Source of the DNA: Burkholderia cenocepacia
GTDB taxonomy: Bacteria > Pseudomonadota > Gammaproteobacteria > Burkholderiales > Burkholderiaceae
Assembly (NCBI RefSeq): GCF_900446215.1
Contig: NZ_UAQZ01000001.1
Span: 1,860,001 to 1,924,000, forward strand
Reading direction: 5' to 3'
Length of the DNA: 64,000 nucleotides
Below, one piece after another: positions 1 through 64,000 of this stretch. Numbering within the stretch: the stretch's first letter is position 1; each line of letters begins with the position of its first letter. Under the pieces are notes generated by a model. The model ran no database searches. It was not told the origin of the DNA and was given only the letters and a program-made list of their open reading frames with translations. The translations under genes were made by a program, and so were the position numbers.

Positions 1-7
1 CCGTGCG

Positions 8-1387
8 TCATTCGACCGGATGCAGATCCTGCAGCAGCGTCGGCACCAGCTCCGACACGGTCGGGTGGATATGCATCGCGCGGCTGATCGTCGTGTACGG
101 CGCGCCGGCGGTCATCACGTCGAGGATCCCGTGCACGACTTCGTCGCCGGTCACGCCGAGGATCGACGCGCCGAGGATCGCATGGCTGTCCGCGTCGACG
201 ATCACCTTCATGAAGCCCTGGCTTTCGCCCTTCTCGACCGCCCGGCCGACACGCGTCATCGGGCGCGTGCCGACCAGCAGCCGGCGGCCCGTCTGCTTCG
301 CTTCCGCGAGCGTCATCCCGACGCGGCCGAGCGGCGGGTCGATGTACATCGCGTAGGCCATGATCCGGTCGGACACCTTGCGCGGATCGTCGTCGAGCAG
401 GTTGGCCGCGACGATCTCGTAGTCGTTGTACGAAGTGTGCGTGAACGCGCCGCGCCCGTTGCAGTCGCCGAGCGCCCAGATGCCGGGCACGTTGGTGCGC
501 AACTGGTCGTCGACGGTGATGTAGCCGCGCGCGTCGGTGTCGACGCCCGCGCGGTCGAGCCCGAGATCGTCGGTGTTCGGCACGCGCCCGACCGCGAGCA
601 GCAGGTGCGAACCCGCGACCTCGCGGCCGCCGCCCGCGCAGTCGAGGCCGACCACGATGCCGTCGCCGTCGCGGCGCGCGCTCAGGCAGTTCGCGTCGAG
701 CTGCACGTCGATCCCTTCCTTTTCGAGGATCTCGCGCACGGCCTGCGAGACGTCTTCGTCCTCGCGGCGGATCAGGCGTGAGCCTTTCTCGATGATCGTG
801 ACCCTGGAGCCGAAGCGCCGGTACATCTGGCCGAATTCGAGCCCGACGTAGCTGCCGCCGACGATCACCAGATGATCGGGCAGGAAGTCGACGTCCATCA
901 TCGTCGAGTTGGTCAGGTACGGCACCGAGTCGAGGCCCGGCATCGCGGGCACCTGCGCGCGTCCGCCGACGTTGATGAAGATGCGTTCGGCTTCGAGTAC
1001 GTCATCGCCCACGCGCACCGCGTTCGGGCGTTCGAACCGGGCATGACCCTGAAAGACGGTCGTGTTGTCGAGGCCGCGTACCCATTGCTCGACGCCGTGG
1101 TTCGAGCGGCCGGAAATCTGGTCCTTGCGCGCCTTCACGGCTTTCATGTCGACGGTGACGGGGCCGCCGACCGACACGCCGTACTCGCCGGCGCGCCGTG
1201 CGAGCTGCGCGGCGTATGCGCTCGCGATCAGCGTCTTGGTCGGGATGCAGCCGGTGTTTACGCAAGTGCCGCCGAAGCGGCCGCGCTCGACGATCGCGAC
1301 TTTCATTCCGGCGCCGGCGAGGCGCGCGGCGAGCGGCGGCCCGGCCTGGCCGGTGCCGATGACGATCGCATCGAAGTGTTGCGTCAT
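8..1387 (-). CDS. FAD-dependent pyridine nucleotide-disulfide oxidoreductase (mercuric reductase-like)
   Basis: A 459-residue class I flavoprotein disulfide reductase, cytosolic. It shows the FAD-binding GTGQAG motif at residues 11-16, the redox-active pair in CVNTGC (C42, C47), a second Rossmann motif beginning VGGSYVGLEFG for NAD(P)H, and the C-terminal dimerisation signature HIHPTVSE that supplies the active-site His. The start is the ATG behind an AGGAGG site; a longer in-frame start 51 bases upstream would place 17 unsupported residues ahead of the FAD fold. It lacks an N-terminal heavy-metal-binding domain and the C-terminal vicinal cysteines of true MerA, and no mer genes are nearby. 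It is therefore a MerA-like oxidoreductase of unknown substrate rather than a mercuric reductase. Confidence 0.88.
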   Translation of the reverse strand: MTQHFDAIVIGTGQAGPPLAARLAGAGMKVAIVERGRFGGTCVNTGCIPTKTLIASAYAAQLARRAGEYGVSVGGPVTVDMKAVKARKDQISGRSNHGVEQWVRGLDNTTVFQGHARFERPNAVRVGDDVLEAERIFINVGGRAQVPAMPGLDSVPYLTNSTMMDVDFLPDHLVIVGGSYVGLEFGQMYRRFGSRVTIIEKGSRLIRREDEDVSQAVREILEKEGIDVQLDANCLSARRDGDGIVVGLDCAGGGREVAGSHLLLAVGRVPNTDDLGLDRAGVDTDARGYITVDDQLRTNVPGIWALGDCNGRGAFTHTSYNDYEIVAANLLDDDPRKVSDRIMAYAMYIDPPLGRVGMTLAEAKQTGRRLLVGTRPMTRVGRAVEKGESQGFMKVIVDADSHAILGASILGVTGDEVVHGILDVMTAGAPYTTISRAMHIHPTVSELVPTLLQDLHPVE

Positions 1388-1556
1388 GACGTCCTCCTGT
1401 GCGGGTGCAACGAGGAAAGGGGCGGGCGCAAGCCGCATGCCGTGCCGGCGGTCGCCCGCGGGCGACGAGCGCCTATGGTAGACCGGTTGGCCGGGGGCCG
1501 CGAGCGGCGCCCGGACGACGCGTCGTATTGAAAAACGGCGCTGCCGCGGGCGGCGT

Positions 1557-2135
1557 CTAGTCCTTGCGCGTCCACTGCCCGAACGACACCGGCCGGTGCG
1601 CGTCGGCGCGCGTCACGGTGACGTGGTCGGGCTGGTCGTCGAGCGGAAACGATTCGGTGACGATCTGGCTCGAAAAGAGCCAGCCGTGCGTGCGCGGGTC
1701 GTAGCGGAACGTGACGTAGTCGGTCCAGTGCTGCCCGCACGCGACGACGTTTTGCACGGTGAAATAGCGGCCCTTCACCGCCAAGCCGTTGTCGCCCGCA
1801 TCGTCGGGATCGAACGGATCGCATTGGCCGCCGTCGTTGGCGCGCAGCACGGCCTGGTCGTTGCGGGCCGCGAGACGGTACGTGTGGTCGGCTTGTTCCT
1901 CGTAGATCAGCAGCGGGCGCGGCGACGGCTGGTCGCGCGTATCGACCGCGCGATGCACGACCACCAGAAAGCTGTGCCGCCCGTTGTCGAGATCGGGGCC
2001 GGCGTGCGCGATCAACGGCTGGTAGCCGGCCGGCAGTTGCGCGGCGATCGATTTCGGCAGGCTGTCGGCGCGGGCGCCGAGCGGGAGCGCGGCGAGCAGC
2101 GGGAGCAGCAGGGCAGCAAGGCGAAGAGCGCGCAT
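1557..2135 (-). CDS. Exported hypothetical protein
   Basis: A 192-residue protein with a clear Sec signal peptide: a basic start, a Leu/Ala-rich core and a predicted cut after GARA near residue 23. The mature part is rich in Asp, His and aromatic residues and has two cysteines (in GGQCDPFD and VVACGQHW) that could form a disulfide in the periplasm. I do not recognise a named family. It has the look of the small periplasmic proteins of Burkholderia that resemble VCBS/XAC2610-type folds. It ends 169 bases downstream of the flavoprotein gene and does not overlap it, so it is probably an independent unit. Confidence 0.7.
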   Translation of the reverse strand: MRALRLAALLLPLLAALPLGARADSLPKSIAAQLPAGYQPLIAHAGPDLDNGRHSFLVVVHRAVDTRDQPSPRPLLIYEEQADHTYRLAARNDQAVLRANDGGQCDPFDPDDAGDNGLAVKGRYFTVQNVVACGQHWTDYVTFRYDPRTHGWLFSSQIVTESFPLDDQPDHVTVTRADAHRPVSFGQWTRKD

Positions 2136-2182
2136 GGCGGGCGGTCCGGTCGAAAGGAGAAAAGGGGATCAGTCGCGCGGCG

Positions 2183-2647
2183 TTACAGATCGCGCCCGAG
2201 AAAGTCCGTGCCCGGCACCGGATTGAACGCGACGGGCGGCGCGGGCGTGAAGCCGAGCGACGCATACAGTTGCCGGGCGGCGACGAATTCGGGCAGCACG
2301 TCGACGCACATGCGCGCGTAACCGGCCGCCTTCGCGTCGTGCAGCAGCCGTTCGACGAGCTGGCGGCCGACGTTCAGCCCGCGCGCCTCGGGCCGTACGT
2401 ACACGCGCTTCATCTCGCAGGTCGCCGGGTCGATTTCGCGGAACGCCGCGCAGCCGACCACGCGCTCGCCGCGCCACGCGAGCAGCAGCCGTCCGCGCGG
2501 CGCCGCGTATTTCCCGGGCAGCGCGGCAATTTCGGGCTCGTAGTCCTGGAATTCAAGGCTGACGGTCGGGCTCGCGACGTACTCGCGAAAGATCCCTTCG
2601 ACGGCGGCGGCATCGTCGGGATAGCGGGCGGCGCGGATCTCGATCAT
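2183..2647 (-). CDS. GNAT family N-acetyltransferase
   Basis: A 154-residue GNAT acetyltransferase that should transfer an acetyl group from acetyl-CoA to an amine; the substrate is unknown. The acetyl-CoA pyrophosphate-binding motif A is visible as VRPEARGLNVGRQLVERLL in the centre of the protein, preceded by the beta4 strand (CEMKRVYV). The late segment VAARQLYASLGFTP is the typical motif B ending (a Tyr and 'LGF'). The ATG chosen begins MIEIRAARYPDD, the usual GNAT beta1; a longer in-frame extension has no such homology and runs into the divergent LysE promoter. Standalone gene. Confidence 0.85.
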   Translation of the reverse strand: MIEIRAARYPDDAAAVEGIFREYVASPTVSLEFQDYEPEIAALPGKYAAPRGRLLLAWRGERVVGCAAFREIDPATCEMKRVYVRPEARGLNVGRQLVERLLHDAKAAGYARMCVDVLPEFVAARQLYASLGFTPAPPVAFNPVPGTDFLGRDL

Positions 2648-2796
2648 GGGTGGCGCGTGATGACGGGAAAGAGGGCCAGCATAGCAGCGCACGGCCGCTT
2701 TCGGCGATGCGCGAAGCGTGCCAGAATCAGCGGCTCGACCGTCGGAAACGACACGCAGGCGCCGGCGCAGCGGCGTCGCTGACCAAGGAGACTTCG

Positions 2797-3435
2797 ATGA
2801 CCGCATCGGCTGCCGTACTCGCCATCCTGGCTGCGCTGTTTCTCGGCGCGATGATTCCGGGCCCGAGCTTCGTGCTGGTGGCCCGCAACTCGATCGGGCT
2901 GTCGCGCCGCGACGGGCTGGCCACCGCGCTCGGCATGGGCATCGGCGGCATCGTGTTCGGCGGCGTCGCGCTGGCCGGGCTGTACACGCTGCTGCAGGCC
3001 GTCGAATGGCTGTATGTGGGCCTCAAGGTCGCGGGCGGCGCCTACCTGATCTACATGGCGTCGAAGATCTGGCGCGGCGCCGACCGGCCGATCGCGATGG
3101 ACGATCCGCAGGCGATGGCCGGCGGCAGCGCGCGCAAGTCGTTCCTGACGGGCCTCACGACCCAGCTCAGCAACCCGAAGACGGCGATCTGGTACGGCAG
3201 CATCTTCGCGGCGCTGCTCCCGCAGCATCCGCCGCTGTGGTGCTATCTCGTGCTGCCGCCGCTCGTGTTCGCGGTCGAGTTCGGCTGGTACACGCTCGTC
3301 GCGCTGTGCTTCTCGACGCGCCGGCCGCGCGAACTCTACCTGCGCGCGAAGAAGTGGGTCGACCGCATCGCGGCCGGCGCGATCACGCTGCTCGGGCTGC
3401 GGCTGATCCTGAATGCGCCGAAAGCGGGGATCTGA
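2797..3435 (+). CDS. LysE/RhtB family amino-acid exporter
   Basis: A 212-residue inner-membrane exporter of the LysE/RhtB family. The N-terminal segment has the hallmark IPGPSFVLVARNS after the first hydrophobic helix, followed by helices containing GLATALGMGIGGIVFGG and GLKVAGGAYLIYMASKIW, then the LSNPKTAIWYGSIFAALLP block; about six membrane helices fit the length. The start ATG is preceded by AAGGAG. Family members export amino acids or homoserine lactones; the cargo here cannot be told. It is divergent from the acetyltransferase gene. A perfect 11-bp hairpin lies about 65 bases after its stop. Confidence 0.87.
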   Translation: MTASAAVLAILAALFLGAMIPGPSFVLVARNSIGLSRRDGLATALGMGIGGIVFGGVALAGLYTLLQAVEWLYVGLKVAGGAYLIYMASKIWRGADRPIAMDDPQAMAGGSARKSFLTGLTTQLSNPKTAIWYGSIFAALLPQHPPLWCYLVLPPLVFAVEFGWYTLVALCFSTRRPRELYLRAKKWVDRIAAGAITLLGLRLILNAPKAGI

Positions 3436-3755
3436 GCGCTGTCATTGCTGAGCCGCGTCGGCGCGCGCGGCGGCGGTCATGGCCGTCGCGGGCCGTCGGC
3501 GCGACCCGGCCGAGACCGGCCGGGTCGCCCGCCCGAGTACGCGTCGGCGGCCCGCCGACGCATCGCTTCCCGATGGCGCGGCCGCTCGCCGGCCGCCGCC
3601 GACCGTGTTTCCCGACCGCCACCATCCCACGCCGAGCCTTGCGCGACGGGCGTTCGCGTGTGTCACCCGGCGCGCCGGACGGCGCCGCTTCCCCGATTCT
3701 GGCGGCCGACCGCCCGACGACGTGTAAACTGCTGCCTTTTTTGACGGTTTGCAGC
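3436..3755. other. Intergenic region with a GC-rich hairpin
   Basis: About 320 bases without a supported gene between the LysE exporter and the DUF3348 cassette. A perfect 11-bp inverted repeat at 3501-3511 and 3518-3528 with a 6-base loop can form a strong hairpin. It lacks a T-run, so it may end lysE transcription inefficiently or be structural. The promoter of the cassette should lie in the last 100 bases, but no convincing -35/-10 pair was found; the stretch just before the DUF3348 start carries a short T-run. Confidence 0.4.
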
Positions 3756-4553
3756 ATGGTGCAAGCATCTCCGCGCCCGGCGTTGAGCGGTCCGACGCTC
3801 GTCCGGCTGCTCGCGCGCCTGGCCGATGCCGACGTCGCGGAATCCCGGCAAACGCTGTCCGACCGGCTGAGCCAGTGGCTCGGCTGGACCGACGCGATCA
3901 CGCTGTCGTCCGCGCTGAACGCGAGCCCGCCGGGCGTCGCGGCCGGCGTGCGCGGCTACGACGCGGAGCGCGACTGCGCGCGCGTGCGCCACGACCTCGC
4001 GCAGGCGATCATGGCCGCCAACCGGCCGCGCACGCGGCGCCGGCCGGGCGACCTGCCGCCGCCGGCGGCCGATACGGCGGATTTCGCGGACTTCCGCCAG
4101 CGTTATCTGACCCTGCAGCAGGACATGGAAACAGCGATCGGCCAGTTGCGTGGCCGTCTGCGGGTCGCGCTCGCCGCGCGCTCGTCCGGGATGGCGCGGC
4201 TCGCGACGCTCGACACGATCATGGAGCGCGTGCTCGGCGCGCGCGAGCGCAGCCTGCTGTCGGCCGTGCCCGCGCTGCTCGGCACGCGCTTCGCGCGGTT
4301 GCGCGACGCGGAGCGGCAGGCGCTGGCCGACGCCGAATCCGCCGCTGCTGCGGCCGCCGGTTCCGATGCGCCCGACGCCGCCACTGCGGCCGATGAAGGC
4401 GCGGCGGCGGCCGACACCCCGACCGTCGCGGCGATCGTGCCCGGCGCATGGCTCGATACGTTTCGCGACGAGATGCAAAGCATCCTGCTTGCCGAACTCG
4501 AAGTCCGGTTTCAAACGGTAGACGGGCTGCTCGCGGCCCTTCGCACCTGCTAA
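3756..4553 (+). CDS. DUF3348 family protein, first gene of stator-like cassette
   Basis: A 265-residue protein with no signal peptide or membrane helix, so cytosolic. I match it to DUF3348 from its sequence style and from its constant neighbours (DUF802, OmpA, DUF2894) in Burkholderia; no function is known. The N-terminal half contains LVRLLARLADADVAESRQ and a W-rich LSQWLGWTDAI block. The middle is alpha-helical with FRQRYLTLQQDMETAI. An Ala/Asp-rich linker (about residues 195-225) leads to a final helix with WLDTFRDEMQSILLAELEVR. It ends 10 bases before the MotA-like gene, so the two are almost certainly co-transcribed. It may be a cytosolic partner of the membrane complex (inference). Confidence 0.8.
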   Translation: MVQASPRPALSGPTLVRLLARLADADVAESRQTLSDRLSQWLGWTDAITLSSALNASPPGVAAGVRGYDAERDCARVRHDLAQAIMAANRPRTRRRPGDLPPPAADTADFADFRQRYLTLQQDMETAIGQLRGRLRVALAARSSGMARLATLDTIMERVLGARERSLLSAVPALLGTRFARLRDAERQALADAESAAAAAAGSDAPDAATAADEGAAAADTPTVAAIVPGAWLDTFRDEMQSILLAELEVRFQTVDGLLAALRTC

Positions 4554-4563
4554 TCAACACGCT

Positions 4564-7500
4564 ATGTCCAGAATTCGCCTTGATCTCGTTGTCTTCGTCG
4601 CCGGTCTGCTCGCTGTGGGCTGGATCGGTGCCGGCTATGTCGCGTCGAACCCGCTGGCGGCGGCTGTCACGCTGCTGATCGGCGCGTGCTACGTCGCCGG
4701 CGCATGGGAGCTGCTGCGCTACCGGCAGGCAACCGCCACGCTGTCGCACGCGGTCGCCGGCCTGACCGAGCCGCCCGCGAAGCTCGACCCGTGGCTCGAC
4801 ACGCTGCATCCGGGCCTGCGCGGCGCGGTGCGCGCCCGGGTCGAAGGCGCGCGCGTCGCGCTGCCGGGCCCGGCGCTCACGCCTTACCTCGTCGGCCTGC
4901 TGGTGCTGCTCGGCATGCTCGGCACGCTGCTCGGGATGGTCGTCACGCTGAAGGGCACGGGCGCCGCGCTCGAGAGCGCGACCGATCTCGATGCGATCCG
5001 CGCGTCGCTGATCGCGCCGGTGAAGGGGCTCGGGTTCGCGTTCGGCACGTCGATCGCCGGTGTGGCTACCTCCGCGATGCTCGGGCTGCTGTCCGCGCTC
5101 GTGCGCCGCGAGCGGATCGATGCGGCCCACCAGCTCGACGCGAAGATCGCGACGACGCTGCGCGTGCATTCGTCCGCGCACCAGCGCGACGAATCATTCC
5201 GGCTGCTGCAGCGCCAGGCCGACGTGATGCCGGCGCTGGTCGACCGGCTGCAGACGATGATGACGACGCTCGAGGCGCGCAGCGTCGCGCTGCACGATCG
5301 CCAGCTCGAAAGCCAGCAGGCGTTTTTCGACCGGACCGAGCGGGCGTACGCGGGCCTGGCGTCGAACGTCGGCGACGCGCTGAAGGAGAGCGCCGCCGAA
5401 AGCGCGCGCGTGGCCGGCGCCGCGCTGCAGCCGGTCGTCGCCGCGACGATGACGGGGCTCGCGCAGGAGATGGCCGCGCTGCGCGACACCGTGACGGGCG
5501 CGGTGCAGCGTCAGCTCGACGGGCTGACGGACGGCTTCGAGAAGACCACCGGCAACGTGACGGCCGTGTGGAATCGCGCGCTCGACGAACAGCGTCGCGC
5601 GGGCGACGCCGTCGCGCAGCAGTTGCAGACGACGCTCGGCCAGTTCACCGACACGTTCGCGCAGCGTTCGTCGGATCTGCTCGATGGTGTCGCGACGCGC
5701 CTCGAATCGACCGAAGGCCGCCTGTCGGACGCGTGGCGCGACGCGCTGGCGCGCCAGGAGCAGGTCGGCGAGACGCTGGCCGGCCAGCATGCGCGCGCGC
5801 TGGGCGAAGCCGCCGCGACGTTCGAGCGCCATTCGGCCGCGACGCTCGCCGCGATGCGCGAGTCGCACGCAGGATTGCAGACGCAACTGGCCGCGCGCGA
5901 CGAAGCACGCTTGTCCGCATGGAACGATTCGCTGACTGCGATGGCCGCGAAGCTCGGCGACGAATGGCAGCGTGCGGGCGAGCACAGCGCGGGCCGCCAG
6001 CAGGAAATCTGCGACGCGCTCACGCAAACGACGCGCGACCTCGCCGCGCAGGCGTCGACGTTCGAACAACGCTCGAACGATCTGCTGACGACGATTCGCG
6101 AATCGCACACCGGCCTGCAATCGCAACTGGCTGCACGCGACGAAGAACGTCTGTCCGCATGGAACGATTCGCTGGCCGCGATGGCCGCGAAGCTCGGCGA
6201 TGAATGGCAGCGTGCTGGCGTGCACAGCGCCGGCCGTCAGCAGGAAATCTGCGACGCCCTCGCGCAAACGACGCGCGACCTCGCGGCACAGGCATCGACA
6301 TTCGAACAACGCTCGAACGATCTGCTGACGACGATCCGCGAGTCGCACACCGGTCTGCAATCGCAACTGGCTGCACGCGACGAAGAACGTCTGTCCGCAT
6401 GGAACGATTCGCTGGCCGCGATGGCCGCGAAGCTGGGCGACGAATGGCAGCGTGCAGGCGTGCACAGCGCCGGCCGTCAGCAGGAAATCTGCGACGCCCT
6501 CGCGCAAACGACGCGCGATCTCGCCGCGCAGGCGTCGACGTTCGAACAACGCTCGAACGATCTGCTGACGACGATCCGCGAGTCGCACACCGGTCTGCAA
6601 TCGCAACTGGCCGCGCGCGACGAAGCACGTCTGTCCGCATGGAACGACTCGCTGGCCGCGATGGCCGCGAAGCTCGGCGACGAATGGCAGCGCGCAGGCG
6701 TGCACAGCGCCGGCCGCCAGCAGGAAATCTGCGACGCCCTCGCGCAAACGACGCGCGATCTCGCCGCACAGGCGTCGACGTTCGAGCAACGCTCGAACGA
6801 TCTGCTGACGACGATCCGCGAATCGCACACTGGCCTGCAATCGCAACTGGCCGCGCGCGACGAAGCCCGCCTCGCCGCGTGGAACGATTCGCTCGCCGCG
6901 ATGGCCGCCGCGCTGCGTGACGAATGGGCGCAGACGAGCGCGCAGGCCGCGGCGCGCCAGCAGGACATCTGCGACACGCTGACCCGCACCGCGAGCGACA
7001 TCACCGCACAGGCGCAGGTTCACGCGAGCGACACGATCAACGAAATCGCGCGGCTCGTGCAGGCCGCGTCGGAAGCGCCGAAGGCCGCGGCCGACGTCGT
7101 CGCCGAGCTGCGCCAGCGCCTGTCCGACAGCATGGTGCGCGACACCGCGACGCTCGAGGAACGCAGCCGCCTGCTCGCGACGCTGGAGACGCTGCTCGGC
7201 GCGGTCAATCACGCGTCGACCGAACAGCGCGCCGCGATCGACGCGCTCGTCAGCACGTCGGCCGATCTGCTCGATCGCGTCGGCGCGCGCTTCAACGACA
7301 CCGTCGAGGCCGAAACGCGCAAGCTCGATTCGGTGGCCGCGCAGGTCACGGCCGGCGCCGTGGAAGTGGCGAGCCTCGGCGACGCGTTCGGGATGGCCGT
7401 GCAGGTGTTCGGCGAATCGAACGACAAGCTGCTGACCCATCTGCAGCGCATCGAGGCCGCGCTCGAGAAATCGCTCGCGCGCAGCGACGAGCAGCTCGAA

Positions 7501-7611
7501 TACTACGTCGCGCAGGCGCGCGAAGTGATCGACCTGAGCGTGATGTCGCAGAAGCAGATCGTCGAAGACCTGCAGCAGCTCGCCGGCCGGCGAGCGCCTG
7601 TCGGAGCGTAA
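4564..7611 (+). CDS. MotA/TolQ/ExbB-like membrane protein with long DUF802 repeat tail (ZorA-like)
   Basis: A 1015-residue protein. Hydrophobic helices lie at about residues 7-26, 30-50, 105-128 and 154-180. The last two carry the MotA/TolQ/ExbB signatures (GMLGTLLGMVVTLKGTG and GFAFGTSIAGVATSAMLGLL), the helices that form the ion-conducting pentamer in that superfamily. After residue 180 the protein is a long Ala/Gln/Arg/Glu-rich coiled coil. Its centre (about residues 440-830) is four to five near-identical 80-residue repeats containing LAARDEARLSAWNDSLAAMA and GRQQEICDAL, which I take as DUF802. This layout (motor helices plus a giant cytosolic tail) resembles ZorA of Zorya. The next gene, 3 bases downstream, supplies a MotB-like partner. 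The function is inferred; only the domain architecture is seen. Confidence 0.85.
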   Translation: MSRIRLDLVVFVAGLLAVGWIGAGYVASNPLAAAVTLLIGACYVAGAWELLRYRQATATLSHAVAGLTEPPAKLDPWLDTLHPGLRGAVRARVEGARVALPGPALTPYLVGLLVLLGMLGTLLGMVVTLKGTGAALESATDLDAIRASLIAPVKGLGFAFGTSIAGVATSAMLGLLSALVRRERIDAAHQLDAKIATTLRVHSSAHQRDESFRLLQRQADVMPALVDRLQTMMTTLEARSVALHDRQLESQQAFFDRTERAYAGLASNVGDALKESAAESARVAGAALQPVVAATMTGLAQEMAALRDTVTGAVQRQLDGLTDGFEKTTGNVTAVWNRALDEQRRAGDAVAQQLQTTLGQFTDTFAQRSSDLLDGVATRLESTEGRLSDAWRDALARQEQVGETLAGQHARALGEAAATFERHSAATLAAMRESHAGLQTQLAARDEARLSAWNDSLTAMAAKLGDEWQRAGEHSAGRQQEICDALTQTTRDLAAQASTFEQRSNDLLTTIRESHTGLQSQLAARDEERLSAWNDSLAAMAAKLGDEWQRAGVHSAGRQQEICDALAQTTRDLAAQASTFEQRSNDLLTTIRESHTGLQSQLAARDEERLSAWNDSLAAMAAKLGDEWQRAGVHSAGRQQEICDALAQTTRDLAAQASTFEQRSNDLLTTIRESHTGLQSQLAARDEARLSAWNDSLAAMAAKLGDEWQRAGVHSAGRQQEICDALAQTTRDLAAQASTFEQRSNDLLTTIRESHTGLQSQLAARDEARLAAWNDSLAAMAAALRDEWAQTSAQAAARQQDICDTLTRTASDITAQAQVHASDTINEIARLVQAASEAPKAAADVVAELRQRLSDSMVRDTATLEERSRLLATLETLLGAVNHASTEQRAAIDALVSTSADLLDRVGARFNDTVEAETRKLDSVAAQVTAGAVEVASLGDAFGMAVQVFGESNDKLLTHLQRIEAALEKSLARSDEQLEYYVAQAREVIDLSVMSQKQIVEDLQQLAGRRAPVGA
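5820..7020 (+). repeat. In-frame 240-bp tandem repeats encoding DUF802 units
   Basis: The coding sequence repeats with an exact period of 240 bases: equivalent codons start at 5881, 6121, 6361, 6601 and 6841. The units from 6121 and 6361 are identical over the first 60 bases and differ at only a few positions after that. The first unit is partly diverged and the last diverges in its second half. The period is divisible by three, so loss or gain of units changes the tail length of the encoded protein by 80 residues without a frameshift. Such identity suggests recent duplication or gene conversion. Confidence 0.93.
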
Positions 7612-7614
7612 CGC

Positions 7615-8259
7615 ATGCATGACGAAATCGACGGCGGCGCGCAATCGGCGCCGGTATGGCCCGCGTTCGCCGACCTGATGTCGGTGCTGCTCGGCGCGTT
7701 CGTGCTGATCCTCGTCGGCGTGATCGGCATGCAGCTCCAGCTCACGTCGAAGCTCGAGGAAGCGGTGCGCGCGCGCCAGCTCGAGGCGCAGCAGCGCAAG
7801 TCGCTCGAACAGGCGCTCGCCGGGCCGCTCGCGGCCGGCCGCGTGACGCTCGTGAACGGGCGCATCGGCATCAGCGGCAACGTGCTGTTCGCGCTGAACT
7901 CCGACCAGTTGCAGCCCGCGGGCCGTGATTTGCTGAAGACGCTGGCCGTACCGCTCGCCACCTATCTGAAGACCCGTGACGAGATCCTGATGGTCAGCGG
8001 CTTCGCGGACGACCAGCAGGTACATGCCGGCAACCGCCTGTTCGCGGACAACTGGGAACTGTCGGCCAAGCGCGCGTTGACGGTCACGCGCGCGCTGATC
8101 GATGCCGGCGTGCCGGCGTCGTCGGTGTTCGCGGCCGCGTTCGGTTCCGAACAGCCGGTCAGCTCGAATGCGGACGATGAAGGCCGCGCGAAGAACCGCC
8201 GCGTGGAAATCGCGCCGGTGCCGCGCAAGTCGGCGTCGAACGGAGGCAACGCAAAGTGA
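7615..8259 (+). CDS. OmpA/MotB-like peptidoglycan-binding stator partner (ZorB-like)
   Basis: A 214-residue protein with a short cytosolic N-terminus and one membrane helix (about residues 17-40) that begins WPAFADLMSVLLGAFVLIL. Asp20 sits at the place of the proton-carrying Asp of MotB and ZorB. After a short coiled coil (residues 42-65), the C-terminal half is an OmpA-like domain with SGFADDQ, the helix NWELSAKRALTVTRALIDAG and the closing NRRVEI signature, which binds peptidoglycan in this family. It lies 3 bases after the MotA-like gene and overlaps the DUF2894 gene by 3 bases. The pairing of a MotA-like and a MotB-like protein outside flagellar, Tol or Ton loci points to a Zorya-like or similar ion-driven complex (inference). 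Confidence 0.85.
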   Translation: MHDEIDGGAQSAPVWPAFADLMSVLLGAFVLILVGVIGMQLQLTSKLEEAVRARQLEAQQRKSLEQALAGPLAAGRVTLVNGRIGISGNVLFALNSDQLQPAGRDLLKTLAVPLATYLKTRDEILMVSGFADDQQVHAGNRLFADNWELSAKRALTVTRALIDAGVPASSVFAAAFGSEQPVSSNADDEGRAKNRRVEIAPVPRKSASNGGNAK

Positions 8260-8885
8260 CGGACGACGCGACGCAGGTGCGCGCGACGCTCGACGCCTGG
8301 CGCGAGCAGGGCGCCGACCGGCTCGATCCCGTGCGGTTTCACCGGATCGATGCGCTCGAACGGCGCGCGGCCGTGCTCGACGGCGCGGCACGCGCGCTGC
8401 TCGACGCGCGGCTGGCGACGCTGATCGACGGGTTTGCGGCGCTCGTCGTGCGCGCCGACGACGATGCCGAAGTCACGCGCGAGACGGGGCAAGCCGCGAC
8501 GAGCAGGCCCGCGCGCGGCGCGCTGGCCGCGCTCGTCGAAGGGCTCGCGCGCGATCCGCAAGCGGACCGGCGCGGGCTCGATCCCGAACTGGTCGACTAC
8601 TTCCGCACGATGTGGTCGAAAGTCCGCACGGAACAGCAATACCGCCAGTCGCTCGACCAGGTGCCGCGCAACGCCGGGCCGCTCAATTCGAACAGCCTCG
8701 TGCACCGCTCGCTCGCGACGATGCGCGAGCTGTCGCCGGACTATCTGCAGCAGTTCCTGTCGTACGTCGATGCGCTCGCATGGCTCGAGGATCTCGCCGG
8801 CGGCGGCGCGCAGCCCGAGAAGGAAGCGCCGCGTGCGAAGGCGGCCAAACCGGCGAGAAAGACGACGCGCACCAAGGCGCGATAA
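8256..8885 (+). CDS. DUF2894 family protein, last gene of stator-like cassette
   Basis: A 209-residue soluble protein starting at a GTG that overlaps the TGA of the OmpA-like gene (GTGA), with a GGAGG site upstream, which shows translational coupling. It matches DUF2894 by its conserved block near residues 135-180 (LNSNSLVHRSLATMRELSPD followed by YLQQFLSYVDALAWLE). The last 25 residues are a Lys/Arg/Ala-rich tail, which could contact nucleic acid or acidic partners. No signal peptide or membrane helix is present. No biochemical role is known for the family; its fixed place in the cassette suggests it works with the membrane complex. Confidence 0.82.
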   Translation: MTDDATQVRATLDAWREQGADRLDPVRFHRIDALERRAAVLDGAARALLDARLATLIDGFAALVVRADDDAEVTRETGQAATSRPARGALAALVEGLARDPQADRRGLDPELVDYFRTMWSKVRTEQQYRQSLDQVPRNAGPLNSNSLVHRSLATMRELSPDYLQQFLSYVDALAWLEDLAGGGAQPEKEAPRAKAAKPARKTTRTKAR

Positions 8886-8918
8886 CGCGACGCCCCAGGG
8901 GGCAGGCGTGCGGGGTAC

Positions 8919-9491
8919 TTAGCGGCCTGGCGCCGACTCGGCGATCGCCGCGCGCAGCGCGTGCAATGCGTCGACGAGCGCCGATGCGAACGGCGGATGC
9001 GCGGCGATGCCCGCCGCGTCGAGCCGGCTTCCGAGGATCGGCAGCGCGATCGAGGCGGGCTCGACGATGCGCGCTGACATCAACGACAACGTTTCGCGCA
9101 GCGCCGCGTCCGCATGCGTCGCGCGCGGCGACGCGTTCAATACCGCGACCGGCTTGTACACGACGGCCTCGCATCCCACGACCCAGTCCAGCGCATTCTT
9201 CATCACGCCCGATATGCCGTGCGCGTATTCCGGGCTCGCGATCAGCACGCCGTCGGCCGCGTTCAGGCGGTCGATCAGGTCGCGCACCGCGGCGGGCGTC
9301 GGGTATTCGGCATCGGGATTGAACAGCGGGAATGCGCCGAGACGATCGAAGCGCGCGATGCGCATGCCGTGCGGGGCAACGAGCGCGGCTGCGTCGAGGA
9401 GTGCCGCGTTGTACGACTGCGCGCGCAGGCTGCCGCACAGCGCGACGATGTCGAGCGGGCGGCCGACGTCGGTTCGGGGATCGATGGTCAT
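8919..9491 (-). CDS. NADPH-dependent FMN reductase family protein
   Basis: A 190-residue flavodoxin-fold reductase. The FMN phosphate-binding loop is LCGSLRAQSYN (residues 19-29), and the signature SPEYAHGISGVMKNALDW sits in the centre, both typical of the SsuE/ChrR/azoreductase-like family that reduces FMN, quinones or azo dyes with NAD(P)H. The length is normal. It is convergent with the DUF2894 gene (33 bases between stops). No sulfonate or chromate genes are nearby to specify the substrate. Confidence 0.88.
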   Translation of the reverse strand: MTIDPRTDVGRPLDIVALCGSLRAQSYNAALLDAAALVAPHGMRIARFDRLGAFPLFNPDAEYPTPAAVRDLIDRLNAADGVLIASPEYAHGISGVMKNALDWVVGCEAVVYKPVAVLNASPRATHADAALRETLSLMSARIVEPASIALPILGSRLDAAGIAAHPPFASALVDALHALRAAIAESAPGR

Positions 9492-9545
9492 CGCAGGGCG
9501 TTTCGATTGGCGGGTCGAGCCGGCGCGTCGCGCGGGCTCGGCGGA

Positions 9546-10136
9546 TTATCGCATCGGCGTTCGCGCCGCGTCGCTCATCCCGGCCGCCTGCGCGAATTCT
9601 CCGATGCCCCAGCCGCTCCCGAGCAACAGCCGCCGCGTATGCAGTGCGCCGTGCACGTCGTCGGCAACGGTATCGCCGAGATAGCGCAGCGCGCGGCCTT
9701 CGACATCGACGAAGCCGTGCCGGTAGTGCTGCGCGAGCGCCGTCCACAACCGCGCGGCGCCCACCGACTGGCGCGCGCCGCTGATCAGGCACAGGCCCGC
9801 GTCGAGCCCCCAGCGGTACAGCGTCGTCGCGAGGCCCTTGCGTTGCGCCGAGCCGCGCAGCCGCGTGTGCGGCGCGCGCAGGTAGCGGTCCGCGCGGCGC
9901 GGGATTTCGGGCAGGCGGTTGAACACCGTGTAGCCGGCGAGCTGGCGCGCGGCCAGATCCTCGACATACAGGAAGTATTCGCCGTCCGCTTCGCGATGGC
10001 GGACGACCAGGCCCGAGCGGCCGAGCGCGACGCCCGGCAGGCCGTGCAGGCGATGGCCCGGCTGGTGGAGGCGTTCATAAAGGGTGTCGAGTTCGTCGTC
10101 GATGTCGTGCTGGGAATGCTGTACGTCGATACGCAT
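9546..10136 (-). CDS. GNAT-like acetyltransferase family protein (tentative)
   Basis: A 196-residue soluble protein. The start chosen is the ATG of MRIDVQHSQHDIDDEL; upstream in-frame Met codons lack homology-like sequence. The central part LRGSAQRKGLATTLYRWGLD resembles the acetyl-CoA loop of GNAT enzymes (R/Q-x-x-G-x-A). The part before it (VRHREADGEYFLYVEDLAA, then LAGYTVFNRLPE) resembles the antiparallel strands of that fold. The match is weak, so this is a family guess. It could be a non-catalytic GNAT-fold protein. Standalone gene, 54 bases before the FMN reductase start on the same strand, so the two may be co-transcribed. Confidence 0.55.
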   Translation of the reverse strand: MRIDVQHSQHDIDDELDTLYERLHQPGHRLHGLPGVALGRSGLVVRHREADGEYFLYVEDLAARQLAGYTVFNRLPEIPRRADRYLRAPHTRLRGSAQRKGLATTLYRWGLDAGLCLISGARQSVGAARLWTALAQHYRHGFVDVEGRALRYLGDTVADDVHGALHTRRLLLGSGWGIGEFAQAAGMSDAARTPMR

Positions 10137-10203
10137 GGCGAAAGGCGCCCGTCTCGGGCGCATCGAGAAAGGAGTGCATGGCAACGGGGAAGCGGAAAGG
10201 GAA

Positions 10204-10239
10204 GCGGCCCCCGGGCTCGGCGAAGCGAGCCGGGGCCGC
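10204..10239 (-). terminator. GC-rich hairpin after the small membrane peptide gene
   Basis: A long GC-rich inverted repeat whose minus-strand copy follows the stop of the 28-residue gene within a few bases. The arms are GCGGCCCC...GGGGCCGC-like, with a short loop containing GCGAA. It is followed on the minus strand by a pyrimidine-rich stretch with short T-runs. A factor-independent terminator is likely but not perfect. Confidence 0.5.
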
Positions 10240-10242
10240 GCA

Positions 10243-10329
10243 TCAGCTGGGGATGTGCTGGAAACCGGCGGCGATCGCGGCGAGGCCCGCGATGCAGAGT
10301 GCGAACAGGATCAGGACTTTGTGGATCAC
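10243..10329 (-). CDS. 28-residue single-helix membrane peptide
   Basis: A short ORF of 28 residues starting at GTG, with a GAGGA ribosome site about 8 bases upstream. The sequence is one hydrophobic helix (VLILFALCIAGLAAIAAGF) with a positively charged His-Lys start, ending HIPS. A strong hairpin follows directly. These three signs support a real small protein even though it is tiny. The role is unknown; small membrane peptides of this kind often associate with transporters or sensors, but no partner is evident. Confidence 0.45.
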   Translation of the reverse strand: MIHKVLILFALCIAGLAAIAAGFQHIPS

Positions 10330-10710
10330 GCCTCTTTCCTCATGAATGCGCGGCGCCGGCGGGCGGCGTCGCGGAGACGGTGAGCGGCGGGCACGGCCCG
10401 CACGGCCGTCGTGCGGGACGACGGTCGGGGTCCGGCGACGGATCGTGCGCGGACGGCCAGCACCATACGCGACGCGTCGGGGGCGGGCAATCGGACTGGG
10501 GGAGAAAAGCGACGAAAAGCGGAGAATCGCGCTGTTTCGCGACAATTGGCCGCATGGGGCGCTCAAACGTTCGGGCGATTCACGCGAAAGCGCATCGCCC
10601 AGCGCCGGAGAGCATGCGTGCAACAGTGTCGTTGCGGATGCGAAGTCCGCGACCGATCCGACACCCACGCGAGGGACCGGAGCGGCATGGCGGCCGCCCC
10701 GGCCGCTGCG

Positions 10711-11994
10711 TCACACCGCCTGCCGCCCGCCGAACGTCTGCCTGATCCGCGCGAACAAGCCGTGCTGCGCGATCCATTCGGCATACGCGCGATAGTCCGG
10801 ATCGCGCATCAGGTGACGCTCTTCCGTCTTCGCGCGCGTGTAGTAGATCAGGTTGACCGCGACGAGCCCCGCGCAGTGCATGAGCCCGATCTGCCAGCCG
10901 AGCGGCTCGACGAACGGCACCGACACCATCCAGTACGACAGGTTCTTCGTAATGTATGCCGGGTGCTTCGTGAAGCGGTACGGGCCCGACGTGATGATCC
11001 CGCGGTTGGTGAGGTTCGAGAACCGCAGTCCGAACGAGATCGTGCACAGCGCGTAGGTCAGCAGCAGCAGGATGATCACCGTGCCCCAGATCACGCGCAG
11101 CGTCGGCGCCGACAGCAGCCAGTTGTCCCAGAACACCGACCCTTCGTAGCGGATGTAGTTGTTCGAGATCAGCGACCAGAACGGCTGGTAGCAGATCAGC
11201 GCGGCCACCCAGCCGAGCGTCGTCGGCTCGACGGTGCGCACGTGGCTGTCGAGGATGCGGAACGTGCACAGGTAGCCGACGGTGCCGAACATCAGGTCCA
11301 TCGTGAACGACAGGTCGTACATGAACACGAAGGTCGCGATCGTCATCGGCGCGTGCATCGCGTTCGCGAGCGACGCGCTCAGGTGATCGGCATCCTTCGA
11401 CAGGTAGACGGTCATCAGCGGCAGGAAGAACGCCTTCACGCCCCAGCCGGCCAGCATCTCGCGCACCGGCTTCCAGCTCGCGGGCTGCTCGCGGCGAAAC
11501 AGGAAGCGGCCCCACAGCAGGTACGCGTCGTCGGTCTCGCGCTGGTGGCGGTCCATCCACGCGAAGTAGAACGGCGCGGCGACGATCACGTACGGCGCGA
11601 GCGAGCGCAGCAGCGACCAGAACGGCAGGTAGAACGCGCCGTGGTATTCGGGCAGCAGCCAGTAGATCGCGCCGATGCCCGCGTAGATCGACGTCAGCCC
11701 GCCGAGCCGCGTCGCGACGCGCGCGAGGCCGAGCGGCCGGACGGCCTGCCGCGACAGCCCCGCGCTCGGGCGCAGGTAGACGCGCGAGATGAAGAGTTCG
11801 TGCAGCGCGATCGTGCCGATGATCGCGAGGCTCGCGATGACCGCGCGGGTGGCCGCATCGAGGGCCGGGTGGTCGCGCGTGATCCACAGCGCGAAGAGTC
11901 CGGCCGTGATGCCGAACAGGCCGGCGCGGAGCGGCGTGGCGGAACGGGGTGGGCGGTCCGGGGCAGCGACGATGCCGTCGAGCGTGGAGTTCAT
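10711..11994 (-). CDS. Polytopic membrane protein with isoprenylcysteine methyltransferase (ICMT/PEMT)-like C-terminus
   Basis: A 427-residue inner-membrane protein with about eight or more hydrophobic helices. The C-terminal quarter has the ICMT/phospholipid-methyltransferase signature: GPYRFTKHPAYITKNLSYW and, after two helices, the EERHLMRDPDYRAY block that binds S-adenosylmethionine in this family. The larger N-terminal part carries unassigned helices, which makes it longer than stand-alone bacterial ICMT-like proteins (about 200 residues). The start is the ATG with GAGGAT upstream. The likely activity is methylation of a lipid or small molecule; the substrate cannot be named. It is downstream of the collagen-like gene on the same strand, 127 bases away. 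Confidence 0.75.
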   Translation of the reverse strand: MNSTLDGIVAAPDRPPRSATPLRAGLFGITAGLFALWITRDHPALDAATRAVIASLAIIGTIALHELFISRVYLRPSAGLSRQAVRPLGLARVATRLGGLTSIYAGIGAIYWLLPEYHGAFYLPFWSLLRSLAPYVIVAAPFYFAWMDRHQRETDDAYLLWGRFLFRREQPASWKPVREMLAGWGVKAFFLPLMTVYLSKDADHLSASLANAMHAPMTIATFVFMYDLSFTMDLMFGTVGYLCTFRILDSHVRTVEPTTLGWVAALICYQPFWSLISNNYIRYEGSVFWDNWLLSAPTLRVIWGTVIILLLLTYALCTISFGLRFSNLTNRGIITSGPYRFTKHPAYITKNLSYWMVSVPFVEPLGWQIGLMHCAGLVAVNLIYYTRAKTEERHLMRDPDYRAYAEWIAQHGLFARIRQTFGGRQAV

Positions 11995-12121
11995 GATCGG
12001 ATCCTCGTAGGGATGAGGGCCGGCGCCCCCGCTTGGCGGGTGACGCCGGCCGTCGGCCGGGCTGTTTATCGATGTGTGCCCGGCCATTGGCCTGTCGTTC
12101 TGGTACGTGATGCGTTAAAGC

Positions 12122-14398
12122 TTACTTCTTGGTGCCGGCGCCCAGCAGACCGCCGAGCAGGTTGGTCACCGGCGACAGCAGGTTGCCGGTGCCGCCTGCG
12201 GCGCCGCCGCCCGTGCTGCCGGTCAGGCCGGTCACCACCGAGCCGCTGCCGCCCGGCGTCGTCACGGTGCCGGCTGCGCCGCCGGGGCTGACCGTGCCGG
12301 TGGCGCCGGCCGAGCCGGCCGGCGTGCCCAGCGCACCCGTGAGCGTGCCGACCGGGCCGCTCGTCAGCACGCCGCCGAGCGTGCCGGACAGGTTGCCGCC
12401 CGGCGTCGTGACGGTGCCGGTGAGGCTTGCACCGAGCGGCGTCAGCGAGTTGACGAGGCCGGTGACCGGTGCGAGCAGACCGCCGAGCCCTGCGCCACCG
12501 GTGCCGCTGGTGCCGCCGGTCCCGCTCGTGCCGCCCGTACCGCTGGTGCCGCCCGATCCGAGGCCGCCGAGTGCGCCCGTCACCGTCCCGAGCAGGCCGG
12601 TGATCGGCGCGAGCGGACCGCCGCTGCTGGTGCCGCCCGACCCGCTCGAGCTGCCGCCGCTGAGGCCGCCCGTCAACGTGCCGAGCAGGCCCGTGATCGG
12701 GGCGAGCGGGTTGGTGCCGCCCGTGCCGCTGCTGGAGCTGCCCGCGTTGTTGTCGTGGACGAGGCCGCCGGTCGACGTCACCGTATTGCCGAGCTGCGTC
12801 ACGACGCCGCCGAGGCCCGTGCCGACCGGGTTGTCGGTCGCGCCGCCGACCTTCGTGCCCGCAAGCGCGAGACCGTTGCCGAGCGTGCTCAACAGGCCGT
12901 TGAGCGGGGTGCCGAGCAGCGTCACGCCGCCGAGCGTCTGCGTCGCGCCGGGCGTCGTGACGCCGCCGGTGAGCGTGTTCGTGATCGGGTTGATCACCTT
13001 GCCGAGCTGCGTTTCGAGCTGCTGGACCGGCGAGCTGTTCAGCGCCGTATTCAGCGCCGAGGCGGTCGAGTTGACCGCGGTGCCGACCGTGTTGACGAGG
13101 CTGCCGACGAGGGTCGTCGCCGGCGCGAGCGGCGACAGCGGACCGGTGCCGAGGCTCGTCACTGCATTGCCGAGGTTGTTGACCGCGCCGCCGGCGCCCG
13201 TCAGCAGGCCGGTGGTCGACGTGAGCGTCGGTCCGAGCGGGTTCGCCGACACGCCGATCGAGCCGAGGCCGGCCGCGATGCCGTTGCCGAGCGACTGCAC
13301 GCCGTTGCCGAGGCTGCCGACCGCGTTGCCGACACTGGTGGCCGTCGTCGGGTTCGTGCCGGGGATCTGCACGCCGCCGATCTGGCTGCCACCGTTGACG
13401 ACCGTCGTGCCGAGCGCCGTCACGAGGTTGCCGGATTTCTGGAGGACGTTGCCGAGCGGGGTGACGCCGGTGCCGGACGTGCCGGAGGTGCCGGACGTGC
13501 CTGAGGTACCGGAAGTGCCGGACGTGCCGGAAGTGCCCGAGGTGCCGGACGTACCCGAGGTGCCGGACGTACCCGAAGTGCCGGACGTACCCGAAGTGCC
13601 GGACGTGCCCGAGGTGCCGGACGTACCCGAGGTGCCGGAAGTGCCCGAGGTGCCGGACGTGCCCGAAGTACCGGAGGTGCCCGAGGTACCGGAGGTGCCC
13701 GAGGTGCCGGAGGTGCCCGAGGTGCCGGAGGTGCCCGAGGTGCCGGAGGTGCCCGAGGTGCCCGAGGTGCCCGAGGTGCCCGAGGTGCCGGAGGTGCCGG
13801 AGGTGCCCGACGTACCGGAGGTGCCCGAGGTACCGGAAGTACCCGAAGTACCCGAAGTACCCGAAGTACCCGAAGTACCCGAAGTACCCGAAGTACCCGA
13901 AGTACCCGAAGTACCGGAGGTGCCCGAGGTGCCGGAAGTGCCCGAGGTGCCGGAAGTACCCGAGGTACCGGAAGTACCCGACGTACCGGAGGTGCCCGAC
14001 GTACCGGAAGTACCCGAGGTACCGGAAGTACCCGAGGTACCGGAAGTACCCGACGTACCGGAAGTGCCCGAGGTGCCGGAAGTACCCGAGGTGCCGGAAG
14101 TACCCGACGTACCGGAAGTACCCGACGTACCGGAAGTACCCGAGGTACCGGAAGTCCCCGACGTACCGGAAGTCCCCGACGACCCCGACGACCCCGAAGT
14201 CCCCGAACTACCGCCACCCGAAGTCCCCGACGAACCGCCGCCCGACGTACCCGAAGTCCCCGACGTGCCGCTCGTCCCGGACGTGCTCGGCTTGATCGTC
14301 GGCGGGGTCGTCGGTCCATCGACCGAGCCGCAACCGTACAGCGCGAGCAGTGACGAGACGGCCATCGTTACCGTCGTCTTCTTGAAGAGATTCTGCAT
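12122..14398 (-). CDS. Collagen-like (Gly-Thr-Ser)n lipoprotein
   Basis: A 758-residue exported protein. Residues 1-23 form a lipoprotein signal ending in LALYGC, so Cys22 or nearby is probably lipidated. A short Pro/Thr linker leads to about 90 Gly-X-Y triplets, almost all Gly-Thr-Ser with a few Gly-Gly-Ser and Ser-Ser-Gly variants, roughly residues 40-310. The C-terminal half is Gly/Leu/Thr/Val-rich with recurring LxPxTxLLGxL and LGNxV motifs, no cysteines, and ends AGTKK. Burkholderia have a described set of collagen-like (Bucl) proteins with unusual Gly-X-Y content. The protein is probably surface-exposed and elongated. The start is the ATG before the signal peptide; a longer frame upstream is an artefact. 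Confidence 0.85.
13463..14283 (-). repeat. 9-bp tandem repeat array encoding Gly-Thr-Ser
   Basis: About 820 bases of uninterrupted 9-base units (GGN ACN TCN on the coding strand) that vary only in third codon positions. Subtracts are perfect: eight or nine copies of one unit at about 13840-13915, and several copies of another at about 13730-13790. A unit of three codons keeps the frame on any slippage event, so the array can expand or contract and vary the length of the collagen-like rod. Confidence 0.95.
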
Positions 14399-14760
14399 GT
14401 TGGCCTCGACATTGGAAGTGTGTCCAGGCCTTCTCTGCAAATTCCGCGCCACGACATGTTTGGCGAAACGGTGTCGCGATTTGTTGCGGAAATCGGGACT
14501 ATCGACGCGATTTAAACGGAGGAAAGGCGGTTTCGCGCGACAGGCACGTGCGGTGCGCGAACGTCGCGGCTGCGATGTTCCCGTAAGGCGCCGTAACGCG
14601 CGGCCGGATGTTACGTAGCGTCCGGCCGCCGGTGACGCGAACGGCCGCGAACCGAGCGCCGCATCTTTGACGAAACGCGCGGTCGCGCTGAACATGGCGC
14701 GACATCCCCGGCCGCCGGCAGCGCGACAGCGGCCACGACTCCAACCACCAGGACACCGAC
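14399..14760. other. Divergent intergenic region
   Basis: About 360 bases between the collagen-like lipoprotein (leftward) and the carboxymuconolactone-decarboxylase-like gene (rightward). It must hold both promoters. The part near 14440-14520 is less GC-rich and includes TTTGGCGAAACGG and a GATTTAAACGG stretch. I see no clear operator, riboswitch or small gene here. Confidence 0.35.
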
Positions 14761-15159
14761 ATGAGCGAACAGGACAGGGAATACGGCAAGGCGCGGCGGA
14801 TCGACGTGATGGGCGAGGCGTTCGTCGAGCGCGCGATGCGCGACCTCGACGGATTTTCGCGTCCGCTGCAGAACTGGCTGAACGAACATGCGTGGGGCAG
14901 CACGTGGCAGCGGGGCGGGATCGACCTGAAGACGCGCAGCCTGTGCACGTGCGCGATGCTGGCGGCGCTCGGCCGCGGCACGGAGCTGAAGGGGCATATT
15001 CGCGGCGCGCTCAACAACGGCGCGAGCCTCGTCGAGATTCGCGAGGTCTTGCTGCACAGCGCGCTGTACGCGGGGGCGCCGGCCGCGGTCGAGGCGTTTC
15101 GCAGCGCGCGCGAGGTGCTGTCGGATCTCGGACTGTCGATACCCGACGACGAAGCCTGA
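14761..15159 (+). CDS. Carboxymuconolactone decarboxylase (CMD/AhpD-like) family protein
   Basis: A 132-residue all-helical CMD-family protein. The conserved core runs from TRSLCTCAMLAALGRGTELKG through HIRGALNNGASLVEIREVLL to YAGAPAAVEAF, as in gamma-carboxymuconolactone decarboxylase (PcaC) of the protocatechuate branch of the beta-ketoadipate pathway. No CxxC peroxidase pair of AhpD is present: the CTC here is a C-x-C and lies before the usual position. PcaC-like decarboxylase or lactonising activity is plausible. No pca genes are near; it is convergent with an esterase of a ketone-degradation set. The start has AGGA eight bases upstream. Confidence 0.82.
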   Translation: MSEQDREYGKARRIDVMGEAFVERAMRDLDGFSRPLQNWLNEHAWGSTWQRGGIDLKTRSLCTCAMLAALGRGTELKGHIRGALNNGASLVEIREVLLHSALYAGAPAAVEAFRSAREVLSDLGLSIPDDEA

Positions 15160-15231
15160 TTCCGTCGCGGCGCCGGCTGCCCGGCGGCGGGAGCGGGGAA
15201 GCAGGATCAGGCGCCGCTTCGCTGCCGCGAT

Positions 15232-16215
15232 CTACGCGATGCGTACCGTCTGCGTGGCCGTGTCGGCCGGCGCGGCGGCGACTTCGAGCAGCCAGTCGGC
15301 CGTCGCGTCGGGAATCGTGACCGGCAGCATGTGGCCGCCCTCGACGACCTTCAGCCGCACACGCGCCGATTTCTTCGCGAGCGCGTCGCCGTGCTCGCGC
15401 CAGTTCAGGATCGGATCGGCGCGGCCGTACAGCACGTCGACCGGCAGCGCGAGTTCCGGATAGCGACGCTCCATCGCGGGCAGGTCGACGGGCGCCGACA
15501 GCAGGTCCGTCGCCGTCGCGTAGAACACGTGCGGGCGCATCCCGAGCAGGCCGCCGCCCTTGACCGGGAAGTCGCGCGGCACGTCTTCCGGCGCGAACAC
15601 CTGGCGCACGGCCTGGCGGCCCGTCAGGATCGTCAGCGGGATCGCGAAGGTCCACGACACGAAACGGCGCACGAGCGGCGACGGCAGCATCAGCGGCTTG
15701 AACGGCGCGGGCGGCTCGGTCTGCTCGTGCGACAGCGGCGCGATCAGCGCGAGCCGGCTCACGCGGTCCGCATGGTTGAGGCCGACCGCGAGCGCGATCG
15801 CGCCGCCGAGCGAGTGGCCGACCAGCACGGGCTTGTCGAGCTTCAGCGCGTCGATGAACGCGGCGACCGTACGGGCCTGCGCGAACACGTTCGCCTGCGA
15901 CGCCGCGCCGCGCAGCGACCGGCCGGCGCCCGGGCGATCGAGCAGGATCACGCGATGCTGCTGGGCGAGCCGCGTGAGCGGCAGGTACGCGAAATTGCGC
16001 CATTGCCCCGCGAGCCCGTGGACGAACACGATCGGCGGGCCGTTGCCGTATTCGACGTAGTGGATGCGGTCGCCGCCGATGTCGACGAAGCGGCCTTCGG
16101 GCGGAAACGCGCGGGTCACGCGCCGGGCCACGTAAGCGGAAAACAGCGCGAGCGCGGCGAGCACCGCGACGACGCCGAGCAGCACGTTCTGGATCAGATG
16201 GAGCGTAGGAGTCAT
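15232..16215 (-). CDS. Alpha/beta hydrolase, membrane-anchored, downstream of Baeyer-Villiger monooxygenase
   Basis: A 327-residue alpha/beta hydrolase. An N-terminal hydrophobic helix (about residues 8-30) is an uncleaved anchor or signal. The fold shows the oxyanion HG in VFVHGLAGQW, the nucleophile elbow VGHSLGGAIAL (Ser in GHSLGG), the acid in LYGRADPILNW and the catalytic His in EGGHMLP. The gene starts 7 bases after the monooxygenase stop, so the two form one transcript with the SDR gene. The likely job is hydrolysis of the ester or lactone made by the monooxygenase. It ends convergent to the CMD-family gene. Confidence 0.85.
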   Translation of the reverse strand: MTPTLHLIQNVLLGVVAVLAALALFSAYVARRVTRAFPPEGRFVDIGGDRIHYVEYGNGPPIVFVHGLAGQWRNFAYLPLTRLAQQHRVILLDRPGAGRSLRGAASQANVFAQARTVAAFIDALKLDKPVLVGHSLGGAIALAVGLNHADRVSRLALIAPLSHEQTEPPAPFKPLMLPSPLVRRFVSWTFAIPLTILTGRQAVRQVFAPEDVPRDFPVKGGGLLGMRPHVFYATATDLLSAPVDLPAMERRYPELALPVDVLYGRADPILNWREHGDALAKKSARVRLKVVEGGHMLPVTIPDATADWLLEVAAAPADTATQTVRIA

Positions 16216-16222
16216 GTCGGCC

Positions 16223-17806
16223 TCAGCGGGTTTCGAGTGCGGGTTCGGCGGCCGGCGCGGTGGCCGCCGGGCCGGTCGTGGCGCGGCGCTCGAAATGCAT
16301 CGCGGAATCGGCGAGCGCGCTGAACTTCAGCGACGCGAGATCGAGCACGTAGTTCTGGTGGAATTTCCATGGCTTGCGGTGCCCCTGCTTCGGCAGGATG
16401 CCGGCCGCGCGCTGGATGTAGCCCGAGCTCAGGTTGACGGCCGGCACGTCGCCGAGATCGCCCGCGCCGAGCCGCGGCACGCACGTGTCGTACCCGTTCG
16501 CGCGCATGTGGTTGAGCAGCCGGCACACGTAGCGCGCGATCAGCTCGGCTTTCAGCGTCCACGAAGCATTCGTGTAGCCGAACGACGACGCGAGGTTCGG
16601 TACGTCGCTGTACATCATGCCCTTGTACGACACCGTCTCCGGCAAGTCGACCACGCGGCCGTCGACCGTCACGCGCGCACCGCCGAGCATCTTCACCTTC
16701 AGCCCGGTCGCGGTGACGATCACGTCCGCGTCGAGCTGCTGGCCGCTCTTCAGCTGGAGGCCGGTCGGCGTGAAGCGCTCGATCTCGTCGGTGACGATCG
16801 ATGCGCGGCCCGCGCGGATCGCCTTGAACAGGTCGCCATTCGGCACGAGGCACACGCGCTGGTCCCACGGCATGTAGCGCGGCGTCAGGTGCTTCGCGAC
16901 GTCGAAGTCGGGGCCGAGCTGCCTGCTGGCCGCGCGGATGATGAATTGCTTCGTCCGGTCGGGCTTGCGGCGCGACACGTTGTACAGGTACATCGTCAGC
17001 AGGACGTTCTTCACGCGTACGAGCCGGTGCGCGAGCCGCGACGGCAGCACGCGGCGCAGCGCGTTCGCGATCTTGTCGCGCGCGGGCAGCGACACGATGT
17101 AGGTCGGCGAGCGCTGCAGCATCGTCACGTGCTGCGCGTCGGCCGCCATCGACGGCACGAGCGTGACGGCCGTCGCGCCGCTGCCGATCACGACCACGCG
17201 CCGGTTCGCGTACGACAGATCCTTCGGCCAGTGCTGCGGATGCACGAGCTTGCCCTCGAACGTGTCCATGCCGGCCCAGTCGGGCAGGTAGCCGGCGTCG
17301 TAGTCGTAGTAGCCGCTGCACATGAACAGGAAGCGGCAGGTGTAGACGAGCGTGTCGGTCGCGCCGTCCTGCGTGCGCTCGATGCGTACCGTCCAGCGCG
17401 CCCGGTTCGAATCCCAGTCGGCCGCGACGACCTTCTGGCCGTAGCGGATCGTCTTGTCGATGCCGTAGGTGCGCGCGGTGTCGCGGATGTAGTCGAGGAT
17501 CGTCTGTCCGTCGGAGATCGCCTTGTCGCTGTGCCACGGGCGGAAGCTGTAGCCTAGCGTGAACATGTCGGAATCCGAACGAACGCCCGGATAGCGGAAC
17601 AGGTCCCAGGTGCCGCCGATCGCGTCGCGCGCCTCGACGATCGCCACGCTCGCATGCGGGCAGCGCTGCTTCAGGTGATACGCGGCGCCGATGCCGGACA
17701 GGCCGGCGCCGACGATCAGCACGTCGAGGTCGCGGTTGTCGCCGCTGTCGCGGCGGGCGCCGGGGGCGGGCGGCGCATCGCGCCGGTCGGTCGTCGTCGA
17801 GGTCAT
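16223..17806 (-). CDS. Flavin-containing Baeyer-Villiger monooxygenase
   Basis: A 527-residue NADPH- and FAD-dependent type I Baeyer-Villiger monooxygenase that inserts oxygen next to a ketone carbonyl to give an ester or lactone. It shows the FAD motif VGAGLSGIG at residues 32-40, the diagnostic fingerprint FEGKLVHPQHWP at 183-194 (FxGxxxHxxxWP) and the second Rossmann motif VIGSGATAV at about 207-215. The ATG overlaps the stop of the SDR gene (ATGA), and the esterase follows at 7 bases. The order alcohol dehydrogenase-like SDR, BVMO, hydrolase fits degradation of a secondary alcohol or ketone; the natural substrate is unknown. Confidence 0.93.
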   Translation of the reverse strand: MTSTTTDRRDAPPAPGARRDSGDNRDLDVLIVGAGLSGIGAAYHLKQRCPHASVAIVEARDAIGGTWDLFRYPGVRSDSDMFTLGYSFRPWHSDKAISDGQTILDYIRDTARTYGIDKTIRYGQKVVAADWDSNRARWTVRIERTQDGATDTLVYTCRFLFMCSGYYDYDAGYLPDWAGMDTFEGKLVHPQHWPKDLSYANRRVVVIGSGATAVTLVPSMAADAQHVTMLQRSPTYIVSLPARDKIANALRRVLPSRLAHRLVRVKNVLLTMYLYNVSRRKPDRTKQFIIRAASRQLGPDFDVAKHLTPRYMPWDQRVCLVPNGDLFKAIRAGRASIVTDEIERFTPTGLQLKSGQQLDADVIVTATGLKVKMLGGARVTVDGRVVDLPETVSYKGMMYSDVPNLASSFGYTNASWTLKAELIARYVCRLLNHMRANGYDTCVPRLGAGDLGDVPAVNLSSGYIQRAAGILPKQGHRKPWKFHQNYVLDLASLKFSALADSAMHFERRATTGPAATAPAAEPALETR

Positions 17807-18705
17807 GCGGGGTCCTTGGTCGGCGTGATCGGGCGCGCGGCCGGAGCGGGCGCGCGTTCGAGATTGCGTGCGCGGGCGCGGCGCACGTGGCGCAGCACCA
17901 GCCACTGGTAACCGGCGCCGAGCAGGCGCGCGATCCGGTCGAGCCGGCGCGCGTCGGCGCCGACCAGCACGCGGCGCGCATTGCGCTCGACGCCCGCGAG
18001 GATCTGCCGCGCGGCCTCGTCGGCCGTCGTCGCGTTGATCAGGCGGTTGGCCTGGCGGCGATGGGTCGCTTCGTCCTGGCCCGTCAGCGCGTGGATGCTG
18101 GTATCGACGCGGCTCGCGTCGACGATGCTCGTCGCGACGCCGCCCGGATGCACGCAGGTCGCGCTCACCGGCGCGCCGTCGAGTTCGAGTTCCATCCGCA
18201 GCGCCTCGGTGAAGCCGCGCACCGCGAACTTGGTCGCGTTGTACGCGCTTTGCGTCGGCATCGCGACGAGCCCGAACAGGCTCGACGTGTTGACGACGTG
18301 GCCGTCGCCCGACGCGCGCAGATGCGGCAGGAACGCCTGCGTGCCGTGCACGACGCCCCAGAAATTGATGCCGACGATCCATTCGAGATCGGCGAGACGC
18401 GCGGTTTCGGCGCTGGCGGCGAGCGACACGCCCGCGTTGTTGAAGATCAGGTTGACCTTGCCGTGCTCGGCGCGAACGAAATCGGCCCACGCGAACACCG
18501 CGTCGCGATCGGCGACGTCGAGCCGGCGCTTGCTCACATGCACGCCGTGCTGCGCGCAGAGGGCCGCCGTGCCGGCGAGCCCCGTTTCGCTGACGTCGGC
18601 GAGCGCGACCGCGCAGCCGCGCCGCGCCAGTTCGACCGCGAGGCTGCGGCCCATGCCCGAACCGGCGCCCGTGATCGCGGCAACCTTGCCGGAAAATCCC
18701 TTCAT
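17803..18705 (-). CDS. SDR family oxidoreductase
   Basis: A 300-residue classical short-chain dehydrogenase/reductase. The cofactor motif TGAGSGMG is at residues 12-19 and an Asp-containing LADVSE suggests NAD preference. NNAG marks beta4, and the catalytic Ser-Tyr-Lys triad appears as NTSSLFG and YNATK. The C-terminal tail of about 40 residues is longer and Arg-rich compared with minimal SDRs. It is the first gene of a three-gene operon with the Baeyer-Villiger monooxygenase (4-base overlap) and is divergent from a TetR regulator. It probably oxidises a secondary alcohol to the ketone used by the monooxygenase. Confidence 0.9.
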   Translation of the reverse strand: MKGFSGKVAAITGAGSGMGRSLAVELARRGCAVALADVSETGLAGTAALCAQHGVHVSKRRLDVADRDAVFAWADFVRAEHGKVNLIFNNAGVSLAASAETARLADLEWIVGINFWGVVHGTQAFLPHLRASGDGHVVNTSSLFGLVAMPTQSAYNATKFAVRGFTEALRMELELDGAPVSATCVHPGGVATSIVDASRVDTSIHALTGQDEATHRRQANRLINATTADEAARQILAGVERNARRVLVGADARRLDRIARLLGAGYQWLVLRHVRRARARNLERAPAPAARPITPTKDPA

Positions 18706-18753
18706 CCGTCGTTCCTCCCGTTCCGCTTGCGCTGCACCGGCGGCGCGTCTATT

Positions 18754-18773
18754 GTGGTGTTGTGTGTCACCAC
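18754..18773. promoter_or_regulatory. Putative TetR operator
   Basis: A 20-base inverted repeat, GTGGTG-N8-CACCAC, in the 88-base gap between the SDR operon and the divergent TetR gene. Its place between the two starts and its arm symmetry suit a TetR-family dimer that represses both directions. Confidence 0.6.
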
Positions 18774-18793
18774 TTTAGTTTTCGGGTGTCCTG

Positions 18794-19447
18794 ATGTCAA
18801 ATAGCGGAATGGAGAAAGCACTCGAAACGGAAAAAAGGGGCCGGTCGTACGGCGGCGTGGCGCCCGAGGTACGGGCCGCCGAGCGGCGCGACGCGTTGAT
18901 TCGCGCGGCGACGCGCGTGTTCGGCACGGTGGGTTTTCGCAAGGCGACCGTGCGGTCGATCTGCCAGGAAGCGAAGCTGAACGATCGCTACTTCTATGCG
19001 GCGTTCGACAGCACCGAGGATCTGTTGCGCTGCACCTACCTGCATCACGCGCAGCAACTGCATGACGCGGTCGCGCAGGCGGTCGCCGCGCGCGGCGGCG
19101 AACTGCGCGAGCGCGTCGACGCGGGGCTCGCCGCGTTCTTCGCGTTTCTGCGCGACCCGTGCGCGGCGCGCGTGCTGCTGCTCGAGGTGATGGGCGTGAG
19201 CGCGGACACCGACATGACGTATCAGCGCATGCTGATCGACTTCGGCAAGCTGATCATGGCGATCGGCGCGCCGCGCGAGGCCGTGACGCCGGCGGAGCGC
19301 ACCGAGCAGCGGCTGATCGGGCTCGCGCTGGTGGGCGCGATGACGAACGTCGGCGCGGCGTGGCTGCTGACCGACTATCGCGATCCGGAGGCGCAGATGA
19401 TCTCCAGTTGCAGGAAGGTGCTGCTGGGGACGTTGCAGGCGGCGTAG
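18794..19447 (+). CDS. TetR family transcriptional regulator of the SDR-BVMO-hydrolase operon
   Basis: A 217-residue TetR regulator. The helix-turn-helix is in AATRVFGTVGFRKATVRSIC followed by QEAKLNDRYFYAAFDSTEDL (about residues 37-77), which matches the family consensus (the tyrosine-phenylalanine recognition helix). The C-terminal ligand domain is all-helical. It is divergent from the Baeyer-Villiger operon with a 20-base palindrome between, so it most likely represses that operon until a ketone or alcohol inducer binds (inference). Confidence 0.9.
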   Translation: MSNSGMEKALETEKRGRSYGGVAPEVRAAERRDALIRAATRVFGTVGFRKATVRSICQEAKLNDRYFYAAFDSTEDLLRCTYLHHAQQLHDAVAQAVAARGGELRERVDAGLAAFFAFLRDPCAARVLLLEVMGVSADTDMTYQRMLIDFGKLIMAIGAPREAVTPAERTEQRLIGLALVGAMTNVGAAWLLTDYRDPEAQMISSCRKVLLGTLQAA

Positions 19448-19492
19448 ATTCGCGGGGACGGGGCCGTTCGCCGCGCACATCAATGGTGGTCG

Positions 19493-19978
19493 ATGAATAA
19501 CAAGGAAATCATGCAAGCACGCAACCGATGGGTGCGCCGCGTGACGTCGGCGGGGATGGCCGTTTCCGTCCTGATGCTGACGGGCTGCGGCTGCTGGCCG
19601 TTTAGCGAGACCACGCGCTATGAAACCGAGTGGAAATCGCAAACGGTCGGGGCGCTGTTCAGGGATGCGGACCGGACAGGCGATGTCTGTCGCGACGCCC
19701 TCTATACGCAGCACCTCAAGGACGCGGTATCGGCCTGCAAGGACGGGGCGTATGAAAAAATCCGCAACCGCATCAGCGGCGAGCCCGTCAGGCTGTCGCT
19801 CGCGAAGGCGACCTGTGCGGAAGCGCAAGCCCAGCTGGACCAGGGCATCCCCGCCAATATCCAGGACCGGATCTTCAATCTGAACCCGTTCCCCGACGAA
19901 TTTACTGCCTGCATGAGCGAAAAGGGATTCAAGCGCGAAGAAGTCGAAAAAAAGGCGTGCTACGTGAAGTTCATGTGA
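19493..19978 (+). CDS. Small lipoprotein of unknown function
   Basis: A 161-residue exported protein with the lipobox LMLTGC, so it is anchored through Cys (residue 32 from this start). A second start, the ATG at 19511, has an AAGGA site four bases ahead and gives a tidier signal peptide; either may be used. The mature part is hydrophilic, with five further cysteines (in DVCRDAL, VSACKDG, KATCAEA, FTACMSE and KKACYV) spaced as if disulfide-bonded. The gene is less GC-rich than its neighbours. I do not recognise a family. It is convergent with the LysR gene. Confidence 0.65.
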   Translation: MNNKEIMQARNRWVRRVTSAGMAVSVLMLTGCGCWPFSETTRYETEWKSQTVGALFRDADRTGDVCRDALYTQHLKDAVSACKDGAYEKIRNRISGEPVRLSLAKATCAEAQAQLDQGIPANIQDRIFNLNPFPDEFTACMSEKGFKREEVEKKACYVKFM

Positions 19979-19993
19979 CGGGCGAGCGACCGG

Positions 19994-20947
19994 TCAGCCG
20001 TTCGCGCGTTTCGGCCGACCGGGGCGTGCGCGCGGCGTTGCAGGCGTCTCCCCGAGCCTCGCCTTCATCGCATCGATGAACGCTCGCACCTTCGGCGAAG
20101 GCAGCCGCGTCGACGGATACACCGCGTGAATCCCGGCCGGCGCCGTACGCCAGCCCGGCAACAGCCGCACGAGCCGGCCGGCGGCGACGTCGTCCGCGGT
20201 CGAGAAATCCGTCAGCAGCCCGAAGCCGCCGCCCGCGAGCACGATCGCGCGGCACGCGGTCGCGGTGTTCGACACGACCGGCGCGACGCAGCGCACCGAT
20301 GCGTGGCCGCCGCGCGCATCGTCGAGGTCGAGCGTATGCGGGCGCGGCAGCGACGACAACATCACGAAGGGCAGCGCGGCGAGCGCATCGGGGTCGCGCG
20401 GCAGTCCGTGCCGCGCGACGAACGCCGGGCTCGCGACCAGCCATTTCTCGTAGGTGCCGAGCTGCACCGCGCGATAGTTGGAATCGGCAAGCCGCCCGAT
20501 GCGGACCGCGACGTCGAGGTTGTCCGCGACGAGATCGATCACGCGGTCGTTCGCGACCAGTTCGACATCGAGCCCCGGATGCCGGTCGCGCAGCGCGACG
20601 ACGGCCGGCGCGACGACCAGCGCGCCGTAGTCGATCGGCACGCTCACGCGCAGCGTGCCGCGCAGTGGCCCGGCGTCGGACGACACCGCGTCGAGCGCGG
20701 CTTCGGTGGCACGCACGATGTCGCGGCACGCGTCGTAGAACACGCGTCCGGCATCGGTCACGCTCAGCCGCCGCGTCGTGCGCACCAGCAGGTTCGCGCC
20801 GACCTCGGATTCGAGGCGCTGCATGTGCGTGCTGACGACCGTCTTCGCGAGGCCGAGCCGCTCGGCCGCGGCCGTCAGCGAGCCGGCCTCGACCACCGCG
20901 ACGAAGATCGCCAGCCGGTTCAGGTTCACGTCGCGCAGATCGGCCAT
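19994..20947 (-). CDS. LysR family transcriptional regulator
   Basis: A 317-residue LysR regulator. The N-terminal winged helix-turn-helix spans about residues 8-65 (AIFVAVVEAGSLTAAAERLG, then KTVVSTHMQRLESEVGANLL and VRTTRRLSVTDAG). The rest is the periplasmic-binding-protein-like effector domain. The tail is basic (ATPRARPGRPKRANG). It is divergent from the GST and the PNPOx-reductase fusion, with a LysR-type palindrome between, so it likely controls them. Confidence 0.92.
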   Translation of the reverse strand: MADLRDVNLNRLAIFVAVVEAGSLTAAAERLGLAKTVVSTHMQRLESEVGANLLVRTTRRLSVTDAGRVFYDACRDIVRATEAALDAVSSDAGPLRGTLRVSVPIDYGALVVAPAVVALRDRHPGLDVELVANDRVIDLVADNLDVAVRIGRLADSNYRAVQLGTYEKWLVASPAFVARHGLPRDPDALAALPFVMLSSLPRPHTLDLDDARGGHASVRCVAPVVSNTATACRAIVLAGGGFGLLTDFSTADDVAAGRLVRLLPGWRTAPAGIHAVYPSTRLPSPKVRAFIDAMKARLGETPATPRARPGRPKRANG

Positions 20948-20968
20948 CGTCGATTGTCCTATGGAAAC

Positions 20969-20991
20969 GGATAATGTTTCCGCGATTATCC
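20969..20991. promoter_or_regulatory. LysR-type palindrome in divergent promoter
   Basis: GGATAAT-N9-ATTATCC, a perfect 7-bp inverted repeat of 23 bases, lies 22 bases upstream of the LysR start and about 80 bases before the GST gene. It is AT-centred and contains a T-N11-A arrangement, as LysR recognition sites do. Confidence 0.6.
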
Positions 20992-21073
20992 GTCTTCTGG
21001 CGACGAACGGCGAGCGCTACGCTGGAGCCGTTCGTCGCCGATCCCCGGCGGCGCGAGATTCCGGAGTGTTTCC

Positions 21074-21718
21074 ATGTCTGCCGCCAGCAAGCCTGCCTCG
21101 CCGATCCGTGTCTATTCGTTCCTGTTGTCCGGCCACGCGCACCGCGTCCGGTTGTTCCTGTCGCTGCTCGGGTTGCCGTCGAAGACCATCGACGTCGATC
21201 TGGCGGCCGGCGCGCAGCGCGAACCGGCGTTTCTCGCATTGAATCCGCTCGGGCAGGTGCCGGTGATCGACGACGGCGGCACCGTGATCGCCGATTCGAA
21301 CGCGATCCTCGTGTACCTCGCGAAGCGCTACGGCGATGCGCACTGGCTGCCGGACGACCCGGTCGGCGCGGCCGTCGTGCAGCGCTGGCTGTCGTACGCG
21401 GCCGGCCCGATCGCGTCGGGTCCGGCCGCCGCGCGGCTCGTGACCGTGTTCGGCGCGCCGCTCGACCCGGAAGTGGCCAAGCGCACGGCCGCAAAGGTGC
21501 TCGACGTGATCGATCGCGAACTGGCCGGCAAGCCGTTCGCGGCCGGCGCGCAACCGACGATCGCGGACATTGCCGCGTACACGTACATCGCGCACGCACC
21601 GGAAGGCGGCGTGTCGCTCGAACCGTATCCGCAGGTGCGCGCATGGCTCGCCCGAATCGAGGCGTTGCCGGGCTTCGTCGCGATGCCGACGACCCGCGCG
21701 GGCCTGCTTGCCGCCTGA
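21074..21718 (+). CDS. Glutathione S-transferase family protein
   Basis: A 214-residue cytosolic GST. The N-terminal thioredoxin-like domain (residues 10-85) includes SGHAHRVRLFLSLLG and the cis-Pro motif NPLGQVPVIDDGG that contacts the glutathione backbone, then IADSNAILVYLAKRYG. The C-terminal helical domain includes the N-capping/hydrophobic staple region QPTIADIAAYTYIAHAPEGG. It would conjugate or reduce an electrophile with glutathione. It is followed 34 bases later by the PNPOx/ferredoxin fusion and shares the LysR-controlled promoter. Confidence 0.92.
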   Translation: MSAASKPASPIRVYSFLLSGHAHRVRLFLSLLGLPSKTIDVDLAAGAQREPAFLALNPLGQVPVIDDGGTVIADSNAILVYLAKRYGDAHWLPDDPVGAAVVQRWLSYAAGPIASGPAAARLVTVFGAPLDPEVAKRTAAKVLDVIDRELAGKPFAAGAQPTIADIAAYTYIAHAPEGGVSLEPYPQVRAWLARIEALPGFVAMPTTRAGLLAA

Positions 21719-21752
21719 CGCCTCTGCCACCGCGCCTGTTCAGGAGAATGCG

Positions 21753-23816
21753 ATGAATGCGCCGACCGCCGTCGTCCCGGGTTGGGAACTCGATACCGCG
21801 CCGTTTCATGCGGGCGAGCTTGCCGTGCAGCAGCGCGCAGGCGTGACGGACGCGGCGAGCGCGGCCGGCCGGCGCGGGATCCGGCGTTTCATGCCGGACC
21901 AGCACCGGACGTTTTTCGCGCAACTGCCGTTCTTCGTGCTCGGCGGCGTCGACGCGCACGGCCAGCCGTGGGCGACGCTGCGAGCCGGCGCGCCGGGGTT
22001 CGTCACGTCGCCGGACCCACGCACGCTGCGCATCGCGGCGCGTGCGCTGCCGGGCGATCCGCTGGCCGGCGCGTGGCACGTTGGCGCGCCGCTCGGCGGG
22101 CTCGGGATCGAATTCGATACGCGCCGCCGCAATCGCGTGAACGGCGTCGTGCGCGCGGTCGACGGCGATGCGCTGACGATCGCGGTCGAGCAGAGCTTCG
22201 GCAATTGCGCGAAGTACATCCAGGGCCGCAAGCCGACCTTCGTCGCGCGGGACGTCGACGCGTCCGTCGCGCCGGACGTGTCGGATGCGCTGGGCGACGC
22301 GGATCGCGCGCTGCTCGCGCAGGCCGATACGTTCTTCGTCGCGAGCGCGAACACGTCCGCGGGGGCGGGCGCGGCGCGCGGCGCGGACGTGTCGCATCGC
22401 GGCGGGATGCCGGGCTTCGTGCGCGTCGACGACGCGCGCACGCTGACGACGCCCGATTTCAGCGGCAACCGGTTCTTCAACACGCTCGGCAACCTGCAGC
22501 ACGATCCGCGCGCGGGGTTGCTGTTCGTCGATTTCGACAGCGGCGATCTGCTGTATGTCGCCGCGCACGCGGAGATCGTGTGGGACGGGCCCGTCGTCGC
22601 GTCGTTCGACGGCGCGCAGCGCGTGGTGCGCTTTCATGTGCGGGAAGTGCGGCGCATGCGGGCGGTGCTGCCGTTCCGGTGGTCGGCGGTCGAGCGCGCG
22701 CCGCAGTTCGCGGCGATGGCGATGGCGTCGAGCGGGGCGGCGGCAACGGCCGGGGAGGTACCGTCCGCGGCCGCGCCGGCATCGGCGCCCGCATGGCGGT
22801 CGCTGCGGATCGCGAAGATCGTCGACGAAGCGCGTGCGATCCGGTCGTTCCATTTCGAGCCGGCGGACGGCGGCGCATTGCCTGCGTACGAAGCCGGCCA
22901 GCATCTGACGTTGCGCATCGCGCTGCCCGACAGCGACGCGCCAGCGATTCGCAGCTACACGCTGTCCGATGCGCCGGGCGGCGCGCATTACCGGATCACC
23001 GTGAAGCGCGAAGGGCGCGTATCGGCATGGCTGCACGATCACGCACAGGCCGGCATGACGCTCGACGCGCAGATGCCGCGCGGCCGCTTCACATTCGATG
23101 TCGCGAGTCCGCGGCCGGCCGTGCTCGTGTCGGCCGGCATCGGCATCACGCCGATGGTCGCGATGCTGCGCCGGGCACTGGCCGATGGCACGCCGTCGCG
23201 CCGCGTCGTGTTCGTGCATGGCGCACGCGAAGCGGCCGACCGGCCGTTCGCGGCGGAACTGGCGCGCAGCGCGGCCGCCGATGCACGCGTGTCGCTTCAC
23301 TGGTTCGACAGTCATCCTCACGAAGGCTCGGCCGCGCGGGGCGGCCGGATCGACATCGGGCAACTGAAGCGGGTGTTGTCGTTCGACGACTACGACTTCT
23401 ACCTGTGCGGGCCGTCGGCGTTCATGCGCGACCTGTACGACGGGCTGCGCGCGCTGAACGTGCCGGACGAACGCATCCGCTTCGAGGCGTTCGGGCCGTC
23501 GAGCGTGTCGCGCAGTGCGACCCGCGCGGCTGCCGAGCCCGCGGCGGCAAGCGTGCCGGTCATGTTCCGGCGCACGGGGCGCGAAGCTGCGTGGACGCCC
23601 GCCGACGGCACGCTGCTCGAATTCGCGGAAGGGCAGCGCGTGGCCGTGCCGGCCGAATGCCGCTCGGGTTCGTGCGGCACGTGCGCGACGCGCGTGCTGT
23701 CCGGCGCGATCGACTACGCGCAAACGCCCGATGCGCCGGTCGAACCTGGCTGCGCGCTGCTGTGCGTCGCACGGCCCGCGCAAGGCGCGACGGCGCCGCT
23801 CGTGCTGGATCGCTGA
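21753..23816 (+). CDS. PNPOx-like / ferredoxin reductase / 2Fe-2S ferredoxin fusion protein
   Basis: A 687-residue cytosolic fusion. Residues about 40-250 are an FMN-binding split barrel of the pyridoxamine-phosphate-oxidase-like type (FMPDQHRTFFAQLPFFVLGG and later TPDFSGNRFFNTLGNLQ). Residues about 345-585 are an FNR-type FAD/NAD(P)H reductase (RSYTLSDAP for FAD, VSAGIGITPMVAMLRRAL for nucleotide, DFYLCGPSAFM near the end). Residues about 605-687 are a plant-type 2Fe-2S ferredoxin with Cys636, Cys641, Cys644 and Cys671 (CRSGSCGTC, then CALLC). The enzyme can thus move electrons from NAD(P)H through FAD and iron-sulfur to the FMN barrel. It starts 34 bases after the GST gene behind CAGGAG. 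The substrate is unknown; detoxification of an electrophile or nitro compound is a guess. Confidence 0.9.
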   Translation: MNAPTAVVPGWELDTAPFHAGELAVQQRAGVTDAASAAGRRGIRRFMPDQHRTFFAQLPFFVLGGVDAHGQPWATLRAGAPGFVTSPDPRTLRIAARALPGDPLAGAWHVGAPLGGLGIEFDTRRRNRVNGVVRAVDGDALTIAVEQSFGNCAKYIQGRKPTFVARDVDASVAPDVSDALGDADRALLAQADTFFVASANTSAGAGAARGADVSHRGGMPGFVRVDDARTLTTPDFSGNRFFNTLGNLQHDPRAGLLFVDFDSGDLLYVAAHAEIVWDGPVVASFDGAQRVVRFHVREVRRMRAVLPFRWSAVERAPQFAAMAMASSGAAATAGEVPSAAAPASAPAWRSLRIAKIVDEARAIRSFHFEPADGGALPAYEAGQHLTLRIALPDSDAPAIRSYTLSDAPGGAHYRITVKREGRVSAWLHDHAQAGMTLDAQMPRGRFTFDVASPRPAVLVSAGIGITPMVAMLRRALADGTPSRRVVFVHGAREAADRPFAAELARSAAADARVSLHWFDSHPHEGSAARGGRIDIGQLKRVLSFDDYDFYLCGPSAFMRDLYDGLRALNVPDERIRFEAFGPSSVSRSATRAAAEPAAASVPVMFRRTGREAAWTPADGTLLEFAEGQRVAVPAECRSGSCGTCATRVLSGAIDYAQTPDAPVEPGCALLCVARPAQGATAPLVLDR

Positions 23817-23936
23817 CGCACCTGCGACATGCGGCCGCGGAGAGCCTGCTGCGCAAAAAGCGCGCGCAACTGCTTCTTTTTTCGGATGCCGTCCGGATCG
23901 ACGATAGCGTCAACCGATTCGATAAAGGAGCCCATC

Positions 23937-24140
23937 ATGAAACTGCTCGGCATGGTCCGCCTGGTCCTGTGGAGTTTCTTCGGCGTGCGCAACAGCAAGG
24001 CGCACGCGACCGACCTCGCGAACGCCAACTTCACGCTGCTGCCGTTCGTGGCGATCCTGCTTGCGCTGCTGGTCGGCGCGGTGATTTACGGCGTCGTGCA
24101 TCTGGTCGTCGATCCGACCGTGACGATGCAGGGTTTCTGA
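23937..24140 (+). CDS. DUF2970 family small membrane protein
   Basis: A 67-residue inner-membrane protein with one hydrophobic helix at about residues 33-56 (FTLLPFVAILLALLVGAVIYG). The N-terminal part KLLGMVRLVLWSFFGVRNSK matches the start of DUF2970 proteins, which are common small proteins of beta-proteobacteria. Behind it is a GGAG ribosome site. No role is known. It stands alone 120 bases after the fusion gene. Confidence 0.75.
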   Translation: MKLLGMVRLVLWSFFGVRNSKAHATDLANANFTLLPFVAILLALLVGAVIYGVVHLVVDPTVTMQGF

Positions 24141-24731
24141 GCGAGCGGCCAGTGAGCCGGTAGCGGGCCGCCATTGCCGCTCCGGTTCGAGGTCGCCTGA
24201 TCGGCGCACGATGGCGTCGATGTCAGTGGCCGGCACGGCACCACCGGCATCGCGACCACATCGCCACCGTCGTCGCACCGCCCGAACCGCCTGTCCCTGT
24301 TCCCGCCTTCCCCGTTTCCCGTTCCGCCCGATTCCGCGGCCCTTTGCCGCGCCCGGGGTAAAATGCGCGCCACGCCGCGATGTCGCGCGCCGGGCAGGCC
24401 GCCGTTCCGATGAACGGCCGGCGTGAGTGTCCGCCGCCCGCACCGGGGCGTTCGAAGCGTCCCCCGCATGACACGACCGCGCGAGGCAGCCGGCCGGCCG
24501 ACAGGCATCCGACGAACCCGTCGGCCGCTGCGTCGGTTCCCGGCGCGTCATCCGAATCCGATGTCCCATCCTGCGTTGTTCCGACCGGTCGGCCCGCCTG
24601 CGTGCCGCAAGGTCCGGTTCGTCTGATGAATATCGTGTCGACGCACGTGTCCGGCGGCATTCGTGGGCGCACGCTTCGCAGCTTCGTAACGGGTTTCGAC
24701 AGGTCGAGTGGCGAGTTTTCCATCCAGAACA
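24141..24731. other. 591-base gap before the TonB receptor with no gene recognised
   Basis: I looked for an uptake-linked riboswitch here because a TonB receptor and a PnuC-type transporter follow. The TPP Thi-box (CTGAGA / ACCTGATC) and the cobalamin B12 box were not found. No Fur-like palindrome is visible. The region is GC-rich with several short ORFs that lack ribosome sites or family motifs. The promoter of the receptor must lie here; the stretch at 24640-24730 is the least GC-rich. Confidence 0.35.
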
Positions 24732-26961
24732 ATGACGGTGAATAGAACAACAGCGGCGCCCGCACGGCGGCGGCGCGCGAAGGTCGGGCTCGGTGTCGGT
24801 CTCGGCGTCACGCTTTTCGCGGCGCAGGCGGCCGCGGCCCAGGGCGACACGCCCGCGCCGGGCGCCGACGCGGCGGGCAGCGCGACGCTGCCCGCGATCA
24901 CGGTGAGCGGCGAGCGCGGCCACCCGCTGCGCGCGCGAAGCGTCGGTCGCGGGGCTCGACGACGCGCCGCTGCGCGACACGCCGGCGTCGGTGAACGTGA
25001 TCACGCGCGCGCTGATCGACGACCAGCAGGCAAAGCGGCTGAGCGACGTCGTACGCAACGATGCGTCGGTCGTCAACGACTATGCGCCGGTTGGCTATTT
25101 CGAAGGTTTCGCGATCCGCGGTTTTCCGGTCGATCTCGCGAGCGCGATCCGGATCGACGGGCTGACGGTGTCCGGCGAGCAGAACGTGCCGCTCGAGAAC
25201 AAGGAGCGCGTCGAGATCCTGAAGGGCCTCGCGGGCATCGACAGCGGCGTCGTCGCGCCGGGCGGCGTGATCAACTTCGTGACCAAGCGCTCCGCGAACG
25301 TGGCGAGCGTGACGGGCGGCGTCGACAGCCGCGGCTCGACGTCGGCGGCCGTCGATCTCGGCCGGCGCTTCGGCCCCGACCATCAGTTCGGGTTCCGGAT
25401 CAATGCGGCGAAGGAGAACATGCACTCCTATATCGACGGCACGAACGGGCGACGCACGTTCGGCTCGATCGCCGCCGACTGGGACATCAGCCCGCGCGCG
25501 AGCCTGCAGCTCAATGCCGAATTCCAGCAATGGATCCAGCGTTCCGCGCCCGGTTACCAGTTGCTCGGCGGCACCGTCGTGCCGTCGGTCAAGACGACGT
25601 CGAAGGCGCTCGGCACGCAGCCGTGGGCGAAGCCGGTGACGACCGATGCGCTGAACCTGAATGCGCGTTTCGACTACCAGTTCAACGACGACTGGAAGGC
25701 CTATATCGCCGCGGGCCGCAGCCGCACGATGATCGACGACAACAGCGCGTTCGCGTACGGCTGTTCGTATGCGGCAAGCTGCGCGGCCGGCGCGACGTCG
25801 CCGTTCTTCTTCGGCGCGAACGGCGACTACGACGTGTACGACTTCCGCAGCCCCGGCGAATACCGGCGCAACGACGATCTGCGCGCGGTCACGACCGGCA
25901 AGTTCGCGACGGGGCCGCTGCGGCACGAGCTGACGCTCGGCGTGAGCGTGCAGCGCCGCGTCGTGCACATGGCCGACGCCGTGTACGACTACGTCGGCAG
26001 CGAGAACGTCTACGGGCCCGACCTGACCTTTTCGCCGTCGCCGAATTCGCCCGGGCCGTCGTACCCGCGCCTCGACGCGTGGCAGTACGGCGTGTTCGGG
26101 CTCGATCGCATCAGCATCGGCGAACACTGGCAGGTGCTCGCGGGCGGCAAGGAAGTGCTGCTGCGGCAGCGCAGCTGGAGCAGCCTCGACGGCGAGACGA
26201 CGCATACCGACCGGTCGGTGTTCCTGCCGCAGGTCGCGCTCGTCTACAAGCCGGTGAACGTGCTGTCGCTGTATGCGTCGTACAGCAAGGCGCTGTCGCT
26301 CGGCGATCAGGCGCCGGTGCGCGCGACCAACGCGTATGCGTTCCTGCCGCCCGTCGAATCGCACCAGTTCGAGGTCGGCGCGAAATACGACTGGCTCGAC
26401 CGGCTCAGCCTCACGGCCGCCGTGTTCTCGATCAGCAAGCCGTTCCAGTTCGCCGACCCCGACGCGTCGGGCACCTCCTACACGTTCGTGCAGCGCGGTA
26501 CGCAGCGGCACCAGGGGATCGAACTCGGCGCGGCCGGGCGCGTGACCGAGCGCTTGGGGCTGACGGCCAGCGTCGCGGCGATTCGCGCCCGCGCGGTCGA
26601 TTCGGGCTCGCCCGCCTACGAAGGGCACCAGATCATCAACGTGCCCGCGCTGCGCGCGTCGCTGTATGCGGACTACGCGGTGCCGGGCGTCGCGGGCCTG
26701 AACGTGCTCGGCGGCGTGGAATACAGCGCGGCGCGCAACGCGAACGAGGAAGGCACCGCGCGCGTGCCGTCGTGGTTCGTGTTCAATCTCGGCGCGCGTT
26801 ATACGACGAAGATCGGCGGCCATCGCACGGTGTTGCGCGTGTCGGTGGACAATCTGTTCAACAAGTTCTACTGGCGCGACGCAGGCGAGCAGCAGGGCGA
26901 TGCGTACCTGTTCCCGGGTGCGCCGCGCACCGCGCGCGTATCGTTGACCTATGATTTCTGA
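24732..26961 (+). pseudogene. TonB-dependent receptor, frameshifted at a GC dinucleotide tract
   Basis: Two frames together encode one outer-membrane TonB-dependent receptor of about 740 residues. The first (from 24732) gives a signal peptide (RRRRAKVGLGVGLGVTLFAA) and the start of the plug (LPAITVSGERG). The rest of the plug (SVNVITRALIDDQQAKRLSD, then INFVTKRS) and the 22-strand barrel ending in RVSLTYDF are in another frame. The switch lies at the (GC)4G tract 24929-24937: one extra CG unit there would restore a continuous PLRAREASVAGLDDAPL. So the gene is broken by loss of two bases, is phase-variable, or holds a sequencing error. PnuC and a kinase follow, which suggests the ligand is a vitamin or nucleoside rather than a siderophore. 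Confidence 0.8.
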
Positions 26962-27020
26962 CCGACCGGCATCGGCCGCGTGACGCGCGGCCCCGGCAGC
27001 CCACCAGGAGAGCACAGACG

Positions 27021-27653
27021 ATGTCCCCACTCGAAATCGCCGGCGTGATCGTCAGCGCGCTCGCGATCTGGCTGACCGCGAAGCGGCGCATGCTGTGCTG
27101 GCCGGTCGGCCTCGCGTCGGTCGCGCTGTACGGCTGGATCTTCTTCGACGCGAAGCTGTACTCGGACATGCTGCTGCAGGGTGCGTTCGCGGTGCTGCAG
27201 GTGTACGGCTGGCAGCGCTGGCTCGCGCAGCGCGCGAGCGAGGCCGACGGCGAGGCGGCGCCAGCCGGCGATGTCGCGCCCGTCACCGGCGTACGGCCGC
27301 TCAGGATGCTGCCCGACCTGGTCGCGGCGGTCATCGGCAGCGCGTTGCTCGGCGGGATGATGGCGCGCTGGACCGATGCGGCGCTGCCGTTCGTCGATGC
27401 GTCGCTGACCGCGTTCAGCCTCGTCGCGCAATACTGGACCGCGCGGCGCTACATCGCGTCGTGGGGGCTGTGGATCGTCGTGAACGTCGTCTATGTCGGG
27501 ATGTTCGTGTTCAAGGAGCTGTATCTGACGGCCGGACTCTATGCGCTGTTCATCGGGCTGGCGGTGGTCGGCTGGCGCGACTGGAGCCGCACGGCCGCCG
27601 CATTGCGGGCAGCCGCGGGCGGCCCGTGCGCATCGGGCGGCGGCGCCCGCTGA
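27021..27653 (+). CDS. pnuC: PnuC/PnuT-type vitamin transporter
   Basis: A 210-residue inner-membrane protein of the PnuC family, facilitators that move nicotinamide riboside (PnuC), thiamine (PnuT) or riboflavin and are pulled by a cytosolic kinase. The start MSPLEIAGVIVSALAIWLTA and the conserved WPVGLASVALYGWIFFDAKLYSDM plus QVYGWQRWL are typical; about seven helices are expected. A loop near residues 75-95 is hydrophilic. It lies between a TonB receptor and an APH-type kinase, a layout of thiamine or nicotinamide riboside salvage. I cannot tell PnuC from PnuT by sequence alone. Confidence 0.82.
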   Translation: MSPLEIAGVIVSALAIWLTAKRRMLCWPVGLASVALYGWIFFDAKLYSDMLLQGAFAVLQVYGWQRWLAQRASEADGEAAPAGDVAPVTGVRPLRMLPDLVAAVIGSALLGGMMARWTDAALPFVDASLTAFSLVAQYWTARRYIASWGLWIVVNVVYVGMFVFKELYLTAGLYALFIGLAVVGWRDWSRTAAALRAAAGGPCASGGGAR

Positions 27654-27689
27654 TTCACGCACGGATTCAACTACGGAGCAACGTCGGTC

Positions 27690-28880
27690 ATGTCATTCCC
27701 CCTCGAGCCGGACGGCCCCCTGTCGCGTGACGTCGCACCGCCGCAATTCGGCGTGGACGGCGAGCAGGCCGAACGCGACTGGCCGCTGATGACGCACGGC
27801 GAGGTGGCGGCCGTGCTCGCGCGGATCGACGGCGCGGGCGAGCCGGTGCGGCTGACGTGGCACAGCCCACGGCAGTTCGCGGCAGCGGTGCTGGTGCGGA
27901 TGGCGGACGGGCGCGGGTTGTTCGTCAAGCGTCATCACGCGAGCCTGCGCGATGTCGCGGGGCTGGAGGAAGAGCATCGCTTCATCGCGCATCTGCGCGA
28001 GCGCGGGATGCCGGTGGTGGACGTGCTGGCCGATCGCAATGGTGCGACCGCGTTCGCGTCCGGCGAATGGACATACGAGGTGCATGTTCTCGCGCCCGGC
28101 GTCGATCCGTATCGCGGCGTGATGTCGTGGCAGCCGTTCACGCATCCTTCGCATGCATATGCGGCCGGCCGCGCGCTGGCCGAACTGCATCGCGCGTCGG
28201 CCGGCTACGATGCGCCCGCACGGCCCGTGCGCACGCTGCTGTCGAGTTTTCGCGTGCTGTCGTCCGCCGATCTGGCGGGCGCGCTCGAACGCTGGGTCGA
28301 CGCGCAGCCGTTGCTGGTGCGCGCGCTGGGCGCGCGCGACTGGCGTGGCGACGTGGCCGATGCGATCGGCCCGTATCACGCGCGCCTCGTGCCGCTGCTG
28401 CCCGCGTTGCCGCCGCTGTGGACGCACGGCGACTGGCATGCGTCGAACCTGCTGTGGACCGATGCGGGGCCCGGCGCGCAGGTGCGCACCGTGCTCGATT
28501 TCGGCCTGTCGGACCGCACCTGCGCGGTGATGGACCTCGCGCTCGCGATCGAGCGCAATACGGTCGACTGGATGGCGCCGGCCGATGCGCGACGCGTGGA
28601 ATACGACCAGATCGACGCGCTGCTCGATGGCTACGAATCGCTCGAACCGCTGAGCGACGACGCGTATGCGGCGCTGGTCGCGTTGTTGCCGATCGTGCAT
28701 ACGGAGTTCGCGCTGTCGGAAGTCGCGTATTTCGGCTGCATCATCGACGCGCCGGCGATCGTCGACATCGCGTACGACGGCTACCTGATCGGGCATGCGC
28801 GCTGGTTCGGCGAACGCGACGGGCGGCAACTGCTCGACTGGCTTGTGCGGCGACGGCGGGGGAAGCAAGGGCGCGTTTGA
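27690..28880 (+). CDS. APH-fold small-molecule kinase (ThiK/choline-kinase-like)
   Basis: A 396-residue cytosolic phosphotransferase of the aminoglycoside/choline kinase fold. The catalytic Brenner motif is HGDWHASNLLW at about residues 246-256 and the metal-binding motif is VLDFGLSDRT (about 267-276), so both catalytic and Mg-binding Asp are present. The N-lobe Lys is in GRGLFVKRHHASLRD. It follows the PnuC-type gene by 36 bases and is probably co-transcribed. In this context the likely role is trapping an imported vitamin by phosphorylation, as ThiK does for thiamine; antibiotic resistance is less likely. Substrate unproven. Confidence 0.8.
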   Translation: MSFPLEPDGPLSRDVAPPQFGVDGEQAERDWPLMTHGEVAAVLARIDGAGEPVRLTWHSPRQFAAAVLVRMADGRGLFVKRHHASLRDVAGLEEEHRFIAHLRERGMPVVDVLADRNGATAFASGEWTYEVHVLAPGVDPYRGVMSWQPFTHPSHAYAAGRALAELHRASAGYDAPARPVRTLLSSFRVLSSADLAGALERWVDAQPLLVRALGARDWRGDVADAIGPYHARLVPLLPALPPLWTHGDWHASNLLWTDAGPGAQVRTVLDFGLSDRTCAVMDLALAIERNTVDWMAPADARRVEYDQIDALLDGYESLEPLSDDAYAALVALLPIVHTEFALSEVAYFGCIIDAPAIVDIAYDGYLIGHARWFGERDGRQLLDWLVRRRRGKQGRV

Positions 28881-29043
28881 TTCTCGAGAGTGCACGGATA
28901 GCTTCCCGGGTTCGCTGATTGACATATCGCTCGAATCGAACATCAAACGCTCGTCCGGATGGGTTCGATGGACCGTTACACGCGAGCGTTGGAGGTACAC
29001 GGGTCAACGCGAGCGCGGGGGCAGTGAATGAGCCGACTTCATG

Positions 29044-29493
29044 TCAATGGCCGGTACAGCAGTTGTCAAGGCAGCCGGGGCTCACTTGAATGGTGACTTC
29101 ACGTGTTTCCGACGTCGATCCGGCTGTACTGCTGGCGGGGTAAATTTGCGTTTTTATCTGAAGCGGTGCGTTTGTCAGACCGTCGTCTATGACGACTTTC
29201 GCCGTCGCGGAAGCCCGTTTCGTTGCAAGTCGTACCGGATTGGCCTCAATCTTGGAAGCGCTCCCAATTATAGTGATCCAGTTTTGTATTGGATAATCGG
29301 AGTTCATTGCTGAAATCCATTGTCCAATTCGTATTTGCTCGGATTCTGAGATCTCGTGGCTGTTGTGGGGGAAGGCTACGAAAAATTGCCGTGATGGCAG
29401 ATTTTGTGACTCCTGACATTCCGCCGCAGAGCTTGCCGGGAAAAGGAACGGCGTTGCGATAGTTGCGATTAGTGACGCAATAAAAATTCTCAT
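29044..29493 (-). CDS. Exported small protein, putative periplasmic partner of the M35 protease
   Basis: A 149-residue protein with a Sec signal peptide cut near SSAAE (residue 24). The mature part has four cysteines: an isolated one near the start and a C-terminal cluster (GCLDNCCTGH). The segment ISESEQIRIGQWISAMN followed by WITIIGSASKIEANPVRLATKRAS recalls the OmpA-like fold (beta-alpha-beta with an Arg-rich helix), a weak similarity. The gene is much less GC-rich than its surroundings. It lies 15 bases after the M35-type protease gene on the same strand. A periplasmic immunity role against that protease is possible but unproven. Confidence 0.65.
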   Translation of the reverse strand: MRIFIASLIATIATPFLFPASSAAECQESQNLPSRQFFVAFPHNSHEISESEQIRIGQWISAMNSDYPIQNWITIIGSASKIEANPVRLATKRASATAKVVIDDGLTNAPLQIKTQIYPASSTAGSTSETREVTIQVSPGCLDNCCTGH

Positions 29494-29508
29494 GATGAAT
29501 TCGGCTCC

Positions 29509-30225
29509 TTACTCTGCAAATAATTCTTTGCCGTAAATCACGAATCCTGTGAGTGTATCCGCGTTCCTCAATGCCTGGTCGGGATTGGCCCTTGCCCATG
29601 CGGCCGCCGTGGGATCGAGCCCGTAACGAGGGTCGCCGCTACCGAAGGTATCGACGAAGTGAGTGACTTCGTGAATGACCGTGGATAGGCTGGAATCTCC
29701 GAACATATTCTGATCGCGTAAGCCGGTACAAAATTTCATCGCAATACTGATAAGCCTGCGTTCCGTGTTGGGCCCGCAAACGTGCGCGGCTTCATTGTCG
29801 ATATCGACCATGTTCGGAACACAACCTAACATTCTATCGAGATTCGGATCACTTCGAACGAAATGGTGTGGTGTTAGCGTTTTGAGAATGGAGAGATGTC
29901 GTGAGAAGCCGTCGAGAAGGTATTGTCGTGTATTTTCATCGCATCGATTGAACCAATAGATCATTCTGTCCTTGGTTGTTTTGTCATATCGCTTCAGATC
30001 GGTGATCCTGCGTTCAACCAGAATTATGGACCATTTAAGTAGTCGCGATGCCGTAATTCTAAATTGTCGATTGGTCATGTTGGGGCAGATGGGTGTTGTG
30101 TTGATGTAAACGTCAACCATCGATCCCGGGTTTGTGTTGGTGACGGCTCCGGAGTGAACGAGAAACCATTCTTTGTCTTCGTTAGCGTCAAAGTCGTACT
30201 TGTTGTGATCGAAGAGGTTTTTCAT
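29509..30225 (-). CDS. M35-type (aspzincin) metalloendopeptidase, effector-like
   Basis: A 238-residue protein without a signal peptide. Residues 185-189 are HEVTH and 195-202 are GSGDPRYG, which together fit the M35 deuterolysin/peptidyl-Lys endopeptidase pattern HExxH plus GTxDxxYG: two zinc His, a general-base Glu and the third zinc ligand Asp198. Six cysteines lie between residues 47 and 166. The gene is AT-rich against its neighbours and directly precedes an exported protein. M35 proteases without a signal peptide occur among type VI secretion effectors in Burkholderia, so this may be one, but no vgrG, hcp or PAAR gene is in the window. Function inferred from the motif. Confidence 0.75.
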   Translation of the reverse strand: MKNLFDHNKYDFDANEDKEWFLVHSGAVTNTNPGSMVDVYINTTPICPNMTNRQFRITASRLLKWSIILVERRITDLKRYDKTTKDRMIYWFNRCDENTRQYLLDGFSRHLSILKTLTPHHFVRSDPNLDRMLGCVPNMVDIDNEAAHVCGPNTERRLISIAMKFCTGLRDQNMFGDSSLSTVIHEVTHFVDTFGSGDPRYGLDPTAAAWARANPDQALRNADTLTGFVIYGKELFAE

Positions 30226-30252
30226 TGATTCAAAGTCTCGATTCGTAGGTTT

Positions 30253-30327
30253 TCAAGCGGGTAGCACGACCTTGAGGTCATAGAACAGCATGGTTTTGTT
30301 CGTGTTGCCGGGGCCTTGAACAGTCAT
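30253..30327 (-). pseudogene. Possible 3' remnant of a gene upstream of the M35 pair
   Basis: A 24-codon ORF starting with ATG and reading MTVQGPGNTNKTMLFYDLKV before it stops 27 bases before the protease start. In the same frame a few more codons (TYSLEK) precede it, then a stop. The sequence looks like a real protein tail rather than noise: balanced composition and an amphipathic strand. It could be the end of a truncated gene that once preceded the protease, or a short peptide. Low certainty. Confidence 0.3.
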
Positions 30328-30442
30328 CTTTTCGAGCGAATACGTCTATAGAACTAATTCTAAATTTCGAAAGATATTTTTTTGCTGACGTGACCGTCCG
30401 AGCAAATATGCACGTCGATTCGGCGAGTACATCGCACCAAAC

Positions 30443-30458
30443 ATGACGGAAATATCAT
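30443..30458. promoter_or_regulatory. CusR/CopR-like metal response operator upstream of czcC
   Basis: ATGAC-GGAAAT-ATCAT, one mismatch from the ATGAC-N6-GTCAT pattern found at two other places in this locus. It sits about 70 bases before the czcC start. The following 13 bases (TTCGCCTCATG in part) also align with the bases after the site at 39286. The arm sequence and 6-base spacing match the known CusR box, so the OmpR-type regulator encoded downstream is the likely binder. Confidence 0.55.
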
Positions 30459-30526
30459 CTTCGCCTCATGTTCGCACTGCGGCTGGTCCGTAGCATCGGT
30501 CGCAAACCGTTACCGCAGAACCGAAC

Positions 30527-31837
30527 ATGCTCAAGCCCTACCTCGCCGTGGCCATCGTTTTCGCGATGGCCGCGACGGCTCATGCGCAGCCATCGCTGTC
30601 GCCGGGGCCGGCCCCGGCTGCCGCCGCCGCCGCGCCGATCGGCGCACCGCCGTCCGATGCGCTTCCTGCGTCGTCGTTGACGTTGTCCGACGCGCTCGCG
30701 GTTGCGGCCCGGAACAATCCGGCGCTGCGCGGCGCACGCGCGGATGTCGATGCATCGGCCGGCGCGCTGATGCAGGCCGGCGCGCGGCCGAACCCCGAAG
30801 TGTCGTTCCTGCAGGAAGGCTTTAGTCGCGCCGAACGCACGTCCACCGCGCTGATCAACCAGACCATCGAGCTGGGCGGCAAGCGCCGCGCGCGGCTCGA
30901 CGTCGCGTCATACGGCCGGGAGGCGGCCAGCGCGTCGCTCGATGACCAGGGCGCCGCCGTGCGCGCCGACGTGATCGCCGCGTTCTACGGGCTGCTCGCC
31001 GCCCAGCGCCAGCTTCAGGTGACCGAGGAGTCGGCCGCGATCGCCGCGCGTTCGGCGGACCTCGCGGGGCGCCGCGCGCAGGCCGGCAAGGTGTCGCCGG
31101 TCGAGGCGACCAAGGCGCAGGTCGCGGCGGCCGGCGTGGAGATCGAAGTCGTGACCGCGCGCGGCCGTGTCGAGGTCGCGCGCGAGAAACTGAACGCGGT
31201 GATGGGCGAGGCGCGCAACGACCGGCTCGCGGTGCTCGGCGACCTGGAAACCGTGCCGCCGGTCGAGCCGTTGTCCGCGCTGACCGCGCAACTCGACGAT
31301 GCGCCGCTCGCGCGGGTCGCGCGCGCCGAGATGCTGCGCTCGAACGCGGCCATATCGCTCGAACGCGCGCGGCGCATTCCGGACGTGACGGTCAGCGCCG
31401 GCGTGAAGCGCGTGACCACCGGCGGCGTGCTGGACAACCAGGCGGTGGTCGGCGTGTCGATCCCGATTCCGCTGTTCAACACGAACAAGGGCGCGCTGCT
31501 CGAGGCGACGCACAAGGCCGAGCGCGCGAATGCCGATCTCGATCGCGAACGCACCCGCCTGCGGCTGGAGTTGACGCAGGCATACGCGAATTTCGAGGCG
31601 GCCGAGCAGGAAGCGCAGCGGCTGAAGTCCGACATCCTGCCGGCCGCGCGCCTCGCGCTCGATGCGATGTCGCGCGGCTACGAACTCGGGAAGTTCAGCT
31701 TCCTCGACGTGCTCGACGCCCAGCGCACGCTGTTCCAGGGGCAGTCGCAATACGTGCGCGCGCTCGCCGGCGCCCATGCGGCTCGCGCCGATATCGGCCG
31801 CCTCGTCGGCACGCCGCTCGCGGCCGTCGCGCGATAA
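30527..31837 (+). CDS. czcC: CzcC-type outer membrane efflux protein
   Basis: A 436-residue TolC/OEP-family outer-membrane channel. A signal peptide ends at AHAQ (about residue 21) and is followed by a Pro/Ala linker. The repeated OEP halves are seen as LTLSDALAVAARNNPALRGA and, in the second half, GVSIPIPLFNTNKGALLEA, with ELGGKRRARL in the first. It forms the exit duct of a tripartite heavy-metal efflux pump with the adaptor (27 bases downstream) and the RND pump. The first gene of the operon, preceded by an AT-richer promoter and a metal-type operator. Confidence 0.93.
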   Translation: MLKPYLAVAIVFAMAATAHAQPSLSPGPAPAAAAAAPIGAPPSDALPASSLTLSDALAVAARNNPALRGARADVDASAGALMQAGARPNPEVSFLQEGFSRAERTSTALINQTIELGGKRRARLDVASYGREAASASLDDQGAAVRADVIAAFYGLLAAQRQLQVTEESAAIAARSADLAGRRAQAGKVSPVEATKAQVAAAGVEIEVVTARGRVEVAREKLNAVMGEARNDRLAVLGDLETVPPVEPLSALTAQLDDAPLARVARAEMLRSNAAISLERARRIPDVTVSAGVKRVTTGGVLDNQAVVGVSIPIPLFNTNKGALLEATHKAERANADLDRERTRLRLELTQAYANFEAAEQEAQRLKSDILPAARLALDAMSRGYELGKFSFLDVLDAQRTLFQGQSQYVRALAGAHAARADIGRLVGTPLAAVAR

Positions 31838-31863
31838 GCGCCCCTCCTACCTGAAGGATCATC

Positions 31864-33333
31864 ATGTCACGCAGCAGAATCTTCGTTATTGCGGCGGCCG
31901 TGCTCGGCGGCGCAGGGATCGTGATCGGCGCGCTCGCCGTCACGCGGGGCGGCGGCGGCGCATCGGCGCCGACCGCCGCCGAAGTCGCGCAGCCGGCCGA
32001 CGGCGTCGGCGCGCGCGGCGGTGTCGTACTCAAGCGCGGCAAGCTGTCCGTCGAGATCGTGATGACGGAAAAGCCCGGCGACGCGCGGCTTGTCGTCTAT
32101 CCGTTCGTCGACGGCAAGCCGGTGGACAAGGGTGTGACCGTGTCCGGCACGCTGGTGCGCTACGACCGCACGCACGAACCGTTGCGGTTCGACGCGGCCG
32201 GCCCGAAGTTCGTGTCCGCGCAGTCGATCGCGAAGCCGCACGTGTTCGATGCGACGATCGACGTGAAGGCCGGCAACGACGCCGCGTCGTTCCCGTTCGC
32301 GCGCGCCGACGGCGCGATCGCGCTGACCGACGCGCAACTGGCGACGTCGAAGATCGCGCTCGCGAAAGCCGGCCCCGCGCAGATCGCGACGCCGTTCCAG
32401 CTTCCCGGCGAAATCAGATTCAACGAGGATCGCACCGCGCACGTGGTGCCGCGCGTGGCCGGCATCGTCGAGCAGGTATCGGTATCGCTCGGGCAGAACG
32501 TCGCGAAGGGGCAGGTGCTCGCGGTGATCGCGAGCACCGATCTGGCCGACCGCCGCAGCGAGTTGCTGACGGCCGAGCGCCGGCTGTCGGGGGCGCGCGC
32601 AACCTACGAGCGCGAACGCACGCTGTGGCAGGAACGCATTTCGGCCGAGCAGGATTATCAGCAGGCGCAGGTGCAGTTGCGCGAGGCCGAGATCGCCGTG
32701 CAGAACGCGCGGCAGAAGCTCGCCGCGCTGAATGCACCGGTCGGCGCGGGCGCGCTGAACCGGTATGAACTGCGCGCGCCGTTCGCGGGCACGATCGTCG
32801 AGAAGCATGCGACGCCCGGCGAGGCGATTGCCGCGGACGCGAGCATGTTCGTGATTTCCGATCTGTCGACCGTATGGGCCGAGATGGCGGTGCCCGCGCA
32901 GCGGCTCAACGACGTGCGCGTCGGTCGCGACGCAACGGTGATCGCGACCGCGTTCGAATCGCGCTCGAGCGGCCCGATCGCGTACGTGGGTTCGCTGCTC
33001 GGCGAGCAGACGCGCACCGCGCCGGCGCGCGTCGTGCTGCCGAACCCCGACCGCGTGTGGCGGCCGGGGATGTTCGTGAACGTGTCGGTCGACGCGGGCA
33101 AGCAGGGTGTGCCGCTCGCGGTCGCGAGCGACGCGCTGCAGGACGTCGACGGCGCGCCGTCGGTATTCGTGCGCTCGCCGAAGGGCTTCGTCGCGCAGGC
33201 CGTCGAAACAGGGCGGCGCGACGAACGCGCGACCGAAGTGCTGAAGGGGATCAAGCCCGGCCAGGAATACGCGGCATCGAACAGCTTCGTGCTGAAGGCG
33301 GAACTCGGCAAGGGGAGCGCGGAACATGAATGA
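31864..33333 (+). CDS. czcB: CzcB-type RND periplasmic adaptor
   Basis: A 489-residue membrane-fusion protein. The N-terminal helix (residues 5-27) anchors it, and an extra domain of about 100 residues precedes the lipoyl/barrel core, as in CzcB-type adaptors. The lipoyl half-motif is VVPRVAGIVEQVSVSLGQNV and the second half is YELRAPFAGTIVEKHATPGE. Between them is a helical hairpin (LLTAERRLSGARATYERER). It links CzcA to CzcC. It starts 26 bases after czcC. Its stop overlaps a short spurious ORF. No His-rich metal loop is visible. Confidence 0.93.
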   Translation: MSRSRIFVIAAAVLGGAGIVIGALAVTRGGGGASAPTAAEVAQPADGVGARGGVVLKRGKLSVEIVMTEKPGDARLVVYPFVDGKPVDKGVTVSGTLVRYDRTHEPLRFDAAGPKFVSAQSIAKPHVFDATIDVKAGNDAASFPFARADGAIALTDAQLATSKIALAKAGPAQIATPFQLPGEIRFNEDRTAHVVPRVAGIVEQVSVSLGQNVAKGQVLAVIASTDLADRRSELLTAERRLSGARATYERERTLWQERISAEQDYQQAQVQLREAEIAVQNARQKLAALNAPVGAGALNRYELRAPFAGTIVEKHATPGEAIAADASMFVISDLSTVWAEMAVPAQRLNDVRVGRDATVIATAFESRSSGPIAYVGSLLGEQTRTAPARVVLPNPDRVWRPGMFVNVSVDAGKQGVPLAVASDALQDVDGAPSVFVRSPKGFVAQAVETGRRDERATEVLKGIKPGQEYAASNSFVLKAELGKGSAEHE

Positions 33334-33404
33334 GCAGCAATACGCGTGCGTCGTGGCGCGACTGGCGGCCCGCTATGCGGCCCGCTTTCCGGTCCGCCGG
33401 GTGA

Positions 33405-36673
<3,269 letters not shown>

Positions 36674-36674
<1 letters not shown>

Positions 36675-37357
36675 TGCGAATTCTGATTGTCGAGGATGAA
36701 CCGAAGACGGGCGCGTATCTGCGCAAGGGCCTGACCGAGGCCGGCTACGTCGTCGACTGGGTCGAGGACGGCATCACGGGCCAGCACCAGGCCGAAACGG
36801 AGGAGTACGACCTGCTCGTGCTCGACGTGATGCTGCCCGGGCAGGACGGCTGGACGCTGCTGCAGAACCTGCGGCGCAGCAAGTCGACGCCCGTGCTGTT
36901 CCTCACCGCGCGCGACGACGTCGGCGATCGCGTGAAGGGGCTCGAACTTGGCGCGGACGACTATCTCGCGAAGCCGTTCGACTTCGTCGAGCTGACCGCA
37001 CGCATCAAGTCGATCCTGCGGCGCGGCCAGCCGCGCGACTCGAACACGCTGCGCGTGGCCGATCTCGAACTCGACCTGACGCGCCGCAAGGCCACGCGGC
37101 AGGGCGATACGATCCTGCTGACCGCGAAGGAATTCGCGCTGCTGTGGCTGCTGATGCGCCGCGAAGGCGAGATCCTGCCGCGCGCGACGATCGCGTCGCA
37201 GGTGTGGGACATGAATTTCAACAGCGACACGAACGTCGTCGATTCGGCGATCCGCCGGCTGCGCTCGAAGATCGACGACGCGTACGAACCGAAGCTGATC
37301 CACACGGTGCGCGGCATGGGCTACGTGCTCGAAGCGCGCGGCGGCGCGGCCGCATGA
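36674..37357 (+). CDS. OmpR-family heavy-metal response regulator (CzcR/CusR/IrlR-like)
   Basis: A 227-residue two-component response regulator. The receiver has the acidic pair in LIVEDEP, the phosphorylation site Asp51 in [14 protein letters not shown] and a conserved Lys in [13 protein letters not shown]. The C-terminal winged helix ends with [15 protein letters not shown] and [12 protein letters not shown], typical of the heavy-metal branch. The ATG overlaps the czcA stop; an in-frame GTG three bases earlier is an alternative. It likely binds the ATGAC-N6-GTCAT sites in this locus and activates czcCBA and the DUF4148 genes. Confidence 0.93.
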
Positions 37358-38778
37358 TCGCGCGCCTGCTGCCGCGGACGCTACGCGGCCGCCTGACCGC
37401 GCTGATCATCCTGTCGACGTCGGTGATCCTCGCGTCGAGCGGCGTCGCGCTGTACGAGGCGCTGAGCAACCGCGTCGAAACGACGGCGGCCGAGCAGATG
37501 GCCGGCATTTCCGCCGCCCTGGGGGCGCACCTGGCCGAGGCGCGCACGACGGCCGACGTCGCGCGCAACACCGATATCTGGATCGACCAGTTGCACGGTC
37601 ATCCGAACATGGATCTCGCGATCTTCGATGCCGCCGGTACGCGCCTCGTCGGCACGCCCGGCTTTCGTCCGTATGCGCCGCTGATGTCGATGAACGCGGG
37701 CCGCGTGCCGGTCGGCGTCGCGCCGCCGGCCGCGCGGCACCAGTATCTGCTGACGACCGTGCCGCTGGCCGGCGCCGGTGCGCCCGTGGTGCGCGTCGCC
37801 GTGCAGTACGATCGCAGCGCCGACGTGCTGCTGTTGCGCACGCATGCTTATACGATCGTCGTGATCGAGGTGTTCGGCGTGGTGCTCGCGGCCGTGATCG
37901 CCTATGGCATCGCGGCGCTCGGGCTGAGCCCGCTGCGGCGGTTCGCGGCGCGCGCGGAGCAGATGTCGACGAGCCGGCTCGCGCATCCGCTGCCGGAACT
38001 CGATACGTCAGGCGAGCTGAAGGAGCTCGAGCACGCGTTCAACGGGATGCTCGCGCGGCTGAACGAATCGTTCACGCGGCTGAGCCAGTTCTCGTCGAAC
38101 CTCGCGCACGACATGCGCACGCCGCTGACGAACCTGCAGGCGGCCGCGCAAGTCGTGCTGTCGCAGCCGCGCGGCGCGGACGAATACCGGAGCGTGATCG
38201 AGTCGAGCATCGACGAATACCAGCGGCTGTCGCGGATGATCGAGGACATGCTGTTTCTCGCGCGTTCGGAGCAGGCCGGCACGTCGATCAGCGTGCGGCG
38301 CCTGAATGCAGCGGAGGAGGCGGAGCGCGTGGCCGGCTACTACGAGCCGCTGGCGGAAGACGAGGGCGTGACGGTGAAGGTCGACGGCCACGCGTGGGTC
38401 GATGCGGACCTGACGCTGTACCAGCGCGCGTTGAGCAACCTGCTGTCGAATGCGCTGACCTATGCGCCGCGCGGCAGCGTCGTGACGATCGACTGCGTCG
38501 AGCAGGGCGGCGCGACGACGATCGCCGTGTCGGATACGGGGCCCGGCATCGCCGCGGAACATGCCGGGCGGATTTTCGAGCGCTTTTATCGCGTCGATCC
38601 GTCGCGGCACAATTCGGCGTCGGGCACGGGGCTCGGCCTCGCGATCGTCCGGTCGATCATGGACAATCACGGCGGCGAATGCGGCGTCGACAGCGAGCCG
38701 GGCCGCCGCACGACCTTCTGGCTGCGCTTTCCGCGCCGGCCGGCCGAACCGCAACGGCCGGCCGCCATCAGCACCTGA
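37354..38778 (+). CDS. Heavy-metal sensor histidine kinase (CusS/IrlS-like)
   Basis: A 474-residue inner-membrane sensor kinase. Two helices (about residues 15-35 and 168-190) enclose a periplasmic sensor region of about 130 residues. After a HAMP domain come the H-box [13 protein letters not shown] with phospho-acceptor His252, the N-box [15 protein letters not shown], and the G-boxes DTGPGI and GTGLGL. The ATG overlaps the regulator stop (ATGA). It should sense periplasmic metal and phosphorylate the regulator. In Burkholderia pseudomallei the comparable pair is IrlRS. The sensor loop shows no obvious His/Cys metal cluster. Confidence 0.93.
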
Positions 38779-38857
38779 CAGCGCGGGCGGCTACGCCCGC
38801 GCGTTTGCCGCAAGAGGGCCGCGCGCGGCGCGCTGCCCGCGGCCATGTGGCCGGTCA

Positions 38858-39145
38858 TCATTGCTTCGCGGTCAGGTTGTCGTGATTGTCGGTCTGCGGC
38901 TTCTTCTCGCCGCCATGCACCGAAATCCCGTGAAGCTCCTTGTTGCGCGCGACGATCTCGCCGGTCGGCGGGTACTGCGTCTTGCTCGTCGGCACGACGC
39001 CGTCGTGCTGCGCCTGCTTCAGTTCGTTGACGACCTGCGCGCGGGACTTGCCTTGCGGTTGCGTCTGGGCGAACGCCGCCTGGGTGGCCATGCCGAGCGA
39101 CAGCGTGGCGGTGACGAACAGTGCTGCGAGTTTTGCCGTTTTCAT
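38858..39145 (-). CDS. DUF4148 family exported protein (first copy)
   Basis: A 95-residue small exported protein. A signal peptide ends at AAFAQ (about residue 26). The mature part has the DUF4148 pattern: SRAQVVNELKQAQHDGVVP, then YPPTGEIVARNKELHG, with a His-rich end (ISVHGGEKK, DNHDN). The family is frequent in Burkholderia and has no known activity. It is divergent from the small lipoprotein gene, and the ATGAC-N6-GTCAT operator lies about 140 bases upstream. A second copy is at 41358. Confidence 0.87.
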   Translation of the reverse strand: MKTAKLAALFVTATLSLGMATQAAFAQTQPQGKSRAQVVNELKQAQHDGVVPTSKTQYPPTGEIVARNKELHGISVHGGEKKPQTDNHDNLTAKQ

Positions 39146-39237
39146 CGAGTGCTCTCCTTGATCTGGGCCGCCGGGCGGCGAACCATGGACCCAGTATGCG
39201 AAAGCAGCCGTGCGTGATCGTGATCGCGAGATGAAAA

Positions 39238-39681
39238 ATGCGTCAGATTGCGGAGGCAAGAACGCGTCATGCGGTCTCGAACGACATGACGCAACCGTCA
39301 TGTTCGCGTCATGGGTGCGATGAGCGGGAAGCGGAACATGAAGCCTGCCGCTGGCCGACCGCGCCGGCGGCGTTCGTGCCGGTCGCGCCAGCAGCATCGA
39401 GCGCGGACGGCGTCGTTCAGACCTTCATTCCGGACCGAAAATTGCATCGTCCCGCCATTCGCCTCGCCTTGATCGCAGTCCTGATCGTCCCGTTGTTCTC
39501 GGGTTGCGCATCGACACGTTCCGGCGCCACGGTCACCCCCCCTGCTGCCGCGCGCAAGCCCGCGCCGGCCGATCTGACGCCGGGCGAGCAAATCGACTAT
39601 GCCGGGCATCGCTGCGGCAATCCGAACCTGTATGTGAAAACGCATCCGTGCGTGTACCCGCGGCGCAATTCCGCACCGTGA
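39238..39681 (+). CDS. Small putative lipoprotein
   Basis: The mature part is clear and the start is not. A lipobox VPLFSGC precedes a short mature peptide (about 50 residues) with two cysteines (HRCGNPN, THPCVYP) and Pro-rich linkers. The longest frame begins at 39238 and would put about 70 hydrophilic residues in front of the signal helix, so the true start is probably internal; a TTG near 39438 would give a normal signal peptide. The start region overlaps the operator at 39286-39301, which also argues for a later start. Unknown function. Confidence 0.5.
   Translation: MRQIAEARTRHAVSNDMTQPSCSRHGCDEREAEHEACRWPTAPAAFVPVAPAASSADGVVQTFIPDRKLHRPAIRLALIAVLIVPLFSGCASTRSGATVTPPAAARKPAPADLTPGEQIDYAGHRCGNPNLYVKTHPCVYPRRNSAP
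39286..39301. promoter_or_regulatory. ATGAC-N6-GTCAT metal response operator (site 1)
   Basis: ATGACGCAACCGTCAT, a perfect 6-bp inverted repeat (ATGACG/CGTCAT). It is flanked on both sides by direct copies of GCGTCATG (39264-39271 and 39306-39313). It lies in the divergent region of the first DUF4148 gene and the small lipoprotein. The arms and spacing match the CusR-box pattern. Confidence 0.65.
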
Positions 39682-39696
39682 TCGTCGGGCCCGCGT

Positions 39697-39729
39697 AAAA
39701 AAAAGCCCGGTACTCGGCGAGCCCGGGCC
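39697..39729 (-). terminator. Rho-independent terminator
   Basis: On the minus strand a GCCCGG/CCGGGC stem with a 12-base loop is followed by eight T residues, a textbook intrinsic terminator. It lies about 150 bases downstream of the porin gene, which reads in this direction, and just past the end of the small lipoprotein gene. Confidence 0.85.
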
Positions 39730-39881
39730 TAATGCGTGATCGTGCCGTGCGGCAGCGACCCGCTGCGTGGACGGAAACGGGCATGGCCCGCTACCGTTCC
39801 GATCGTAGCGACGCGACGCATCGCGAACCTGATCGGAACATGAAATTTGCGTCACGCAGCGCGCAGGGTTGGCTGTCGCAG

Positions 39882-41042
39882 TCAGAACCGGTGGCGCAAC
39901 CCGAGATTGAGGATGCCCTGCGTACGCGTGCCGCCGTAGCCGTACGAGCCGATCGACGCCTGGGCCGCCTGCGTGCCGCCGTCGGGCGTACGCTGTTCGC
40001 CGTTCGCGCGCTGCCACGCGCCGACCGCATAGAGATCGGTGCGCTTCGACAGCACGTAGTCGGCGCCGGCGGACACCTGATGGTAGGTCGCGCTCGTATC
40101 GCCGCGGGCCTTCGTGTAGCTGTAGCCGACGCCGACGAGCAGGCTCGCGGTTGCCTGATAGTTGAAGAACCCGCGCGCGGTGTCGTATTTCTGCGTGCTG
40201 CGAAAGGCCGACATCGCATCGGCCTTGTACTGCGCATTGCTGTAGTCGATACCGACCGTGAACGGCGCGAAGGTGTAGCGCAACGCGCCGCGTGCGATGC
40301 CGATCGACTTCGCGGAGAGGTAGCCGCCGTTGACCAGCGACCCGTCGAACGTGCCATCCGACGTGCCGTTCCAGCCGGTCCGGACGCCGTTGGCGAGCGA
40401 GGCGCGGTTGGCCGCATAGTAGTAGCCGCCCGCCGCGTCGAACGGGCCATGGTTGTACGACAGGCCGGCCGACCAGGTTTGGCCGGCGCCGCTCTTGCCG
40501 GCCACACCGCCGAGCGCGTACATGCCGACGAACTGGAAGCCGCCGACCACGGGCGACGTGTACTTCACCGCGTTGTCGGTGCGCGACGACGTGTCGTAGT
40601 TGTCGACGTCGCCGGGTGTCGCGTACACGCTGCCGAAGTAGAAATCGCCGGTGATCGGCCACGCGACATCGGCGAGCGCGTCGTACTGGCGGCCGAGCGT
40701 CAGCGTCCCCCAGCGCGCGCTTTCCAGCCCGACGAACGCTTGCCGACCGAACATCCGGTTGCCTTGCCCGAGCGCGCCGGTGTTCGGGTTGAAGCCGTTT
40801 TCCAGCGTGAAGATCGCTTTCAGCCCGCCGCCGAGATCCTCCGCGCCTTTCACGCCGAAGCGGTTGCCGAGCAGGTTGCCGTTGCCGAGGCCGACGAGGT
40901 TCTTGCCCTGCGCATCGGCGTTCCACACGACCGTCAGCGACGTATCGAACAGGCCGTACAGCGTGACTTCCGTTGCCTGCGCTGCGTGCGCGGTCGTCAG
41001 CAGCACCCCTGACATCATGACGAGTCGAACCGGAGTTTTCAT
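39882..41042 (-). CDS. Gram-negative general porin
   Basis: A 386-residue outer-membrane porin of the beta-proteobacterial OmpC-like type. A signal peptide ends at AAQATE (about residue 23). The mature part starts VTLYGLFDTSL and has the conserved GNRFGVKGAEDLGGGLKAIF, then FGRQAFVGLESARWGTLTLG; it ends with the C-terminal aromatic signature NLGLRHRF. A 16-strand trimeric barrel is expected. The ATG chosen follows a leader with a run of weak sites. Two ATGTCAT direct repeats 11 bases apart (41189 and 41200) lie upstream, close to the shared operator at 41265, so metal- or acid-stress control is possible. Confidence 0.93.
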   Translation of the reverse strand: MKTPVRLVMMSGVLLTTAHAAQATEVTLYGLFDTSLTVVWNADAQGKNLVGLGNGNLLGNRFGVKGAEDLGGGLKAIFTLENGFNPNTGALGQGNRMFGRQAFVGLESARWGTLTLGRQYDALADVAWPITGDFYFGSVYATPGDVDNYDTSSRTDNAVKYTSPVVGGFQFVGMYALGGVAGKSGAGQTWSAGLSYNHGPFDAAGGYYYAANRASLANGVRTGWNGTSDGTFDGSLVNGGYLSAKSIGIARGALRYTFAPFTVGIDYSNAQYKADAMSAFRSTQKYDTARGFFNYQATASLLVGVGYSYTKARGDTSATYHQVSAGADYVLSKRTDLYAVGAWQRANGEQRTPDGGTQAAQASIGSYGYGGTRTQGILNLGLRHRF

Positions 41043-41188
41043 GGTGTGTCCCTGAAGTTCAAGATGATCGTTTCGTGCATCGTTCGATGCCGGCGCCGAA
41101 CTTGTGTCGCGACGGGCCGGAATATCGCGATTGCGGTGGCGATTCTGGAAAGCGTTCGGATCGTGACGGTGAGGGACAAATGAGAAAA

Positions 41189-41206
41189 ATGTCATCGCAA
41201 TGTCAT
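41189..41206. promoter_or_regulatory. ATGTCAT direct repeat upstream of porin
   Basis: Two copies of ATGTCAT spaced 11 bases apart, one helical turn. OmpR-type regulators commonly bind direct repeats with that period, so this may be the porin control site. It lies between the porin start and the palindromic operator at 41265. Confidence 0.45.
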
Positions 41207-41264
41207 GCGCGCTGAAACGTGCGGTGAATTTCATTCGCACTGCGATGTGAAAGATGCGTGAACG

Positions 41265-41280
41265 ATGACGAAACCGTCAT
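41265..41280. promoter_or_regulatory. ATGAC-N6-GTCAT metal response operator (site 2)
   Basis: ATGACGAAACCGTCAT, differing from the site at 39286 only in the N6 core by one base. It is a perfect 6-bp inverted repeat and sits 78 bases before the second DUF4148 gene and about 220 bases before the porin start, in their divergent region. Confidence 0.65.
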
Positions 41281-41357
41281 CAGGCGATCACGGATCCGCA
41301 CCGCCGCGGGATCAAAGTGAAGGCTCCAGTCACGGCATTCCAGCAAGGAGCCCCAAC

Positions 41358-41633
41358 ATGAACATCCCGCGTCCGATGATCGTCATTGCCGCCGCCGCGC
41401 TGTCGATTGCAGCGTTCTCCCAAGCCGTGGCCGCGCAGCCGAAGAGCCGTCAGGAAGTGATTCAGGAACTGGTGCGCGCGCGTCACGACGGCGTGATTCC
41501 GAGCCCGAATCACGACTATCCGGCGAGTCCGGCCGCCGTCGCGCGCAATCAGGAGATTCATCGCGCGACCGTTCATCGCGGCGAGAAGATGCCGATGGTC
41601 GATGCACACGACAACCGCTTCGCGGTGCTTTGA
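41358..41633 (+). CDS. DUF4148 family exported protein (second copy)
   Basis: A 91-residue exported protein, paralogous to the one at 38858. The signal peptide ends AVAAQ (about residue 26). The mature part has SRQEVIQELVRARHDGVIP and a YPASPAAVARNQEIHRA block, then HRGEKMPMVDAHDNRF, the His/Asp-rich end shared with its paralogue. AAGGAG precedes the ATG. The operator at 41265 suggests the same regulator controls both copies. It is followed 27 bases later by another exported protein and probably co-transcribed. Unknown function. Confidence 0.88.
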   Translation: MNIPRPMIVIAAAALSIAAFSQAVAAQPKSRQEVIQELVRARHDGVIPSPNHDYPASPAAVARNQEIHRATVHRGEKMPMVDAHDNRFAVL

Positions 41634-41660
41634 ACGTTGATCGACGGAAAGGAGAGCGCG

Positions 41661-42164
41661 ATGCGCAATGTCGCGAAGGGAATCGTGCTGGCGGCATGCC
41701 TGATGTCGACGGCCGCGATGGCGGCAGGCTGGCCGGAACGCGCACTGTCGCACGCGCCGGCGCACGACGCCGGCAGCCGTGCGAACGAGCGGATGCGCTG
41801 TGAGTTCGCGGCCGTGCCGGCCGGCGCGTGGACTGCGACGTTCACGCGTGGGCGATGCGAAGTCGCCAACGGCCGGCTGACGTTCGTGCCAGCCGATGCC
41901 GGCGACGAGTCGACCGTCGCGGCGAAGGCGATCGTGCTCGGCGACGTTCGCACCGCATCGCATCAGTCATGCAAGCTGAAGGAACAACTGCAACTGACCA
42001 CGCGCGACGAAGTGGTCGCGCTGAACGTGCTGACCGACGACGGCAGCCGCAAATCGCGCGAACATGCGATCGACCTGTGGACCGCGCTGCGCAACGCGGG
42101 TGTCACGCCTGTCAACGGCACGCGGATCGTCGATACCTATCCGACCGGCGCGACGACCTGGTAG
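41661..42164 (+). CDS. Exported hypothetical protein
   Basis: A 167-residue protein with a signal peptide ending AAMAAG (about residue 22), starting at the ATG behind AAAGGAG. The mature domain has three cysteines (RMRCEFA, RGRCEVA, HQSCKLK) and is beta-rich with RLTFVPADAGD. I do not know the family. It lies 27 bases after the second DUF4148 gene and is likely a partner in the envelope response. It is convergent with the ZIP-like gene. Confidence 0.72.
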   Translation: MRNVAKGIVLAACLMSTAAMAAGWPERALSHAPAHDAGSRANERMRCEFAAVPAGAWTATFTRGRCEVANGRLTFVPADAGDESTVAAKAIVLGDVRTASHQSCKLKEQLQLTTRDEVVALNVLTDDGSRKSREHAIDLWTALRNAGVTPVNGTRIVDTYPTGATTW

Positions 42165-42189
42165 CCGTCGCGCCGTCGAGCGCGGCGCG

Positions 42190-42912
42190 TCAGGCTTTCA
42201 CCGATCCTTCGATCAGGAAGAACACGATGAAGCCGATGAAGAACGCAGCCGTCGAGAACGGTGTCTCGGGTACTTCGTGCGCTTCGACCAGCAGTTCCTC
42301 GGTGACGAGGTACAACAGCGCGACCGTGCCGAGCCCCAGCAGCGCCGCATAGATATTCGCCGGCAGCCCGGCGAACGCCGCATTGCCGGCCACGGCCGCG
42401 ACGCTCAGCAGCGCCGCGAGCGCGACCGGCACGACGATCGACAGCAAGCGGCCGATGCCGGCCGCGGCCAGCGCCGCGCTGACCGACAGCGCGAGGAACA
42501 GCACCTCGAGCGTCAGCGCGACGGTCAGGATGATGCCGCTTTCGTCGCTCGCGGAAAAGGCGATGCCGAGCACCAGGCCGTCGACGACGAGGTCGATCGC
42601 GGTGACGATGATCAGGCTCACCGGCAACCGCGCCGTCTCGAAGCGCGTCTCGATCGCGCCCGACAGCGCGCGGATCGCCAGCATCAGCGCAAGGCCCAGC
42701 ACGAAGCCGACGACGACCGGAAACAGCGCATGTGCGCGGTCCTGCGGCAGCAGTTCGAGCGCGGCGGCCGCGAACACGATGCCGCCGGTGAAATGCTGGA
42801 TCACGCTCGACGTTTTCGGGCCGGGCGCGCGCCACGCGGCCGCGAGGGCGCCGAAACAGGCCGCCAGCACGGGCGGTAACGTGAGCAGCGCGAGCTTCGC
42901 GGTCGGTGTCAT
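42190..42912 (-). CDS. ZIP-like membrane transporter
   Basis: A 240-residue inner-membrane protein with about eight helices. The start VIQHFTGGIVFAAAALELLP resembles helix 2 of ZIP metal transporters (HFxxGV...LLP). The part AIDLVVDGLVLGIAFS sits where ZIP proteins carry HNxPEG, but the His and Glu are replaced by Asp and Val. The last part has TEELLVEAHEVPE. A divergent ZIP is the best guess. Metal binding could use the Asp and Glu residues, or the transporter may carry another ion. It is near a heavy-metal efflux locus but on the opposite strand to it. Confidence 0.7.
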   Translation of the reverse strand: MTPTAKLALLTLPPVLAACFGALAAAWRAPGPKTSSVIQHFTGGIVFAAAALELLPQDRAHALFPVVVGFVLGLALMLAIRALSGAIETRFETARLPVSLIIVTAIDLVVDGLVLGIAFSASDESGIILTVALTLEVLFLALSVSAALAAAGIGRLLSIVVPVALAALLSVAAVAGNAAFAGLPANIYAALLGLGTVALLYLVTEELLVEAHEVPETPFSTAAFFIGFIVFFLIEGSVKA

Positions 42913-43076
42913 GAGGCCTCTCAGCGGTTGGCGTGGCGCAGCGGGCGCTGCGTCGCACGATCGTACACACCGGGCATCGCCCCGGCATCAACCGGGGATT
43001 GAACACCTTGAAGCCGCTCCAGAGTCAAGCGGTTTGATGCGGACGCACCGGCAAGCGGCCGGCGCGCCCGTTGCGC

Positions 43077-44372
43077 TCAAAGCTGCGCGAGCGCCTGGTC
43101 GAGATCGGCGAGCAGGTCGTCGATATGCTCGATGCCGATCGACAGCCGCACCGTTTCCTCCTTCACGCCGGCCTTCGCGAGTTCGGCCGGCGACAACTGA
43201 CGATGCGTGGTCGAGGCCGGGTGCGTCGCGAGCGACTTCGTATCGCCGATGTTGACGAGCCGCGTGAACAGCTGCAGCGCATCCTGGAACTTCGCGCCGC
43301 CGTCGCGGCCGCCCTTCACGCCGAACGTCAGGATGCCCGGCGCGCGGCCCGACAGGTAGCGCGCGACGAGCGGATGATCGGGATGATCGGGCAAGCCCGC
43401 ATAGTTCACCCATTCGACGTGCTCGTGGCGCGCGAGATGCTGCGCGATCTTCAGCGCGTTGTCGCTGATGCGTTCGATACGCAGCGCGAGCGTCTCGATT
43501 CCCTGCAGGATCTGGAACGCGTTGAACGGCGAGATCGCCGCGCCCATGTTGCGCAGCGGCACCACGCGGGCGCGGCCGATATACGCGGCCGGCCCGAATG
43601 CTTCGGTATAGACGACGCCGTGATAGCTGACGTCCGGCTCGTTCAGCCGCTTGAAGCGGTCCGCGTGGTCGGCCCACGGGAACTTGCCCGAATCGACGAT
43701 CGCGCCGCCGAGGCTCGTGCCGTGCCCGCCGAGATACTTCGTCAGCGAGTGCACGACGATGTCCGCGCCGTGCTCGAACGGGCGCAGCAGGTACGGCGAC
43801 GGCACCGTGTTGTCGACGATCAGCGGGATGCCGTGGCGATGCGCGACTGCCGCAAGCGCGGCGATGTCGGTGACGTTGCCGAGCGGGTTGCCGACCGATT
43901 CCGCGAAGATCGCCTTCGTGCGTGCGTCGATCAGCGGTTCGAACGACGCGGGGTCGCGCGGGTCGGCGAAACGCGTGGCGATCCCGTATTGCGGCAGCGT
44001 GTGCGCGAACAGGTTGTAGGTGCCGCCATACAGCGAACTCGCGGACACGATGTTGTCGCCGGCTTCGGCGATCGTCTGGATCGCGTACGTGACGGCGGCT
44101 TGCCCCGACGCGAGCGCGAGCGCGCCGATGCCGCCCTCGAGCGCGGCGATCCGCTGCTCGAGCACGTCCGTCGTCGGGTTCATGATCCGCGTGTAGATGT
44201 TGCCCTGGACCTTCAGGTCGAACAGGTCGGCGCCGTGCTGCGTGTCGTCGAATGCGTACGCAACGGTCTGGTAGATCGGGACGGCGACCGCGCGCGTGGT
44301 CGGGTCGGGACGATAACCGCCGTGCACGGCGATGGTTTCGAGGCGCCAGTTCGGCTTGGCCTGATCGGTCAT
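43077..44372 (-). CDS. metY: O-acetylhomoserine sulfhydrylase (MetY)
   Basis: A 431-residue PLP-dependent Cys/Met-metabolism enzyme, cytosolic. It makes homocysteine (or methionine) from O-acetylhomoserine and sulfide. The PLP lysine lies in VVHSLTKYLGGHGTSLGG, and the N-terminal block RLETIAVHGGYRPDPTTRAV and YTRIMNPTTDVLEQRIA are typical. The length of about 430 marks MetY rather than MetB/MetC (about 390). It is divergent from the O-methyltransferase gene. I see no SAM riboswitch in the 149-base gap. Confidence 0.92.
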   Translation of the reverse strand: MTDQAKPNWRLETIAVHGGYRPDPTTRAVAVPIYQTVAYAFDDTQHGADLFDLKVQGNIYTRIMNPTTDVLEQRIAALEGGIGALALASGQAAVTYAIQTIAEAGDNIVSASSLYGGTYNLFAHTLPQYGIATRFADPRDPASFEPLIDARTKAIFAESVGNPLGNVTDIAALAAVAHRHGIPLIVDNTVPSPYLLRPFEHGADIVVHSLTKYLGGHGTSLGGAIVDSGKFPWADHADRFKRLNEPDVSYHGVVYTEAFGPAAYIGRARVVPLRNMGAAISPFNAFQILQGIETLALRIERISDNALKIAQHLARHEHVEWVNYAGLPDHPDHPLVARYLSGRAPGILTFGVKGGRDGGAKFQDALQLFTRLVNIGDTKSLATHPASTTHRQLSPAELAKAGVKEETVRLSIGIEHIDDLLADLDQALAQL

Positions 44373-44521
44373 GGGTGCTCCGTTTGTTGTTGTGAAGGTC
44401 GAGGGGTCCTGCCGTCCGGCGATTATAGGAGCACGTGCGCGGCTGCCCTTAGAACGAATGGTGGGTTGCTTATGGAGGCGCGGCGCATAGAATGCCCTTT
44501 TCCGCAGACGAAAGGTGCGCG

Positions 44522-45193
44522 ATGGATCAGGATCGGTGGAACCAGGTGGATGCGTATTTCTCGGCGACGCTCGTGCCGTCCGACGCCGTACTCGACGCCG
44601 CGCTGGCGGCGAGCGACGCGGCCGGGCTGCCGGCGATCAACGTCGCGCCGAACCAGGGCAAGCTGTTGCAGCTGCTCGCGACGATCCGCGGCGCGCGGCG
44701 GATTCTCGAGGTCGGCACGCTCGGCGGCTACAGCACGATCTGGCTGGCGCGCGCGTTGCCGCCGGGCGGCGCGCTCGTGACGCTCGAGCTGAATCCCGCA
44801 CACGCGAAGGTCGCGACGCAGAACATCGCGCGCGCCGGATTCGCGCAGGTCGTGTCGGTGGTGGTCGGCAGCGCGAAGGACAGTCTTGCGCGGCTCATCG
44901 ACACGGGCGAGGCGCCGTTCGACTTCATCTTCATCGATGCGGACAAGGACAACAACGCCGTCTATCTCGATGCGGCGCTGAAGCTGTCGCGGCCCGGCAC
45001 GGTGATCGTCGTCGACAACGTCGTGCGCAACGGGCGCGTGGCCGATCCGGACAATCGCGAGCCGGACGTGGCCGGCGTGCGCGCCGGGTTCGCCCGGCTC
45101 GCGGCCGAGCCGGCGCTCATGACGACCGCCGTGCAGACGGTCGGGCAGAAGGGCTGGGACGGGTTCTCGATCTCGATCGTTGGCGCCGCGTGA
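44522..45193 (+). CDS. SAM-dependent O-methyltransferase (caffeoyl-CoA OMT-like)
   Basis: A 223-residue class I methyltransferase of the cation-dependent O-methyltransferase family. The SAM motif I is ILEVGTLGGYSTIWLARALP, and the metal/substrate segment FIDADKDNNAVYLDAAL carries the Asp residues that bind the divalent ion; VVDNVVRNG follows. It methylates a catechol-like hydroxyl. The start follows AAAGG. It is divergent from metY, which makes the methionine needed for SAM, though a functional link is unproven. Confidence 0.9.
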   Translation: MDQDRWNQVDAYFSATLVPSDAVLDAALAASDAAGLPAINVAPNQGKLLQLLATIRGARRILEVGTLGGYSTIWLARALPPGGALVTLELNPAHAKVATQNIARAGFAQVVSVVVGSAKDSLARLIDTGEAPFDFIFIDADKDNNAVYLDAALKLSRPGTVIVVDNVVRNGRVADPDNREPDVAGVRAGFARLAAEPALMTTAVQTVGQKGWDGFSISIVGAA

Positions 45194-45229
45194 AGTGACG
45201 CCGGTGCGCCCTTGCGGGCGCGCCGCACA

Positions 45230-46525
45230 CTAGTTCTCGTCGGGATTCGAGTCGCTGCACTGGTCGGGATCGTCGCGCAACAGGATGCGGCGGATGCGGC
45301 CGTTGTCGTAGAACGGCACGTCCGGGCAGAACTTCATGCCGGCGCGCGTCGACGTCCGTTTCCAGGCGACCCTTTCGGTACGCACGAGCGTCGGGGCGCC
45401 ACCCGGCGCGCCCGGCTTCCAGATGTCGATATATACCCGCGACATCTGAGCCGAATCGCCCGCCTCGCAGTCCTTCAGCGCGCCCAGCGTCGAGCGCAGC
45501 CCGGTATCGGTCTGCTCGATGCGTTGCGGATACTCGATATGGCCGTTGCCGTAGCCGGGCACGATGTAGCAATAGCGACGCGTGTTTCCGTCGAGCACGG
45601 GCAGCAAGTAGCTGCTCGCCGAGTCGACCTCCTTCACGTCGTTGCCCTGCCAGCGGTAGGTCGTCACGCCGTGCTCGCAGCAGCTCGCGCGCCAGCTCGT
45701 CCAGACGATCCGGTGCACCGGATCGAAATCCGGCGACGTGATGTCTTGCAGTCCCGGCGGCGCATCGGCGAAGCGCCGCGTTGTCGGGTTGAAGATCCAC
45801 GTCTGGTACGGGATGTTCGGACCGGCCCCCATCGATTGCGCGAGCATCAAGTCGGGCCAGCCATCGAAGTTCACGTCGGCGAAATCCGGCGTGAACAGGT
45901 TGCAGGTGCCCCGCGAATCGGTCTTTAGCGTCTGGACGAGGCGGCCGTGGTCGTACAGGCGGATTGCGGTGACTTCAGGTGCGTCGGTGCACGAACCGCC
46001 GTCGTCCGGCAGATGGTCGGCGACGAGGCGGATGTCGTAGGGAAACGCTCTGCCGTCGTGCTTCTGCGCGAGCGAGACAGGGAGTGTGCGCTTGCCGTCC
46101 GGTGCGGTCCATGTGCCGGTTACCGCATCGTCGAGAGAAGCGACGCGCCACTTGCCCGTTACGCGATCGGCGTCGGCTTTCGCGCCGCTATCCCGTTCCG
46201 ACAGCGTCGCACCGTGCGCGTCGAGCGTTCCCTTCAATGCGAGCCGATAGCGTTTGTCGGACGTGCATGGCGCGTAGCAGTACCAGCCCGATACCGTGTC
46301 GCCGACGCGCGACAACGAGACTTCGACGTGCCGGTTGCCGATCGTGCCGGCCCAGTCACGCGACCAGAACGGGATCTCGACCGACTCGTCGGCGTTTGCC
46401 GCGCGCACCGGCGTCGACGCGAATGCGGTGATGGCGATCAGCGCAAACGCAAGCGCGCTGAGCCGCTCGCGCGTACGCCGCGTCGCGGCTGTGTGGCGCG
46501 ACGCGGCGATAAACGGGTGATGCAT
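45230..46525 (-). CDS. Exported XAC2610-like / VCBS-type protein
   Basis: A 431-residue exported protein. The signal peptide ends near PVRAAN (about residue 47, after an N-terminal region rich in His and Arg). The first half is a beta-sandwich-like domain with DWAGTIGNRHVEVSLSRVGD. The second half contains ADVNFDGWPDLMLAQSMGAG, the Asp-rich calcium-type loop of VCBS/FG-GAP repeats as in XAC2610-related proteins, which inhibit lysozyme-like enzymes in Xanthomonas. Seven or more cysteines suggest disulfides. The 62-base gap to the next gene on the same strand suggests an operon with the DUF1176 protein. Role unknown. Confidence 0.72.
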   Translation of the reverse strand: MHHPFIAASRHTAATRRTRERLSALAFALIAITAFASTPVRAANADESVEIPFWSRDWAGTIGNRHVEVSLSRVGDTVSGWYCYAPCTSDKRYRLALKGTLDAHGATLSERDSGAKADADRVTGKWRVASLDDAVTGTWTAPDGKRTLPVSLAQKHDGRAFPYDIRLVADHLPDDGGSCTDAPEVTAIRLYDHGRLVQTLKTDSRGTCNLFTPDFADVNFDGWPDLMLAQSMGAGPNIPYQTWIFNPTTRRFADAPPGLQDITSPDFDPVHRIVWTSWRASCCEHGVTTYRWQGNDVKEVDSASSYLLPVLDGNTRRYCYIVPGYGNGHIEYPQRIEQTDTGLRSTLGALKDCEAGDSAQMSRVYIDIWKPGAPGGAPTLVRTERVAWKRTSTRAGMKFCPDVPFYDNGRIRRILLRDDPDQCSDSNPDEN

Positions 46526-46587
46526 GGTTCGGCCCCTCGGTTTGTTATGGGTTATGTCTGCCGGTGTGTTTCGGTGCGATACGTGCG

Positions 46588-47736
46588 TCAGCGGCTTCCG
46601 CTCGCATCGGCCCGTCGATACAGGCGTGGCCACTGATCGTCGAACAAGCCGTTGCAAGTGCCGTGCGTGGCGATATCGCTGAGCACGAAGTGCCGGCCGT
46701 CGAAGATCCACGATGCGGTCGAGCCGCAATCGCCGGCACTGCGCAGTCTGACCTTGCTCGACAGCGTCGCGCTGGCGGGATCGTAGCCGGCGTCGGTCAG
46801 TTCGTTTGCGAACGACGCCGAATCGAGTCCCGCGTTCGCGTTCTCGCCGAAATTCATCGCCGTCGGCGAGTAGGGCGCGGTTCGCCGCACGCGATACCAC
46901 AGGTCGGTGTGGTTATACAGGCTGCTGGTCTGGCACGGTATCGCGACCAGCGCTTCGTCGGCGGAGACGGCCACGGCAGTCGACGCCTTCCTGCGATCGT
47001 TCGCCGGCATTTCGTCTTCGACATCGGTCGCACATTGCTTCACGTCGCCGCCGAACTTCGCGAGCACCGCATCGACGAGCGGCCGTTGCTCCGCGGCCGA
47101 CAGGTTTGCGACGGCCGGGGCCGGCGTGACGGCGGGTGGCAGTGCCGGTGCGACGGGCACCGCCGACGCCGGCCGGGTGCCCGGGCGCAGCAACGCCGTG
47201 ACGGTGCCGACACGGCCCTGCGTGTCGTCGATCAACAGCAGCGCCGCACTCAATCCCGTCAACGGCGTGCGGGCGGTTTGGGCCGACGCCGGATCGCCGA
47301 AGCTCAGCAGTTGCGCATTGCGCGACGCGGTGAGCCATGCGGCGACCGTTGCCGGATCGTTGGTCCGGATCCGGAACGGGTGCGCGTCGTCATCGGCCGG
47401 TTTGCCGCCGAACGCATGCCATCGGGCCGCCATTGCATCGAACGGACGACCATCCACGCGTGCGCTGCGCAGGTCCAGCGGCGCCGACGCATAGATGTCG
47501 AGCGAGGCTGGCGCGTCCGGGCCGGCATCGCGCGTCACGCGCAGGATGAGGCGGGTGCGTGCATCATCGATATCGTCCGCGTGGCTTTCGGCAATGCAGC
47601 GGTTGCCGTTGTCGCAAACGACCGACCAGTTCTTGAAGTCGCGTTCGACCGGCGGCCGCGCGAGCGGGCGGGCCTTGGCAACGAACGGGGAAACGGCGAG
47701 GAGGGCGGCGATGGCGAGCGAAAGGCGGTGCGACAT
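46588..47736 (-). CDS. DUF1176 family exported protein
   Basis: A 382-residue exported protein. The signal peptide ends AKARP (about residue 23). The mature part begins VERDFKNWSVVCDNGNRCIAE, with a disulfide pair, and holds two Cys later (KQCATDVED, GDCGSTASW and THGTCNG), typical of DUF1176. The Pro/Ala linker at about 190-215 separates two halves. It is transcribed ahead of the XAC2610-like gene, 62 bases apart. The family has no known function; a periplasmic role is clear from the export signal. Confidence 0.82.
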   Translation of the reverse strand: MSHRLSLAIAALLAVSPFVAKARPLARPPVERDFKNWSVVCDNGNRCIAESHADDIDDARTRLILRVTRDAGPDAPASLDIYASAPLDLRSARVDGRPFDAMAARWHAFGGKPADDDAHPFRIRTNDPATVAAWLTASRNAQLLSFGDPASAQTARTPLTGLSAALLLIDDTQGRVGTVTALLRPGTRPASAVPVAPALPPAVTPAPAVANLSAAEQRPLVDAVLAKFGGDVKQCATDVEDEMPANDRRKASTAVAVSADEALVAIPCQTSSLYNHTDLWYRVRRTAPYSPTAMNFGENANAGLDSASFANELTDAGYDPASATLSSKVRLRSAGDCGSTASWIFDGRHFVLSDIATHGTCNGLFDDQWPRLYRRADASGSR

Positions 47737-47952
47737 GACGGTTCGTATCGACTGTGGATGGACGGGCGGAAGATGCCGGATTGCAAGCGCATCGTCAGCA
47801 GGCGGGGCAGGTCGAAGGCTGCGGCGCATGCGGCGGCGCGCTGTGCCGAACGGCATCGAGTATACCGCCGCGATGGGCTGCGACCGTTGCGACGACACGT
47901 CGTACGCGGGCACGATCGTTGCTCGCCTGCATCGATCGGACGAGTGCGGATG

Positions 47953-47986
47953 CAAAAATGGCGCGATCCCCGCAGGCATCGCGCCG
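47953..47986 (-). terminator. Rho-independent terminator of the RNA-repair operon
   Basis: On the minus strand GGCGCGAT and ATCGCGCC form a perfect 8-bp stem with a 10-base loop, followed by ATTTTTG. It lies 10 bases after the stop of the RlaP-type gene and closes the slipin-rtcB-rlaP transcript. Confidence 0.9.
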
Positions 47987-47994
47987 TTCACTTT

Positions 47995-48810
47995 TCATCG
48001 GCCGTCGACCACGTCGCGCAGGAACGCGTCGAGCATCGCCACGTCGCCCCACGGCCGCTTGTATTCGCGATCGTGTTCGGCATCGGCCAGCATCGTCTCG
48101 ACCAGCGCGTGGATCGCCGGCCGGCGCGGCCCGTATTCGCCTTCGTTCGCGCTCATCTTCAGCGCGAGCAGCGCATTGAGCTCCGCGCGCACCGTCGGCT
48201 CGTGCACGGTCCCGTCGACGAGATCGGCGAAGCGCATCGGCGGCATGCCGAGCCCCATGTCGATCCAGCGCACCGCGAGCAGCGGACGCAGTACGTACAG
48301 GTACTTCTTGTAACGCACCGTGTCGCCTTGCAGATTGCCGCGGAAATTTTTCTTCGCCATCGCGAGGTAGTGATGACGCCCGCGTACCGGCGAGAAGAAC
48401 GCCGATGCCAGCGATCTGAGTCGCGGCGCCCAGCGCGCATCTTCGCGATACACGACGGGCGAGTCGAGCCATTCGAGCAGCGTCGGATTCGAGCGTCGCA
48501 GCAGTTGCAACGCCTTGCGCAATTCCCAGCCGCTGACGTCGAGCTCGTCGTCGAGCGGCCGCTCGATCACGTCGCGTTGCGGTTCGACGCTCAAGTACCA
48601 GTCGCGCCGGTGGGCGTACACGAAGCGTACGTCGTAATCGCTGTCCGGCGAAGCGAAGCCCCAGCCGCGGCTGCCCGATTCGCACGCGAACAGCACGCAT
48701 ACATCATGGCGGCGTTCGACTTCCGCGAGCTCCGCCATCACGCGTGCCCGTACCGCCGGGTCGATCGGATGCGCGCTGCGCACGGCCGTCATTGCGTTGT
48801 CGGTTTTCAT
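47995..48810 (-). CDS. RlaP-type nucleotidyltransferase of the RNA-repair operon
   Basis: A 271-residue nucleotidyltransferase of the DNA-polymerase-beta superfamily (COG3541, RNA-ligase-associated RlaP group). The active-site motif is ESGSRGWGFASPDSDYDVRF: Gly-Ser at 46-47 and the metal-binding pair Asp58 and Asp60. A long helical C-terminal part follows (YLAMAKKNFRGNL). It lies 56 bases after rtcB. The group is thought to add or edit nucleotides at RNA ends that RtcB then seals; the exact substrate is unknown. A second in-frame ATG at 48792 is possible, but this start has a GGAAA site. Confidence 0.85.
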   Translation of the reverse strand: MKTDNAMTAVRSAHPIDPAVRARVMAELAEVERRHDVCVLFACESGSRGWGFASPDSDYDVRFVYAHRRDWYLSVEPQRDVIERPLDDELDVSGWELRKALQLLRRSNPTLLEWLDSPVVYREDARWAPRLRSLASAFFSPVRGRHHYLAMAKKNFRGNLQGDTVRYKKYLYVLRPLLAVRWIDMGLGMPPMRFADLVDGTVHEPTVRAELNALLALKMSANEGEYGPRRPAIHALVETMLADAEHDREYKRPWGDVAMLDAFLRDVVDGR

Positions 48811-48865
48811 CGTTGTCGTTTTCCTTTCGTTGTGCGCGGCCGCTGGCCCTCGGCCGCACACCGCG

Positions 48866-50095
48866 CTATCCCTTCACGCACACCACCTGGCGCAGCGTAT
48901 GCACCACTTCGACGAGGCTGCGCTGGGCCGCCATCACCGCGTCGATGTCCTTGTAGGCCATCGGGATTTCGTCGACGACGCCCGCGTCCTTCCGGCATTC
49001 GACACCCTGCGTCGCCTTCGCCTGATCGTCGGCGGTGAAGCGGCGCTTCGCTTCGGTGCGGCTCATCGTCCGGCCCGCGCCGTGGCTGCACGAGCAGAAG
49101 CTTTCCGGGTTGCCGAGCCCGCGCACGATGAAGCTCTTCGCGCCCATCGAACCCGGAATGATCCCGAGCTGCCCCTTCTGCGCGGACACCGCGCCCTTGC
49201 GCGTGACGAGCACGTCTTCGCCGAAGTGGCGTTCGCGCTGCACGTAGTTGTGGTGGCAGTTCACCGCATGCGCGTCGACCGAGAACGGTGTGCCGATCAC
49301 GCCGCGCGCCGCGCCGATCACCGCGTCCATCATCGCCTGCCGGTTGCGCCGCGCGTAGTCCTGCGCCCAGCCGACCGCCTCGACGTAATCGTCGAAGTGC
49401 CGGCTGCCTTCGGTGAAGTACGCGAGATTACGGTCGGGCAGGTTCGCGATGTGTTGTCGCATGTCGGCCTGCGCGAGTTCGATGAACAGGCTGCCGATCG
49501 CATTGCCGACGCCGCGCGAGCCGCTGTGCAGCATGAACCACACGCGGTCCGCCTCGTCGATGCACACTTCGATGAAGTGGTTGCCGGTGCCGAGCGTGCC
49601 GAGATGCGCGTAGTGGTTCGTCTTTGCCAGCTTCGGATACTTGTCGACGATGCGCTGAAAGCCCGGCTGCAGCGATTTCCACGCGTCGGTCACGGCGGCC
49701 GGGGTGCGATCGCCCCATGCGCCCGGGTCGCGCCGGCCCGGCGCGCGGCCGTGCGGCACCGCGCGTTCGATCGCGCTGCGCAGCCCGCCAAGCGAATCGG
49801 GCAGGTCGGCCGCCGTCAGCGTCGTGCGCGCGGCCATCATTCCGCAGCCGATGTCGACGCCGACCGCGGCCGGGATGATCGCGCCCTTCGTCGGAATCAC
49901 GCTGCCGATCGTCGAGCCCTTGCCGAGGTGCACGTCCGGCATCACCGCGACGTGGCCGAAGATGAACGGCATTTGCGCGGTGTTGCGCAGTTGCGCGCGC
50001 GCTTCGTCCTCGACGGCGACGCCTTGCGTCCACATTTTCACCGGCTTGCCGTTCGCCAGTTCCATCACCTGATAATCCATGTCCATGTCGGTCAT
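48866..50095 (-). CDS. rtcB: RtcB RNA ligase
   Basis: A 409-residue RNA-splicing ligase that joins 2',3'-cyclic phosphate or 3'-phosphate ends to 5'-OH ends using GTP and Mn. Visible motifs: MPDVHLGKGSTIG (His56), GVDIGCGM (metal Cys84), GTLGTGNHF, HSGSRGVGN, and the guanylylation His338 in SCSHGAGRTMSR, in line with His337 of E. coli RtcB. The start MTDMDMDYQV is chosen because AGGTGA lies seven bases ahead and the length matches E. coli (408); an upstream ATG adds six residues. Middle gene of a slipin-rtcB-rlaP operon. No rtcA is in the window. Confidence 0.96.
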   Translation of the reverse strand: MTDMDMDYQVMELANGKPVKMWTQGVAVEDEARAQLRNTAQMPFIFGHVAVMPDVHLGKGSTIGSVIPTKGAIIPAAVGVDIGCGMMAARTTLTAADLPDSLGGLRSAIERAVPHGRAPGRRDPGAWGDRTPAAVTDAWKSLQPGFQRIVDKYPKLAKTNHYAHLGTLGTGNHFIEVCIDEADRVWFMLHSGSRGVGNAIGSLFIELAQADMRQHIANLPDRNLAYFTEGSRHFDDYVEAVGWAQDYARRNRQAMMDAVIGAARGVIGTPFSVDAHAVNCHHNYVQRERHFGEDVLVTRKGAVSAQKGQLGIIPGSMGAKSFIVRGLGNPESFCSCSHGAGRTMSRTEAKRRFTADDQAKATQGVECRKDAGVVDEIPMAYKDIDAVMAAQRSLVEVVHTLRQVVCVKG

Positions 50096-50156
50096 TTGCT
50101 TCACCTGATTCATTTCGGGACCGGCGCGACACATCTGCATCGCGCCGGAACCTGCA

Positions 50157-51296
50157 TTACGTGCCCTTGATGCTGACGAGCCCGTTCAGCACCTGGTCGA
50201 GACCGCCGAACACCGAGATGCGGTCGATCCGTTCCGCGACGCGCTCGAGCGTTTCCAGCTCCTTGAGCCGCAGCGCGGTCGGGTTTTCTTCCATCACCTT
50301 CGCGGTGTTTAGCAGCGAACGCGTGGCCGCCGTTTCCTCGCGGCGGCGAATCACGTTCGCCTGCGCGGATTTCTCCGCTTCGACCACCTGCGCGAGAATC
50401 GTCTTCATGTCGCCCGGCAGCACGATATCCTTCACGCCGACGCTGCGCACGTCCACGCCCGAACCGTCGAGACGGGCGCGCACCTGCGCGATCACGACCT
50501 CGTCGAGCGACTGCTTGTCCTCCAGCAGCTCGTCGAGCGAGCGCGTGCCGACCGCCGAACGCAGCGCGAACTGCAACTCGCGGTACAGGTGTTCGACCGG
50601 CTTCTGCAACTGGCCGAACGCATGCAGCACGTCCGCATAGCGCCACGTCGCCGACAGGTTCAGCCGCAGCGCGACCTTGTCGCGCGTCAGGATTTCCTGC
50701 CCGCCGACCTCGATCGCCTGCAAGCGCAGGTCGACCAGCTCGACCGCGACGTCGCGGTTGAAGCGCCAGAACGCCGACGCACCCGCGTCCAGCAGCCGCT
50801 CGATCTTGCCGTCGACCTTCAGCACGGCGACGTGGTACGCCGGCACCTGCGCCAGGAGCACGCCCGTCAGCCCCGCCACGCCGCGCGCACGCAGCGACGG
50901 TTGCGCGATGCGCTTCACCAGCGCCGCAGGCAGCATGCTGTCCTGCGCGAGGTCGATGCGCTCCAGCCGATGCGCGGTCAGGCCGCGCCAGTACAGCCGG
51001 CGCGTGCCGGGTGCCAGAATCTCGACGAGCACGTCGTCTTCATAGCGCAGGCCGGCTTCGTCGTCGGCGAGATCCATCGCGACGAAATACCGCGCGAGCA
51101 CGTCCGGTGCGTCGTGACGCAGGTAGTCGGCCAGCGCGTCGTCGGCGAGCGGCGCGTCGAGACGCGCGGTCTGCACCGACAGGCGCTTGAACGGATCGAA
51201 GGCCTTGAACACGCCCGGTTCCAGCACCTTCACGAAGTCGCCCTCGCTCATCAGCAGCGCGCGTTCGTTCTTTTTCACCACATGACGCTTCCACAT
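50157..51296 (-). CDS. Slipin/SPFH (band 7) protein of the RNA-repair operon
   Basis: A 379-residue SPFH/band-7 protein. The core runs VPAYHVAVLKVDGKIERLLD, then RRAL-type strands (LRLNLSATWRYADVLHAFGQ) and VDVRSVGVKDIVLPGDM, followed by a helical tail (VEAEKSAQANVIRRREETAA). The N-terminus has no strong membrane helix, so association with membranes would be peripheral. The first gene of the operon. Slipins and RtcB are neighbours in many bacteria with RtcR; the slipin role in repair is unknown. AGGAC lies seven bases before the start. Confidence 0.88.
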   Translation of the reverse strand: MWKRHVVKKNERALLMSEGDFVKVLEPGVFKAFDPFKRLSVQTARLDAPLADDALADYLRHDAPDVLARYFVAMDLADDEAGLRYEDDVLVEILAPGTRRLYWRGLTAHRLERIDLAQDSMLPAALVKRIAQPSLRARGVAGLTGVLLAQVPAYHVAVLKVDGKIERLLDAGASAFWRFNRDVAVELVDLRLQAIEVGGQEILTRDKVALRLNLSATWRYADVLHAFGQLQKPVEHLYRELQFALRSAVGTRSLDELLEDKQSLDEVVIAQVRARLDGSGVDVRSVGVKDIVLPGDMKTILAQVVEAEKSAQANVIRRREETAATRSLLNTAKVMEENPTALRLKELETLERVAERIDRISVFGGLDQVLNGLVSIKGT

Positions 51297-51552
51297 ATTT
51301 TTGTCCTTTTCTTCAATGGCCGCCGGGTAACGCGCATCGTGCGGATCGCGGGGCGACGCAATCGGGCGGGCGGCGCGCCGGCCGGCGTCGAAACGCATGG
51401 CGACGCCTGCTGCATTGCGTCGTCGTGCGCCTTCGCGCGGGCCGTGCGGCCGCCCGGCCGATCGCGCGGAACCGCAACCGGTCCGACGCGCGGCGGGCCT
51501 GTCGGCCCGCACCGGCGGGTACTGCCTTCATACGAGACCGTCCTTGCGGACA
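51297..51552 (-). other. Structured 5' leader between tRNA-like elements and slipin
   Basis: About 255 bases of the predicted leader. Two tight hairpins follow the second tRNA-like element: GTCC-GCAA-GGAC (about 51540-51551, a GNRA loop) and GCGGGCC-GACA-GGCCCGC (51493-51510). No gene with a ribosome site is supported here. The end carries an AGGAC site for slipin. Confidence 0.5.
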
Positions 51553-51625
51553 GCGTTCGAGCGGGATTCGAACCCGCCACCGGCCGGCTTTCGCCGGCTG
51601 CTCCACCTGGCTGAGCTTTCGAACA
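51553..51625 (-). ncRNA. tRNA-like cloverleaf with a GAAA-tetraloop in place of the anticodon loop
   Basis: A 73-base element on the minus strand with tRNA secondary structure: 7-bp acceptor (TGTTCGA with TCGAACG; the first pair is T-G), D-arm GCTC/GAGC with a GG in the loop, 5-base variable region and a perfect T-arm GCGGG-TTCGAAT-CCCGC. The anticodon arm is GCCGGC-GAAA-GCCGGC, a 6-bp stem capped by a GNRA tetraloop, so no anticodon exists. The arm is 16 bases, one short of normal. No CCA follows the acceptor. It lies inside the predicted leader of the RNA-repair operon and is clearly not a translational tRNA. Function unknown; possibly a decoy, a sensor or a substrate mimic. Confidence 0.8.
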
Positions 51626-51626
51626 A

Positions 51627-51712
51627 TGGGCGCCCCGGGATTCGAACCCGGGCGAGGCATCCTGGCGCGCGCCCCGTTGCCTTCGTCTGTCCATGGCGGC
51701 ATGCGCTACCGC
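51627..51712 (-). ncRNA. Degenerate tRNA-like element with intact T-arm and acceptor 3' half
   Basis: One base upstream of the previous element. A perfect T-arm (CCGGG-TTCGAAT-CCCGG) is followed by GGCGCCC and A, the 3' side of an acceptor. GGGCGC 24 bases before the T-arm can pair with GCGCCC, giving a compact acceptor/T-arm minihelix of about 48 bases (51627-51674). Further upstream is a D-arm-like GGTAGCGC (about 51703-51710) and TGCC...GGCA that could be an anticodon stem with an enlarged loop. The fold of the 5' part is uncertain. A third, weaker T-arm-like hairpin with TTCGA is at 51739-51762. Confidence 0.6.
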
Positions 51713-51798
51713 GACGAACGAGGTTCGGCGGCGGCGCACCAGCAGGGCTTGTCGAACCCTGGCTCGTGGGCCAGCGGGACATCCGGCGTCTTATATTT

Positions 51799-51814
51799 AG
51801 CGAGGAGCGTGCCA
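51799..51814 (-). promoter_or_regulatory. Sigma-54 promoter of the RNA-repair operon
   Basis: On the minus strand TGGCACG-CTCC-TCGCT, matching the sigma-54 consensus TGGCACG-N4-TTGCW at 11 of 12 fixed positions, including the invariant GG and GC. Transcription would start near 51787, giving a leader of about 490 bases that includes the tRNA-like elements before slipin. RtcR, a sigma-54 activator, is encoded divergently. Confidence 0.85.
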
Positions 51815-51945
51815 GGGAGCGGCCGGTGCTTCTGGGAATCTCACAACATATTGAAATTAAAAGGGAATTATCTGATTTGCAGGGTCCGGCATCGACGCTG
51901 TCGGCACCTCGCGGTCATGAATATCCGATACAATCAGATCGCTTC

Positions 51946-51961
51946 TTATCTCATGAGATAA
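51946..51961. promoter_or_regulatory. 16-bp palindrome, candidate RtcR-binding site
   Basis: TTATCTCATGAGATAA, a perfect 16-bp palindrome, lies just before the rtcR start and about 135 bases upstream of the sigma-54 promoter, the distance of an enhancer. Related half-sites TTATCTGAT (about 51868) and ATCAGAT (about 51933) are nearby. It may also serve for autoregulation of rtcR. Confidence 0.55.
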
Positions 51962-51963
51962 AC

Positions 51964-53580
51964 ATGCGCAAAACCGTCGCGATCGGTTTTCTCGGCACCG
52001 TGCTCGACCAAGGCGGCCGCGCGCCGCGCCGTTACCGCAAATGGCGGCCGACGATTTCGCTGTGCGAGCAGCCCGACCTGCCGATCGACCGGCTCGAACT
52101 GCTGCATTCGCTGGACTACACGCGTCTCGCCAACCAGGTGCGGGACGATCTCGCGCGCGTGTCGCCGCACACCGATGTGCGGCTCACGCCGGTCACGCTC
52201 CACGATCCGTGGGATTTCGAGGAGGTCTATGCGACGCTGCACGATTACGCACGCGCGTATCCGTTCGACCTCGAACACGAGGATTACCTGATCCACATCA
52301 CGACCGGCACGCACGTCGCGCAGATCTGCTGGTTCCTGCTCGCGGAAGCGCGCTACCTGCCCGCGCGCCTCGTGCAGACGGGGCCGCCGCAGCGAACCGA
52401 CGAAGGGCCGAGCGGGCCGGGCACGATCTCGGTGATCGATCTCGACCTGTCGCGCTACAACCGGATCGCGCAGCGCTTCACGCGCGAGCGCGACGAAACG
52501 GTGTCGTTCCTGAAGGCCGGCATCGCGACGCGCAACGCGCGCTTCAATGCGCTGATCGAGCAACTCGAGCGCGTGGCGGTGCGTTCGCGCGCGCCGATGC
52601 TGCTGGTCGGGCCGACGGGGGCCGGCAAGTCGTTTCTCGCGAAGCGCGTGTACGAGCTGAAGCGCGGCCGGCATCGGCTCGCGGGGCCGTTCATCGAGAT
52701 CAACTGCGCGACGCTGCGCGGCGACGCGGCGATGTCGACGCTGTTCGGTCACGTGAAGGGCGCGTTCACAGGGGCGCAGTCGGCGCGCGCGGGGCTGCTG
52801 CGCGCGGCGGACGGCGGGCTGCTGTTTCTCGACGAGATCGGCGAACTCGGGCTCGACGAACAGGCGATGCTGCTGAAGGCGATCGAGGAGAAGCGCTTCC
52901 TGCCGGTCGGCGCGGACGTCGAGGCGACCAGCGATTTCGAACTGATTGCGGGCACGCACCGCGATCTGCGGCAGATGGTGGCGGCCGGCACGTTCCGCGA
53001 GGACCTCTATGCGCGGATCAACCTCTGGACCTATGAATTGCCAGGGCTGGCCGAGCGCCGCGAGGACATCGAGCCGAACCTCGAATTCGAGCTCGACCGG
53101 TTCGGTCGCGAGCAGGGCGAGCAGGTGCGGTTCAACGTCGAGGCGAAGCGGCGCTATCTCGCGTTCGCGGCCTCGCCGCGCGCGACGTGGGCCGGCAACT
53201 TCCGCGAGTTGTCGGCGTCGGTCACCCGGATGGCGACGCTGGCCGATGCGGGGCGCATTACCGAGGCGCTCGCCGAGCAGGAAGTCGAGCGGCTGACGCG
53301 CACGTGGTCGCCGCCGGGGGGCACGGGGGCATCCGATGCGTGCGTCGACGCGGTGTTCGGTGCGCGCGCGGCGGAACTCGACCTGTTCGACCGTGCGCAG
53401 CTCGAACGCGTGCTCGACGTGTGCCGCACGTCGGCGAGCCTGTCGGAAGCCGGGCGCACGCTGTTCGCGGTATCGCGGCAGAGCAAGAAGCAGCCGAACG
53501 ACGCGGACCGCCTGCGCAAGTATCTCGCGCGGTTCGGGCTCGATTGGGACGGTGTGCGGCGCGCGCTCGACGGTGTGTGA
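51964..53580 (+). CDS. rtcR: RtcR sigma-54-dependent activator
   Basis: A 538-residue activator. The N-terminal CARF-type sensor domain (about residues 1-170, including DYLIHITTGTHVAQICWFLL) binds RNA-derived ligands in RtcR; in Salmonella, 5' tRNA fragments with cyclic-phosphate ends are reported to activate it. The AAA+ domain has Walker A GPTGAGKS at 216-223, the sigma-54-contact loop GAFTGA at 266-271 and Walker B GLLFLDE at 285-291. A C-terminal helix-turn-helix lies around SLSEAGRTLFAVSRQSKKQP. It is divergent from the slipin-rtcB-rlaP operon and should switch it on after RNA damage. Confidence 0.96.
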   Translation: MRKTVAIGFLGTVLDQGGRAPRRYRKWRPTISLCEQPDLPIDRLELLHSLDYTRLANQVRDDLARVSPHTDVRLTPVTLHDPWDFEEVYATLHDYARAYPFDLEHEDYLIHITTGTHVAQICWFLLAEARYLPARLVQTGPPQRTDEGPSGPGTISVIDLDLSRYNRIAQRFTRERDETVSFLKAGIATRNARFNALIEQLERVAVRSRAPMLLVGPTGAGKSFLAKRVYELKRGRHRLAGPFIEINCATLRGDAAMSTLFGHVKGAFTGAQSARAGLLRAADGGLLFLDEIGELGLDEQAMLLKAIEEKRFLPVGADVEATSDFELIAGTHRDLRQMVAAGTFREDLYARINLWTYELPGLAERREDIEPNLEFELDRFGREQGEQVRFNVEAKRRYLAFAASPRATWAGNFRELSASVTRMATLADAGRITEALAEQEVERLTRTWSPPGGTGASDACVDAVFGARAAELDLFDRAQLERVLDVCRTSASLSEAGRTLFAVSRQSKKQPNDADRLRKYLARFGLDWDGVRRALDGV

Positions 53581-53663
53581 GGGCGAGCGCGGCGCATGCT
53601 GTCCGCGCTGCGGAGAGTGTTCGCGCGTGTCGTATCGTATGCGGTAACTTCAGGAGCATTTTC

Positions 53664-54203
53664 GTGATCGAGATTCCGTTGACGGTCAGGCCGCTGTTTG
53701 TCGCGGCCGGATGGCGCGGCCCTGCCGACGGCCGTCTATCGGCCCGCGACGGCGAACATCCGGGCGATACGATCCTGCGCGAATTCGGCACGTTGATCGT
53801 GGGGGCGGAGCCGGCCCGGCGCAGCGGGGAGACCTGCGCGCCGATGGGCATCGCGTTTCGCGCACTGGAGCGTCAGGATGAACAGATTGCCGCGTGGGAG
53901 CGGGCGCTCGACACGACGATGATCGGAATCGCCGAGGACGATCTCGGCTACGTCGAGTTTTATGTCGATGCGCAGGGCCGCGTATTCACGACGAATTGCG
54001 TGATGGACGGCGTCTATCTGGCGGGATTCACGTTCGGCGACGCGATCGAACGCGCGCTGCTCGGGCGGGTCGCGATTCCGCTGTTGCTCGACGAGCAGGC
54101 GTCGATCGCCTATTACGGCGCGCATCTGACGGGCGACGACCCGCGCGTCATGACCGCCGCGCAGTTGCTGGCCGGTAATGAGGGATCGCGCGCGGCGCCG
54201 TGA
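53664..54203 (+). CDS. SUKH-3-like protein (possible immunity protein)
   Basis: A 179-residue soluble protein. The pattern VRPLFVAAGWRGPADGR, TILREFGTLIVGAEP and the late DAQGRVFTTN...FGDAIERALLG match SUKH-3 (SMI1/KNR4-like) proteins, which often act as immunity proteins to nuclease and other toxins. The start is a GTG behind CAGGAG; other in-frame starts run into the rtcR gene. No toxin gene is next to it, so it may be an orphan immunity gene, or serve another role. It is near the RNA-repair locus, and many SUKH-linked toxins cut RNA; a link is speculative. Confidence 0.65.
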   Translation: MIEIPLTVRPLFVAAGWRGPADGRLSARDGEHPGDTILREFGTLIVGAEPARRSGETCAPMGIAFRALERQDEQIAAWERALDTTMIGIAEDDLGYVEFYVDAQGRVFTTNCVMDGVYLAGFTFGDAIERALLGRVAIPLLLDEQASIAYYGAHLTGDDPRVMTAAQLLAGNEGSRAAP

Positions 54204-54215
54204 TGCAGCGGGGCG

Positions 54216-54812
54216 TCAGTCGATGGCCGACGCGGCCGCCTGCTCGAACGGCGCCAGGAATGCCCAATCCGGATGCACCGCCGCGACGTCCGCGAGCCCG
54301 CGCGCGAACGCGTGCGCCGGCAGCCACGGATACCCGAACGCCGCCTGCAGCCGCTCGAGTTTCAACGACTGCGGATCGTCGATCGTATCCATCCGCGCGA
54401 TATGAATGTGCAGCGCGGCAACTCGCGCAACGTCGTCGTTTGCGCCGTCGACGGCGAACTGCCAGCGGTACGTGCCATGTCCGATCCGCAGTGCGCCGTT
54501 GTCCTTCTGTCGCATCACGACGAGCCACGGCATGCGGCTGACGCCGTGCCCGTCGACGGGCGGCTGCGCGCAGACGTAGTAGGTCCGGCACTGCTCGAAC
54601 CGCTCGCCGAATGCCTCGACCAGCGTATGCGCAATGGCCGTCACACCGGTCACGCGCGGCGGAAAGTCGATGTCGTCGCTGGCGAGCGAAAAGCTCAGCT
54701 CGGCATGGGCCGCGAAGCAGTCGGCGATCAGCGCGGCCTGGTTCAGGTCCTTCGCGCGCAGATAGCATTCGAGCAGCGCGCGAACCGTGGCGGGATGAAG
54801 CGGGAAGGGCAT
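54216..54812 (-). CDS. NTF2/SnoaL-like fold protein (tentative)
   Basis: A 198-residue cytosolic protein. The start MPFPLHPATVRALLECYLRA with KDLNQAALIADCFAAHAELS and FPPRVTGVTAIAHTLVEAFG resembles the helical front of SnoaL/NTF2-like proteins (polyketide cyclases, ketosteroid isomerases and others). The beta-sheet part has GHGTYRWQFAV and VAALHIHIARMDTI. AGGAGG is eight bases ahead of the ATG. It is divergent from the MarR gene. The substrate is unknown. Confidence 0.6.
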   Translation of the reverse strand: MPFPLHPATVRALLECYLRAKDLNQAALIADCFAAHAELSFSLASDDIDFPPRVTGVTAIAHTLVEAFGERFEQCRTYYVCAQPPVDGHGVSRMPWLVVMRQKDNGALRIGHGTYRWQFAVDGANDDVARVAALHIHIARMDTIDDPQSLKLERLQAAFGYPWLPAHAFARGLADVAAVHPDWAFLAPFEQAAASAID

Positions 54813-54898
54813 GCGCGAACCTCCTGATAGGGGAAATCGGGCCGCATGCGGGCGGCCGGGCTGGCGGAGGCCGCAGGTGCCTTTGCCGTATAATTTCG

Positions 54899-54913
54899 TT
54901 TCAAAGCTAAATT
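54899..54913. promoter_or_regulatory. AAAGCTAAAT motif at the MarR promoter
   Basis: TTTCAAAGCTAAATT lies just before the MarR gene start. The same core (AAAGCTAA) occurs twice in the promoter of the flavin reductase operon (56903 and 56917). This suggests the MarR protein binds both promoters. Confidence 0.5.
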
Positions 54914-54940
54914 CGCATGACCGCACGGAGCGTCGACGTC

Positions 54941-55483
54941 ATGGCCAAGCAGCAAGAGGAGTCCGTTCTGACCATTACCAACCCGGCCTGCCTGATCGAC
55001 GGCACGGACACGGAATTCCGCCACCTGATCAACGGGCTGCTGCCGTTCGCGGCGCGCCTGCTGTCGGTGCGCGACGGTTTCGGCTCGTTGATCGGCCTCA
55101 CCGGCATCCAGTATTCATTGCTCGTGTCGGTCGCCCATCTGTCGCACGACGACGTCGTGACCGTCAACCGCCTCGCCGATCATCTGCACCTGAGCGGCGC
55201 GTTCGTCACGATCGAGACCGGCAAGCTGAAGAAGCTCGGCCTGATCGACAAACGCGCGGACCCCGACGACAAGCGCAAGATGCGGCTCACGGTCACGCCG
55301 GCCGGCTCGAAGCTGCTGAAAGCGCTCGCCGATACGCAGCAACGCATCAACAACGTGCTGTTCGAAGGCGTGACGAAAACCGAGTTCAAGGCGCTTTGCT
55401 CGGTGATCGACCGCCTCGTTACCAACGGCGATCGCGCGACGCTCGATCTCGCGCACATGATCGCGCGCCAGGAAAAAGGCTGA
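54941..55483 (+). CDS. MarR family transcriptional regulator
   Basis: A 180-residue winged-helix MarR regulator (an in-frame ATG at 54917 would add eight residues but lacks a ribosome site; GGAG is 10 bases before the ATG chosen). The wing region VTVNRLADHLHLSGAFVTIE, then KLKKLGLIDKRADPDDKRKM and RLTVTPAGSKLL match the family. It is divergent from the NTF2-like gene and shares the AAAGCT motif with the flavin reductase promoter, so it probably controls the aromatic oxygenase operon further right. Confidence 0.9.
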   Translation: MAKQQEESVLTITNPACLIDGTDTEFRHLINGLLPFAARLLSVRDGFGSLIGLTGIQYSLLVSVAHLSHDDVVTVNRLADHLHLSGAFVTIETGKLKKLGLIDKRADPDDKRKMRLTVTPAGSKLLKALADTQQRINNVLFEGVTKTEFKALCSVIDRLVTNGDRATLDLAHMIARQEKG

Positions 55484-55502
55484 CGCGCGCCGGCCGCCGC
55501 GC

Positions 55503-56714
55503 TCAGTGCGCGGCCCACTCGATCGTATCCAGGTCGACCCCTTCGAGATGCATGTCCCACAGCGGGCTCAATTCGCGCAGCTTGCCGACCGTGTCGCGCA
55601 CCTGCGCGATCACGCTGTCGACCTCGGCTTCGGTCGTGAAGCGGCCGAGCGTGAAGCGGATCGAGCTGTGCGCGAGCTCGTCGCTGCGGCCGAGCGCGCG
55701 CAGCACATACGACGGCTCCAGCGACGCCGACGTGCACGCGGAGCCTGACGACACCGCGACGCCCTTGATCCCCATGATCAGCGATTCGCCTTCGACGAAA
55801 TTGAAGCTGACGTTCAGGTTGTGCGGAATCCGGCGCGCGAGGTCGCCGTTCACGTAAACCTCGTCGAGCGTCGACAGGCCGGCCAGCAGCCGGTCGCGCA
55901 ACGCGCCGACGCGGCGGCTTTCGTCCGCCATTTCTTCCTTCGCCAGCCGGAACGCTTCGCCCATCCCGACGATCTGGTGGGTCGGCAGCGTGCCGGAGCG
56001 CATCCCGCGTTCGTGGCCGCCGCCGTGCATCTGCGCTTCGAGGCGCACGCGCGGCTTGCGGCGCACGTACAGCGCGCCGATCCCCTTCGGGCCGTACACC
56101 TTGTGCGCGGTCACCGTCAGCAGGTCGACGTTCAGCGCATTCACGTCCACCGGAATCTTGCCGGCCGCCTGCACCGCATCGCAATGAAACACGATGCCGC
56201 GCGCGCGGCACAGCGCACCGATGTCGGCCACCGGCTGGATCACGCCCGTTTCGTTGTTCGCGAGCATCACCGACACCAGGATCGTGTCGGCGCGCAGCGC
56301 CTGCTGCAACGCATCGAGGTCGAGCAGGCCGTCTTCGCGCACGTCGAGGTACGTGACGTCGAAACCCTGGCGTTCGAGTTCACGACACGTATCGAGCACG
56401 GCCTTGTGCTCGGTCTTCACCGTCACGAGATGCTTGCCCTTGCCTTGATAGAAGTGCGCGGCGCCCTTGATCGCGAGGTTGTTGCCTTCGGTCGCGCCGG
56501 ACGTCCACACGATTTCGCGCGGATCGGCGCCGAGCAGCGCGGCGACGTGCGCGCGCGCTTCCTCGACGGCGTGCTCGGCATCCCAGCCGTAGGCGTGGCT
56601 GCGTGAGGCGGGGTTGCCGAACTGCTCGTGCAGGAACGGCACCATCTTGGCGACCACGCGCGGATCGACCGGCGTCGTCGCGCTGTAGTCCATGTAGATC
56701 GGACGGGATTGCAT
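55503..56714 (-). CDS. iscS: IscS-type cysteine desulfurase
   Basis: A 403-residue PLP enzyme that takes sulfur from cysteine for Fe-S clusters and thio-modification. The PLP lysine is Lys205 ([11 protein letters not shown]) and the persulfide Cys is Cys327 ([20 protein letters not shown]), one number less than E. coli IscS (206 and 328; 404 residues). This is the long-loop IscS group. No iscR, iscU, hscA or fdx genes are adjacent, unlike the housekeeping isc operon. It lies between a MarR gene and an aromatic oxygenase operon, so it is likely a second copy with a special job, or a relocated housekeeping gene. Confidence 0.92.
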
Positions 56715-56840
56715 CGAAAGAGGCTCCGGAAGGCGGCGTCCCGCATGGGTCGCGAGCGCCGGGGAATACGGTTGCCGCAGTGTACGTGGACATTCGTGCG
56801 CGCCGTGCAACATCCATCCCGCGAGTAGGGTTGTCTTTTA

Positions 56841-56940
56841 AACAAAGCTTTCAAGATCAGGGTTTACGACATCTTGAACCGGGGCTTGTGTTTACATTTA
56901 ATAAAAGCTAAATAACAAAGCTAATTAACGGTGCTTTGTT
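56841..56940. promoter_or_regulatory. AT-rich promoter with repeated AAAGCT motifs
   Basis: The only AT-rich stretch of this area, in the gap between iscS and the flavin reductase. It carries AACAAAGCTTTCAAG (56841), AAAAGCTAAAT (56903), and an inverted pair AACAAAGC (56914-56921) with GCTTTGTT (56933-56940). The inverted pair fits a MarR-type operator. The same core is found at the MarR gene promoter 2 kb to the left. Confidence 0.6.
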
Positions 56941-56989
56941 GATGCGGATTCCTCGGCGGAATCCGGCAATGCAACCCATGGAGGACGAG

Positions 56990-57517
56990 ATGAGCGAGAA
57001 CCATGCCGGAACCGGCGCGGATGCCGACGAGCAGCGGCGCTTCCGGGCCGCACTGTCGATGTTCGCGACGGGCGTCGCGGTGATTACCGCCCCGCGCAAG
57101 GAGGGGATGCCGATCGGTATCACGGTCGCGTCGTTCAATTCGGTGTCGCTGGACCCGCCGCTGATCCTGTTTTCGGTCGACCGTCGCAGCCTGAGCCTCG
57201 GCGAGCTGGCCGGCGCGGATGGCTACGCGGTCAACGTGCTCGACGAGACGCAGCAGCACCTGTCGAACTGCTTCGCGAAAGCGAACGGCGACAAGTGGGG
57301 CTGGCGCGGCGGCGCGGCCGGCGACGGTGGCGGCGTGCTGCTACCCGATGCACTCGCGACGTTCGAATGCGAACCGTATGCGCAATACGACGGCGGCGAC
57401 CACGTGATCTTCGTCGGCCGCGTGATGCGGCACCGCGCGCGCCCGGACGGGCGTCCGCTGATCTTCTTCGGCGGACGCTACCGCGCGCTCGACGGCGCGT
57501 ACGCGTCGGCCATGTGA
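56990..57517 (+). CDS. Flavin reductase (HpaC-like) of the oxygenase operon
   Basis: A 175-residue FMN/FAD reductase of the HpaC/flavin_reduct family. It supplies reduced flavin to the oxygenase encoded next. The conserved start FRAALSMFATGVAVITAPRKEGMP then GITVASFNSVSLDPPLILFSV is diagnostic; near the end HVIFVGRVMRHRARPDGRPL and FFGGRYRAL fit the family. The ATG follows GGAGG. It is 36 bases ahead of the HpaB-type oxygenase and under the AAAGCT promoter. Confidence 0.92.
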   Translation: MSENHAGTGADADEQRRFRAALSMFATGVAVITAPRKEGMPIGITVASFNSVSLDPPLILFSVDRRSLSLGELAGADGYAVNVLDETQQHLSNCFAKANGDKWGWRGGAAGDGGGVLLPDALATFECEPYAQYDGGDHVIFVGRVMRHRARPDGRPLIFFGGRYRALDGAYASAM

Positions 57518-57553
57518 ACGCAACCCACGATTCATTCCACCCAGGAGGGCATC

Positions 57554-59032
57554 ATGATCAAGAACGGCACTCAGCACATCGCGTCGCTGCGCGACGGGCG
57601 GCAGGTCTACCTGAACGGCCAGCCGGTCGGCGACGTGACCGCGCACGCGGCATTCCGCAATTCGATCCGCAGCTACGCGAGCCTGTACGACTATCAGGCG
57701 GAGAACGAAAACGTCGAGAAGATGACGTTCGTGTCGCCCGACTCCGGCAATCGCGTCAGCCGGATCTGGCAACTGCCGACGTCCTATGACGAACTCGTCG
57801 AGCGCCGTGCCGCGCTGGAAGCATGGTCGGAGCTGCATTACGGCTTCATGGGCCGCTCGCCCGACCACGTCGCGTCGTGCCTCTCCGGCATGTACATGGG
57901 CGCCGACGTGTTCGAGCAATACGACCCGGCGCGCGCCGGCGCGCTGCGCGACTACTACCGTTATGCACGCGACAACGACCTGTTCCTGACCTACGTGATC
58001 GTGAATCCGCAGGCGAACCAGTCGAAGGCCGCGCACGAGCAGGAGGACAAGTACCTCGCGGTCGGCATCGTCGATCAGGATGCCGAAGGCATCACGGTGC
58101 GCGGCGCGAAGATGCTCGCGACCAGCGGGATCATGGCGAACGAGGTGTTCTGCAGCTGCATCCAGCCGCTGCGCGAAGGCGACGAGATGTATGCGCTGTC
58201 GTTCGCGGTGCCGATGAACGCGAAGGGCATGAAGATCATGTCGCGCAAGTCGTACGAGGAGCACGCGACGTCGGTGTTCGACAACCCGCTGTCGAGCCGC
58301 TTCGACGAGAACGACGCGGTGCTGTATTTCGACGACGTGAAGGTGCCGTGGGAGCGGATCTTCGTCGCCGGCAATACCGCGATGTGCGCGAAGCAGTTCC
58401 ACGCGACACCCGCGCACGTGTACCAGAACTATCAATGCCAGGTGCGCCTGATGACGAAGCTGCGCTTTCTCGTCGGGCTCGGCCTGAAGATCTCCGAGGT
58501 CAACGGCACGAACGCGTTCCCGCAGGTGCGCGAGACGCTGGGCCAGCTCGCGGCCGAAGCATCGATGGTCGAGGCGTGGGTCTACGGAATGGAAGCGAAG
58601 GGCACGGTCGTCAACGGCTTCTACGTGCCCGACCGCAACATGCTGTACGGCTCGCAGGTCGTCACGCAGCAACTCTATTCGAAAGTGCTCAACACGCTGC
58701 GCGAGCTCGCCGGCGGCGGAATGATCATGCTGCCGTCCAGCGTGCGCGATTTCGAGAACCCCGACCTGCTGCGCATCATCGAGAAGACGCAGAAGTCGCC
58801 GGTGTGCTCGTCCGAGGATCGCGTGAAGCTCTTCAAGCTCGCGTGGGACGCGGTCGGTTCCGAATTCGCGTCGCGCCACAACCAGTACGAACTGTTCTAT
58901 GCCGGCGCGTCGTTCGTCACGAAGGGCCATGCGTATCGCACGTACGACTGGCAGCGCGCGTCGCATCTGGTCGATTCGATGCTCGGCAGCTATTCGCTGA
59001 ACCAGGAACTGTCGACGCCGCGTGCCGCTTGA
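57554..59032 (+). CDS. HpaB-type FADH2-dependent aromatic monooxygenase
   Basis: A 492-residue oxygenase of the 4-hydroxyphenylacetate 3-monooxygenase (HpaB/PvcC) family, acyl-CoA dehydrogenase-like fold. It uses FADH2 from the reductase upstream to hydroxylate a phenolic ring. Visible: YRYARDNDLFLTYVIVNPQA, GAKMLATSGIMANEVFCSCI, the active-site-loop-like FVAGNTAMCAKQFHATPAHV and YQNYQCQVRLMTKLRF. The substrate is not known; the surrounding cupin and DUF2848 proteins suggest a non-standard aromatic pathway. Good length for the family. Confidence 0.9.
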   Translation: MIKNGTQHIASLRDGRQVYLNGQPVGDVTAHAAFRNSIRSYASLYDYQAENENVEKMTFVSPDSGNRVSRIWQLPTSYDELVERRAALEAWSELHYGFMGRSPDHVASCLSGMYMGADVFEQYDPARAGALRDYYRYARDNDLFLTYVIVNPQANQSKAAHEQEDKYLAVGIVDQDAEGITVRGAKMLATSGIMANEVFCSCIQPLREGDEMYALSFAVPMNAKGMKIMSRKSYEEHATSVFDNPLSSRFDENDAVLYFDDVKVPWERIFVAGNTAMCAKQFHATPAHVYQNYQCQVRLMTKLRFLVGLGLKISEVNGTNAFPQVRETLGQLAAEASMVEAWVYGMEAKGTVVNGFYVPDRNMLYGSQVVTQQLYSKVLNTLRELAGGGMIMLPSSVRDFENPDLLRIIEKTQKSPVCSSEDRVKLFKLAWDAVGSEFASRHNQYELFYAGASFVTKGHAYRTYDWQRASHLVDSMLGSYSLNQELSTPRAA

Positions 59033-59082
59033 CTAGCCGCATCGCAACTCCTTTCACCCGCTATCGCAATCAGGAGAGAAAG

Positions 59083-59469
59083 ATGGCCATCAACAAGCTT
59101 CACGACGAATTCCACACGCTGGACATGCAGCGCGACTGGCGCCTGCCGGAGGGCTATGACCCGGCGTCCGGCGCGCAGGAGCTGATCCTGTCCGGCGCGC
59201 TCGACACCGAGCGCAAGCGCGGCAGCCGCACGCGCCTGCTGCGCCTGCCGGCGGGGCTGCATACGCAGAAGCCGTTCGTGCACGACTACTGGGAAGAGGT
59301 GTTTCTGGTCGAAGGCGATTTGACCGTCGGCAACGACGAGCACGGCAACGGCGGCACGCCGTTCGAGGGCTACACGTATGCGGTGCGCCCGCCCGGCGCA
59401 TGGCACGGCCCGTTCAAGTCGAACGGCGGCTGCGTGCTGCTGGAGATCCACTATTACGATCCGGCGTGA
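59083..59469 (+). CDS. Cupin domain protein
   Basis: A 128-residue single-domain cupin. Two metal-binding motifs are suggested by HTQKPFVHDYWEEVFLVEGD (the first His/Glu group) and the second group GAWHGPFKSNGG. A barrel fold with a divalent metal is likely. In the operon it may act as a ring-cleavage dioxygenase or isomerase on the product of the HpaB-type enzyme, but cupins do many jobs. It lies 50 bases after the oxygenase with CAGGAG before the ATG. Confidence 0.83.
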   Translation: MAINKLHDEFHTLDMQRDWRLPEGYDPASGAQELILSGALDTERKRGSRTRLLRLPAGLHTQKPFVHDYWEEVFLVEGDLTVGNDEHGNGGTPFEGYTYAVRPPGAWHGPFKSNGGCVLLEIHYYDPA

Positions 59470-59534
59470 GCCCGGTCGATCAATGACAGACAGCGGGCCC
59501 GCGGGATCGCGCGGCCCGCGACGAGGAGCATTCG

Positions 59535-60224
59535 ATGAAAACCATCACGTTCGCGATCGACGGTCGCGACGGCCGCACCGAGCGCGCGATCGCGATCGAC
59601 ACGCTCGTGATCGCGGGCTGGACCGGCCGCGATACGGTCGCCATGGAAAAGCATATCCGCGAGCTGGAAGCACTCGGCGTCAAGCGCCCGGCGACGACGC
59701 CGGTGTTCTACCGCGTTGCCGCCGATCGCCTCGATCCGTCGCCGGCGATCCAGGTCGCGGGCGGGCAGAGCAGCGGCGAAGCGGAATTCGTGCTGGTGCG
59801 CGACGGCGGCGAGACCTTCGTCGGCATCGCGTCCGATCACACCGATCGCGAGGTCGAGACGTACGGCATCACCGTGTCGAAGCAGATGTGCGGCAAGCCG
59901 TGCGCGAACACGCTGTGGAAGCTCGACGACGTGGCCGGTCACTGGGATCGACTGGTGTTGCGCGCGTACGCGACGATCGACGGCGAGCGCGTGCTGTATC
60001 AGGAAGGCAACGTGACCGCGATGCGCGCGCCGGACGATCTGCTCGCGCAATTCGCGCGTCATGGCGGCCGCTTCGAGGACGGCACCGCGATGCTGTGCGG
60101 CACGCTCGCGGCGATCGGCGGCATCCGGCCGGCCGAGCGGTTCGAGGTCGAGCTGGAAGACCCGGTGCTGGGCCGCACGATCCGGCATGCGTACGCGGTG
60201 GACACGCTGCCCGTGGCGGGCTGA
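59535..60224 (+). CDS. DUF2848 family protein (FAH-like fold)
   Basis: A 229-residue cytosolic protein of DUF2848. The start VIAGWTGRDTVAMEKHIREL and PVFYRVAADRLD, then VAGGQSSGEAEFVL and DHTDREVETYGITVSKQMCG, are as in the family, which has a fumarylacetoacetase-like fold and so may hydrolyse a C-C bond in a ring-cleavage product. The last gene of the oxygenase operon, 65 bases after the cupin. Exact substrate unknown. Confidence 0.82.
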   Translation: MKTITFAIDGRDGRTERAIAIDTLVIAGWTGRDTVAMEKHIRELEALGVKRPATTPVFYRVAADRLDPSPAIQVAGGQSSGEAEFVLVRDGGETFVGIASDHTDREVETYGITVSKQMCGKPCANTLWKLDDVAGHWDRLVLRAYATIDGERVLYQEGNVTAMRAPDDLLAQFARHGGRFEDGTAMLCGTLAAIGGIRPAERFEVELEDPVLGRTIRHAYAVDTLPVAG

Positions 60225-60248
60225 CGCGGCGGCGGAACGCGCTCGCGC

Positions 60249-61001
60249 TCACGCGCGGCAGATCGCGATGATCTCCGCGCTGGTCGCTTCGTCGAACGGA
60301 GCGGGGTCCCAGTCGCCGCACCAGTCGGCCGCCGGGAATCCGGCTGCGATCACGCGCGCCTGCAGTTCAGGTTGCGCGATGAAACGCAGCCGGCTCGTAT
60401 TCGTCAGCAGCGTGTCGTCGCGACGGAAGCGGTAGTGCGTGTCGAACGTCACGATCGCGCCGTCGATCGCCCGCACCGCGTGATGGAGATCGACGATGCC
60501 GAATTCGTGCGACTCGATGCGGCACGCCGACTGCGCGGGCGTCCATGCTTGCCACGGTTCGGTGCGCGGGTTGCGGGTGTCGAACAGGAAGCGGCCGCCG
60601 TCGGCGAGCACGCGTCGCACGCCGCGCAGCGTCGCGTCGATGTCGTCGTCGGTCAGCAGGCACTGGAACGCGTGACCGGTCATCACGACCGCATCGAACG
60701 GCGTGCCCGGCGGCAGGCCGTCGAGCGCGCACGCGAACCAGCGTACGGCGTCGGCGCCCGGCTGGCGTCGCGCGTAATCGATCATCGCCGGCGCGGGATC
60801 GATCGCGACGACGTCGTGCCCGGCCGCCGCGAGCCGTCGCGCGAACGTGCCGGTGCCGCAGCCGAGATCGAGGACGCGTCGCCGGGTGGCGCCGATCGCG
60901 GCGGCGTAGAACGCGAAGTCCCGATCGCCGGCGTTGAACAGGTCGTACACCGCGACGAGCCGCGGGTCGGTATAGAGCAGGTCCGCGCCGGCGGGCGTCA
61001 T
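60249..61001 (-). CDS. SAM-dependent methyltransferase
   Basis: A 250-residue class I methyltransferase. Motif I is VLDLGCGTGTFARRLAAAGH, and acidic motif II VVAIDPAPAMIDYARR follows; the later FDAVVMTGHAFQCLL is motif IV-like. The C-terminal half has RFLFDTRNPRTEP and YRFRRDDTLLTNTSRL. The substrate is not evident. It is 13 bases downstream of the LysE start on the same strand and is convergent with the oxygenase operon. Confidence 0.88.
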   Translation of the reverse strand: MTPAGADLLYTDPRLVAVYDLFNAGDRDFAFYAAAIGATRRRVLDLGCGTGTFARRLAAAGHDVVAIDPAPAMIDYARRQPGADAVRWFACALDGLPPGTPFDAVVMTGHAFQCLLTDDDIDATLRGVRRVLADGGRFLFDTRNPRTEPWQAWTPAQSACRIESHEFGIVDLHHAVRAIDGAIVTFDTHYRFRRDDTLLTNTSRLRFIAQPELQARVIAAGFPAADWCGDWDPAPFDEATSAEIIAICRA

Positions 61002-61014
61002 ACGCTCATGCGCA

Positions 61015-61641
61015 TCAGCGCTGCTGCACGGCCACGCGCAGCCCGAGCGCGATGAAGATCGAGCCGATGATCTTGCCCTGCCAGCGCGTGAGCCACGTGA
61101 GCCGCTTCACGATGCGGCCGAGCGGGCGGATCGAGCACGCGATCAGCGTCGTGTAGAGCGAGCTGAGCACGACGAAGATCAGCCCGAGCACCGCGAACTG
61201 CACGAACGTCGAGCCGCGTTCCGGATGCACGAACTGCGGCATGAACGCGAGAAAGAACAGCGCGGTTTTCGGATTCAGCACTTCGGCGGGAATCGCCTGC
61301 AGGTACGCCTTGAGCGGCGTGACGGGCGACACCTGCGGCAGCGACGGATCGGACGGTTTCTCCAGCAGCGCGCGCACGCCGAGATAGATCAGGTACGCGG
61401 CGCCGACCAGCTTCACGACGTTGAACGCGAGCGCCGACGTCATCAGCAGCGCGGACAGCCCGACGGCCGCGAACAGCGTATGCACGAAGTCGCCGCTCGC
61501 GACGCCCAGGCCGGTCAGGATGCCGGTCTTGCGGCCGCCCTGCACGGTGCGGCTCAGCACGAGCAGCACGGCGGGGCCGGGGATCAGGAACAGGCCCAGA
61601 ACGACGGCGGTGAAGGTGGTCAGCGTGGTCAGGTCGAACAT
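61015..61641 (-). CDS. LysE family translocator
   Basis: A 208-residue inner-membrane exporter of the LysE/RhtB family. The signature is FLIPGPAVLLVLSRTVQGG, then GLGVASGDFVHTLFAAVGLS and KLVGAAYLIYLGVRALL; NPKTALFFLAFMPQF is the typical loop. About six helices. It probably exports an amino acid. It is divergent from the AraC regulator, which may control it, and is 13 bases before the methyltransferase on the same strand. Confidence 0.9.
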   Translation of the reverse strand: MFDLTTLTTFTAVVLGLFLIPGPAVLLVLSRTVQGGRKTGILTGLGVASGDFVHTLFAAVGLSALLMTSALAFNVVKLVGAAYLIYLGVRALLEKPSDPSLPQVSPVTPLKAYLQAIPAEVLNPKTALFFLAFMPQFVHPERGSTFVQFAVLGLIFVVLSSLYTTLIACSIRPLGRIVKRLTWLTRWQGKIIGSIFIALGLRVAVQQR

Positions 61642-61805
61642 GGCGGCTCCGGCAGGTTCGCGCAGCGGCGGGGGATCGGGGCATTGTATTCGGTTCGGCG
61701 CGCGGGTGCAGGCGCCCTCGAACGGCGCGGCTGCGGCCGCGCCTTTCTGGTATAAGCACGACAGGACGCGCCGGCGTCCGGCCTTTTTTCACGACCCGTC
61801 GTTCC

Positions 61806-62606
61806 ATGCGCGACCTTCCACCGACCACCGATCCCGCCGCGGACGCCGACGTCTATCACGTGCCGCGTCCGCTCGTCGTGTTCGGCGGCTCGGTCGTCGA
61901 GCCCGAATGGCGGCTGGAGCGGCACAGCCATCGCCAGGCGCAGCTGCTCTACACGCTGACGGGCGTCGTCTATTGCGAGATCGACGGCGGCGTGTGGACC
62001 GCGCCGCCGCAATGCACGGTCTGGATTCCCGGCGATGTCCCGCATGCGGCGCGCGGCTCGGCCGGCGCGACCTTCTACGCGGTGCTGGTCGAACCCGACG
62101 CGGCGCTCGACCTGCCCACGCGCTGCTGCACGCTGGGCGTGTCGCCGCTGCTACGCGAACTGCTGCTGAAGGCGGCCAGCTTCCCGAATCTGTACGACGT
62201 CGACGGGCCGCAAGGGCGGCTGGTGGCGACGCTGCTCGACGAACTCGTCGCGGCGCCGGTCGAGGACCTGTACCTGCCGATGCCAGCCGACCGCCGGCTG
62301 CGCAAGCTGATCGACCATCTGCTCGACGACCCGGCCGACAAGTCGCCGCTGCCCGAGCTCGCGCGGCGCGCGGGCATCAGCGAGCGCAGTCTGACGCGGC
62401 TCGCGACGAGGGAGCTCGGCATGAGCCTGGGCGACTGGCGCCGGCGGCTGCACGTCGCGCTGTCGCTGCGGATGCTGACGACCGGCCGCCGCGTGCACCA
62501 GATCGCGATCGATCTCGGCTACGAAAGCGCGAGCAGCTTCGTCACGATGTTCCGCAAGGCGACCGGCAAGCCGCCGACGCAATTCCTGACCGACCGGCAA
62601 CGCTGA
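61806..62606 (+). CDS. AraC family transcriptional regulator
   Basis: A 266-residue AraC/XylS regulator. The N-terminal cupin-like ligand domain has LERHSHRQAQLLYTLTGVVY and WIPGDVPHAARGSA. The C-terminal double helix-turn-helix has ARRAGISERSLTRLATRELG and the family signature IAIDLGYESASSFVTMFRKA. Divergent from the LysE gene, and likely its regulator. Confidence 0.91.
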   Translation: MRDLPPTTDPAADADVYHVPRPLVVFGGSVVEPEWRLERHSHRQAQLLYTLTGVVYCEIDGGVWTAPPQCTVWIPGDVPHAARGSAGATFYAVLVEPDAALDLPTRCCTLGVSPLLRELLLKAASFPNLYDVDGPQGRLVATLLDELVAAPVEDLYLPMPADRRLRKLIDHLLDDPADKSPLPELARRAGISERSLTRLATRELGMSLGDWRRRLHVALSLRMLTTGRRVHQIAIDLGYESASSFVTMFRKATGKPPTQFLTDRQR

Positions 62607-62697
62607 ACCGCCGGGCTGCGCGCCCGCGCACGGTTGGCCGGATTGAAAAAGCAGTTGGCCGGGATGAGAAATGACGCATGAGGTCTCGATCCATAAA

Positions 62698-62714
62698 ATG
62701 AGAATCGTTCTCAT
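62698..62714. promoter_or_regulatory. Fur box
   Basis: ATGAGAA-TCG-TTCTCAT, a perfect 7-bp inverted repeat with a 3-base centre, is close to the Fur box used by Burkholderia (AATGAGAATNATTCTCATT). It ends 12 bases before the start of the next gene, overlapping its ribosome site region. Iron repression is thus likely. Confidence 0.75.
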
Positions 62715-62726
62715 CTGGAGGCCAAC

Positions 62727-63146
62727 ATGCAAATCGTCACGACTGAATTCCCGTTTGTCTGGCTGCGTTACAGCGGCTCGACCCACACCGATCCCGCCCG
62801 CCTGCTTGCCGAACTCGACGCGCTGCTGGCGCGCCGCGAACGCTTCGTTCTTCTGACCGACGATGCGCCGTCCGGCGACGATCGCGCCGACAACGATCAC
62901 GAGATGCGCAAGCAGCTCGCGAAGTGGAGCAAGGCCAACCGCGCGCTGTCGCGCGAATGGATTCCCGGGATGATCGCGATCGAGCCCAATGCGGCGCGGC
63001 GCGTGGCGCTCAATGCCTTTTCGGGTGCCTTCGAGAAGGTCTGGGGGTATCCGCTGAACGCGGCGGCGAGCCGCGACGACGCGCTGGCGCTCGCGCAACG
63101 GCTGCTCGCCGAACCGGCGCCCGGCGTCGCGGCGGCGAACGCCTGA
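62727..63146 (+). CDS. Fur-regulated small protein of unknown function
   Basis: A 139-residue soluble protein with no signal peptide. The start is the ATG behind CTGGAGG. It has an STHTDPARLLAELDALLARR helix, then RFVLLTDDAPSGDD with acidic loops, and WSKANRALSREWIPGMIAIE; the C-terminus is helical with RDDALALAQRLL. I do not recognise the family. The fold looks alpha/beta, somewhat like STAS or small regulatory proteins. The Fur box ahead of it places it in the iron-starvation response. Confidence 0.7.
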   Translation: MQIVTTEFPFVWLRYSGSTHTDPARLLAELDALLARRERFVLLTDDAPSGDDRADNDHEMRKQLAKWSKANRALSREWIPGMIAIEPNAARRVALNAFSGAFEKVWGYPLNAAASRDDALALAQRLLAEPAPGVAAANA

Positions 63147-63247
63147 CCCGACGGCCGCGCCGGTCGCGCGGCTTGCGTCGACATCGACACGCACGCACGG
63201 TGCGCGAACGCGCGCCGCGGCAGAGTGCAACCATGCAGAGGTGTCCG

Positions 63248-64000
63248 GTGGACAATCCGATCCGCGCGATGCGCATCTTCACGCGCATCGTCGAAATGAA
63301 CAGTTTTACGCGCGCGGCGCAGGCGCTCGGCATTTCGCGCGCCACCGCCACGCGCACCGTGCAGGAGCTCGAAGCGGCGCTCGGCATGCCGCTGCTGGTG
63401 CGCACGACGCGCGCGCTGCGGCCGACGCCCGAAGGCGACGCGTATTACCGGCGCTGCGTCAGCATCACGGCGGACGTCGACGAGCTCGAAGCGAGCATCC
63501 GCGGCGCCGCGCTGCATCCGAGCGGGCCGCTGCGCGTCGAATTGCCGGCGTCGGTGGCGGGCGCGATCGTGTTGCCGGCGCTCGGCGAATTTCATAGCCG
63601 GCATCCCGATCTGGAGCTGATGCTCGCCGTGGCCGGGCGCGCGGGCGACCGCATCGGCGACGCGATCGATTGCAGCGTCCGGCTCGGTGCGCTGCCCGAT
63701 TCGTCGCTCGTCGCGCGCCGGCTCGGCGCGCTCGAGCGCGTGACCTGCGCGAGCCCCGCGTATCTCGACCTCTTCGGCGTGCCGCGCACACCCGACGATC
63801 TGGGCGCGCATCGTGCGATTTGCGGATCGCACGTGTTCGGCCAGCGTCCGGCGGAGCTCGAGTTCATGGTGGACGACGCGGTGCGCAAGGTGCGGCTCGA
63901 CGGCATCGTCAGCGTGGACGACGAGCAGGCGTATCTCGCCTGCGGCGTGCACGGCCTCGGACTGATCCAGCCGACGCGCGTCGCCGCGCAGCCGCTGATC
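63248..64000 (+). CDS. LysR family transcriptional regulator, truncated by the window end
   Basis: Incomplete at the 3' end. The frame begins with GTG (MDNPIRAMRIFTRIVEMN), preceded by AGAGG; an ATG at 63233 is an alternative. The N-terminal winged helix shows SFTRAAQALGISRATATRTV, then LEAALGMPLLVRTTRALRPT, the LysR signature. The effector domain begins SGPLRVELPASVAGAIVLPA. At least 251 residues are in the window. No divergent partner is visible. Confidence 0.9.
   Translation, partial: MDNPIRAMRIFTRIVEMNSFTRAAQALGISRATATRTVQELEAALGMPLLVRTTRALRPTPEGDAYYRRCVSITADVDELEASIRGAALHPSGPLRVELPASVAGAIVLPALGEFHSRHPDLELMLAVAGRAGDRIGDAIDCSVRLGALPDSSLVARRLGALERVTCASPAYLDLFGVPRTPDDLGAHRAICGSHVFGQRPAELEFMVDDAVRKVRLDGIVSVDDEQAYLACGVHGLGLIQPTRVAAQPLI

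What the first reader, a model, noticed from the sequence alone, without database searches (positions are those of the whole stretch)
51553..51814. tRNA-like RNAs inside the sigma-54-driven leader of the RtcB RNA-repair operon
Seen: a sigma-54 promoter at 51799-51814 faces slipin-rtcB-rlaP, and two tRNA-like elements lie between it and slipin on the same strand, so they belong to the transcript. Known: RtcR is a CARF-type sigma-54 activator; in Salmonella it is reported to respond to 5' tRNA fragments with cyclic-phosphate ends, and RtcB seals such ends. Inference: the operon makes its own tRNA mimics, which could be RtcB/RlaP test substrates, decoys for tRNA-cutting toxins, a feedback ligand for RtcR, or a leader processed by RNase P or RNase Z to stabilise the mRNA.
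Basis: partly seen in the sequence, partly recalled or inferred. Interest (0 to 1): 0.93.

Follow-up and report, generated by a model that had tools for sequence, protein, structure and literature searches.

The report
Twin tRNA mimics lead repair operon
Just upstream of an RNA-repair gene cluster, Burkholderia and many other bacteria encode a conserved structured RNA that carries two tRNA look-alikes and likely works as the RNA partner of the neighbouring slipin protein when broken tRNAs are mended.

Summary
On the minus strand, between a sigma-54-type site (51800-51814) and slipin (ATG 51296), lie a two-hairpin 5' domain (51695-51772), a tRNA-like minihelix (51628-51675), a full cloverleaf whose anticodon loop is replaced by a GAAA tetraloop (51554-51625), and a 3' hairpin. 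The cloverleaf covaries over 47 loci (score 0.416 against 0.129 shuffled), the 5' domain over 42 (0.416 against 0.161). At least one T-arm precedes slipin in 109 of 114 loci, a tandem pair in 85; the opposite strand gives 1 and 0. The RNA follows slipin rather than RtcR: it persists where no RtcR was found beside it, and none of 17 RtcR genomes without slipin has the pair. Three Pseudomonas keep the 5' domain but no recognisable tRNA-like fold. Anticodon loops are missing or drifting, which speaks against anticodon-specific decoys. Best reading: a structural RNA partner of slipin, working like the Y RNA of Ro60-type operons, but not a Y RNA. As I recall, an SPFH-associated 'tRNA-like molecule' was reported in 2016 (paper not held); I found no description of the tandem layout or the covarying 5' domain, which matches no Rfam family.

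The parts
51800..51814 (-). sigma-54-type promoter site (TGGCAC-N5-TCGC)
   Evidence: sequence; a like motif in 67 of 77 loci with divergent RtcR and 2 of 37 without
51695..51772 (-). 5' domain of the RNA: hairpin GGGTT..CCC, then a long hairpin closed by CTGG-TGC / GCA-TG-CCG
   Evidence: covariation over 42 loci; model R1, built with this locus among its rows, finds it in the own genome at E=1.9e-9, next best 0.26
51628..51675 (-). first tRNA-like element (TLS1): acceptor + short D-like hairpin + T-arm, no anticodon arm
   Evidence: mascRNA-like sub-threshold match; acceptor strands pair better with their own partner than with swapped ones, z=12.6, n=50
51554..51625 (-). second tRNA-like element (TLS2): full cloverleaf, anticodon arm capped by a GAAA tetraloop
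   Evidence: ARAGORN; covariation over 47 loci
51538..51553 (-). hairpin directly after TLS2 (CTGTCC-GCAA-GGACGG)
   Evidence: covarying in a 23-locus alignment, 3 of 4 pairs with double changes
51504..51525 (-). conserved GCAGTACCCGCCGG motif of the 3' part
50157..51296 (-). slipin (SPFH/Band_7) gene
   Evidence: Pfam PF01145 E=3.1e-27; start at 51296
48866..50140 (-). rtcB RNA ligase gene
   Evidence: Pfam PF01139 E=2.2e-130
47998..48861 (-). rlaP nucleotidyltransferase gene
   Evidence: Pfam PF10127 E=8.2e-94
51964..53580 (+). divergent rtcR (CARF-type sigma-54 activator)
   Evidence: Pfam PF06956 E=1.9e-82 and Sigma54_activat E=5.3e-50; start at 51964

Best explanation
The gap between rtcR and slipin encodes a conserved structured RNA, a two-hairpin 5' domain followed by two tandem tRNA-like folds, that would be transcribed from the predicted sigma-54 promoter and likely serves as the RNA partner of the slipin protein in tRNA repair. 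Inferred: under RtcR control the leader is made together with slipin, RtcB and RlaP; slipin oligomers bind the leader (or a piece released from it); the tRNA shape then docks or positions tRNA-handling enzymes and broken tRNAs, while the missing or drifting anticodon keeps the mimic out of translation and away from anticodon nucleases. It would do for slipin what the tRNA-like Y RNA may do for Ro60 in rsr-yrlBA-rtcBA operons.
For: Cloverleaf covariation 0.416 against 0.129 shuffled and at most 0.109 slid; the anticodon stem, not used to find the elements, is 95.6% paired with double changes at all 5 pairs. 5' domain covariation 0.416 against 0.161. R1 scan of 398 genomes: all 8 hits with E<1e-4 lie upstream of slipin on its strand. 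The tandem pair is kept in 33 of 37 loci without RtcR in the DNA held, of which 18 show no RtcB there either. In G301, where rtcB stands between RtcR and slipin, the T-arms precede slipin and not rtcB. Of 17 RtcR genomes without slipin, none has R1 or a T-arm pair. No TROVE/Ro60 in the own genome or 34 other slipin genomes. No 7-nt anticodon loop in 21 of 47. The slipin model has three tandem beta modules, the SPFH domain and a long helix.
Against: No binding, expression or processing data; linkage alone also fits a cis-acting leader. L031, L039 and L048 (Pseudomonas donghuensis, aegrilactucae, entomophila) keep the 5' domain and the operon but no recognisable T-loop; 29 of 114 loci lack the tandem pair. 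R1 recovers only 8 of the 23 slipin genomes of the draw. In three genomes RtcR leaders without slipin hold a single tRNA-like gene before rtcB or a Ro60 gene, so the mimic is not confined to slipin. TLS2 acceptors are often short (72.5% of cells paired). TROVE absence has no measured base rate, and RtcR absence was judged on 0.6-3 kb of upstream DNA.
Confidence: 0.52

Rival explanations
1. Cis-acting leader: the tRNA-like folds are processing or stability signals (RNase P, RNase Z, CCA enzyme) or a translation control element of slipin, with no trans role.
For: They lie in the slipin 5' leader at similar distance in many loci; encoded NCCA after TLS1 in 19 of 50 loci against 0.87 expected; TLS1 resembles mascRNA, a processed tRNA-like RNA (processing recalled).
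Against: TLS2 is followed by NCCA in only 4 of 50 and its acceptor is often short; the covarying 5' domain is not needed for tRNA-type processing (inference).
Confidence: 0.22
2. Decoy or sponge for tRNA-cutting toxins.
For: tRNA shape; an RtcR operon is reported to answer tRNA breaks (PMC7790460, passages); 26 of 47 cloverleaves keep a 7-nt loop, 21 of them with T33. PMC7790460 proposes YrlA as a competitive inhibitor of the nuclease.
Against: 21 of 47 lack a 7-nt loop and the triplets vary (11 kinds among 21); TLS1 mostly shows no D-arm/anticodon layout (35 of 50 without a D-arm motif by a crude pattern). PMC7790460 reports no YrlA fragments on DNA damage.
Confidence: 0.1
3. Feedback ligand for RtcR, or test substrate for RtcB/RlaP, made by the operon itself.
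For: [quoted passage not shown] the RNA is encoded between RtcR and the enzymes.
Against: The RNA is retained in slipin loci where no RtcR, and in 18 of 37 no RtcB, was found in the DNA held; 15 of 17 RtcR loci without slipin have no T-arm at all, one has an AT-rich chance-like match and one a single tRNA gene.
Confidence: 0.09
4. Ordinary tRNA genes, tRNA relics or an island attachment site.
For: The Rfam tRNA model reaches threshold on leader elements of all 20 relatives scanned; ordinary-looking tRNA genes lie further upstream in some loci (L056, L076, L099), and in L091 the counted T-arm pair is most likely of that kind.
Against: No second copy in the own genome: the other 37 matches are short pieces of at most 43 bases; same tandem layout in unrelated genomes; anticodons missing or drifting; linked 5' domain.
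Confidence: 0.03

Closest known systems
YrlA / bacterial Y RNA with Ro60 (Rsr) in rsr-yrlBA-rtcBA operons
   Same: tRNA-like RNA encoded in an RtcR-controlled RNA-repair operon next to a non-enzyme RNA-binding protein (PMC7790460, passages).
   Different: Partner gene is slipin, not Ro60; two tandem modules in order 5' domain-TLS1-TLS2; Rfam YrlA score 17.9 against gathering 69.
SPFH/Band-7-associated 'novel tRNA-like molecule' (Burroughs and Aravind 2016, NAR, doi 10.1093/nar/gkw722)
   Same: From memory of its abstract only: SPFH/Band-7 modules of RNA-repair systems with a cognate tRNA-like non-coding RNA. Very likely the same RNA class.
   Different: Paper not held, so its structure could not be compared; tandem arrangement, covarying 5' domain, anticodon drift and independence from RtcR are shown here, whether or not also there.
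mascRNA / menRNA (Rfam RF01684)
   Same: TLS1 has its layout: acceptor plus T-arm with a reduced D region.
   Different: Below threshold (25.9 against 42.5); that family is eukaryotic (recalled).
Vault particle (major vault protein plus vault RNA)
   Same: Foldseek aligns slipin over 427-440 columns to the vault protein chains listed, against 106-262 for the other chains listed (50 of 386 rows shown); SPFH protein plus small RNA.
   Different: TM 0.33-0.37 by query and rmsd 14-16; the N-terminal half alone has no significant match; no RNA binding shown.

Membership tests
YrlA Y RNA (RF02553) | Rfam score above gathering | tested here: not met
   17.9 and 17.5 bits against 69 in the window; no YrlA match at gathering in 20 related loci
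YrlA Y RNA (RF02553) | Ro60/TROVE gene in the genome | tested here: not met
   0 of 1 own genome, 0 of 34 other slipin genomes
YrlA Y RNA (RF02553) | Ro-binding stem | not tested
   motif not searched
tRNA (RF00005) | Rfam score above gathering | tested here: not met
   none in the window; met by a leader element in each of 20 relatives scanned
tRNA (RF00005) | cloverleaf with covarying stems | tested here: met
   TLS2
tRNA (RF00005) | 7-nt anticodon loop with a conserved triplet | tested here: not met
   GAAA tetraloop in the window; 26 of 47 loci have 7 nt, 11 triplets among the 21 with T33
SPFH-associated tRNA-like molecule (2016) | linked to an SPFH/Band-7 gene of an RNA-repair locus | tested here: met
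SPFH-associated tRNA-like molecule (2016) | same published structure | not testable with these tools
   paper not held
RtcR-controlled RNA-repair operon | divergent RtcR, sigma-54 site, RtcB | tested here: met
   sequence level only
Major vault protein | whole-chain structural match | tested here: inconclusive

The most novel reading that the evidence does not exclude
A bacterial vault-like repair particle: slipin, three beta modules plus an SPFH shoulder and a cap helix, assembles a cage whose own RNA, a double tRNA mimic with a fixed 5' domain, templates or gates the cage so that broken tRNAs and the ligase RtcB meet inside it.
Probability: 0.13. Interest if true: 0.93.

Novelty: new variant of a known kind. 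Interest (0 to 1): 0.74.

Why it matters
What helps RtcB find its substrates in bacteria is unclear. A conserved double tRNA mimic tied to slipin across beta- and gammaproteobacteria and further classes of the phylum points to an RNA-protein repair scaffold parallel to Ro60-Y RNA, gives a concrete RNA to knock out and pull down, and offers a natural series in which the anticodon loop was lost or changed while the tRNA shape was kept. The 5' domain matches no family of Rfam 15 in the window or in 20 relatives tested and would be a new entry.

Tried and rejected
Tried without use. An RNAalifold run on an ungapped TLS1 alignment found only the T-arm; the own-versus-swapped acceptor test replaced it. 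The N-terminal slipin fragment gave no significant structural match. A simple scan found no sigma-70 promoter, and its one terminator-like site (51967-51981) is not between RNA and slipin. Phage records: no slipin match at E<=1e-10. Virus-binned contigs: four slipin relatives, two with T-arms upstream, the other two with under 170 nt upstream; not pursued. Two weak R1 hits (G326 E=0.013, G508 E=0.029; L128, L129) show no tRNA-like folds in the about 500 nt read after them and are taken as chance. Subdoligranulum (Bacillota, L161) has slipin with CGGTGCGC..GCGTATGCCG and two T-arms upstream, but the T-arms are 24 nt apart and R1 gives only 12.0 bits, E=0.34, so conservation beyond the phylum is suggestive only. 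A protein search returned 7997 relatives, 120 listed, and was used only for lengths and names.

Rows left out of counts: of 119 slipin loci (L001-L119), L015-L017 (distant Band-7 genes, no element), L116 (cut by a contig end) and L098 (same place as L001) were dropped before the 114; two further pairs are the same place fetched twice (L003/L021, L011/L028). 29 of 114 lack the tandem pair (listed) and 5 lack any T-arm by the descriptor (L031, L039, L048, L093, L095). The pair counted for L091 lies further upstream and is most likely ordinary tRNA genes. From the 50 dereplicated pair loci, L091, L105 and L110 were left out of the 47-row TLS2 alignment; the acceptor and NCCA tests kept all 50 (without L091 the NCCA counts are 18 and 3 of 49). 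L060 was left out of the 42-row 5'-domain alignment (43 representatives among 82 loci chosen by motif). R1 tested on 76 loci not in the model, many close relatives of its rows, matched 49 at E<=0.001. The short-window TLS1 test used 17 hand-picked loci, the 3' alignment 23.

Papers: PMC7790460, PMC9650030, PMC13086221, PMC11090510, PMC6514570, PMC7824862, PMC13404743 and PMC8619066 were read as passages only; others as search listings. Searches that could have shown this RNA in print; none of the listings or passages seen describes it. The library is partial, and the 2016 paper is not in it.

Full report
What is there. The minus strand between divergent rtcR (51964-53580, +) and slipin (50157-51296, -) holds, in order of transcription, a sigma-54-type site (51800-51814), a 5' domain (51695-51772), a short tRNA-like minihelix TLS1 (51628-51675), a full cloverleaf TLS2 (51554-51625), a hairpin (51538-51553) and a conserved GCAGTACCCGCCGG motif (51504-51525); rtcB and rlaP follow slipin. 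ARAGORN calls TLS2 a tRNA without identity. No Rfam family reaches its threshold in the window. In TLS2 of the window the anticodon arm is a 6-bp stem with a GAAA loop.

Is it conserved? Slipin genes were collected from 200 genomes of the family (17 with a match, three of them distant Band-7 genes), 398 of the phylum (23) and a named genome collection (best 80 of 558 relatives kept, itself a capped scan). In 114 assessed leaders (112 distinct) a T-arm descriptor finds at least one T-arm in 109 and a tandem pair, 65-83 nt apart, in 85; the reverse complement gives 1 and 0, shuffles 3.1% and 0 of 5700. Many of the 114 are close Burkholderia, so the even phylum draw counts most: 22 of 22 assessable slipin loci, the window's own included, have a T-arm and 21 the pair.

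Covariation. TLS2 over 47 diverse loci: 90.3% of cells pair, covariation score 0.416 against 0.129 for shuffled partners and at most 0.109 for slid ones. D and anticodon stems, not used to find the elements, are 98.4% and 95.6% paired, and all five anticodon-stem pairs show changes on both sides. Acceptors are weaker, 72.5% of cells. The 5' domain over 42 loci: 93.4% paired, 0.416 against 0.161, double changes at 13 of 18 pairs; this alignment was chosen by sequence motif and the structure derived from it, so control (b) favours it. TLS1 acceptors pair better with their own 3' strand than with swapped ones (5.98 against 4.89 of 7, z 12.6, n=50), and so do TLS2 acceptors (5.01 against 4.15, z 8.6, n=50). 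A hairpin after TLS2 also covaries in 23 loci.

What does it travel with? A covariance model of the 5' domain (R1) was run over 398 genomes: 10 hits at E<=0.05, of which all 8 with E<1e-4 lie 386-725 nt from the slipin match, upstream on its strand. It misses 15 of the 23 slipin genomes, 14 of them with distant slipins; the 15th, G569, does match at 48 bits when its locus (L103) is searched among the fetched loci, so the strict genome filter loses some. The sigma-54 motif is present in 67 of 77 slipin loci with divergent RtcR but in 2 of 37 where none was found in the DNA held, whereas 33 of those 37 keep the tandem pair (for L091 the pair is doubtful). Conversely, 27 of 398 genomes have RtcR; 17 of them lack slipin at E<=1e-45, and of these none has R1 or a T-arm pair next to RtcR. 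Seven of the other ten have slipin beside RtcR, each with at least one T-arm; in three (G468, G321, G301) slipin is on another contig or 5 or 2 kb away, and no T-arm was found in the first 800 nt beyond RtcR. In G301 rtcB stands first and the T-arms lie before slipin. So the RNA belongs mainly to slipin; RtcR is one way of driving it.

A result against exclusivity. One of those 17 (G519, unnamed, another class of the phylum) has a single canonical-looking tRNA gene with CCA between the sigma-54 site and rtcB. Two relatives of its genus share the layout, one before rtcB, the other before a gene with Ro60 vWA and TROVE matches. So some RtcR leaders use a tRNA-like RNA with other partners.

Anticodon. 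Of 47 cloverleaves, 26 have a 7-nt loop (21 with T33, 11 different triplets among these); 21 do not, including GNRA- and UUCG-type caps. TLS1 is a minihelix in the window; a crude pattern finds a D-arm motif in TLS1 of 15 of 50 loci, among them several Pseudomonas with a full first cloverleaf. TLS1 is followed by NCCA in 19 of 50 loci against 0.87 expected, TLS2 in 4. Nothing here looks like selection for one anticodon, which argues against an anticodon-specific decoy and against decoding.

Mechanism. I commit to a structural RNA partner of slipin, made with the repair enzymes when RtcR is active, offering a tRNA-shaped dock that cannot decode. Shown: sequence, folds, covariation, linkage. Inferred: transcription start, binding, scaffold role. 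The main rival is a cis-acting processing or control leader.

Known or new. The closest described parallel is rsr-yrlBA-rtcBA with its tRNA-like YrlA (PMC7790460, passages); the present RNA fails the YrlA score and Ro60 tests. From memory, Burroughs and Aravind 2016 mention SPFH/Band-7 modules with a cognate 'novel tRNA-like molecule'; the paper is not held. I therefore file the finding as a new variant of a known kind.

Noticed in passing
L148 (G519), L170 (G589), L171 (G618): In one unnamed genus of another class of the phylum, RtcR leaders next to rtcB or a Ro60 gene hold a GGGGCGG..CCGCCCC-type hairpin and one tRNA-like gene with encoded CCA, between the sigma-54 site and the first gene.
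   Followed up: partly
L031, L039, L048 (Pseudomonas donghuensis, aegrilactucae, entomophila): The 5' domain and parts of the 3' region are kept but no tRNA-like T-loop is recognisable: apparent loss of the mimic inside an otherwise conserved leader.
   Followed up: partly
L026, L084, L085, L088, L097: Slipin matches about 140-150 residues longer, with the extra stretch in the N-terminal part; slipin relatives of 511-591 aa are also listed.
   Followed up: no
L075 (4210-5325), L079 (4209-5333): Slipin with no RtcR or RtcB found in the 3-kb flanks is followed by an AAA ATPase gene, with the RNA still upstream.
   Followed up: no
L089, L092, L094, L096, L159: Enterobacterial slipin-rlaP loci with no rtcB match or annotation in the DNA held carry a reduced leader with a single T-arm.
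   Followed up: no
window 51297-51503, minus strand: The GC-rich stretch between the RNA core and slipin is also strongly conserved within Burkholderia and stays open in the slipin frame; its role is unexplained.
   Followed up: no
L056, L076, L099: Slipin loci without RtcR in the DNA held that lie about 1.1-2.6 kb downstream of ordinary-looking tRNA genes on the same strand.
   Followed up: no
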